A stretch of DNA of 33,880 nucleotides from assembly GCA_021162745.1 (NCBI GenBank), contig JAGGYC010000091.1, positions 1 to 33,880 of the forward strand. Reading direction: 5' to 3'. Both the position numbers and the translations under genes were made by a program. This document shows positions 1 to 33,880 of this stretch, piece after piece. A model generated the notes under the pieces. The model searched no databases. It saw only the letters and a list, made by a program, of their open reading frames with translations, and had not been told where the DNA came from. Numbering within the stretch: position 1 is the first letter of the stretch; every line of letters begins with the position of its first letter. Source of the DNA: Desulfuromonas sp. Lineage in GTDB: Bacteria; Desulfobacterota; Desulfuromonadia; Desulfuromonadales; Desulfuromonadaceae.

Positions 1-2
1 CC

Positions 3-500
3 CGAAAACACTATGCTGCATTTATTGCCGATGGTGTGGATCAAGGCAAGCGGCCAGAGTTGGTCGGGGGAGGGTTGGTGCGTAGCTTGATCGGTCAGGT
101 GGAACAGGCGGGGTGTGCCATTGATTACCGGATGGCAAGCGACGAACGAATCCTCGGTGATGGTGATTTTGTCGAATCGATCTTGAAGGAAGCCCACGAG
201 CAGCTTACGGATCGTCAGCACTATCAAACAGCAGGTTTCGGACTGGAGGAATTAACCAACCTCGTTGCCGGATTGCTGGATATTGATCCTTCCCAAATCA
301 AAGTCGCCGGAAAACAGCCGGAAAAAGTGCGGGCGCGTAGTCTGTTCTGTTATTGGGCTGTACGGGAACTTGGCTTCACAGCGACGGCACTTGCCAGAGA
401 AATGGGGATCAGTCAACCCGCAGTAAACCTGGCGGTGCGGCGGGGTGAAAAGCTGGCGGCAGAGCAGGGTTGGAGGTTGGCTGAGTTAGTAAACTTATAA
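3..500 (+). CDS. REP-associated tyrosine transposase (RAYT), C-terminal part
   Basis: The reading frame is open to the left window edge, so only the C-terminal ~165 residues are visible; the catalytic HUH/Tyr core lies upstream of the window. Visible motifs are RPELVGGGLVRS and ILGDGDFVESIL, which I recognise from Geobacter-type IS200-like RAYT proteins. The last ~50 residues (KVRARSLFCYWAVREL, then GISQPAVNLAVRRGEKL) form a helix-turn-helix resembling DnaA domain IV, which is often attached to these proteins. RAYTs are thought to process or spread REP-type palindromes and are usually single-copy domesticated genes. Tandem motifs directly after the stop codon could be its cognate repeat. Family assignment is good; the function is inferred. 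Confidence 0.8.
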   Translation, partial: RKHYAAFIADGVDQGKRPELVGGGLVRSLIGQVEQAGCAIDYRMASDERILGDGDFVESILKEAHEQLTDRQHYQTAGFGLEELTNLVAGLLDIDPSQIKVAGKQPEKVRARSLFCYWAVRELGFTATALAREMGISQPAVNLAVRRGEKLAAEQGWRLAELVNL

Positions 501-502
501 TC

Positions 503-549
503 TTATGAACGTCCCGCCGATTTTTTTTATGAACGTCCCGCCGATTTTT
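503..549 (+). repeat. Tandem 23-bp motif after the RAYT gene (2 copies)
   Basis: Two identical 23-bp copies at 503-525 and 527-549 (core ATGAACGTCCCGCCGA, then a T run) lie 3 bp after the transposase stop. Similar motifs are common after RAYT genes in Geobacter relatives (from memory). They may be transposase recognition units, but this is inference. Confidence 0.7.
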
Positions 550-714
550 CGTCAATCGTTGGATGACTTTTATTGCCAACAGCAGGAGTATTATTGCGCC
601 CAGTTGCAGGGTTATGCACGGTTTCTTAAAGTGATGGATGATGGTGTTCCGTATCGGGCGGCATTATATTTTCCTGCCTGTGATGGTTGGTGTGAGGTGG
701 AATTGGAAACATGA
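529..714 (+). CDS. Small hypothetical protein, 61 aa
   Basis: An open frame between the transposase and the methyltransferase. It could also begin at the ATG at 505, because the tandem motif encodes MNVPPIF twice. The body has a plausible protein composition (QLQGYARFLKVMDDGVPYR, then a Cys/Trp-rich end) but matches no family I recognise. There is no clear ribosome binding site before either ATG. It ends 12 bp before the next gene. It may be a degenerate transposase tail or a genuine small gene; I cannot decide from sequence alone. Confidence 0.3.
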   Translation: MNVPPIFRQSLDDFYCQQQEYYCAQLQGYARFLKVMDDGVPYRAALYFPACDGWCEVELET

Positions 715-726
715 AAGGAGAAAAGC

Positions 727-1359
727 GTGGAGGAGCAAAGCAAGGATTTCAGCGTGGTTGCGACAACTTGGGATGAAAAGCCCCGGCGGGTTCAGTTGGC
801 TGCTGCTGTGGCTGATGCCATAAAAACACATATTCCACTTACGCGGCAGATGATTGCCCTCGATTTTGGTTGCGGCACTGGTCTGGTCAGCTTCAATCTT
901 GTTGATCAGCTTGGGCAGGTGGTGGCGGTAGACAACGCTGATGGGATGCTGAAGGTGTTGCGTCAAAAAGCACAGCATATGGGAATCGAAAATATTGAAA
1001 CCTTGCCGACGACGGGTGGCTTGCCAGAACTCGATGGCCGAAGCTTTGATTTGATCTACAGTTCGATGGTGTTGCATCACGTGTGTGAGGTTGAACCGTT
1101 GATTAAATCCATGGTTGCTGCCCTTGCGCCGGGAGGCTATCTGGCTCTGGCAGACTTGGATAGCGATGACGGGCAATTTCATGACCAGCCGGTCGGGGTT
1201 GAACATTATGGCTTTGACCGGAGCGCGTTATGCCGGCAGCTACAAAAGGCGGGGCTGGTTGAGGTGGGAGCCCACACCGCTCATACCATTGTCAAACAGC
1301 GCGAAGGCAAAGAGCGGGGCTTTCCGGTCTTTCTCGTCAGTGGTCGTAAGCCGGGCTGA
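727..1359 (+). CDS. Class I SAM-dependent methyltransferase
   Basis: A 210-aa protein with a complete class I Rossmann methyltransferase core: motif I LDFGCGTG (residues 45-52), the acidic end of strand 2 in VAVDNADGML (about 67-76), and a motif-IV-like segment YSSMVLHHV followed by LAPGGYLALADLD. It should transfer a methyl group from S-adenosylmethionine, and the layout resembles the UbiE/Methyltransf_11 group. No substrate-specific domain is visible, so the target is unknown. The GTG start is chosen because AAAGGAG (715-721) lies 5 bp upstream; no ATG start fits. A strong terminator follows, so this is the last gene of its transcript. Confidence 0.85.
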   Translation: MEEQSKDFSVVATTWDEKPRRVQLAAAVADAIKTHIPLTRQMIALDFGCGTGLVSFNLVDQLGQVVAVDNADGMLKVLRQKAQHMGIENIETLPTTGGLPELDGRSFDLIYSSMVLHHVCEVEPLIKSMVAALAPGGYLALADLDSDDGQFHDQPVGVEHYGFDRSALCRQLQKAGLVEVGAHTAHTIVKQREGKERGFPVFLVSGRKPG

Positions 1360-1387
1360 GTCTTATAAATCAGGGATGATTCAGCTA

Positions 1388-1418
1388 CGCTGCCGTTTTT
1401 AAACGGCAGCGTTTTTTT
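1388..1418 (+). terminator. Rho-independent terminator after the methyltransferase gene
   Basis: A perfect stem (CGCTGCCGTTT with AAACGGCAGCG, 1388-1411) is followed by seven T. The T run overlaps the last codons of the convergent fxsA. On the minus strand no T run follows the stem, so it should act on the plus strand only. Confidence 0.9.
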
Positions 1419-1809
1419 ATCCGCGATAGATATGGATAGTGCCCTGAGCAGCCATGGTTTGCAGCCATTGACGTGCGAATTTTTTTATCCATTCACGGGT
1501 AATGGGCAGCAGCAGGCTGAAACCGATCAGGTCCGTGCAGAAACCGGGTGTCAACAAGGTTAAACCACCGGCAAGAATCATGGCACCATTGAGTAATTCC
1601 TCGGTGGGCATCTCCCCTTGGTCTAATGATGACTGAATCCTTCTAATGGTTTCACTGCCCTGAGTCCTCGCAAGATAAGCTCCGGCAATACCGGTTAAAA
1701 TAATCAGGCCAACCGTTGGCCATAAACCTATAAGTTCGCCAGCTTGCAGAAGAACATAAATTTCTACAACCGGGATGGTAATAAATAAAATAAGAAGCTT
1801 TATAAACAT
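1417..1809 (-). CDS. fxsA: FxsA family cytoplasmic membrane protein
   Basis: A 130-aa protein matching the FxsA family: an N-terminal membrane segment with PVVEIYVLLQAG, a second hydrophobic segment GLWPTVGLIILTGIAGAYLA with the usual ARTQG end, and a third around NGAMILAGGLTLLTPGFCTDLIGFSLLLP, which is the most conserved part of the family. In E. coli, FxsA is an inner-membrane protein that reduces exclusion of phage T7 by the F-plasmid PifA protein; its normal role is unclear. An AGAGGAATAA ribosome binding site precedes the ATG. It is convergent with the methyltransferase and appears to be transcribed alone. Confidence 0.9.
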   Translation of the reverse strand: MFIKLLILFITIPVVEIYVLLQAGELIGLWPTVGLIILTGIAGAYLARTQGSETIRRIQSSLDQGEMPTEELLNGAMILAGGLTLLTPGFCTDLIGFSLLLPITREWIKKFARQWLQTMAAQGTIHIYRG

Positions 1810-2169
1810 TTATTCCTCTTTGATGTGAGTGGGTTAATTTTAAGAAGACAGCAAAAATAACAAATCGTGTGTAATGACTGACTATTTTGCTGCGATAAAT
1901 GTAACTGCCTGATTATAAAGGCGAAAATAAAGTGGTTAAAAAATAGGCAAAATGATGAAAGCCGTTTTTAACGCAGGATCAGGATCATCGTCAACATCTT
2001 TATCAACAGCTTATCAACAGTTTTTGTGGGTAAAATGCTAAGTGCCTTGAAATGTGTCTATTTTCTCCGTGTCAAGGATTTTGTTTGAAAAATGGATCAA
2101 TTTTTTAGCCCTTTTTGTTGCGTTTAGATGTGATTTTAATGTGGCTGTTAAGTCCGGTTTCGTTGTGCG
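1810..2169. other. AT-rich intergenic region between fxsA and mazG
   Basis: About 360 bp with no convincing gene. It holds the fxsA upstream region and the mazG 3' end. Two TTATCAACA motifs at 2000-2008 and 2011-2019, each one base from the DnaA box TTATCCACA, lie beside two GATC sites (1978-1987). No tRNA or clear terminator was seen. Confidence 0.6.
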
Positions 2170-2856
2170 TTAGGTTTGTGGTGCTGGGTTCATGTCCTTT
2201 TGCACTCGAATTCTCAGGCAAGATTCAGCATCTATTTCGTATTCATCTGCCAACTGCGCACACTGCCATAGCACATTACCGAGGATCGATTCTACTGTCG
2301 ACCTGTTTGTTGTTTGGGATAATTGCTGCAGGTCGGATTCAATTGTGCTGGTGGATGACGTTGATTTTACACATGATGGATGATTTAGCCATTTTTGAGC
2401 ATAACTCAGAGCGGGCAAACTGCTTTGGATGTGGTGTTTTGGTTGTTGTGAAATGCCATTCTGTTGTCGCTCAGACTGTTTGATCTGCTCCCATTGGCTG
2501 TTAATCTGTTCATCGCTGAGGTGATTGTTGATAGCGAAGACATGGGGATGTCTGCGGATCAGTTTCTCTTGAATCCCTTTACTGACCTCGTTCAGGGTGA
2601 AGTTGCCCGCATCGCTGTGGAGGTCGGTGATAAAGAAGATCAGCATGAGGAGGTCGCCCAGTTCGCTGCAGACGTCTTGGTTGTTGCCGTTGTTGATGGC
2701 ATCGATCACCTCGTATGCTTCTTCAAGCAGGAACGCTTTCATACTGTCGATGGTTTGTTTTTGGTCCCATGGGCAACCTTGTGGAGAACGGAGCTTCTTG
2801 ACGAGAAGGTATAGCTCTTTCAGCGAGTTGAAGTGGATTTCAGGCGGGTTGATCAT
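2170..2856 (-). CDS. mazG: Nucleoside triphosphate pyrophosphohydrolase MazG
   Basis: A 228-aa protein that should hydrolyse (d)NTPs to the monophosphate and pyrophosphate, acting as a house-cleaning or (p)ppGpp-related enzyme. The N-terminal domain carries the family signature: LRSPQGCPWDQKQT, then the metal-binding EEAYEVIDAI helix and SELGDLLM. The C-terminal half is shorter and less conserved than in E. coli MazG (263 aa): it keeps LPALSYAQKW but lacks a clear second EExxE motif, so one active site per chain is likely. AAAAGGATAA precedes the ATG. It is divergent from the yceD-rpmF operon. Confidence 0.9.
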   Translation of the reverse strand: MINPPEIHFNSLKELYLLVKKLRSPQGCPWDQKQTIDSMKAFLLEEAYEVIDAINNGNNQDVCSELGDLLMLIFFITDLHSDAGNFTLNEVSKGIQEKLIRRHPHVFAINNHLSDEQINSQWEQIKQSERQQNGISQQPKHHIQSSLPALSYAQKWLNHPSCVKSTSSTSTIESDLQQLSQTTNRSTVESILGNVLWQCAQLADEYEIDAESCLRIRVQKDMNPAPQT

Positions 2857-2926
2857 GATGAAATTATCCTTTTAGTTTAGCTGGGTTTTGTGTCTCGCAA
2901 TCTGATGTTTGAACTGGTCACGTGAA

Positions 2927-2967
2927 CCCCTCTTTTTCCTTGACAAAAGAGGGGCAATATCTATACT
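2927..2967 (+). promoter_or_regulatory. Sigma70-type promoter of the yceD-fab operon with an inverted repeat over the -35
   Basis: TTGACA (2940-2945) and TATACT (2962-2967) are separated by 16 bp, close to consensus. A perfect 10-bp inverted repeat, CCCCTCTTTT (2927-2936) and AAAAGAGGGG (2945-2954), brackets the -35 box and could be an operator. The promoter is well supported by sequence; the operator is inference. Confidence 0.75.
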
Positions 2968-2997
2968 GACCGCTTTCTTTAAAAAGGTACATTGAAC

Positions 2998-3543
2998 ATG
3001 GAATTACGTGTTGCTGAAATAAAAGAACAGAGTGCTGAGCTGCAGATTGAAGAGTCGGCGGAAAGCTTTCCTATTCTGGCACAATTGGCCAAGGAAGAGG
3101 GTTACGTTTTTCTTGGTCCGGTTTGTGTGTCATTATCTGCCGACGTTGTCGGTGGCATCGTTGAATTGTCAGGTCAACTCAGTGTTGAGGTTGAGATCCC
3201 TTGTGGGCGTTGCCTTGCTCCAAGTTTATATACCCTTGAAACCTCTTTTTCTCATTCTTATGTCGATGCGCTTCCTCAGGTCAGCGGTGAGGATGGCGAA
3301 GAACTTGAGTTGAGTGCAGAGGAGATGGGTCTTGAGTTGATCGATGGTGAAACGATCGATTTGACCGAGGAGATCCAACAGCAGGTTGTGTTGCTGGTGC
3401 CCGCACATCCCCTCTGTTCCGAGGGTTGCAAGGGGTTGTGTTTTGAGTGTGGTGTCGATCTCAATCATGAAAAGTGTCAATGTGCAGATAAGAAGGTCGG
3501 TATGCACTTTGCCGGCTTGAAAGATTTAAAGGTTGAAAAGTAA
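2998..3543 (+). CDS. yceD: DUF177 / YceD family protein (23S rRNA accumulation factor)
   Basis: A 181-aa acidic protein of the YceD (DUF177) family, which is linked to 23S rRNA accumulation and almost always encoded just upstream of rpmF, as here. The signature lies in the C-terminal half: a Cys pair after CGRCLAP, then a Cys cluster CSEGCKGLCFECGVDLN followed by KCQC, likely a metal site. The ATG at 2998 is preferred over the in-frame TTG at 2992 because the AAGG at 2984-2987 is 10 bp from the ATG but only 4 bp from the TTG. It is the first gene of the operon behind the 2940-2967 promoter. Confidence 0.88.
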   Translation: MELRVAEIKEQSAELQIEESAESFPILAQLAKEEGYVFLGPVCVSLSADVVGGIVELSGQLSVEVEIPCGRCLAPSLYTLETSFSHSYVDALPQVSGEDGEELELSAEEMGLELIDGETIDLTEEIQQQVVLLVPAHPLCSEGCKGLCFECGVDLNHEKCQCADKKVGMHFAGLKDLKVEK

Positions 3544-3571
3544 CCAGTAATCGGTTTACTTTTGGTCGGTT

Positions 3572-3591
3572 GTCAACGGTGAACCGTTGAC
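3572..3591 (+). promoter_or_regulatory. Hairpin in the yceD-rpmF spacer
   Basis: A perfect 8-bp inverted repeat, GTCAACGG with CCGTTGAC around a TGAA loop, with no T run after it. It lies in the leader just upstream of rpmF and could be an mRNA processing or translational control site. Its function is not shown by sequence. Confidence 0.5.
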
Positions 3592-3639
3592 TGTTAATAG
3601 ACAGAATAGAATAGTTACAGAGCAAAGGAGATTCAGCTC

Positions 3640-3819
3640 ATGGCAGTACCTAAGAAGAAAACCTCGAAATCAAGACGTGATATGCGTCGTTCTCATGATG
3701 CCCTTATCGCTCCAGGCATGTCTGTATGTCCTCAATGCGATGAACCTAAGCAATCACACCGCGCTTGCGGTAGCTGTGGTTTCTACAAGGACCGCAATGT
3801 TCTCGGTTCAGAGGACTAA
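3640..3819 (+). CDS. rpmF: 50S ribosomal protein L32
   Basis: A 59-aa basic protein, the usual length for L32. It begins [20 protein letters not shown], the typical N-terminus, and carries the zinc-binding pairs CPQC and CGSC. AAAGGAG (3624-3630) lies 9 bp before the ATG. It is a structural component of the large ribosomal subunit. It lies between yceD and plsX, an arrangement that ties ribosome synthesis to fatty-acid synthesis in many bacteria, and plsX starts 12 bp after its stop. A larger open frame overlapping it in another phase is a shadow. Confidence 0.97.
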
Positions 3820-3831
3820 AGGATTCATTCG

Positions 3832-4872
3832 ATGAAATCAATCGTGATTGCGGTTGACGCTATGGGTGGCGACAATGCTCCTGCCGTTGAGGTTGCGGGT
3901 GCTGTCGCTGCTTCTCGTAGATGGGGCATGGCGATCGTTCTTGTCGGTGATACGGAACGTATTCAACAAGAGTTGACGAATCACGATGTGGAAAATCTGG
4001 ATATCCGTATTCACCATGCCTCCGAGGTTGTCACGATGGATGACTCTGCTTCGGATGCGGTGAGGAAGAAAAAAGATTCGTCCATCCGTGTCGCTTATGA
4101 ATTAGTGAAACGTGGCGAAGCTCATGCTGTTGTCAGCGCTGGAAATTCCGGTGCGACCATGGCTGTCGGGATGTTTCTCTGTAAACGGATTGCCGGCATT
4201 GAACGTCCAGCTATTGCAACGATTGTCCCGAACCTGAAGGGGCAAACGCTTGTTCTTGATGTCGGAGGCAATGTCGATTGCAAACCCCTGCATCTCGAGC
4301 ATTTTGCCATTATGGGTGATGTTTATGCTCGTCATCTGATGGCGAAAGAAACACCCAAAATTGGTTTGCTGTCTAATGGTACAGAGGAAAAAAAAGGCAA
4401 TGAACTCACCCGGGAAACCCATCAACTGCTTAAACCGCTGGACCTGAACTACATCGGTTACGTTGAAGGGCGTGATATCTATAGTGGTACCGTCGATGTT
4501 GTTGTGTGTGATGGATTTGTCGGTAATGTCGTTCTTAAGGTGTCTGAAGGTCTTGCCGATTCTATCGGTAAAATGTTGCGTGTTGAGTTGAAATCACGCT
4601 TTATGGCGCGATTGGGTTATTTGTTGGCGCGTCCGGCATTTCAGGCATTTAAGAAAAAAGTTGATTATGCAGAATATGGTGGTGCGCCCCTGTTGGGGAT
4701 TCGCGCTACCAGTATTATCTGTCATGGCGGTTCTAATGTTAAAGCAGTGACCAATGCAATTGGTCAAGCTGCCGATAGCGTGGATAAAGCGGTGAACGAT
4801 AAACTGGTAGAGCAGTTGCATTGCTTAAATGATCAGGCAGAGAGCGTTGTCGCTGTCGCTGGTACTGTATAA
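3832..4872 (+). CDS. plsX: Phosphate acyltransferase PlsX
   Basis: A 346-aa enzyme converting acyl-ACP and phosphate to acyl-phosphate, the donor used by PlsY for lysophosphatidic acid. Family motifs are [10 protein letters not shown] at the N-terminus, [36 protein letters not shown], and the C-terminal YGGAPLLGI with HGGSN. It is a peripheral cytoplasmic-membrane enzyme by family knowledge. It sits in the conserved rpmF-plsX-fabH order, with fabH starting 26 bp downstream. The length and all core motifs look normal. Confidence 0.97.
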
Positions 4873-4898
4873 TTTAAGGCTCTTATGGGGGGAATGCA

Positions 4899-5879
4899 GT
4901 GAAAAAAGCACGGATAATCGGAACCGGGTCGTATTTGCCGGAGAAAATTTTAACCAACTTCGATTTGGAGAAGATGGTTGATACGACGAACGAGTGGGTC
5001 ACTGCCCGCACTGGTATCACAGAACGACGGATCGCTGCAGACGATGAAATGACATCTGATCTGGCTGTCAAGGCATCGGAACGCGCCATGGAGATGGCTG
5101 GTATCACCGCTGACGAGATCGACCTTATTGTTGTCGGTACGATAACAGGTGATTTTCCCTGGCCGGCAACGGCCTGTATTGTTCAGGATAAACTCGGTGC
5201 AAAAAAAGCGGCAGCTTGGGATGTGTCGGCAGCATGTAGCGGTTTTGTTTATGCACTGGCTTCTGCGACTCAATACCTTGAAACCGGTCGTGCTAAAAAA
5301 GCTCTCGTTATCGGTGCCGAAATACTCAGTCGCGTTATCGACTGGGAAGATCGTAATACCTGTATCCTGTTTGGTGATGGTGCCGGTGCGGTTGTGTTGG
5401 AAGCTCAAGACGGTGAAAATGGTGTCCTTTCTACCCATATTCATTCTGATGGCTCCCATTGGCAACTTCTCTATCAGCCAGGTTTTGGCTCACGTCACCC
5501 TGCCAGTGTTGCCGGTATTGAAGAGCGTCTTCCGTTTCTGCATATGGCTGGTAATGAAGTCTTTAAGGTCGCAGTACGTTCCCTCTACGATGTTGCTAAT
5601 GAGGCTTTGAACGCCAACGATATGACGGTCGATGATCTACATCTGCTGTTTCCTCACCAAGCAAATCGTCGAATTCTCGATGCTGTTAACAAACGACTCG
5701 GTTTGCGTGATGGACAAATGTATGTAAATGTCGGTTTGTGCGGTAATACGTCGGGTGCATCAATTCCGCTTGCCCTGGATGAGGCCAACCGTAAAGGGTT
5801 GATCAGTGAGGGTGATGTCGTCATGCTTGATGCTTTTGGCGGTGGATTTACCTGGGGTTCGGTACTGTTGCGCTGGTAG
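4899..5879 (+). CDS. fabH: 3-oxoacyl-ACP synthase III
   Basis: A 326-aa KAS III that condenses acetyl-CoA (or another acyl-CoA primer) with malonyl-ACP to start fatty-acid synthesis. The catalytic triad is visible: Cys113 in AACSGF, His253 in FPHQANRRI and Asn283 in GNTSGAS. The N-terminus contains the typical TTNEWVTARTGI(TER)R segment. The GTG start follows a GGGGGGAA ribosome binding site. It is in the middle of the fab operon. Confidence 0.97.
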   Translation: MKKARIIGTGSYLPEKILTNFDLEKMVDTTNEWVTARTGITERRIAADDEMTSDLAVKASERAMEMAGITADEIDLIVVGTITGDFPWPATACIVQDKLGAKKAAAWDVSAACSGFVYALASATQYLETGRAKKALVIGAEILSRVIDWEDRNTCILFGDGAGAVVLEAQDGENGVLSTHIHSDGSHWQLLYQPGFGSRHPASVAGIEERLPFLHMAGNEVFKVAVRSLYDVANEALNANDMTVDDLHLLFPHQANRRILDAVNKRLGLRDGQMYVNVGLCGNTSGASIPLALDEANRKGLISEGDVVMLDAFGGGFTWGSVLLRW

Positions 5880-5910
5880 GTAAGTGCTTCTTCGTAGCAA
5901 AGGGTCCTTT

Positions 5911-6825
5911 ATGTTAGCATTTATATTTCCCGGTCAGGGTGCTCAGCGTGCCGGTATGGGGAAAGAACTAAGTGAGAATTTCGCTGTTGCGCGAGAAGTC
6001 TTTGAGGAAGCGAATGATGCCCTCGGCTTTGATGTTGCGAAAATGTGTTTTGAGGGTCCTGAAGAGGACTTGAAACTGACAGCGAACACCCAGCCGGCCA
6101 TCTTGACCATGAGCATTGCCGCGTTACGGGTGTTGCAGCAGGAGACGGGTCTGGCCGCTGATTATGTCGCCGGACATTCTCTTGGTGAATATTCTGCGCT
6201 GGTCGCCTCTGGTGCGCTGGATTTTGCGGATGCGGTGCGTGTGGTTCGGCAGCGTGGTACCTTTATGCAGCAAGCTGTGCCCGTTGGTGAAGGAGCAATG
6301 GCTGCAGTGTTGGGTATCGAATCCGATAAGCTTGAAGCGATCTGTGTTGAGGCGGCTCAAGGTGAGGTTGTTTCAACGGCTAATTATAACAGCCCGGGAC
6401 AGATCGTCATCGCTGGAAATACTGCTGCTGTTGAGCGTGCCATTGATTTGGCCAAGCAAAACGGGGCTAAAAAGGCGATGTCGCTGCCGGTAAGTGCGCC
6501 GTTCCATTGTGCTCTGATGCAACCCGCTGGTGAGCAGTTGAAGACTGTTCTTGATCTCGTCGACGTATCTGAGCTTGCCATTCCGGTGGTTACTAATGTT
6601 GAAGCCTCGGCTAATACCGACAGTGGTCGGGTCAAGGAACTTCTGGTAAGTCAGGTAAGTGCGCCGGTTTGTTGGGATAGCTCTGTTCGTTATATGATCG
6701 ATCATGGCGTTGAACGTTTTATAGAGATCGGCCCAGGTAAGGTTCTCTGTGGCCTCAGTCGCCGTATTGAACGCCGTATGCCGGTTGCCAATATCGAAAA
6801 CATCGCCTCATTGAAGGCACTTTAG
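5911..6825 (+). CDS. fabD: Malonyl-CoA:ACP transacylase
   Basis: A 304-aa enzyme that loads malonate onto ACP. FPGQGAQ begins the protein, the nucleophile Ser90 lies in GHSLGE and the catalytic His199 in APFHCALM. The ATG at 5911 is chosen over an in-frame GTG at 5884: AAAGGG lies 6-7 bp upstream and homologues begin right at the FPGQG strand. It lies 31 bp after fabH and 39 bp before fabG. Confidence 0.96.
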   Translation: MLAFIFPGQGAQRAGMGKELSENFAVAREVFEEANDALGFDVAKMCFEGPEEDLKLTANTQPAILTMSIAALRVLQQETGLAADYVAGHSLGEYSALVASGALDFADAVRVVRQRGTFMQQAVPVGEGAMAAVLGIESDKLEAICVEAAQGEVVSTANYNSPGQIVIAGNTAAVERAIDLAKQNGAKKAMSLPVSAPFHCALMQPAGEQLKTVLDLVDVSELAIPVVTNVEASANTDSGRVKELLVSQVSAPVCWDSSVRYMIDHGVERFIEIGPGKVLCGLSRRIERRMPVANIENIASLKAL

Positions 6826-6864
6826 ACTAGGGCGTGGATTGATGCTCAAAGAGGAGACGATCAA

Positions 6865-7602
6865 ATGGTTGAAAATAAAGTTGCATTAGTCACTGGCGCA
6901 TCACGGGGAATCGGTCGCAGTATTTCATTGGCGTTGGCTGCCCATGGAGCGAAAATTGTCGCTGTCGATATTGATCTTGAGGCAACGAAAGCTTTTGTTG
7001 AAGAACTCAAGTCCGGCGGGACTGAAGCTGTAGCTGTTCAGGGCAATGTAACGGTGTCTGCGGATGTTGAAAAAATGTTCAAGGTGGCAAAAGAAACCTT
7101 TGATCGTATTGATATTCTGGTCAATAATGCCGGAATTACCCGTGATGCACTGCTGTTGCGGATGAAAGACGATGATTGGGATGCCGTCCTTGATGTCAAC
7201 CTTAAGGGAGCTTTCCTGTGTACGCGCGCCGCAGCCAAATTGATGAGCAAACAGCGTTATGGTCGCATCATCAATATTGCCTCTATTGTTGGGCAGATGG
7301 GGAATCCCGGACAGGCAAATTACTGCGCCAGTAAGGGCGGTTTGATTGCAATGACAAAATCCAATGCCCGTGAATTGGCAAAGCGTAATGTGACGGTGAA
7401 TGCAGTGGCCCCTGGATTTATTGCCACTGATATGACCGATGCGCTTTCGGATAAGGTTCGCGAGGAGCTGGCCGCGCAGATTCCGATGGGAACACTGGGG
7501 TCGGCGGATGATATCGCCAATTCGGTGCTTTTCCTGGCGTCTGATAACTCCGGTTATATTACCGGACAGGTGATCGGTGTTAATGGCGGGATGTATATGT
7601 AA
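6865..7602 (+). CDS. fabG: 3-oxoacyl-ACP reductase
   Basis: A 245-aa short-chain dehydrogenase catalysing the NADPH-dependent reduction of 3-oxoacyl-ACP in each elongation cycle. The cofactor motif TGASRGIG is at residues 10-17, NNAG at 87-90, and the catalytic Ser140, Tyr153 and Lys157 are in NIAS and YCASK. The C-terminus ends in TGQVIGVNGGMYM, typical for FabG. A GAGGAG site precedes the ATG. It lies between fabD and acpP as in most bacteria. Confidence 0.97.
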   Translation: MVENKVALVTGASRGIGRSISLALAAHGAKIVAVDIDLEATKAFVEELKSGGTEAVAVQGNVTVSADVEKMFKVAKETFDRIDILVNNAGITRDALLLRMKDDDWDAVLDVNLKGAFLCTRAAAKLMSKQRYGRIINIASIVGQMGNPGQANYCASKGGLIAMTKSNARELAKRNVTVNAVAPGFIATDMTDALSDKVREELAAQIPMGTLGSADDIANSVLFLASDNSGYITGQVIGVNGGMYM

Positions 7603-7691
7603 TTGGTTTTGGCTGGCTTATCCGTGGAGGATTGTGCCGGCATTGAACACATCAGCTTAGGCTGTTATCACAACATTATGGAGGTTTAGAC

Positions 7692-7925
7692 ATGGCTTCA
7701 ACTGAAGAACGCGTAAAAAAAATTGTTGCTGAGCAACTGGGTGTAGAAGAAGAGCAAGTAACCCCTGAAGCGTCCTTTATGGATGATCTGGGCGCGGACT
7801 CTCTCGACACTGTTGAGTTGGTTATGGCTCTTGAAGAAGAGTTCGATATTGAGATCTCTGACGAAGATGCTGAAAAAATTCAAACTGTTAAGGATGCTAC
7901 TTCCTACGTAAGCGGCAATGCTTAA
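7692..7925 (+). CDS. acpP: Acyl carrier protein
   Basis: A 77-aa very acidic protein, the normal ACP length. Ser37 in [10 protein letters not shown] is the phosphopantetheine attachment site. It carries the growing acyl chain for FabH, FabD, FabG and FabF, which are encoded around it. GGAGG lies 7 bp before the ATG. The 3' side is followed by a 14-bp perfect hairpin without a T run, which may stabilise or trim this normally abundant mRNA (inference). Confidence 0.98.
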
Positions 7926-7937
7926 ACAGTGAATTTT

Positions 7938-7979
7938 TAGTAAGGGGAGGCTCAGCACAAGCTGGGCCTCCCCTTACTA
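7938..7979 (+). promoter_or_regulatory. Long hairpin after acpP (no T run)
   Basis: TAGTAAGGGGAGGC (7938-7951) pairs perfectly with GCCTCCCCTTACTA (7966-7979), and the loop contains a further CAGC/GCTG pair. The stem is very stable but CTATCTTC rather than a T run follows, so classical termination looks weak. It could be an mRNA stabiliser or processing site that sets acpP above fabF expression. Confidence 0.65.
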
Positions 7980-7985
7980 TCTTCG

Positions 7986-8078
7986 ATCACTTTCAGTGAT
8001 TTAAAAATGTGGATTTGATTTCGGTTGTCAGCCGATGGCTGCTTTCCGGAATCGTTCCGAGCCAATAGCTCGGAGCGG
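7986..8078 (+). promoter_or_regulatory. Three further hairpins in the fabF leader
   Basis: ATCACT/AGTGAT (7986-8000), CAGCC/GGCTG (8029-8041) and a longer stem centred on CCGAGC-CAATA-GCTCGG (8052-8078, about 11 bp including G-U pairs) follow each other before the fabF ribosome binding site. This is a candidate structured leader; no known riboswitch class was recognised. Confidence 0.45.
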
Positions 8079-8121
8079 ATTACCCACTTATTTACTATTT
8101 ATACAAAAAAAGGAAGTCATC

Positions 8122-9354
8122 ATGCGTAGAGTAGTCGTGACAGGTGTTGGTGCGATTTCTTCACTGGGAACAGGCGTTGAGAAAAACTGGTCAGCTCTCA
8201 CAGAGGGACGATCAGGCATTGATTTAATCACGCGCTTTGATGCGTCGGGACTTCCTTCCCAGATTGCCGGTGAGGTTAAGGATTTTAATCCGACGGACTT
8301 TATTGAAAAGAAAGAGGTTAAAAAAATGGACCTCTTCATTCAATACTCCCTTGCCGCTGCCGATATGGCCATGAAAGATTCCGGGTTGGAAGTCACTGAC
8401 GAAAATGCTGAACGTGTTGGTGTCCTGGTTGGTTCCGGCCTTGGTGGATTGCCGGCCATCGAGAAATATCACGATGTTCTGAATAAGAGTGGCTACAAGC
8501 GGGTTTCCCCTTTCTTTATTCCGATGCTGATTATCAATCTTGCACCCGGACATATTTCGATCCGTTTTGGTGCTAAAGGTCCGAATGTATCGTCGGTTTC
8601 CGCCTGTGCAACAGGGACCCATTGTATCGGTGATGCCTACCATGTTATCAAGCGTGGCGATGCCGATGCCATGATCGCCGGCGGCACGGAGTCGACAATT
8701 ACCCCGTTGGCTATTTCCGGCTTCTGCGTGATGAAGGCGCTGTCAACGCGCAATGATGATCCCACTGCGGCCAGTCGTCCCTTTGATAAGGATCGTGATG
8801 GTTTCATCATGGCCGAAGGTGCTGGTATTGTTGTTCTCGAAGAGTATGAGTCCGCTGTAAAGCGTGGCGCCAAGATCTATGGCGAAGTCTGTGGCTATGG
8901 TCTCACCTCAGATGCTTATCATCTTACCTCCCCGGCGCCCGAAGGCGAAGGTGCCGCACGCTGCATGAAAATGGCACTGAATGGTTCAGGTATTAATGCG
9001 GATGAGATTGATTACATCAATGCTCATGGCACCTCGACACCGTATAACGATATGTTTGAAACCATGGCGATCAAAACGGCTTTGGGCGATCATGCTAAGA
9101 AGGTAATGATCAGTTCGACAAAAAGTATGACCGGTCATGGCCTTGGTGCTGCCGGTGGACTTGAGGCGGTGTATTGCATGAAGGCGATGGAAACCGGTAT
9201 TGTGCCGCCGACCATCAACTTCAATGAAGGGTCTCCTGAATGTGATCTTGATTATGTGCCTAACACGGCTCGTCAGGCCGATGTTAAAGTGACCATGTCC
9301 AATTCTCTCGGGTTTGGTGGAACCAACGCCACGCTGATTTTCAAAAAACTGTAG
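8122..9354 (+). CDS. fabF: 3-oxoacyl-ACP synthase II
   Basis: A 410-aa KAS II elongating acyl-ACP with malonyl-ACP. The Cys-His-His triad is Cys162 in SACATGTH, His302 in AHGTSTPYND and His339 in TGHGLGAAGG. The ATG at 8122 follows AAGGAAG at 8110-8115; an upstream in-frame start at 8035 would translate the leader hairpins and is rejected. The ~200-bp gap from acpP is unusual for this operon and holds strong secondary structure. Confidence 0.97.
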   Translation: MRRVVVTGVGAISSLGTGVEKNWSALTEGRSGIDLITRFDASGLPSQIAGEVKDFNPTDFIEKKEVKKMDLFIQYSLAAADMAMKDSGLEVTDENAERVGVLVGSGLGGLPAIEKYHDVLNKSGYKRVSPFFIPMLIINLAPGHISIRFGAKGPNVSSVSACATGTHCIGDAYHVIKRGDADAMIAGGTESTITPLAISGFCVMKALSTRNDDPTAASRPFDKDRDGFIMAEGAGIVVLEEYESAVKRGAKIYGEVCGYGLTSDAYHLTSPAPEGEGAARCMKMALNGSGINADEIDYINAHGTSTPYNDMFETMAIKTALGDHAKKVMISSTKSMTGHGLGAAGGLEAVYCMKAMETGIVPPTINFNEGSPECDLDYVPNTARQADVKVTMSNSLGFGGTNATLIFKKL

Positions 9355-9363
9355 GGAGCACAG

Positions 9364-9819
9364 ATGTTACTGATTGCCAGTGACCACGGAGGACTGGAGC
9401 TTAAGCAGATTCTGGTCGACTTTTTGCGAAAGCGCGGCATTGAAGTGAAGGATTTGGGTGTTAGCGCTGATGATTCTGTTGACTATCCGGATTATGCCGC
9501 GTTGGTCGCCGAACCCATATCGAATAAGACTGCCGAACAGGGTATTCTGGTCTGTGGTACCGGCATCGGTATGTCGATTGCGGCAAACAAGTTTCCTGGA
9601 GTGCGTGCGGCGTTGGTTCATGATGAGTTTACCGCGCAGATGGCGCGCGAACATAACAATGCCAATGTCCTGGTGTTGGGAGGGCGTGTGCTCGATCCAG
9701 ATCTTGCCTGTCGAATGGTGGCCCTGTGGTATGATGGCGATTACGAAGGTGGACGTCACCAGAATCGCCTCAATAAAATCATCCAACTGGAAGAGAACAA
9801 CTGCGTATCAAAAGCCTGA
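9364..9819 (+). CDS. rpiB: Ribose-5-phosphate isomerase B
   Basis: A 151-aa RpiB/LacAB-family sugar isomerase interconverting ribose 5-phosphate and ribulose 5-phosphate. It begins MLLIASDHGG, contains DYPDYA, the catalytic Cys64 in VCGTGIGMSIAANK, His98 in REHNNANVL and GGR. It lies 9 bp after fabF and is the last gene before a strong terminator. The rpiB-glyA order is conserved in Geobacter relatives. Confidence 0.95.
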   Translation: MLLIASDHGGLELKQILVDFLRKRGIEVKDLGVSADDSVDYPDYAALVAEPISNKTAEQGILVCGTGIGMSIAANKFPGVRAALVHDEFTAQMAREHNNANVLVLGGRVLDPDLACRMVALWYDGDYEGGRHQNRLNKIIQLEENNCVSKA

Positions 9820-9832
9820 ACATAATGATTCG

Positions 9833-9873
9833 AGTGATGGGCGGGCTTTGGCCCGCCCATCACTTTTTCTTTA
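9833..9873 (+). terminator. Rho-independent terminator after rpiB
   Basis: A 14-bp perfect stem (AGTGATGGGCGGGC with GCCCGCCCATCACT) with a TTTG loop is followed by TTTTTCTTT. It closes the fab-rpiB unit just before glyA. Confidence 0.95.
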
Positions 9874-9892
9874 AGAAACAATGGAGGTGCAT

Positions 9893-11140
9893 ATGAAAAC
9901 TCTGTCTCAATTTGATCCCGAAATCGCTCAGACTATTGTCAAGGAAACCGAGCGTCAGGAATATAATCTCGAATTTATTGCCTCTGAAAACTTCGTCAGC
10001 GAGCCTGTTCTTGAAGCACAGGGTTCTGTTCTGACCAATAAATATGCCGAAGGATATCCCGGTAAGCGTTACTATGGCGGCTGTGAAGTGGTCGATATTG
10101 CAGAACAACTGGCCATTGATCGTGCCAAACAACTATTTGGTGCCGATCATGTCAATGTTCAACCTCATTCCGGTTCACAAGCCAATATGGGGGTGTACTT
10201 CTCTGCCTGTCAGCCTGGCGATACTGTTCTTGGTATGAATCTGGCGCACGGTGGTCACTTGACTCACGGTTCTCCGGTCAATTTTTCCGGTAAATTGTAC
10301 AATATTGTCCCTTATGGGGTGAAAAAAGAAACCGGAACCATCGACTACAACGAAGTCGAATCTCTGGCGGTCAAACATAAACCGAAGCTGATTGTTGTTG
10401 GTGCCAGTGCCTATCCGCGTACCATCGATTTTGAGGCGTTCCGTCAGATTGCCGACAAGGTTGGCGCTCCGGTGATGGTGGATATGGCTCACATTGCCGG
10501 TCTGGTCGCTGCGGGTGAGCATCCAAACCCGGTACCACACGCTGAATATGTGACGACCACGACTCACAAGACGTTGCGTGGCCCACGTGGCGGCATGATT
10601 TTGTGCCGTGAAGAATTTGCAAAAAAGGTCAACAGCAGCATCTTCCCCGGTAGTCAGGGTGGCCCGCTGATGCATGTCATTGCTGCAAAAGCAGTGGCCT
10701 TTAAAGAAGCTCTCGACGATGACTTTAAAGTCTATGCCCAGCAGGTTGTTCGCAATGCAAAGGCCCTGGCTGAAGGTTTGCTGGCTCGTGGCTATAATCT
10801 GGTTTCCGGTGGTACGGATAATCATCTGATTCTGGTTAACCTCAGTGGTACTGAGATCACCGGTAAGGTGGCTGAAGCCGCGCTGGAAAAAGCAGGCATC
10901 ACCGTTAACAAGAACGCGGTACCGTTTGATACCCGTTCACCGTTTGTCACCAGTGGCTTCCGTATCGGTACTCCGGCGACCACCACCCGTGGCCTTAAAG
11001 AACCTGAAATGGCCAAGGTTGCCGAGTGGATTGACCGCGCGTTGAACAACTTGGAAGATGAACAAGCTTTGGCGAAAATCAGTGGTGAAGTGAAGGAATT
11101 GTGTCTACAGTTTCCTCTCTATGCCCACCGCTTGAAATAA
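9893..11140 (+). CDS. glyA: Serine hydroxymethyltransferase
   Basis: A 415-aa PLP enzyme interconverting serine and glycine with transfer of the hydroxymethyl carbon to tetrahydrofolate; a main source of one-carbon units. EFIASENF is near the N-terminus, the PLP Lys226 lies in [13 protein letters not shown], and the C-terminal segment [14 protein letters not shown] is typical. The ATG at 9893 is chosen because the GGAGG at 9883-9887 is its ribosome binding site; an ATG at 9881 would overlap that site. No promoter was identified in the short gap after the terminator. Confidence 0.97.
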
Positions 11141-11150
11141 GACAGACACC

Positions 11151-11627
11151 ATGAATCGACCGTCGTGGGAAGAATATTTTATGGATATCGCTCGTCTGGT
11201 GGCCAGTCGCTCTACGTGTCTGCGTCGCCAGGTTGGTGCGGTTATTGTCAAGGACAAGAATGTTCTGACCACGGGATATAATGGTACGCCATCGGGTATA
11301 AGTCACTGCGATGAGGGTGGTTGCCTGCGCGATCAACTCAAGGTTCCTTCCGGGGAGCGGCATGAATTGTGTCGGGGTCTGCATGCCGAACAGAATGCTA
11401 TCATCCAGGCAGCAAAGCATGGCGTGAATATCAGCGGTGGTACGTTGTATTGTACCAATGCACCCTGTGTGATCTGTGCGAAAATGCTGATCAACGCCGG
11501 TCTTAAAACCATTGTCTATCTGGAGGGGTATCCTGATGATCTTGCGATGGAACTTCTTGCTGAATCCGGGATTGAAGTCACTGCTTATAATCCATCGGTT
11601 TCAGAACAATCTGCGGAGGTGGTTTAG
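11151..11627 (+). CDS. dCMP deaminase family protein
   Basis: A 158-aa zinc deaminase of the dCMP/ComEB type, converting dCMP to dUMP for thymidylate synthesis. Zinc and catalytic residues are in HAEQN (His78, Glu80) and APCVIC (Cys106, Cys109). An extra Cys/His-rich insertion (SHCDEGGC, then HELC) is typical of dCMP deaminases. It lies 10 bp after glyA and abuts nrdR, so folate and deoxynucleotide genes are grouped here. Confidence 0.9.
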
Positions 11628-12113
11628 GTGAAGTGTCCATTCTGTACCTGTATTGATACGCGTGTTGTGGATTCCCGACTCGGTAAAGAGGGTAACAGTA
11701 TCCGGCGGCGGCGCGAGTGTTCCGAGTGTCATCGTCGTTTTACCACCTACGAACGCGTTGATGATATCCTGCCGTTGGTGATTAAAAAAGATGGGCGACG
11801 TGAACCCTTTGATCGCCATAAAATTATCTCAGGTATGCAGCGTGCGTGTGAAAAGCGACCAGTCTCCATTGCGACCATTGAGAAGATTGTCGATCAGATG
11901 GAGATGATGTTTCAGGAAAGTCCTGAACGGGAGATCCCGGCCAGTCGTGTCGGTGAAGCGGTTATGCATGCGCTGCACGATCTGGACGAAGTCGCTTACG
12001 TTCGCTTTGCATCCGTCTATCGCCAGTTTAAAGATATTAACGAATTTATGGCTGAACTCAAGGATATTCTCGGTAATCAGTCTACAGATACAGGTACGAC
12101 GACAAAGGATTAA
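11628..12113 (+). CDS. nrdR: Transcriptional repressor NrdR
   Basis: A 161-aa regulator of ribonucleotide reductase genes. The N-terminal zinc ribbon has CPFC (Cys3, Cys6) and CSEC (Cys31, Cys34), followed by RRFTTYER. The ATP-cone follows ([16 protein letters not shown]). The GTG start directly follows the previous stop codon with no spacer, so translational coupling is likely. Its position beside dCMP deaminase and ribD matches many proteobacteria. No NrdR box was found in this window; its targets should be elsewhere. Confidence 0.96.
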
Positions 12114-12120
12114 TCTGCTG

Positions 12121-13284
12121 GTGCAATGTTCTGAAGTCAGCAATCGCCATGAATATTATATGGCTCAGGCGTTACGTTTGGCTGAAACCGCTGTTGGCCG
12201 TACTGCGCCGAACCCGTCCGTTGGGGCGGTGATCGTCCGTGATGACAAGGTTGTCGGTGAGGGTTTTCATCCTAAAGCCGGTGAGCCGCATGCCGAGATT
12301 TTTGCTTTACGTGCTGCGGGTGAAAAAGCGCGCGGAGCAGAGATCTATGTTACTCTCGAACCCTGTTCTCATCACGGTCGAACCGGTCCCTGTTGCGATG
12401 CCTTGATTGCCGCCGGTGTGGCGAAGGTTGTCGTCGGCACGATTGACCCTAATCCACAGGTCAGCGGGCGTGGTGTCGTGCGGTTGCGGGCTGCGGGCAT
12501 TGATGTGACGGTTGGCGTTCTTGAACCGCTGTGTCGACGATTAATTGCGCCCTTTGTTAAACATATCCAGACCGGCATGCCGTTGTTTATCCTCAAATCG
12601 GCGACGACCCTCGATGGCAAGACAGCGACATCCAGTGGTCAATCCCAGTGGATCACCAATGAACAAAGTCGTGCCCATGTTCATCAATTGCGTAATCATG
12701 TTGATGCCATTATGGTTGGCAGTGGCACGGCGTTGCGCGATAATCCACAGTTGACGACACGTTTGCCGGAGTCAGGATGTGTGGCGAAGCGTGATCCGTT
12801 GCGGGTGGTTGTTGATTCTCGACTGCGTATTTCTCTCGATTCGAAGTTGGTTCGACACCATTCTGAGGCACCGACCTTGATCGCGACCCTTGAGGCTGCC
12901 AATGATGCCGATGGCACCAATGCTGAGAAACTGACACAGCTGCAAGGTTGTGACGGTGTTGAGGTGGTGACGTTGCCCGCCAATGCTGAGGGTAGGGTCG
13001 ACCTGAACGCTCTTGCCGAGTGTCTTGGCGCGCGTAATATCCAAAGTGTGCTGGTTGAGGGTGGGGCGGAATTGAATAGTTCCATGTTGTCGTCCGGGCT
13101 GATCGACCGCGTCATGCTTTATCTGGCACCAAAAATCATTGGTGGCGCGGACGGCAAGGGAATCTTTGCCGGGCATGGTTTCGCAGAACTCAGTCAGGCT
13201 TTACAGCTGTGCGACGTTCGTGTGCAACGTTTTGGTGATGATCTATTGGTTGAAGGAGAGGTTGAGCAATGTTTACCGGCCTGA
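12121..13284 (+). CDS. ribD: Bifunctional riboflavin deaminase/reductase RibD
   Basis: A ~387-aa two-domain enzyme for the second and third steps of riboflavin synthesis. The N-terminal deaminase has PNPSVGAVIV, zinc motif HAE (His57, Glu59) and LEPCSHHGRTGPCC (Cys82, Cys91). The C-terminal reductase has FILKSATTLDGKTA and LVEGGAELNSS. A GTG at 12121 is the best start, 8 bp after nrdR, with AAAGGA upstream; longer frames overlap nrdR. It overlaps ribE by 16 bp. No RFN/FMN riboswitch is visible upstream. Confidence 0.95.
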   Translation: MQCSEVSNRHEYYMAQALRLAETAVGRTAPNPSVGAVIVRDDKVVGEGFHPKAGEPHAEIFALRAAGEKARGAEIYVTLEPCSHHGRTGPCCDALIAAGVAKVVVGTIDPNPQVSGRGVVRLRAAGIDVTVGVLEPLCRRLIAPFVKHIQTGMPLFILKSATTLDGKTATSSGQSQWITNEQSRAHVHQLRNHVDAIMVGSGTALRDNPQLTTRLPESGCVAKRDPLRVVVDSRLRISLDSKLVRHHSEAPTLIATLEAANDADGTNAEKLTQLQGCDGVEVVTLPANAEGRVDLNALAECLGARNIQSVLVEGGAELNSSMLSSGLIDRVMLYLAPKIIGGADGKGIFAGHGFAELSQALQLCDVRVQRFGDDLLVEGEVEQCLPA

Positions 13285-13916
13285 TCGAGGATCTTGGTAC
13301 TGTTCGAGAGCTACGTCATGGTGGCAGCAAAGTACAGTTAAGTGTGACAACTGCACTGCCGATGGATGAGTTCAGCCTGGGTGACAGTATCGCTGTTAAC
13401 GGGATCTGTCTGACGGTGGTGGAATTCGGTGGTGGGATTTTTGTCGCTGATGTTTCCCCTGAAACCCTGCATAGTTCCAATCTCGGCGCACTTGCCCCCG
13501 GTTCCGAGGTAAATCTGGAGCGGGCATTGCAGCTGTCTGATCGTCTGGGTGGTCATATGGTCAGTGGCCACATCGATGCAACAGCGACCGTTGTCGATAA
13601 GGTGACGGATGGGAATGCCGTCCGTTTCACCTTCAGTCTGGCGGCGGAAATATTGCGCTATGTAGTTGAAAAAGGATCAATTACCATTGATGGCATCAGC
13701 TTGACGGTTAATGAAGTAACGGAATCGACGCTTTCAGTCGCGATTATTCCCCATAGTCTGGCTCATACGACACTGAAAAATATACAAGTTGGTGGACGGG
13801 TTAATATTGAAACAGATATTATCGCCCGGTATGTAGAGAAACTATTGACTGGGCAACCGGCCAAAGCTACGAGTTCGCTGACGATGGAGCATCTGGCGCA
13901 ACATGGTTTTGTTTAA
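13269..13916 (+). CDS. ribE: Riboflavin synthase, alpha subunit
   Basis: A 215-aa protein that dismutates two lumazines into riboflavin. Two tandem lumazine-binding barrels are visible: MFTGLIEDLG starts the first, with LGDSIAVNGICLTV; GGHMVSGHID opens the second, with GSITIDGISLTVNEV. It overlaps the end of ribD by 16 bp and the ribosome binding site (GAAGGAGAGG) lies inside ribD, indicating coupling. It is followed by a dispersed repeat before ribBA. Confidence 0.96.
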   Translation: MFTGLIEDLGTVRELRHGGSKVQLSVTTALPMDEFSLGDSIAVNGICLTVVEFGGGIFVADVSPETLHSSNLGALAPGSEVNLERALQLSDRLGGHMVSGHIDATATVVDKVTDGNAVRFTFSLAAEILRYVVEKGSITIDGISLTVNEVTESTLSVAIIPHSLAHTTLKNIQVGGRVNIETDIIARYVEKLLTGQPAKATSSLTMEHLAQHGFV

Positions 13917-13928
13917 AATTTAAAACCT

Positions 13929-14141
13929 ATCTCGCGCAAAGAGCGCGGGGGAGGTCCAAGGCAAAATCATTGTTTTCGGTTTAGATCTTACCCTCGAATT
14001 TTTGGTTTAGATTTTGCTTTTCTCTGCGACCTCTGCGTCTTGAGTGAACGAAGTGAACGGGCGCGAAACAGGTTTTGACGTTGCCTGAACGTAAATGAAT
14101 TTAGCTTTTTGCAATAACGTTTTTTTGCTGATAGTTACAAA
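13929..14141 (+). repeat. Dispersed ~213-bp palindromic repeat, copy 1
   Basis: This lies in the 276-bp ribE-ribBA gap and is closely matched at 23113-23328. Shared blocks include ATCTCGCGCA, TTTAGATCTTA, ATTTTTGGTTT, CTCTGCGTCTTGAG, GAACGAAGTGAACGGGCGCGA and a right end ATAGTTACAAA. The outer TCTCGCGC/GCGCGA ends are inverted repeats. The type resembles the intergenic CTCTGCGTCTT palindromes seen in many bacterial genomes. Spurious short frames arise from it. Confidence 0.85.
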
Positions 14142-14192
14142 ATTTATTGTACGTAATCTGTACGGGATTTGTTCATACGAAAGGAGCACATT

Positions 14193-15398
14193 GTGCCAAT
14201 CGATAAAATAGAAGCCGCTCTGGAAGATATTCGCCAGGGCAAGATGGTTATTCTTGTAGATGATGAGGATCGTGAAAACGAAGGCGATCTGACCATGGCC
14301 GCTGAGATGGTGACCGATGAGGCGATCAATTTCATGGCCAAAGAGGGGCGGGGCCTGATCTGCCTGTCAATGACCGAAGATCGTGCCGATCACCTTGATC
14401 TGCCGCTGATGGTGAGTGATAATAGCTCATCCTTTGGTACCGCCTTTACCGTATCCATTGAGGCACGCAAAGGTGTTTCGACCGGTATCTCGGCGGCTGA
14501 CCGTGCCCAGACCATCAAGGTGGCCCTAGATGATGAATCAACGGCGTACGATCTGGCCAGACCGGGTCACGTCTTTCCATTGCGTGCTCGTAAAGGTGGT
14601 GTGCTGGTTCGTACCGGCCAGACGGAAGGTTCTGTTGATCTCGCCCGCCTGGCAGGCTTGAAGCCCGCTGGTGTGATTTGCGAGATCATGAACGATGACG
14701 GCACCATGGCTCGGATGCCGGAATTGCGGGAGTTTGCCCAAAAGTTTGATCTTAAGATTATCGCTGTTGCCGACTTGGTTGAGTACCGGATGCGTAAGGA
14801 ACTGCTGGTTCACCGCGCAGCGGAAACCACGCTGCCGAGCTGTTTCGGTGGTGAGTTCAAGGTGATTGTTTATGAAAATGATGTTGATAATGCCCATCAT
14901 ATTGCTCTCATCAAAGGGGAGATCAAGGCTGATACCCCGGTGCTGGTTCGTGTTCACTCCGAGTGTTTGACCGGTGATGTGTTCGGATCCATGCGCTGTG
15001 ATTGTGGACAGCAGCTTCAAGCCGCCATGGCTCAGATCGGTGAAGCGGGCAGTGGTGTGGTTGTCTATATGCGTCAAGAGGGTCGTGGCATCGGCCTGGT
15101 TAATAAGCTCAAGGCTTATGCGCTTCAGGATTGTGGACATGATACCGTCGAAGCGAATGAAGCCCTCGGGTTTAAAGCCGACCTGCGCGATTATGGGATT
15201 GGTGCTCAGATTCTTGCCGATCTCGGGGTGCGAAAAATTTCTTTAATGACCAATAATCCGAAGAAAATTGTTGGTTTGCAAGGGTATGGACTGCAGGTTG
15301 TTGAGCGCGTCGCTATCGAGATGCCGGCAAGCCTGGAAAATCAACGTTATTTACAGACCAAAAAAGAGAAGATGGGGCATTTGCTCGAAAATCTTTAG
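14193..15398 (+). CDS. ribBA: Bifunctional DHBP synthase / GTP cyclohydrolase II RibBA
   Basis: A 401-aa fusion making both riboflavin precursors. The N-terminal RibB domain (about 1-200) has [12 protein letters not shown], and HVFPLRA then [14 protein letters not shown]. The C-terminal RibA domain (about 205-401) has the zinc cysteines in [18 protein letters not shown] (Cys258, Cys269, Cys271), RQEGRGIGL and MTNNPKK. The GTG at 14193 is the start, with AAGGAG 6 bp upstream (14181-14186). It lies downstream of the dispersed repeat rather than directly behind ribE. Confidence 0.97.
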
Positions 15399-15464
15399 AT
15401 GTAAATTAAGATCAAAGATGATGGCTAAAACTGTTACCGTCTCTGATTATAAAGGAGTTGAATC

Positions 15465-15932
15465 ATGGCGAATAATTTTGCGGGGCAACTGGATGCTTCA
15501 GGGCAGAAGGTCGGAATTGTAGTTGGTCGCTTTAACAGCTTTATCGGTGAGCGTCTCGTTGAAGGGGCCATTGATGCCCTGGTACGGCATGGTGCCAGCG
15601 AAGATCAGATCGATATTGCCCGCGTACCGGGAGCGTTTGAAATTCCCCTGACGGCGCAAAAGATGGCGGACACAGGGAGCTATGATGCCATTGTTTGTCT
15701 CGGGGCTGTGATTCGTGGTGCGACGCCGCATTTCGATTACGTGAGCAACGAGGTGACCAAAGGGGTTGCTTCGGTAAGTCTGGCGACCGGCGTGCCTATT
15801 GCTTTTGGCGTGTTGACTACCGATACCATTGAGCAAGCAGTCGAACGTGCCGGTACCAAGGCGGGCAATAAGGGTTTCGAAGCCGCTGTTACAGCCATTG
15901 AGATGGTCAACCTTTTCAAAAGCATTAAATAA
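15465..15932 (+). CDS. ribH: 6,7-dimethyl-8-ribityllumazine synthase
   Basis: A 155-aa protein that joins the RibBA and RibD products into the lumazine used by RibE. Motifs are [18 protein letters not shown], and [14 protein letters not shown] with the catalytic His89. AAAGGAG precedes the ATG. The stop codon overlaps the nusB start (TAATG), so the two are translationally coupled, the classical ribH-nusB pair. Confidence 0.97.
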
Positions 15933-16387
15933 TGGGACTCGGGACACGACGCAACGGGCGCGAATATGCCCTGAAGATATTGTATAGTTTGTATGATCAG
16001 GAGGCTCCTCTTGATCAGGTTCTCGGCGATTTCTGGAATAATTTCCGTTTTAACAGTGATGTCCTGGGTGAGCCGGAAGATCCGAGCAGCTCTTTGCCTC
16101 AGGATGTTGCAGACTTTGCTGAAGAGTTGGTGCGTGGGGTCTATGAGCACCTTGAAGAGATTGATGCTGTGCTGCTGGAACTGTCCAAGAACTGGGCGCT
16201 GGACCGCATGCCCCGTCTCGACCTGTCGTTGATGCGGATGGCTTCTTTTGAGTTGATGTATATGAAAAAGACACCGGCAGGCGTCGTCATTAACGAAGCG
16301 ATCGAGATTGCCAAGCGCTACGGCACCAAGGATACCCCGGCTTTTCTCAATGGTGTTCTCGACCGCGTAGCAAAACGAAATGCGTAA
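15932..16387 (+). CDS. nusB: Transcription antitermination factor NusB
   Basis: A 151-aa helical RNA-binding protein that joins NusE/S10 on boxA RNA for rRNA antitermination. It begins GTRRNGREYALKILYSL, and the C-terminal half carries LDRMPRLDLSLMRMASFEL, VVINEAIEIAKRYGT and FLNGVLDRV, all family hallmarks. It starts inside the ribH stop codon. The gap to hom is 60 bp. Confidence 0.95.
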   Translation: MGLGTRRNGREYALKILYSLYDQEAPLDQVLGDFWNNFRFNSDVLGEPEDPSSSLPQDVADFAEELVRGVYEHLEEIDAVLLELSKNWALDRMPRLDLSLMRMASFELMYMKKTPAGVVINEAIEIAKRYGTKDTPAFLNGVLDRVAKRNA

Positions 16388-16447
16388 AATCGGATTGATT
16401 TTCAGGAATAAATAACCGATCTGAATTTGAGTAGACAAAGGACTCAT

Positions 16448-17758
16448 ATGAAAGAGATAAAAGTTGGCTTACTCGGTTTCGGTACTATCGGAACCGGTGT
16501 CGTAAGGATGTTTCAACAAAATGCTGAAGTGATCTCCCAGCGCTTGGGAGCTAAGTTGGTTCTGGCTGCGGTTGCTGATCTCGATGTTACTAGTGAGCGC
16601 GGTGTCACCCTTGAGCAGGGTGTGCTGATTGATGATGCCGATGCCGTTTTGAGTAATCCCGACATTGATATTGTCATTGAACTGATCGGTGGTTATGAGC
16701 CTGCACGCACGTTTGTGCTTAAAGCCCTTGAAAATGGCAAGCATGTCGTAACGGCTAATAAGGCGCTGATGGCTCTTTACGGTAAGGAGTTGCTCGAAAC
16801 AGCTGAAAAGAACGGTGTCAGCATCCTTCTCGAAGCAGCTGTCGGCGGCGGTATTCCGGTGTTGTCGTCCATTCGCGAGAATCTGTGCGCCAATACCTTC
16901 AGTGATGTGTTCGGCATTCTCAATGGCACCTGTAATTACATTTTGACGCGGATGACGGAAAATGGTGAGGACTTTAGCGACGTGCTGTCCGATGCACAAG
17001 AGCTGGGCTATGCTGAGGCTGATCCGACCTTTGATGTTGAAGGGATCGACACCGCCCATAAACTGTCTATTCTGATCACCATGTGCTTCGGCACCTGGGT
17101 TGATTTTGAGTCGATCTATACTGAAGGGATCACCCGCATCACCTCCCTTGATATCCAGTTTGCTTGTCAGTTCGGATATCAGATCAAACTGCTGGCGATT
17201 GGTAAAAAGGTTGATGGTGCCATCGAAGCACGTGTTCATCCAACCATGATTCCAAATACTTATCCATTGTCGGGCGTTCGTGGTGTGTTGAATGCGGTTC
17301 GTTTGATGGGTGACTTTGTTGGTCCGGTAATGCTCGACGGCAGTGGGGCCGGTATGGATGCCACCGCCAGTGCGGTCATGGGCGATGTGATGAGTCTGTC
17401 TCGCCAGATCATCAGTGAAAGCAAGCAGATGACGCCGCCACTGAATTATCAGACCGAGAATATTACCACTTTGCCGGTACGGGCGATGGAGGATGTGTGC
17501 AGCCAGTACTATATCCGCTTTATGGTTGAAGATCGCCCCGGAGTCCTGGCACAGATTTCAACAATTCTGGGTGGGCAGGATATCAGTATCAGTTCCATGA
17601 TTCAGCCTGAGCGCCAGTTGGGTGGTTGTGTACCGATTGTACTGATGACCCATGACGCCAAAGAAAACAATGTGCGTACGGCTCTCGAAACGATTGATGC
17701 GCTTGAAACCAGCAAAGAGCCCAGTCTGTTTATTCGTATCGAAAACGAATTAGCATAA
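16448..17758 (+). CDS. hom: Homoserine dehydrogenase
   Basis: A 436-aa NAD(P)-dependent enzyme reducing aspartate semialdehyde to homoserine for threonine and methionine. The N-terminal Rossmann motif is VGLLGFGTIGTGVV. TANKALMA, LEAAVGGGIPVL, GILNGTCNYIL and YAEADPTFDVEG form the catalytic domain. A C-terminal ACT domain (from about residue 355, RFMVEDRPGVLAQISTILG) suggests threonine feedback control. The ATG at 16448 with AAAGGA upstream is preferred over a start at 16427. A terminator follows. Confidence 0.97.
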   Translation: MKEIKVGLLGFGTIGTGVVRMFQQNAEVISQRLGAKLVLAAVADLDVTSERGVTLEQGVLIDDADAVLSNPDIDIVIELIGGYEPARTFVLKALENGKHVVTANKALMALYGKELLETAEKNGVSILLEAAVGGGIPVLSSIRENLCANTFSDVFGILNGTCNYILTRMTENGEDFSDVLSDAQELGYAEADPTFDVEGIDTAHKLSILITMCFGTWVDFESIYTEGITRITSLDIQFACQFGYQIKLLAIGKKVDGAIEARVHPTMIPNTYPLSGVRGVLNAVRLMGDFVGPVMLDGSGAGMDATASAVMGDVMSLSRQIISESKQMTPPLNYQTENITTLPVRAMEDVCSQYYIRFMVEDRPGVLAQISTILGGQDISISSMIQPERQLGGCVPIVLMTHDAKENNVRTALETIDALETSKEPSLFIRIENELA

Positions 17759-17777
17759 GCAGAATTGTCTATTTTAG

Positions 17778-17803
17778 AAGGCGCCGATTAGGCGCCTTTT
17801 TTA
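17778..17803 (+). terminator. Rho-independent terminator after hom
   Basis: AAGGCGCC/GGCGCCTT stem with GATTA loop and a run of six T. It marks the end of the glyA-to-hom region. Confidence 0.92.
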
Positions 17804-17854
17804 GTGCCTGATTCCGTGAGTAAACGGTGGATGGAGAGTATAAGTGCTTGAATT

Positions 17855-18355
17855 ATGAAAAAAATAGCCCTTATTTCAGATACCCATTTTCAATCCATGG
17901 CTGATGCCGTGCCGTTGGTTGAGCGTTTGCGACGGAGTTGTTTTCGTGATGTTGATGCCGTGATTCATGCCGGTGATATGGTGCATCCAGATGTCAGCCT
18001 GCTCTTTGCCGATTTGCCATTTTATGCGGTACAGGGGAATATGGATAACGTGGTGCCCGCAGTACCACTACAGCGAATTATTGAAATTGACGGCTGGCGC
18101 ATTGGTGTGATGCATGGTTGGGGGGCTCGGCACGATCTTGAACCACGTCTGCTGGCGCAATTTGCCGGGGAAAAGATTGATTGTCTGGTCTATGGACACA
18201 GTCATCAGCCGGTGTGTCATCGAGTGGGGGAGATGCTTGTTATTAATCCCGGCAGCGCTACAGACCGTCGTCAGGCACCCTGGCACTCTGTTGGCCTGTT
18301 ACATCTGAATAAAACTATACATGGTGAGATTATCAATATTGACGACATAGATTAA
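17855..18355 (+). CDS. YfcE-like metallophosphoesterase
   Basis: A 166-aa single-domain calcineurin-like phosphodiesterase of the YfcE/MJ0936 type. The metal-binding motifs come in order: SDTH (8-11), HAGDM, GNMDN, MHGWG and YGHSH, followed by NPGSATDRR. It probably hydrolyses phosphodiesters with two divalent metal ions; the natural substrate is unknown. The ATG has only a weak purine-rich upstream sequence. It lies alone between the hom terminator and the LapA-like gene. Confidence 0.87.
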   Translation: MKKIALISDTHFQSMADAVPLVERLRRSCFRDVDAVIHAGDMVHPDVSLLFADLPFYAVQGNMDNVVPAVPLQRIIEIDGWRIGVMHGWGARHDLEPRLLAQFAGEKIDCLVYGHSHQPVCHRVGEMLVINPGSATDRRQAPWHSVGLLHLNKTIHGEIINIDDID

Positions 18356-18429
18356 ATCGTCTAACGTCAATGCAGTGTTTTTAACAATGATCACTTTTAT
18401 TGCAATAGAAACTGTTTGAGGGAGAAAAC

Positions 18430-18993
18430 ATGAAATTAGTAAAAATACTTTTAGCTCTTGTTGGACTCGTTCTTGTTTTTATTTTTTGTTCTGGAAACGA
18501 TACCAAGGTTGTCCTGAACTTTCTTGACTACTCTTCACCCGAGATTTATCTGTTTTTACTTCTGCTGACGACATTTGTTCTCGGTATGATTACGGCTTCT
18601 TTTGCCACGACGATCAAGATGATGCAGCTTAAACGCCAGATCCGACAGTTGCAACCTGATACGGCTGAAGACGTTACGCCTGAAAATAAAAAAGATAAAA
18701 AGAAAAAGAAGAAAAAAAAGGGTGATGAAAAGGTTGAGCCTGCTCCTGCCAAAGCCCAAAGCGTAACTGAAACGGTTACAGAACAGCCGCAACAACGCGT
18801 TGTTGAACCTGCTACGGAGTCACCAGCTGATCCTTCACCTCAAACGTCGGAAGAGGTGACTGAAGCGATCTTTGAAGAACCTGAAGAAGAGCCTGCTGCT
18901 GAACTGGAAACTCCAGAGGTGATAGAATTGCCTGCATCTCAACCGGAACAACCATCGACCACAGACGACGATTCACAAAATAAACAGGCTTAA
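18430..18993 (+). CDS. LapA-domain (DUF1049) membrane protein with charged tail
   Basis: A 187-aa protein. Two hydrophobic helices (about 4-21 and 38-60) surround FCSGNDTKVVLNFLDYSS, as in LapA/YciS proteins associated with LPS assembly control. Then comes a short coiled region (MMQLKRQIRQLQ), a lysine run (about 85-97) and a long Pro/Glu-rich tail with no known fold. GAGGGAGAAAA precedes the ATG. The sequence A AAA AAG (18714-18720) lies in frame at the end of the lysine run, with a UGA two codons later in the -1 frame. The N-terminal family is probable; the tail's function is unknown. Confidence 0.7.
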   Translation: MKLVKILLALVGLVLVFIFCSGNDTKVVLNFLDYSSPEIYLFLLLLTTFVLGMITASFATTIKMMQLKRQIRQLQPDTAEDVTPENKKDKKKKKKKKGDEKVEPAPAKAQSVTETVTEQPQQRVVEPATESPADPSPQTSEEVTEAIFEEPEEEPAAELETPEVIELPASQPEQPSTTDDDSQNKQA

Positions 18994-19039
18994 TCCTGGA
19001 TCAGGTTGATCCATTCTCTCTGCAATAGGTAAGACGACG

Positions 19040-19660
19040 ATGCTGGAAATATTTTATAAGGGTGGCCCCCTGATGTATCCCATTCTGTTCTGCTCTGTGT
19101 TGGCGTTAGCCATTTTCCTTGAGCGGGTATGGATATTCTGGGGCATCCAGCGGCAGGCACGACGGCTGCACGACGAAGTTGAGCTTCTGGTGCGCAATCA
19201 GCATCTTGCCGATGCCGCTGCACTGTGTCGTGAACGAAAAACGATGTTGGCCAGCATCTTCCTTGTCGCTCTCAATGCCGCGGGGCGATCACGCGACCAG
19301 ATTAAGACTCTGGTTGAAGAGGTCGGGTCACGTCATAGCGCAACGCTGGATCGTTATCTTGGTTTGCTCGGAACGATCGCTACGATTGCGCCATTGCTCG
19401 GTTTGCTGGGTACCGTTCTCGGGATGATTCGCGCCTTTACGCAATTGTCAGTACAGGGTGTTGGTACGCCGGCGACACTTGGTGGCGGTATATCAGAAGC
19501 GTTGATTACCACCGCGACCGGCTTGGCTGTCGCTATCCCCACAATCCTGCTGCATAAATATCTGACCAGTCGGGCGGATACTGTTTCGTATCAACTCGAA
19601 ATTCATGCCATGCACATGGTTGACCTGCTGGCCGCTGATCCGTCAACGACAGAGATGTGA
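19040..19660 (+). CDS. exbB: MotA/TolQ/ExbB proton channel family protein
   Basis: A 206-aa inner-membrane protein. It opens with GGPLMYPILFCSVLALAIFLERVW, the typical first helix. The C-terminal half has the conserved two-helix core: LGLLGTIATIAPLLGLLGTVLGMI and GGGISEALITTATGLAVAIPTILLHKYL. Together with the ExbD-like partner it should form a proton-driven motor energising TonB-type or Tol-type systems. No TonB or TolA gene is visible here, so ExbB versus TolQ is decided only by length and sequence feel. Confidence 0.88.
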   Translation: MLEIFYKGGPLMYPILFCSVLALAIFLERVWIFWGIQRQARRLHDEVELLVRNQHLADAAALCRERKTMLASIFLVALNAAGRSRDQIKTLVEEVGSRHSATLDRYLGLLGTIATIAPLLGLLGTVLGMIRAFTQLSVQGVGTPATLGGGISEALITTATGLAVAIPTILLHKYLTSRADTVSYQLEIHAMHMVDLLAADPSTTEM

Positions 19661-19698
19661 TCTGTCAGGTGATTGTTTTTTCTTGAGAAGGTGATCCC

Positions 19699-20112
19699 AT
19701 GGCATTTCAACGAAAAAAGCGGGAAGATATCCGGGTCGAACTGACACCGATGATCGATGTGGTATTCTTATTGCTGATCTTCTTTATGATCTCGACCACG
19801 TTTGTTGAATCGTCAGGCATTGATATCAATCTGCCGACAGCCACCAATCAGAAAATTGATAAACAGCCGCACGAGGTGAAGGTCTACCTTGAGAAGTCTG
19901 GTCTGATTCACCTTAACGATCGCTTGGTCTCTCTGGATGATTTACAGACTCACTTGGCGAGTTATGGGCGCCGGGCATCTTCAACAACCTTTGTGTTGCT
20001 GGCCGATGAACAGGCGAAACATGGCCGGGTTGTCAACCTGATGGATATTGCTCAGCGAGCTGGATTTGCGAAGCTGGCGATTGCGACGGAACCAAAACCG
20101 CTTACAAATTGA
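19699..20112 (+). CDS. exbD: ExbD/TolR family biopolymer transport protein
   Basis: A 137-aa protein with a single N-terminal membrane helix. The conserved segment VELTPMIDVVFLLLIFFMISTTFV contains the essential membrane Asp (about residue 21). The periplasmic part contains INLPTA and KVYLEKSGLIHLNDR. It is the partner of the ExbB protein 38 bp upstream. The stop codon lies 14 bp before a dispersed structured repeat, which may act as the 3' end of the transcript. Confidence 0.9.
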   Translation: MAFQRKKREDIRVELTPMIDVVFLLLIFFMISTTFVESSGIDINLPTATNQKIDKQPHEVKVYLEKSGLIHLNDRLVSLDDLQTHLASYGRRASSTTFVLLADEQAKHGRVVNLMDIAQRAGFAKLAIATEPKPLTN

Positions 20113-20125
20113 TAAACAGGGCCTT

Positions 20126-20289
20126 AGCAGGCTGTCTGGCTTGGCGAATCGTAGCGAGAAATTAGCTGGTCGAGAACAGATTTTCGGACGTTTGAGAGCG
20201 AATAGCTGGACTATTTGTCGAAAATGTCTGGGAATATGGGCCGATCTGATGATTTCGCAGTAGATTCATGCAAAGCCTGATAGACTGCT
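20126..20289 (+). repeat. Structured ~165-bp repeat, copy 1 (upstream of pfkA)
   Basis: Direct copy of 21411-21576 with about 20 differences by eye, mostly in the ends. The ends AGCAGGCTGTCTGGCTT and AAGCCTGATAGACTGCT form an imperfect inverted repeat with two mismatches and one G-U pair. An internal stem (CGGACGTTT with AAATGTCTG) is also present. No transposase or obvious target-site duplication is visible. Confidence 0.9.
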
Positions 20290-20315
20290 CTGTCCCTTTT
20301 TTGTTGGAGAAGGCT

Positions 20316-21413
20316 ATGAAAACAGTTGCGATTCTTACCGGTGGCGGAGACTGCCCAGGGCTGAATGCTGTGATCCGTGGTGTGGTGCGTAGCGCCGTTG
20401 GGCAGCATAAATGGCGGGTGGTCGGTATTGAAGATGGTTTTGATGGCCTGTTACATGGGCTGTGCTACCGTGAGCTGGATTTGAAATCAGTTCGCGGCAT
20501 ATTACAGTTAGGCGGAACCCTGCTGGGAACCAGTAATCATGGTAATCCTCTTCATTATCCGGTGATCGAAAATGGCGAAACCCATTGGCTGGATGTTTCC
20601 GATCAGGTGGTGGAAAATTTTAATCGCCTCGGTGCTGATGCGCTAATTGCCGTTGGCGGTGATGGAACATTGAAAATTGCCCAACACTTATATGAACTGG
20701 GTATGAATGTCGTTGGTATCCCCAAGACGATTGATAATGATCTAAAAGCGACAGATGTGACCTTTGGTTATAACACCGCCGTAGGGGTTGTTACTGAGGC
20801 ACTTGACCGTCTTCATACCACGGCAGAAAGCCATCATCGCGTGATGGTGGTCGAGGTGATGGGGCGCGATGCCGGTTGGATCGCCCTGGAGTCAGGCATT
20901 GCCGGTGGCGCTGATGTGATTTTGTTACCGGAAATTCCCTACAATATAGAGCGGATTTGCCAGGCCATCCAAAAGCGTCGTGAAAGCGGTAGTCGTTTCT
21001 CGATCATTGTTGCTGCTGAAGGTGCCCGCTCTCGTCATGGTCAACAGGTTGTACAGACCATGGCAGGGGATAGCCGCAGTGGTGTTGAGAGACTCGGTGG
21101 TGTCGCGCAACAGGTTGCTGACGAGATTCGTCAATGTCAGGATATTCAGGACATGGAGGTGAGAACCGTTGTCTTGGGTCATTTGCAACGAGGAGGATCG
21201 CCTTCCCCTTTTGATCGCATCCTCGGTTCGCGCTTTGGTGTTAAGGCCGTTGATCTGATTGCCGCAGGAGACTATGGCAAAATGGTTTCACTGCGTGGCC
21301 GCAATGTCGGTTCAACAACGCTGGCCGAAGCTGTTGATTCGTTGAATTTGGTTGATCCCTGTGGCGAATTGGTCAATGCGGCAGAAAAATTAGGAATTAT
21401 GCTGGGGCGTTAG
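20316..21413 (+). CDS. pfkA: 6-phosphofructokinase
   Basis: A 365-aa PFK that phosphorylates fructose 6-phosphate in glycolysis. Motifs are TGGGDCPGLNAVIRG at the N-terminus, GGDGT (114-118), PKTIDND (136-142) and MGRDAGWIALESG. The Gly at the GGDG position fits ATP use (PPi enzymes have Asp), while the Lys in PKTIDND is the residue seen in the long group III branch, so this is probably an ATP-dependent group III enzyme. The ATG at 20316 follows GGAGAAGG; an ATG at 20268 would lie in the repeat. The TAG stop (21411-21413) is the first triplet of repeat copy 2. Confidence 0.95.
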   Translation: MKTVAILTGGGDCPGLNAVIRGVVRSAVGQHKWRVVGIEDGFDGLLHGLCYRELDLKSVRGILQLGGTLLGTSNHGNPLHYPVIENGETHWLDVSDQVVENFNRLGADALIAVGGDGTLKIAQHLYELGMNVVGIPKTIDNDLKATDVTFGYNTAVGVVTEALDRLHTTAESHHRVMVVEVMGRDAGWIALESGIAGGADVILLPEIPYNIERICQAIQKRRESGSRFSIIVAAEGARSRHGQQVVQTMAGDSRSGVERLGGVAQQVADEIRQCQDIQDMEVRTVVLGHLQRGGSPSPFDRILGSRFGVKAVDLIAAGDYGKMVSLRGRNVGSTTLAEAVDSLNLVDPCGELVNAAEKLGIMLGR

Positions 21414-21576
21414 GAGACTGTCGGACTTGGCGAATCGTAGCGAGAAATTAGCTGCTTGAGAACAGATTTTCGGACATTTGAGAGCGAATAGCTGGCCAAT
21501 TTGTCGAAAATGTCCGGGGATATGGGCCGATCAGATGATTTCGCAGTAGATTCTTGCTGAGTCCGACAGTCTCCTA
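21411..21576 (+). repeat. Structured ~165-bp repeat, copy 2 (between pfkA and CDF gene)
   Basis: Ends TAGGAGACTGTCGGACT and AGTCCGACAGTCTCCTA are a perfect 17-bp inverted repeat. Inside, CGGACATTT pairs with AAATGTCCG. The outer TAG is the pfkA stop codon and the outer CTA is the stop of the convergent cation transporter. It probably folds in both transcripts and may serve as a bidirectional 3' end; no T run was seen. Confidence 0.92.
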
Positions 21577-22494
21577 GGTCTTGTTGGGGGAGGTGCAGTC
21601 GTCGTGATTGCGACACTCGGCACAGCTGGTCGGCTCAAGGTGGATGGTAATATCCGCATTGCGGATCAATCCCATAATCTCTTTTTCAATTTCATCTGCA
21701 ATATCGTGAGTTTCTTGAATCGTTTTAAAGCGACAGAAACTCAGGTGAAAATCGATCATCCTGACGGTGCCACTGCGTCGGGTTCTCAGGTTGTGGTAGC
21801 CGGTAATGGCCTGTTGATGCTTCTCAATGCACTGGCGGATCAATGCCAATTGTTCGGCAGGCAGCCCGGCATCAAGAAATTGATCCATGCTGTTTTTTAG
21901 CAGCCCATAGGCTGCTTTGAGAATGTAAATCCCCACCCCGAGAGACAGCAGTGGGTCCAGCCAACTCCAGCCTAACAGTTTAACGGCCAGCAAACCGATC
22001 ACTAAAACCAGATTGCTATAGACATCCGTTGCATAATGGAGGGCATCGGCCTGTAGAGCGGATGATTCCGTTGCGACACCGACCCTTTTCAGGTGCCGGC
22101 TCAAAAACCATGAGGCAATAACGCTGATTGTCAGCACGGCAATGCCGAGATTCAGGCGATTAAGTTCGCTGCCCAGGCGTAATCGTTGCACCGATTCAAA
22201 CAGGATGTAAACACCGGAACAGGCAATCAAAAGGCTCTGGAGCAGGGTGGCTGCCGTTTCAAATTTACCGTGACCGTATGGATGGTCCGCATCAGCTGGT
22301 TTTTGAGCATGGCGCAAGGCAACAAAGTTGCCGCATGACATGAGAATGTCCAGCAATGAATCGACCGCTGAGGCAAACAGCGCCATCGATCCTGTAAACA
22401 GGCCGGTTATCAGCTTGAGCACCGCCAGCAGGCTGGCAGTAATGATGGCCATGCGTGCGGCCTTGAGTCGGCGTTGTCCTTGCTCACTGTTCAT
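21574..22494 (-). CDS. Cation diffusion facilitator family metal exporter
   Basis: A 306-aa CDF/YiiP-like inner-membrane antiporter exporting divalent metals (Zn, Fe or Mn) against protons. Site A residues Asp45, Asp49 (SAVDSLLD) and His153, Asp157 (ALHYATD) are present, and Asp68, His71, His75 (ADADHPYGHGK) match site B; the numbers coincide with E. coli YiiP. A cytoplasmic C-terminal domain follows. The protein ends in an extra Cys/His tail (CAECRNHDDC). It is convergent with pfkA and its stop lies in the repeat end. Confidence 0.92.
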   Translation of the reverse strand: MNSEQGQRRLKAARMAIITASLLAVLKLITGLFTGSMALFASAVDSLLDILMSCGNFVALRHAQKPADADHPYGHGKFETAATLLQSLLIACSGVYILFESVQRLRLGSELNRLNLGIAVLTISVIASWFLSRHLKRVGVATESSALQADALHYATDVYSNLVLVIGLLAVKLLGWSWLDPLLSLGVGIYILKAAYGLLKNSMDQFLDAGLPAEQLALIRQCIEKHQQAITGYHNLRTRRSGTVRMIDFHLSFCRFKTIQETHDIADEIEKEIMGLIRNADITIHLEPTSCAECRNHDDCTSPNKT

Positions 22495-22531
22495 CGTGAT
22501 GTTACATCTCTTCAGTTATTATCAGTCACGT

Positions 22532-23011
22532 TCAGGCATTGTCCGGTAATGGGCAGGCTTCACACCAGTGACGGTAGCCGTCATCACTGATTTCCCAAAA
22601 CGCGTTGATCCGTTGTTGATACTCATCCAGTGTTGTGGCATTTTTCTGAATCTGTTGTTGGCACTGTTCGTCAATCCAGCCCTGATCAAACAGGTAGCTA
22701 TAGAATACCGCAACGCCTTGAAGAATGTCTGCCAATTCTTTGATATTCGGTTCAAGGGTTTTTATGATATACCAGTGCCCGGCGAATTGTCGTACCCGTT
22801 CAGGGTCAATGGTAAGCAGGTTTTCCCGACAGTCACCGATGATGAATTCGCGCAGAAAATAATCGGCGCCGAGGGCCAGTTGGCCAGCGTCAAGGGCCGG
22901 AATGTCGTCCTGCAGCAGTTGTTGATGAAATTGTTTAAGCAGGGCTGAGCAACGATGATCAACCTCAATTTCGCTGTCCAGTCCGGTGATGGTGAAATTG
23001 TTTTTGTTCAT
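22532..23011 (-). CDS. Conserved-looking protein of unknown function, 159 aa
   Basis: I do not recognise this family. The protein is acidic and appears mostly helical and soluble (ALLKQFHQQLLQDDIPALDAGQ, then FAGHWYIIKTLEPN and LFDQGWIDEQC), ending with WCEACPLPDNA. No signal peptide or membrane segment is seen. The ATG at 23011 has AGGAG 8 bp upstream on its strand; a much longer frame reaching 23401 would translate the dispersed repeat and is rejected. It lies 37 bp upstream of the CDF gene on the same strand, so the two may share a transcript. Confidence 0.65.
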   Translation of the reverse strand: MNKNNFTITGLDSEIEVDHRCSALLKQFHQQLLQDDIPALDAGQLALGADYFLREFIIGDCRENLLTIDPERVRQFAGHWYIIKTLEPNIKELADILQGVAVFYSYLFDQGWIDEQCQQQIQKNATTLDEYQQRINAFWEISDDGYRHWCEACPLPDNA

Positions 23012-23112
23012 GTGGATGGCTCCTAAAAAAATTTGGCGGATTGTAACATGAACTGTGCCCTGATAGAATGTAAAATTCTGGCAACTAGTCAACCTGCAAA
23101 AGCATAAAAGCA

Positions 23113-23328
23113 ATCTCGCGCAGAGTACGCAAAGAGCGCAGAGAAGATCAAAGGCAAAAGATCGTGTTTTTGTTTTAGATCTTAACCCTGAATTTTTGGT
23201 TTTGCCTTTCTCCGCGATCTCTGCGTCTTGAGAGAACGAAGTGAACGGGCGCGAGAATAGATTTAGACGTGGCCCGAACTTAAATAAATTGGCTTCTTGT
23301 TGTAGGCCTTTTGCTGAATAGTTACAAA
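23113..23328 (+). repeat. Dispersed ~213-bp palindromic repeat, copy 2
   Basis: The second copy of the 13929-14141 element in the same orientation, filling most of the 340-bp gap between 23012 and 23351. It is more palindromic than copy 1: the left part (TCTCGCGCAGAG, CGCAGAGAAGATC) is inverted in the right part (GATCTCTGCG, GCGCGAGA). The conserved tail TTTGCTGA..ATAGTTACAAA extends beyond the palindrome. Confidence 0.85.
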
Positions 23329-23351
23329 TACCATAGAGGAAGGAACTATCA

Positions 23352-23525
23352 TTGCAAGTAAATTGCCCCACCTGTAAAAAACAGAGTCGCTGGCAGGACA
23401 ATCGTTGGCGGCCCTTTTGTTCTGAGCGCTGTAAGATGATCGATCTCGGCTGTTGGGCCGATGAAGATTATCGTATTGTCGGAGCACAGGTGTTTATTGA
23501 AGAAGAGACTGAAGAGACGTTTTAA
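23352..23525 (+). CDS. yacG: DNA gyrase inhibitor / zinc-binding protein YacG
   Basis: A 57-aa zinc-ribbon protein. The signature is complete: CPTC (Cys5, Cys8), [19 protein letters not shown] (Cys23, Cys27) and an acidic C-terminus. In E. coli, YacG binds GyrB and inhibits gyrase. It starts at TTG with AGGAAGGA about 7 bp upstream; no ATG or GTG is available, which makes it easy to miss. It begins 23 bp after the dispersed repeat and lies 37 bp upstream of queD. Confidence 0.9.
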
Positions 23526-23562
23526 AGAGTCGTTATTTTAATAGGATAGATGGAGTACGCTT

Positions 23563-23934
23563 ATGTATCGCCTTAAGATTTACACCCATTTTGCTGCCGC
23601 TCACAACTTGATCCATTACGATGGTGATTGTGAAAATCTCCATGGTCATAACTGGAAAGTAGAAGTCACCGTCTGTGCTAAGGAGCTGGATAAGTCCGGA
23701 CTGGGGATCGATTTCAAAATCCTCAAGGGCCGGACCAAGGAATTGCTTGGTACCTTGGATCATAAATACCTTAACGAGCTGGAGCCGTTTATCACTGCCA
23801 GTCCGTCATCGGAAAATATTGCCCGTTATTTGTACTATGAATTGGAGAAGCTCCTGAATTCGGACAATGTCTCTGTCGAAAGTGTCAATGTCTGGGAATC
23901 GGAGAACGCCTGTGCCAGCTACTCCCGAGATTGA
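23563..23934 (+). CDS. queD: 6-carboxy-tetrahydropterin synthase QueD
   Basis: A 123-aa PTPS-family enzyme making 6-carboxytetrahydropterin from dihydroneopterin triphosphate for queuosine. Zinc ligands are His14 (FAAAHNL) and His27/His29 (LHGHNW), with the catalytic Cys23 just before. GIDFKILKG and LDHKYLNE are further family motifs, and PSSENIARYL with WESENACASY is at the C-terminus. It is followed directly by queE, confirming the pathway. Confidence 0.95.
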   Translation: MYRLKIYTHFAAAHNLIHYDGDCENLHGHNWKVEVTVCAKELDKSGLGIDFKILKGRTKELLGTLDHKYLNELEPFITASPSSENIARYLYYELEKLLNSDNVSVESVNVWESENACASYSRD

Positions 23935-23941
23935 TTCGCTC

Positions 23942-24682
23942 ATGAACAAGTTGCCGCTGATTGAACTGTTTTCCTCGATTCAAGGGGAAGGCCCCTTGGT
24001 CGGGCAACGGCAGATTTTCATCCGCCTGGCCGGCTGTAATCTGGATTGCGCCTATTGCGATACCCCGTTTCAGCCGACTGCGCAATGTCAGATCGAAAGT
24101 GAAGCCGGTTCGGAGCAGTTTGAATCTTGGAATAATCCCGTCTCTCTTGAACGGGTGCTGCATCACGTTCAGCCTTGGCTGGAGCAGTCGCCTGCTCTAC
24201 ACCATTCGTTTTCTTTGACGGGAGGTGAACCGCTGTTGCATGTAGATGTTTTGACCCATTGGCTGCCGCAGCTGACGAAATTGATGCCGGTGCAGCTGGA
24301 AACCAATGGCACATTACCGCAGGCACTTGAACGGGTGGTTGACTGGTTGGAGTGGGTGGTGATGGATATCAAGCTGGAATCGCAGACCGGTCAGCCGACA
24401 GATTGGAACGCCCATGGACAATTCCTGTCGATTGCGGCGCAGACCCGTTGTTGCGTCAAATTGGTGGTGGGGACACAAACCCCTGATGATGAACTAAAGC
24501 AGGCGGCGCAGCTGATTGCTGACCGGGCTCCCCAGGCTGAGGTGATTTTACAACCAAAGACCATCGCCGGGCAGTGTTCCGTTGCCGGTCGGCAATTGCT
24601 GATGTGGCAGGCTCACCTAGCGGGATATGGCCTCAATGTGCGGGTGATTCCGCAAACCCATTGCTTTCTGGCAGTACTATGA
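23942..24682 (+). CDS. queE: 7-carboxy-7-deazaguanine synthase QueE
   Basis: A ~246-aa radical SAM enzyme forming the 7-deazaguanine ring. FSSIQGEGPLVGQRQIFIRLAGC is the family N-terminus, with the cluster cysteines in CNLDCAYCD (Cys32, Cys36, Cys39) and SLTGGEPLLH. The ATG at 23942 gives the usual N-terminal length; a GTG at 23912 overlapping queD has a better ribosome binding site (GGAG, 7 bp) and would add ten residues. It is convergent with coaD. Confidence 0.93.
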   Translation: MNKLPLIELFSSIQGEGPLVGQRQIFIRLAGCNLDCAYCDTPFQPTAQCQIESEAGSEQFESWNNPVSLERVLHHVQPWLEQSPALHHSFSLTGGEPLLHVDVLTHWLPQLTKLMPVQLETNGTLPQALERVVDWLEWVVMDIKLESQTGQPTDWNAHGQFLSIAAQTRCCVKLVVGTQTPDDELKQAAQLIADRAPQAEVILQPKTIAGQCSVAGRQLLMWQAHLAGYGLNVRVIPQTHCFLAVL

Positions 24683-24727
24683 TCAGGGTGAAAGCCGAAT
24701 AGGTTTGGTTAGAGCCGTTATCTGCGA

Positions 24728-25213
24728 CTATGCCTTTGAAAATTTCTCCCGCAACATGGCCAACACATTTGCAGGCACAAACTCTGTAATCGGACCGTTG
24801 AGCGCCGCCATCTCCTTGACGATGGAGGAACTCAGGTAGCCATAGCGAACCGAGGTCATCATGAACAGGGTCTCGACACTTTTTTCAACCGTATGGTTAA
24901 CCTGGGCCAGTTGGAACTCGTATTCAAAGTCAGAAACCGCCCGCAACCCGCGCAAAATAATGCGTGACTTCTTGCCGACCACATAGTCAATAAGTAGCCC
25001 GTCAATCACATCAACGATAATGCGGGGATTGTCGCCGACGGCTTCTCGAATCATCGCTACGCGCTCTTCAACACTGAACAGAGTGCTTTTCGACGAGTTC
25101 CTGGCGACACCGACAATGACCGTATCGAAAGCGTGCAGGCCCCGTTCAATAATGTCCAGATGGCCGTTGGTGATGGGATCAAAGGAGCCGGGATAGACGG
25201 CGGTACGATTCAT
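24728..25213 (-). CDS. coaD: Phosphopantetheine adenylyltransferase
   Basis: A 161-aa nucleotidyltransferase for the penultimate CoA step, also feeding the 4'-phosphopantetheine arm of ACP. It begins AVYPGSFDPITNGHLDII with the TxGH motif, and contains ILRGLRAVSDFEYEFQLA and a YLSSSIVKE segment. The length is typical. It starts 3 bp after rsmD ends on the minus strand, and the rsmD-coaD pair is widely conserved. Confidence 0.97.
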   Translation of the reverse strand: MNRTAVYPGSFDPITNGHLDIIERGLHAFDTVIVGVARNSSKSTLFSVEERVAMIREAVGDNPRIIVDVIDGLLIDYVVGKKSRIILRGLRAVSDFEYEFQLAQVNHTVEKSVETLFMMTSVRYGYLSSSIVKEMAALNGPITEFVPANVLAMLREKFSKA

Positions 25214-25216
25214 GGT

Positions 25217-25783
25217 TTAATCCTCCGATGGACGACAATGGGTAAACAAGTGAATTGTGGTTGAGCCGTAGTTGCGCTGATCGATCTGTTCAAACCGGCC
25301 AATGTGCGTTGCAACCGGGTGAGACTTATCCTCTTCGGCGCAGATGATCCCCCCCGGTTTGAGCAGGTTGAAGTCAGAGATCATGTGCAGCACTTCGTCG
25401 ACCAGCCCCTGACGGTAGGGGGGGTCGAGGAAAATTACGTCGAAGGGCTGTGTTAAGCGCGGTAGAGCTTTCTGGACGGGGGATGCGATCCGTCGACTGA
25501 CAGCATCAACGCCACAGTTTTGGCAGTTCTTTTCCAGCAGGCTGTGTGATTGGCGTCCTGAATCGACAAACACCGCCTGCTGTGCGCCCCGGCTGAGTGC
25601 TTCAAGTCCCATGGCACCGGTGCCGGCAAACAGATCGAGAACCCGCAGCCCATTGAAGCCGCCGAGACGGCTAGTCAGAATGCTGAAAATGGAGCCACGC
25701 ACCCGATCACTGGTGGGGCGGATCTCCTTGCCCTCGAAGATGGCCAGTTGTTTACCGCGTGCTTTTCCACTGATAATACGCAC
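25217..25783 (-). CDS. rsmD: 16S rRNA (guanine966-N2)-methyltransferase
   Basis: A 188-aa methyltransferase acting on assembled 30S precursors. MRIISGKARGKQL opens the protein, RPTSDRVRGSIFSIL follows, motif I is LDLFAGTGAMGLEALSRGA and the catalytic motif is FLDPPY. It lies between yhbY and coaD on the minus strand with gaps of 12 and 3 bp, so the three are probably one operon. Confidence 0.95.
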   Translation of the reverse strand: MRIISGKARGKQLAIFEGKEIRPTSDRVRGSIFSILTSRLGGFNGLRVLDLFAGTGAMGLEALSRGAQQAVFVDSGRQSHSLLEKNCQNCGVDAVSRRIASPVQKALPRLTQPFDVIFLDPPYRQGLVDEVLHMISDFNLLKPGGIICAEEDKSHPVATHIGRFEQIDQRNYGSTTIHLFTHCRPSED

Positions 25784-25795
25784 CGCCGAACCTCT

Positions 25796-26098
25796 CTAGG
25801 CTTTCGGTAATGAGATCAGTTTTTTTTCTGAGGAGCGAAACAGCAGGATGGTGCGGCCTAGAACTTGAGCGACGGCTGAATCTGTGCGTACGGCAAGGGT
25901 TTCAGCCACTTCACGACGATCAACCATGCAGCCATCCAGTAACTTGATTTTAATCAATTCATGTTGTTCCAACGCTTCTTCAACGGAATTGATAAGACCT
26001 TCGCTGACGGCATCCTTGCCAACCATCACCACCGGGCTGAGATGATGGCCAAGGCCACGTAAAAAACGATTTTGTTTACCAGTAAGTTTTTCCGACAC
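25796..26098 (-). CDS. yhbY: YhbY/CRM-domain RNA-binding protein
   Basis: A 100-aa single CRM domain protein associated with pre-50S ribosomes in E. coli. It begins LTGKQNRFLRGLGHHLSP and contains VMVGKDAVSEGLI, HELIKIKLL and AQVLGRTILLFR, all typical. An AAGGAAA-type site precedes the ATG. It is the first gene of the yhbY-rsmD-coaD group. Confidence 0.94.
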   Translation of the reverse strand: MSEKLTGKQNRFLRGLGHHLSPVVMVGKDAVSEGLINSVEEALEQHELIKIKLLDGCMVDRREVAETLAVRTDSAVAQVLGRTILLFRSSEKKLISLPKA

Positions 26099-26467
26099 AG
26101 TTGTTTCCTTTGATGATGTAATGTCTTACGACGTAATTAGATGCTAAATCGCCCTCTTTATACCTGTTGGCGGGGTAAATAGCAATTGCCCAATTTTATT
26201 GACGCTACACAGGGTGCGCGGTACAACTTAGCTGTACGCTATAAGCTGAAAGCGGTAAGTAAGAGCATTGTTCTCCCTGATTAATATCAATCTTTTGCTG
26301 TTTATAAAATTCTCCCTCTCCTTTGGGGAGAGGGTCGGGGTGAGGGGGATTCATAGGGTGGTTTTTATTTAAAAGCCCCCTCATCCGTCTTTCGGCCACC
26401 TTTTCCCCAAGGAGAAGGGATAAAGATTGATTTGAATAAACCACGGAAACCCAGGACTGATTACTCT
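26099..26467. other. Repeat-rich intergenic region between yhbY and the HDAC gene
   Basis: About 370 bp with no convincing gene. From 26199 to 26260 there is a stretch with GTACAACTTAGCTGTACGC and a related TATAAGCTG unit, and from 26311 to 26420 a BIME-like pair. A frame at 26205-26444 on the minus strand contains PHPDPLPKGEG, a peptide typical of translated repeats, and is not a gene. Confidence 0.7.
26311..26420. repeat. BIME-like pair of inverted REP-type units
   Basis: The left unit (26311-26348) has CCCTCTCC/GGAGAGGG as its own hairpin, then GGGTCGGGGTGAGGGGG. The right unit (26376-26420) is its degenerate inverse (CCCCCTCATCC, then CCCCAAGGAGAAGG). This matches the widespread CCCTCTCCC..GGTGAGGG palindromic family, a possible substrate type for RAYT proteins like the one at the left edge. 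Confidence 0.8.
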
Positions 26468-27613
26468 ATGACTGATCGTTTTGCCCTCATCTACTCCAGT
26501 CGATTCAGCAACTACTCGTATGGCGAATTCCATCCGTTCAAGGTGGATCGTTATCGGCTGACCTATGAGTTGATGGGGCACTGCGGTTTGCTGACCAAGC
26601 CACAGATGATCGAAGTGGAGTGTCCGCTGGTGGAAGAGGAGCTACTGCTCAATTTTCACCGCCCCGATTATCTGAAAACCCTGCGTGAATTCAGCGCCGA
26701 TGACGAGGTTCACGCCAATTTCTTTTATGGTCTGGGCGATGTGGAAAACCCGGTATTCAAAGGGTTGTATGATTGGGCCAGATTAATGTGTGGTGGCACC
26801 GTGGAGGCGGTACGTCAGGTGGTGGATGAAGGGCGGCGGGCGGCGTTCAGCATGGCCGGTGGCTGGCATCATGCCCATAGTGCCCGGGCCTCGGGTTTCT
26901 GCTATCTTAACGATGCCGCAGTGGCGATCAACCAGTTGTTGGCGCGTGGCAAACGGGTGGTGTATGTCGATATTGATGCCCACCACGGCGACGGTGTACA
27001 GCAAGCGTTCTATAACAGTGATCAGGTGATGACCATCTCCATCCATGAAAACGGCAAGGATTTTTATCCCTATTCCGGTTTTGTCGATGAGGTAGGGGAA
27101 GGGGCCGGTTATGGTTACTCGGTCAATATCCCGCTGTTGCCCCACTCCGATGATCTGATTTTTGAGCAGGCCTGTCAGCGGGTGATCCTCCCCTTGATCA
27201 AGGCATTTCAGCCCGATGTGCTGGTAACCCAGATGGGGGCTGATCCGTTACGCACCGATCCTTTGACCCGTCTTGAATGTACCACCGCTTTTATGGAATA
27301 TGCCGGACGGGTGTTTCTGGACACCAACATCCCCTGGGTGGCTGTCGGTGGCGGCGGCTATAATCGTCTCAATGTGGCTCGGGCCTGGACCCTGTTGTGG
27401 GCGACCATGATCGGGGAGACGGTTGATGATCATTTCCCCGAGCCGTTTCAGGCCACGGTTGTCCAGCTGGGCGAGGAGGGGGAGTTGTTACGTGATCCTC
27501 CCCATCTGGCCGCGCCGGATGATTTTTCCCGCGCCCAGCAGCAACTGGATAGAAATGTCTCTTTTCTTGAGCGCCATATCTTTCCTCTGTTCGGTCTGCC
27601 GAGAGGAGGGTGA
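26468..27613 (+). CDS. Histone deacetylase superfamily protein (AcuC-like)
   Basis: A 381-aa zinc amidohydrolase of the arginase/deacetylase fold. The catalytic pair His134-His135 lies in GGWHHAHS; the zinc ligands are Asp170 and His172 in DIDAHHGDG and Asp259 in QMGADPL; the catalytic Tyr298 is in GGGGYN. It should remove acetyl groups from lysines or small amines; AcuC homologues deacetylate acetyl-CoA synthetase, but no acs gene is here. The ATG at 26468 is preferred over a TTG at 26432. The stop is 1 bp before the next start. Confidence 0.9.
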   Translation: MTDRFALIYSSRFSNYSYGEFHPFKVDRYRLTYELMGHCGLLTKPQMIEVECPLVEEELLLNFHRPDYLKTLREFSADDEVHANFFYGLGDVENPVFKGLYDWARLMCGGTVEAVRQVVDEGRRAAFSMAGGWHHAHSARASGFCYLNDAAVAINQLLARGKRVVYVDIDAHHGDGVQQAFYNSDQVMTISIHENGKDFYPYSGFVDEVGEGAGYGYSVNIPLLPHSDDLIFEQACQRVILPLIKAFQPDVLVTQMGADPLRTDPLTRLECTTAFMEYAGRVFLDTNIPWVAVGGGGYNRLNVARAWTLLWATMIGETVDDHFPEPFQATVVQLGEEGELLRDPPHLAAPDDFSRAQQQLDRNVSFLERHIFPLFGLPRGG

Positions 27614-27614
27614 T

Positions 27615-28445
27615 ATGAGCGATAGTATGGTGTCACACCTGCTTGATCCCGATGGTCTACCGCTATTTTCGTTGCGAGAGATCAACGCTTTGCCCGTTGT
27701 GGACAAGGAGCGGATCTACGCCGCCATTGTGCCAGATTTGGTGTTTGAGCGGTTTGGTTTTGACCGCACCACCTTTTGTACTCCCGACGGCCAGCAGCGC
27801 ATTCAGTTTATCTGTCCCGAAGGGTTGGGGCTGTTACGGATTGAGGTGCGACGGGAGGCGACGGATCGTGATTGCCTGTTCTTTGTCGAAGTGGCCGACA
27901 CCCCCTATCGCCAGATTGAGCTCTCCTTCTGCCTGATCAATGACCCCGATGCGCCGCGTTTCAATATCGACTGCGACGAGCAAGGGCGGGATAACTCTTT
28001 TGCGACCTTGCGGCGCAATATCCCGGAGGAGATCAGGGCGATGCAGGCCGGGTTGTCGCCTAATCAGGTCCGCCTAGGCTTGAAGACATTCAAAAACTTT
28101 TTTGAGCGTTTTGAACGCTTCGTGGCCTCGCTGGGGATCGATATCATCGTCGCCGAACCGTTGTCCTACAGCAATGCCATCCGCTACGAGCATTATGGTT
28201 TCGATTACACCACCGGCAAACAGCTGATGTTGTGGATTGACCGCGAGTTTCGTCCCGGTGGTGAGCTGTTCCGTCGCCTGGATGGCTCAACCCCGTTTCG
28301 GCAGCCGGGGATGGAAAAGAGTGTGCGCGGGCGCAGCTGGGCCATCCATGATGGTATTTTGCCGCAGGCGTGGGATGATATAAAAATTTACAAGGCCATC
28401 GGCCAGCATGCCGGGGTTAATACCTTTAGTGATCGAGTTTATTGA
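27615..28445 (+). CDS. Unknown protein coupled to the HDAC gene, 276 aa
   Basis: I do not recognise a named domain. The protein is soluble, with an alternating N-terminal half (IQFICPEGLGLLRIEVRR, then LFFVEVADTP) and a helical middle (QVRLGLKTFKNFFERFERFV), ending with WAIHDGILPQAWDDIKIYK. GGAGGG lies 5 bp upstream of the ATG and only one base separates it from the deacetylase stop, so the two are surely co-translated and likely co-function. It might be a substrate or regulator of the deacetylase, but nothing in the sequence proves this. Confidence 0.75.
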   Translation: MSDSMVSHLLDPDGLPLFSLREINALPVVDKERIYAAIVPDLVFERFGFDRTTFCTPDGQQRIQFICPEGLGLLRIEVRREATDRDCLFFVEVADTPYRQIELSFCLINDPDAPRFNIDCDEQGRDNSFATLRRNIPEEIRAMQAGLSPNQVRLGLKTFKNFFERFERFVASLGIDIIVAEPLSYSNAIRYEHYGFDYTTGKQLMLWIDREFRPGGELFRRLDGSTPFRQPGMEKSVRGRSWAIHDGILPQAWDDIKIYKAIGQHAGVNTFSDRVY

Positions 28446-28486
28446 GTTTACGATGAGCGGGCAACCGCGATGAGGAGGAAAGATCT

Positions 28487-28573
28487 ATGGCAGCAAATAT
28501 CTTGTTTATTGTCCTGATTCTGGGTGTGATCTACGGCGCTATTTATCTTAGTCGTCGTTCAGGAAAATCCTGA
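28487..28573 (+). CDS. 28-aa single-pass membrane microprotein
   Basis: A short frame with an excellent ribosome binding site (GAGGAGGAA, 28472-28480) 6 bp before the ATG. The peptide begins MAAN, has a hydrophobic stretch ILFIVLILGVIYGAIYL and ends in a positively charged SRRSGKS, a typical Nout-Cin single helix. It follows the unknown HDAC partner by 41 bp in the same direction. Too short for standard gene callers; the ribosome binding site and composition are the main evidence. Confidence 0.55.
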   Translation: MAANILFIVLILGVIYGAIYLSRRSGKS

Positions 28574-28593
28574 TTTTTGTGAGGCTTTTTCCC

Positions 28594-28623
28594 TTGCCTC
28601 TGTATACGCTATTCCTTCATAAT
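28594..28623 (+). promoter_or_regulatory. Possible sigma70 promoter of the FadL-like gene
   Basis: TTGCCT (28594-28599) and CATAAT (28618-28623) are 18 bp apart, matching consensus at 4/6 and 5/6 positions. It lies 51 bp before the start codon. Confidence 0.35.
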
Positions 28624-28673
28624 GCCGACTATTTTATGGATTAAATTGTTAATCACGACAAAGGAGTCGAGCA

Positions 28674-29969
28674 TTGAAATCAATAATTACAGCTGTTGTA
28701 TTGGCGCTGCTGGTGCCGAGTTGGGCCTTTAGCGCCGGGTTCCATATCCGTGAGCAGGGCACCAAGGCCATGGGGATGGCCAACGCCTTTGTGGCCCAGG
28801 CCGATGACCCGTCCGCCGTTTTCTATAATCCGGCCGGTATTGCCTTTCAATCCGGTACTCAGGTCAGCCTAGGGGTGACGGTGATCAATGTGCCGGAAAC
28901 CGAATTTAAAGGGACAACAGAGTTGGGAGAAGGTCCTTATGGTGCAGAAGAACTAAATGTCGATACCACAGCGCGTGACGACATCTTCTTCCCGCCCAAT
29001 TTCTATGCCACCTACTCGAAGGAAGATTCCCCGTGGGCCTTCGGCATCGGCGTCGGCTCTCTCTATCCGCTGGCCAAACGCTGGGACACCACCAGCCCGT
29101 TTCGTGATGAGGTGAAGGAAATTGCTATCAAGCCCATCAATGTTAACCCGACGGTGGCTTATCGTTTTGATGCGCTGAACCTGGCTGTTGGTGCGGGTAT
29201 CGACTACACTTACACCGAAGTATGGTTGGAGAAAGATACTTATCTCTATTTAGGTGGGGATACGGCCAGTCATCTGGCCAGCACAGAGATTGAAGGTGAT
29301 GGCGATGGTTGGGGCTATAACTTCGGTCTGTTGTGGAAGCCGGTTGAGAGCGTGTCTGTCGCTGTAGCCTACCGTAGTGAAGTTGAACTGGATATCGAAG
29401 GTGATGCTGACTTCTATGTGACGCCGACTGGTCAGGCCGTCATTGGTTCCCTGACCGGGAAGGCTGTTCCTGGTACCGCCTCAGCAGATGCTTCAACGGA
29501 AATCACCCTGCCGGATACTTGGAGTTTTGCCGTGGCCTGGAAACCGGTGGAGCGTTTAACGGTAGAGTTTGATGTGGATCGATTTGGCTGGAGTTCATAC
29601 GATGAGCTGGATATTGACCTTGGTTCAACAAGTCCCCTCGGTGACAGTCCGGCTGCGCCAAAGGACTGGAACGATGTCTGGGCCTATCGCTTTGGTGTCC
29701 AGTATGCGGTGACGGATCAGCTGGATCTGCGTGCCGGTTATGCACGTGACAATACGCCGGCCCCCAATGCGACCGTCGGTCCTGAGCTGCCCGATGCCGA
29801 TCGTGACAACTATACCGTTGGTTTTGGTTATCACACCGAGCGGGCCGTGTTTGACGTCGCCTACATGTGGGTTGATTTTGATGACCGCGATGTGGATAAC
29901 GACATTCAGAGTGGTACCTATAAGAGTGAAGCCCATCTGTTTGCCGCTAATCTGACCTACTTTTTCTAG
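28674..29969 (+). CDS. OmpP1/FadL family outer-membrane transporter
   Basis: A 431-aa beta-barrel that imports long-chain fatty acids or other hydrophobic compounds. A signal peptide (about 1-20, cut after AFSA) is followed by the FadL hatch segment GFHIREQGTKAMGMANAFVA and DDPSAVFYNPAG. The rest alternates like a barrel and ends in an aromatic residue (ANLTYFF), as required for BAM insertion. The TTG start is supported by AAGGAG (28661-28666). A strong terminator follows. The substrate is not predictable. Confidence 0.92.
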   Translation: MKSIITAVVLALLVPSWAFSAGFHIREQGTKAMGMANAFVAQADDPSAVFYNPAGIAFQSGTQVSLGVTVINVPETEFKGTTELGEGPYGAEELNVDTTARDDIFFPPNFYATYSKEDSPWAFGIGVGSLYPLAKRWDTTSPFRDEVKEIAIKPINVNPTVAYRFDALNLAVGAGIDYTYTEVWLEKDTYLYLGGDTASHLASTEIEGDGDGWGYNFGLLWKPVESVSVAVAYRSEVELDIEGDADFYVTPTGQAVIGSLTGKAVPGTASADASTEITLPDTWSFAVAWKPVERLTVEFDVDRFGWSSYDELDIDLGSTSPLGDSPAAPKDWNDVWAYRFGVQYAVTDQLDLRAGYARDNTPAPNATVGPELPDADRDNYTVGFGYHTERAVFDVAYMWVDFDDRDVDNDIQSGTYKSEAHLFAANLTYFF

Positions 29970-29994
29970 TTTGATTCGTTAGTGATAAATTGTT

Positions 29995-30027
29995 AAAAAA
30001 GGGTGCCCGTTACGGGCACCCTTTTTT
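29995..30027 (+). terminator. Rho-independent terminator after the FadL-like gene
   Basis: GGGTGCCCG pairs with CGGGCACCC around TTA, flanked by A6 on the left and T6 on the right. The A/T tracts make it potentially bidirectional, although the next gene runs in the same direction. Confidence 0.95.
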
Positions 30028-30053
30028 AGTTGTTTTGATGTAGGAGAATACGA

Positions 30054-30806
30054 ATGACAATGTTTGATCCCTCCCGATTGGTGGTGGTTTTAGTCGAACC
30101 GCAACAGCCGGGCAATATCGGCGCCGTGTGTCGTGCCATGGCCAATTTTGGTGCAACGGAGCTGCGTTTGGTCAACCCCTCTTGCGATCACTTCCACCCT
30201 GAAGCCGTTAAGTTCGCCGTCAGCGCCAAACCCATGCTCGGTGAGGCGCAGCTATATGATGATTTGCCATCAGCACTGGCGGATCTCCATTTCAGTGTTG
30301 CCATGACCCGGCGTACTGGCCGTTTGCGCGGTGATCTGGATCGTATCGATCAGATTCCGTCACGATTCGATCAGTTGCCGGAAGGCAGTCGGGTCGGGTT
30401 GGTGTTCGGTCGCGAGGATCGGGGTTTGAGTACCGATGAGGTGATTCAGTGCAGCCATGCCGCGACCATCGAAACTACAGGGGAAAATGGCTCGCTCAAT
30501 CTGGCCCAGGCTGTGGTTGTCGCCCTCTACGAGATGAGCCGCAACCGTTCGTCGTTGCCGATGGAATCTTCTGCCCTGGACGAAATCCCAACCCATCAGC
30601 AGGTTGAATCACTGTTTGCAGAAGTGGAAAAACTGGTTGATCTGGTTGGTTACACCAATCCCAGTCGCCCCGAGGTGGTACCACAGACGTTGCGCCGCTT
30701 GCTCAGTGCTGCCCAGCCCGATGTGCGCGAATTGAACATGTTGCGCGGACTCATTGAGCAGTTGTCGCAAAGTGCCCAGGGTTGGCCGGGGAAACGGCGG
30801 GGGTAG
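30054..30806 (+). CDS. trmJ: tRNA (cytidine/uridine-2'-O-)-methyltransferase TrmJ-type
   Basis: A 250-aa SPOUT-class RNA methyltransferase. Motif 1 is VEPQQPGNIGAVCRAMANFG, motif 2 GLVFGREDRGLS and motif 3 GSLNLAQAVVVALYE, the order of the TrmJ/TrmL group. The C-terminal ~80 residues (helical, VESLFAEVEKLVDLVGY and RRLLSAAQPD) match the dimer/tRNA-binding extension of TrmJ, which modifies position 32 of tRNA anticodon loops. The ATG at 30054 has AGGAG 7 bp upstream. It appears to be the last core gene before the accessory right end. Confidence 0.9.
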   Translation: MTMFDPSRLVVVLVEPQQPGNIGAVCRAMANFGATELRLVNPSCDHFHPEAVKFAVSAKPMLGEAQLYDDLPSALADLHFSVAMTRRTGRLRGDLDRIDQIPSRFDQLPEGSRVGLVFGREDRGLSTDEVIQCSHAATIETTGENGSLNLAQAVVVALYEMSRNRSSLPMESSALDEIPTHQQVESLFAEVEKLVDLVGYTNPSRPEVVPQTLRRLLSAAQPDVRELNMLRGLIEQLSQSAQGWPGKRRG

Positions 30807-30809
30807 GGA

Positions 30810-31076
30810 TTACTTGCCGTAATAATAGCGGCAGGAAATAATCGTCAACCGATTGTCGTCAACAATATAAGCCAGGCGATTGGTTTCATCGATTCGGCGC
30901 GACCAGAACCCGGATAGATTTTCCTTTAATGGTTCCGGTTTGCCGATCCCTTCAAACGGCGTGCGCCGGGTATCCGTAATCAATTTATTGATCCGCTGCA
31001 GCGTTTTTTTGTCTTGGCCCTGCCAGTACACATAATCGGCCCAGGATTCACGCGTCCAGGCAATGATCTCAATCAT
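30810..31076 (-). CDS. yoeB: YoeB/Txe-family toxin
   Basis: An 88-aa RelE-fold ribosome-dependent mRNA interferase. TRESWADYVYWQGQDKKTLQRI and TRRTPFEGIGKPEPLKENLS are nearly the E. coli YoeB sequence. Glu48 and Arg67 match catalytic Glu46 and Arg65, but the catalytic His83 is replaced by Tyr85 (CRYYYGK instead of CRYHY). The ATG at 31076 is chosen: a longer frame to 31145 exceeds the family length, and this start overlaps the antitoxin stop by 8 bp as in E. coli. Either an altered or a weakened toxin. Confidence 0.92.
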   Translation of the reverse strand: MIEIIAWTRESWADYVYWQGQDKKTLQRINKLITDTRRTPFEGIGKPEPLKENLSGFWSRRIDETNRLAYIVDDNRLTIISCRYYYGK

Positions 31077-31323
31077 CGGCAAGCCCATGTTGTTCAACAT
31101 TGCCGGCACGATATTGCTCAATCGATTTCGCCAGATGAGCGGCATTGGCCGGACTCTTCAACAGATGCACCGTCTCCATGAGACCATTGAATTGATCAAG
31201 CGACATCACCACGGCATCTTCCGAATCCCGGCGGGAGATAATGGTGTAATCGGCATCATCAACCACCTGATCCAGAACACTTTTTAAATGATTTCTGGCT
31301 TCTGAAAAATTAACAACTCGCAT
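31069..31323 (-). CDS. yefM: YefM/Phd-family antitoxin
   Basis: An 84-aa antitoxin. MRVVNFSEARNHLKSVLDQVVDDADYTII and the following SLDQFNGLMETVHLL are the DNA-binding YefM N-terminal domain; the C-terminal tail wraps the toxin. It is placed first in the operon and overlaps yoeB by 8 bp. AAGGAGG precedes the ATG. It should repress its own promoter through the palindromic region 31349-31377. Confidence 0.94.
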   Translation of the reverse strand: MRVVNFSEARNHLKSVLDQVVDDADYTIISRRDSEDAVVMSLDQFNGLMETVHLLKSPANAAHLAKSIEQYRAGNVEQHGLADD

Positions 31324-31348
31324 TGTGTCCTCCTTGTTTTTTATGACA

Positions 31349-31377
31349 GTACAACTTGTTCCTTATGTTGTACAAGT
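31349..31377 (-). promoter_or_regulatory. YefM-YoeB operator/promoter
   Basis: GTACAAC (31349-31355) and GTTGTAC (31367-31373) form an inverted repeat, nested with ACTTGT/ACAAGT. E. coli YefM binds TGTACA palindromes, so the core fits. On the minus strand TTGTAC and TGTACT are 16 bp apart and could be the -35 and -10, so repressor binding would occlude the polymerase. The operator is convincing, the promoter less so. Confidence 0.65.
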
Positions 31378-31380
31378 GGA

Positions 31381-31736
31381 AAGGCTGGGAGGGGGGCTTT
31401 TAATTGTTGTCCAGCACCAATAATTCATAATTATCCTTCCTTTTTCGCTAGAAACAGCCTATTATATTAAGGTTTTTATATGTTGTTGATTCGTGTTTTT
31501 TGCTGGGAGAAAGATTTTCAATTCATCCCTCAGTAGTCACAATTCATAATTGATTTGCTGGTGATGTGATGTGGGTTTGCGGGGGGATAATTTAGCGAGT
31601 TGATAACCGTCCGGGTTGGCTGATGCCGATTGGGCGGTTTTTTTTATTATAGCGATCTACCCCTTTTAAAACCTGATGGTAGCAATGGAAGATCAGCATC
31701 AAATAGATGATTTTGATTGAAATTGGAGTATAGAAA
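31381..31736. other. AT-rich intergenic region upstream of hsdM
   Basis: About 355 bp without a credible gene. It contains two copies of AATTCATAATT (31422-31432 and 31541-31551), a terminator-like hairpin (31605-31645) and the hsdM ribosome binding site (GGAG at 31724-31727). The AT-rich composition differs from the GC-richer hsdM. Confidence 0.6.
31605..31645 (+). terminator. Orphan terminator-like hairpin upstream of hsdM
   Basis: AACCGTCC pairs with GGGCGGTT (one G-U), enclosing a second wobble-rich stem GGTTGGC/GCCGATT, and eight T follow. There is no plus-strand gene just upstream, so it could end a small RNA or an hsdM leader transcript. Confidence 0.55.
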
Positions 31737-33305
31737 ATGGCGCAAAAAGTAACCAAGAAGAAGGCGGCGAAGGAACAGAAAAGTTTCGAGGAATCTCTCT
31801 GGGAGACGGCGACGAAGCTGCGGGGGAGTGTAGAGTCTTCGGAATATAAGCACGTGGTGCTAAGTCTGATCTTTTTGAAGTTTGTTTCGGATAAGTTTGA
31901 GGAGCGGCGGGCGGAGTTGATTGCGGATGGGAAGGAGCAATATGCGGATATGGTGGAATTTTACACCATGCAGAATGTGTTCTACCTGCCGGAAACATCC
32001 CGCTGGAGCTATATTCAACAGCACGCCAAGCAGGGTGATATCGCGATTAAGATCGACTCGGCGCTGACGGCGGTGGAGAAGAGCAATGCCTCGCTCAAGG
32101 GTGCATTGCCGGATAACTATTTTTCTCGCCTCGGTCTGGATGGCAGCAAGCTTTCGGCCCTGATCGATGCGATCAATAATATTGACACGGTGGAAGACAA
32201 GGAAGAGGACGTGGTTGGCCGCGTCTATGAATATTTTCTCGGTAAATTTGCCGCCTCGGAGGGTAAGCTGGGGGGCGAGTTCTATACCCCCAAAAGCGTG
32301 GTCAATCTGATCGCGGAAATGATCGAGCCTTACAAAGGCAAGATCTACGACCCCTGCTGCGGATCGGGCGGTATGTTCGTGCAGTCCATGAAGTTTGTGC
32401 AGAGCCACCACGGCAATACCAAGGACATTTCGGTCTACGGGCAGGAGTTCACCGCCACCACCTACAAGCTGGCCAAGATGAATCTGGCGGTGCGTGGGCT
32501 TTCGGCCAATCTCGGCGAAGTTCCCGCCGATACCTTCTTTAAGGATCAACACCCAGATCTGAAAGCCGACTACATTATGGCCAATCCACCCTTCAACCTG
32601 AAGGACTGGCGGGGTGCTGATGAGCTGGTTCATGATTCGCGCTGGAGCGGCTACGAAACCCCGCCCACCGGCAACGCCAACTATGCCTGGATTCTGCACA
32701 TGATCTCCAAGCTTTCCGAACACGGTGTGGCGGGATTTGTGCTGGCCAACGGCTCCATGAGCACCAATACCAAAGGAGAAGGGGCGATCCGCAAAAAGAT
32801 GGTGGAGAACGATCTGGTGGACTGCATGATTGCGCTGCCGGGACAGTTGTTTTATACGACGCAGATTCCTGTTTGTTTGTGGTTTCTCACCAAAAACAAA
32901 AAGGCCGACAGCGAACGCGGCTACCGCAACCGCGAGGGCGAAACCCTTTTCATCGATGCTCGCAAGATCGGCTCAATGATCAGTCGTACCCAAAAGGAAC
33001 TCGATGTTGACGACATTGCAGCCATCGCCAAAACCTATCACGCCTGGCGTGGGGAAACGAAAGACGGTGTTTACGAAGACCAACCCGGCTACTGTAAATC
33101 CGCCAAACTCGAAGAGATCCGCAAGCACGACTTTGTCCTCACCCCTGGCCGCTACGTCGGCGCAGCCCCCCTTGAGGACGATGGCATCCCCTTTGAAACC
33201 AAAATGACTGAAATGAGCAAAACGCTCTACGCGCAGATGAAAGAGTCCGCCACGCTTGATGATGTGATTCGGCAGAATCTGAAAGGATTGGGTTATGGCG
33301 AATAG
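31737..33305 (+). CDS. hsdM: Type I restriction-modification methyltransferase subunit HsdM
   Basis: A 522-aa adenine-N6 methyltransferase subunit. The N-terminal helical domain (SFEESLWETATKLRGSV, KHVVLSLIFLKFVSDKFEERR) is the HsdM_N type; GGEFYTPKSVV (179-189), motif I YDPCCGSGGMF (204-214) and the catalytic NPPF (283-286) follow, with LFIDARKIG near the end. It methylates its recognition site together with HsdS and, with HsdR, protects against phage. The ATG follows GGAG by 9 bp. Its last 11 bp overlap the next gene. Confidence 0.95.
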   Translation: MAQKVTKKKAAKEQKSFEESLWETATKLRGSVESSEYKHVVLSLIFLKFVSDKFEERRAELIADGKEQYADMVEFYTMQNVFYLPETSRWSYIQQHAKQGDIAIKIDSALTAVEKSNASLKGALPDNYFSRLGLDGSKLSALIDAINNIDTVEDKEEDVVGRVYEYFLGKFAASEGKLGGEFYTPKSVVNLIAEMIEPYKGKIYDPCCGSGGMFVQSMKFVQSHHGNTKDISVYGQEFTATTYKLAKMNLAVRGLSANLGEVPADTFFKDQHPDLKADYIMANPPFNLKDWRGADELVHDSRWSGYETPPTGNANYAWILHMISKLSEHGVAGFVLANGSMSTNTKGEGAIRKKMVENDLVDCMIALPGQLFYTTQIPVCLWFLTKNKKADSERGYRNREGETLFIDARKIGSMISRTQKELDVDDIAAIAKTYHAWRGETKDGVYEDQPGYCKSAKLEEIRKHDFVLTPGRYVGAAPLEDDGIPFETKMTEMSKTLYAQMKESATLDDVIRQNLKGLGYGE

Positions 33306-33880
33306 AAACAATTCACTCGAAGTTCGAGGTACGGCAGTAAAAATTAAAACCGTAGGTTCTGATGATTTTATCTGCCTTACGGATATTGCCAAATCCAAGA
33401 ATCCCGAACACCCTGACGACCTTATTCGGAACTGGCTGCGCAATCGCAACACGCTGGAACTTCTCGGAATATGGGAGCAACTCCATAACCCAGATTTTAA
33501 TCCCGTCGAATTCGACGGGATTAGAAAGCAAGCAGGTCTCAATAGCTTCACGCTCACTCCCAAACAATGGATTGAGAAAGTCAACGCCCTTGGCATTCAA
33601 TCCAAAACAGGGCGTTACGGCGGTACCTATGCCCACAAGGATATTGCTTTCGAATTCGCCTCTTGGGTTTCTGTTGAATTCAAACTTTATCTCATAACAG
33701 ATTTCCAGCGGCTCAAAGAGGAAGAGAATACCCGTCTGTCACTTTCCTGGAACCTCAACCGCACCCTCTCAAAAATCAATTATCGTATCCACACCGATGC
33801 GATTAAAGCCGAGCTGATTCCTTCTGAAGTCACTAAGGCTCAAGCGGCAAAGACCTACGCAAGCGAGGCTGATTTACTCA
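33295..33880 (+). CDS. KilA-N domain protein, truncated by the window end
   Basis: The first 195 residues are visible and the frame stays open to the window edge. The KilA-N domain spans about residues 8-140: FICLTDIAKSKNPEHPDDLI, NWLRNRNTLELLGIWEQLHN, and GLNSFTLTPKQWIEKVNALG, then TGRYGGTYAHKDIAFEFASWVSVEFKLYL. KilA-N is a phage-derived DNA-binding module. Its ATG lies inside the hsdM 3' end (11-bp overlap), so it belongs to the type I operon, where such genes sit between hsdM and hsdS. Its role in restriction is unknown. Confidence 0.9.
   Translation, partial: MANRNNSLEVRGTAVKIKTVGSDDFICLTDIAKSKNPEHPDDLIRNWLRNRNTLELLGIWEQLHNPDFNPVEFDGIRKQAGLNSFTLTPKQWIEKVNALGIQSKTGRYGGTYAHKDIAFEFASWVSVEFKLYLITDFQRLKEEENTRLSLSWNLNRTLSKINYRIHTDAIKAELIPSEVTKAQAAKTYASEADLL

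Follow-up and report, generated by a model that had tools for sequence, protein, structure and literature searches.

A 164-nt palindromic repeat on either side of pfkA in Desulfuromonas: a probable ERIC-like MITE with IS1182-type ends and a fold apparently selected on one strand

ERIC, like the family described here, is an intergenic repeat of fixed length that forms a long, imperfect palindrome and is present in many copies in several genera; to our knowledge no autonomous partner of ERIC is known, whereas the present element has ends in common with a subgroup of IS1182-family insertion sequences. The two differ also in length (about 127 bp for ERIC, a constant 164 nt here) and in the order of their hosts. 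A second system, the MITE Chunjie, belongs to Geobacter uraniireducens, a bacterium of the same order as the genome studied here; with its 178-235 bp against 164 nt, it is set apart by description. Copy numbers per genome are quoted for ERIC in the excerpt of PMC10969869 used here, which gives 38 copies for Chunjie, and the excerpt of PMC5678879 describes IS1272, of the IS1182 family, as inserting at inverted repeats, which it replaces, with no target duplication. Multicopy intergenic sequences, some of them palindromic, are reported from Geobacter metallireducens, G. bemidjiensis and Pelobacter carbinolicus (PMC2700814, PMC2996986, PMC3543383); the excerpts of these three papers mention neither an IS1182 link nor a covariation test, and the comparison with them is by description.

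In the window, that is the whole stretch of 33,880 nucleotides analysed here, two copies of the palindromic element lie in the same orientation (plus strand) on either side of pfkA. Copy 1 (20126..20289; ends AGCAG...CTGCT) separates an ExbD/TolR-like gene (19699..20112, plus strand; scores under the curated cut-offs) from pfkA, while copy 2 (21412..21575; ends AGGAG...CTCCT) lies where pfkA and a cation-efflux gene converge. The pfkA gene, encoding 6-phosphofructokinase (20316..21413, plus strand), scores 455.6 bits with TIGR02483 (cut-off 430.55) and is flanked by the element without belonging to it, its start at 20316 having been placed by us; the cation-efflux gene, of the CDF family, occupies 21574..22494 on the minus strand and scores 234.7 bits with TIGR01297 (cut-off 82.35). 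The two copies, 164 nt each, differ by 20 mismatches and no gaps, exactly the figure that an earlier note on this DNA had approximated, and both belong to a direct repeat family of the window (D1; 176 nt at 87% identity). The bounds given here agree with the placement by the covariance model; the earlier note had started copy 2 at 21411, a position which is in fact the T of the pfkA stop codon.

Copy 2 completes the TAG stop codon of both its neighbours: that of pfkA (21411..21413) is formed by the flanking T and the first two bases (AG) of the element, that of the CDF gene (21574..21576, minus strand) by the element's last two bases together with the A next to them. One insertion is therefore common to two convergent genes, each of which still has a proper stop codon. 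Among nine relatives of the same genus, none carries the element after pfkA, and in five pfkA ends in CGTTAG without it; the C-terminus of the CDF protein is longer than in the window in eight of the nine, namely all those where the CDF gene was found. From these comparisons it follows that the insertion of copy 2 preserved one stop, that of pfkA, and probably trimmed the CDF gene. At the site of copy 1, seven of the nine relatives align straight across, that is, they show an empty site. The suggestion that the repeat is a mobile structured element is borne out by these relatives and by the many copies found elsewhere. The window also holds other repeats, namely a second dispersed one of about 150 bp (CTCTGCG...GAACGAAGTGAACGGGCGCGA; 13921-14070 and 23105-23254), with 22 matches in the same genome, and, at 503-549, a tandem pair of perfect 23-bp copies with a 24-base period (D20).

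The two copies are not alone: in their own genome (2.9 Mb, 163 contigs) the search returned 29 rows, of which 25 are clear and the last four at chance level; three contigs start or stop inside a copy, and some of the clear rows are fragments at contig ends. A first survey found the element in 25 of 58 genomes, its own included, and 101 full-length regions were reduced to 81 unique copies, mostly of 163-166 nt, whose orientation is clear, one strand scoring 99-169 bits and the opposite one 0-45. With a covariance model built from 54 copies, matches were obtained in 89 of 136 genomes and in 37 of the 53 genera of the order, which is Desulfuromonadales by the names of the carriers; since at most 21 candidates were scored per genome, copy numbers are lower bounds. 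In a sample of 395 genomes of the phylum, 10 match, five of them outside the order. A pattern scan gave at least 107 named loci; among the matches listed most are from Desulfuromonadales (Geotalea toluenoxydans, Desulfuromusa, Desulfuromonadaceae MAGs), the other names being Desulfobacteraceae, Deltaproteobacteria, Pseudodesulfovibrio, Saccharibacteria and a "Chloroflexi" MAG. This last assembly, JADFVC01, holds the element pattern in five contigs (L173, L180, L221, L249, L262) and is probably misnamed or mixed with Desulfuromonadales.

The element is short, dispersed and non-coding, and only 6 of 180 insertions fall within a long reading frame. Spread by plasmids or phages was considered and set aside, as neither the plasmid nor the phage collection searched gave a match to the element, though the coverage of these hosts by the collections is uncertain; in the same plasmid collection, searched in the same mode, ERIC matches 337 records. 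Shrunken relatives were also observed, namely a 23-bp palindrome consisting of little beyond the two ends (L112, 1052-1074; L113, 1036-1058) and 64-bp shortened forms at several places of one genome, G055 (L125, L128, L129); their presence at several places suggests that short hairpins may also have spread. No description of this family was recognised among the papers listed by the searches, and it is quite possible that the family is already included in the multicopy tables of the Geobacter and Pelobacter genome papers; a text search for the sequence motifs of the element matched, among the matches listed, the word Chunjie alone.

The consensus fold, derived from 54 copies, comprises 56 pairs in five helices, so that the whole element forms one long imperfect hairpin. 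At these pairs, copy 1 has 45 Watson-Crick, 7 G-U, no A-C and 4 other combinations, copy 2 has 45, 10, 0 and 1, respectively; both copies fold far better than their dinucleotide shuffles (z of -5.78 and -7.95). Of the two compensatory changes from which a selected fold had been proposed, that at stem pair 3 (C-G in copy 1, G-C in copy 2) was seen again in a pair-by-pair check; that at pair 14 (G-C and A-T) can be read from the sequence, but lies outside the 56 consensus pairs of the family. The proposal itself is upheld at the level of the family, where paired changes in the 54 non-redundant copies (from the 81 unique ones, at pairwise identity under 92%; alignment A2) are greatly above both column shuffles and slid registers: 94.2% of the cells are paired against 83.6 in shuffles, 37 of the 56 pairs show double changes against 22.7, double-change cells number 312 against 99, and the covariation score is 0.381 against 0.189, a value reached by none of 500 shuffles; registers slid by 1-3 columns stay far below the true one. 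Both controls remove relatedness incompletely. In five copies (L017-L019, L021 and L022) the outer stem is replaced on both arms with pairing intact. A conserved imperfect palindrome with compensatory change is found in ERIC as well.

A fold may be maintained in the DNA duplex or in one of its strands, and the two cases can be told apart: a G-U pair on the plus strand is an A-C pair on the other strand, so that a double-stranded palindrome should treat both alike. At the pairs with a Watson-Crick majority, 178 elements in fixed register show 646 G-U, 160 A-C and 679 other mismatched cells, as compared to 843, 421 and 1416 when the 3' letters are shuffled; A-C is thus depleted 2.6-fold, other mismatches 2.1-fold and G-U 1.3-fold, and the G-U:A-C ratio is 4.0:1 against 2.0:1 in shuffles, about half of the raw asymmetry being due to column composition. 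The choice of Watson-Crick-majority pairs dropped 9 of 63 pairs in a parsimony analysis of 79 copies; with all pairs kept, the 178 elements give 1365 G-U and 173 A-C cells. The same parsimony analysis, from which two copies with internal deletions (L069 and the first one of L085) were left out, counts 181.7 changes from Watson-Crick to G-U and 63.0 to A-C, of which 150.8 and 59.1 on terminal branches. The unequal depletion indicates that the fold of one strand is constrained, and it is the fold of the plus strand which, on these statistics, appears to be under selection. In ERIC too, G-U prevails over A-C (30:11 at Watson-Crick-majority pairs of 23 non-redundant copies, with pairs from RNAalifold, L310 left out of the seed and no shuffle control).

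The strand asymmetry bears directly on a first alternative, namely that the family is neutral palindromic repeat DNA whose arms are corrected, in the absence of selection, by template switching at the hairpin. Long palindromes do undergo such correction, shortened forms exist (the 23-bp palindrome in G006, the 64-bp forms in G055), and the widest clusters have singletons without bias (44:41). Template switching, however, re-creates Watson-Crick pairs equally on the two strands; it leaves unexplained both the stronger depletion of A-C than of G-U and a G-U:A-C ratio of 79:11 on internal branches (178 elements, single parsimony reconstruction), and a strand bias of this kind is missing from the unpaired columns of the 79 copies (37.0 against 40.8 changes). 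Template switching alone is rejected, the asymmetry speaking against it, and neutral repeat DNA is, in our judgement, highly improbable. Recent changes are less biased, the within-cluster singletons being 38:20 at a cut-off of 8%, 73:42 at 12%, 94:59 at 18% and 44:41 at 25%; we read this as new changes being near neutral, with the constraint acting mainly in the lineages that multiply.

A second alternative is that the copies serve the host, as cis-acting RNA elements of its mRNAs (3'-end processing, stability or termination). They are indeed mostly intergenic and often begin at a stop codon, and ERIC and Correia elements are reported, in the excerpt of PMC10969869, to affect mRNA decay. Relative to the neighbouring genes, on the other hand, the copies are oriented at random (82 gene ends in sense, 79 in antisense; 35 of type ++ and 35 of type --), and the G-U:A-C ratio on terminal branches is similar in every orientation class: 77:33 in sense and 87:40 in antisense copies, 28:18 in convergent, 24:9 in divergent and 69:25 in other contexts (single reconstruction). 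As selection through the host transcript would invert the ratio in antisense copies, this likeness counts against an element of host mRNAs. Nor is there a T-tract: the scan for intrinsic terminators (GC-rich stem followed by a T run) found none at either copy, its two sites both lying within pfkA. On these three grounds the 3'-end signal considered in the earlier note is rejected, and selection for a role in host mRNA is given a very low probability. Both comparisons, by branch and by orientation, support a constraint that tracks the lineages giving further copies, rather than the host transcript around a copy. It is possible that the copies act as RNA; the promoter scan found no sigma-70-like promoter inside the plus strand of either copy, which counts against an autonomous RNA, and the promoter-like match observed (9 of 12) lies on the minus strand, overlapping the start of copy 2. 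The Rfam 15 covariance models gave no match at the gathering score over the whole window.

As to how such copies multiply, the ends of the element, AG(G/C)AG-N-CTGTCGGACTT, match the TIRs of a Desulfuromonadales subgroup of the IS1182 family, which is present in the window's own genome and was found starting from an IS-like end in another carrier (G039). The protein of one locus (L132) scores 366 bits with NF033551 (IS1182 family; cut-off 270), and the copy in the own genome reaches 364.5 bits when its neighbours are included in the frame; this copy (G000:C78) is 1583 bp from end to end, with an uninterrupted frame and the shared end motif. Members of the subgroup were found in 8 of 136 genomes at E values up to 1e-40; each of these eight also carries the repeat, and in all nine subgroup loci scanned (L278-L286, eight genomes) the shared motif is present, with at most 4 mismatches, at one or both ends; copies with both ends show TAGCAG-N-CTGTCGGACTT or variants within the same tolerance. 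Other IS1182 members scanned (e.g., L289, L290 and L295) are without it. The AGCAG variant is common to the insertion sequence and some repeats of the window's genus, AGGAG to an IS fragment and the repeats in G039; a further 17 carrier genomes were tested and have either no IS1182 member, fragments of one, or members devoid of the shared end, the fragment of G039 excepted. The comparison was one of ends, with a likeness seen over the terminal 20 bp or so only, and the element differs from the insertion sequence in having no transposase and in being palindromic throughout. Solo ends considered as belonging to full autonomous elements (G000, G006, G039, G055, G057) turned out to be full or shortened copies, or had no recognised transposase. 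Judging from the shared ends, we infer that an IS1182-family partner most likely moves, or moved, the element in trans; such a partner is rare today, and its occurrence in 8 of 136 genomes, compared to 89 of 136 for the element, implies that mobilisation is mostly past or carried out by another enzyme. Two further structures were seen among these loci: an 85-bp deletion derivative with both IS1182-type ends (own genome, contig 74; L149, 580-664), representing a second kind of MITE, and an IS200-like Y1 gene (PF01797, 128.8 bits; L135, 858-1304) inside the 2.1-kb IS1182 copy of G009, in which a Y1 element seems to be nested.

Y1 enzymes are central to a third alternative, in which the repeat resembles REP/BIME sequences and owes its movement to a transposase of the RAYT type (HUH, Y1) that works on one folded strand of DNA. 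Strand-specific folding and insertion with no visible duplication would suit a single-strand mechanism; Y1 genes (PF01797) are present in 17 of 18 carrier genomes tested, with 92 matches (search in carriers only), and one of them (L349, G006:C316, 644-973) sits between a partial (444-519) and a full (1492-1656) copy on the same strand, others lying near copies by their coordinates at G000:C19 (325 bp away) and G057:C352. Against this, the element shares its ends with an IS1182-family insertion sequence of the DDE type, and among 30 Y1 loci examined with their flanks the element was found at one and a lone end-like motif at two more; the element thus does not flank these Y1 genes as a rule, and mobilisation by a RAYT-type enzyme is, in our judgement, very improbable.

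The insertion sites are informative as well. Of the 180 insertions, 139 have ends that align in full; among these the left flank prefers C (118) T (101) and the right flank A (106) G (93), which gives CT^AG as the preferred target. Considering both ends of the 180 insertions, 105 ends face a reading frame open for at least 150 codons with its stop between -60 and +120; in 44 of them (43 TAG, 1 TAA) the stop is exactly on the element boundary, in 20 anywhere inside the element and in 41 outside. As chance truncation in one of three frames predicts about half as many as these 20, many of the boundary stops are landings on existing stops. The replacement of a target hairpin, described for IS1272, is not evident here: the 45-nt flanks are less structured beside the element (-7.67 kcal/mol) than 200 nt away (-8.98), whereas perfect stems with a length of at least 7 are slightly more frequent there (3.7% against 1.2%), and this mixed evidence is too little to support structure-targeted insertion. 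At one pair of loci with 82% identity (L273 and L275) the insertion is plain, preceded by CC and followed by AG, which speaks against a TA duplication at that site; at CTAG targets, duplication of TA and no duplication look identical. Five element ends adjoin another end-like motif directly.

Taken together, the short dispersed copies, the TIRs common to an autonomous element and the insertion polymorphism with empty sites are those of a MITE, and we regard the family as a MITE that works like ERIC. We consider it probable that the family is non-autonomous, bears the ends of an IS1182-family insertion sequence, targets CT^AG and has the fold of one strand under selection. According to this mechanism, a 164-nt element running from AG(G/C)AG to CT(C/G)CT would be supplied with transposase in trans by the insertion sequence and would land preferably at CT^AG, often the CTAG of a TAG stop codon; with AG as its first and CT as its last bases, the element allows an adjacent gene to retain a TAG stop or to acquire one. 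It folds over its whole length into a long imperfect hairpin, and on the statistics given above the fold of one strand is kept by selection. As to the molecule that folds, the free exchange between G-U and Watson-Crick pairs leans to RNA, and the structure-dependent transposition described for a relative, IS1272, leans to single-stranded DNA.

A further step, which we regard as doubtful, is that the folded single strand is itself the spreading form, an IS1182-type structure-dependent transposase, like that proposed for IS1272, or another enzyme taking up the hairpin of one defined strand as DNA or even RNA. If this were true, the strand-specific conservation of wobble pairs, observed here and in ERIC, would be a common mark of structure-guided mobility in bacterial palindromic MITEs, and landing sites that leave a TAG stop would let the host gene survive. 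The action of a folded strand in ERIC-like MITEs is otherwise hard to test; the present family is large enough for the strand test, the comparison of G-U with A-C by orientation and branch offers a way to detect such action from sequence alone, and a transposition assay is within reach, as the genome also contains a likely autonomous partner.
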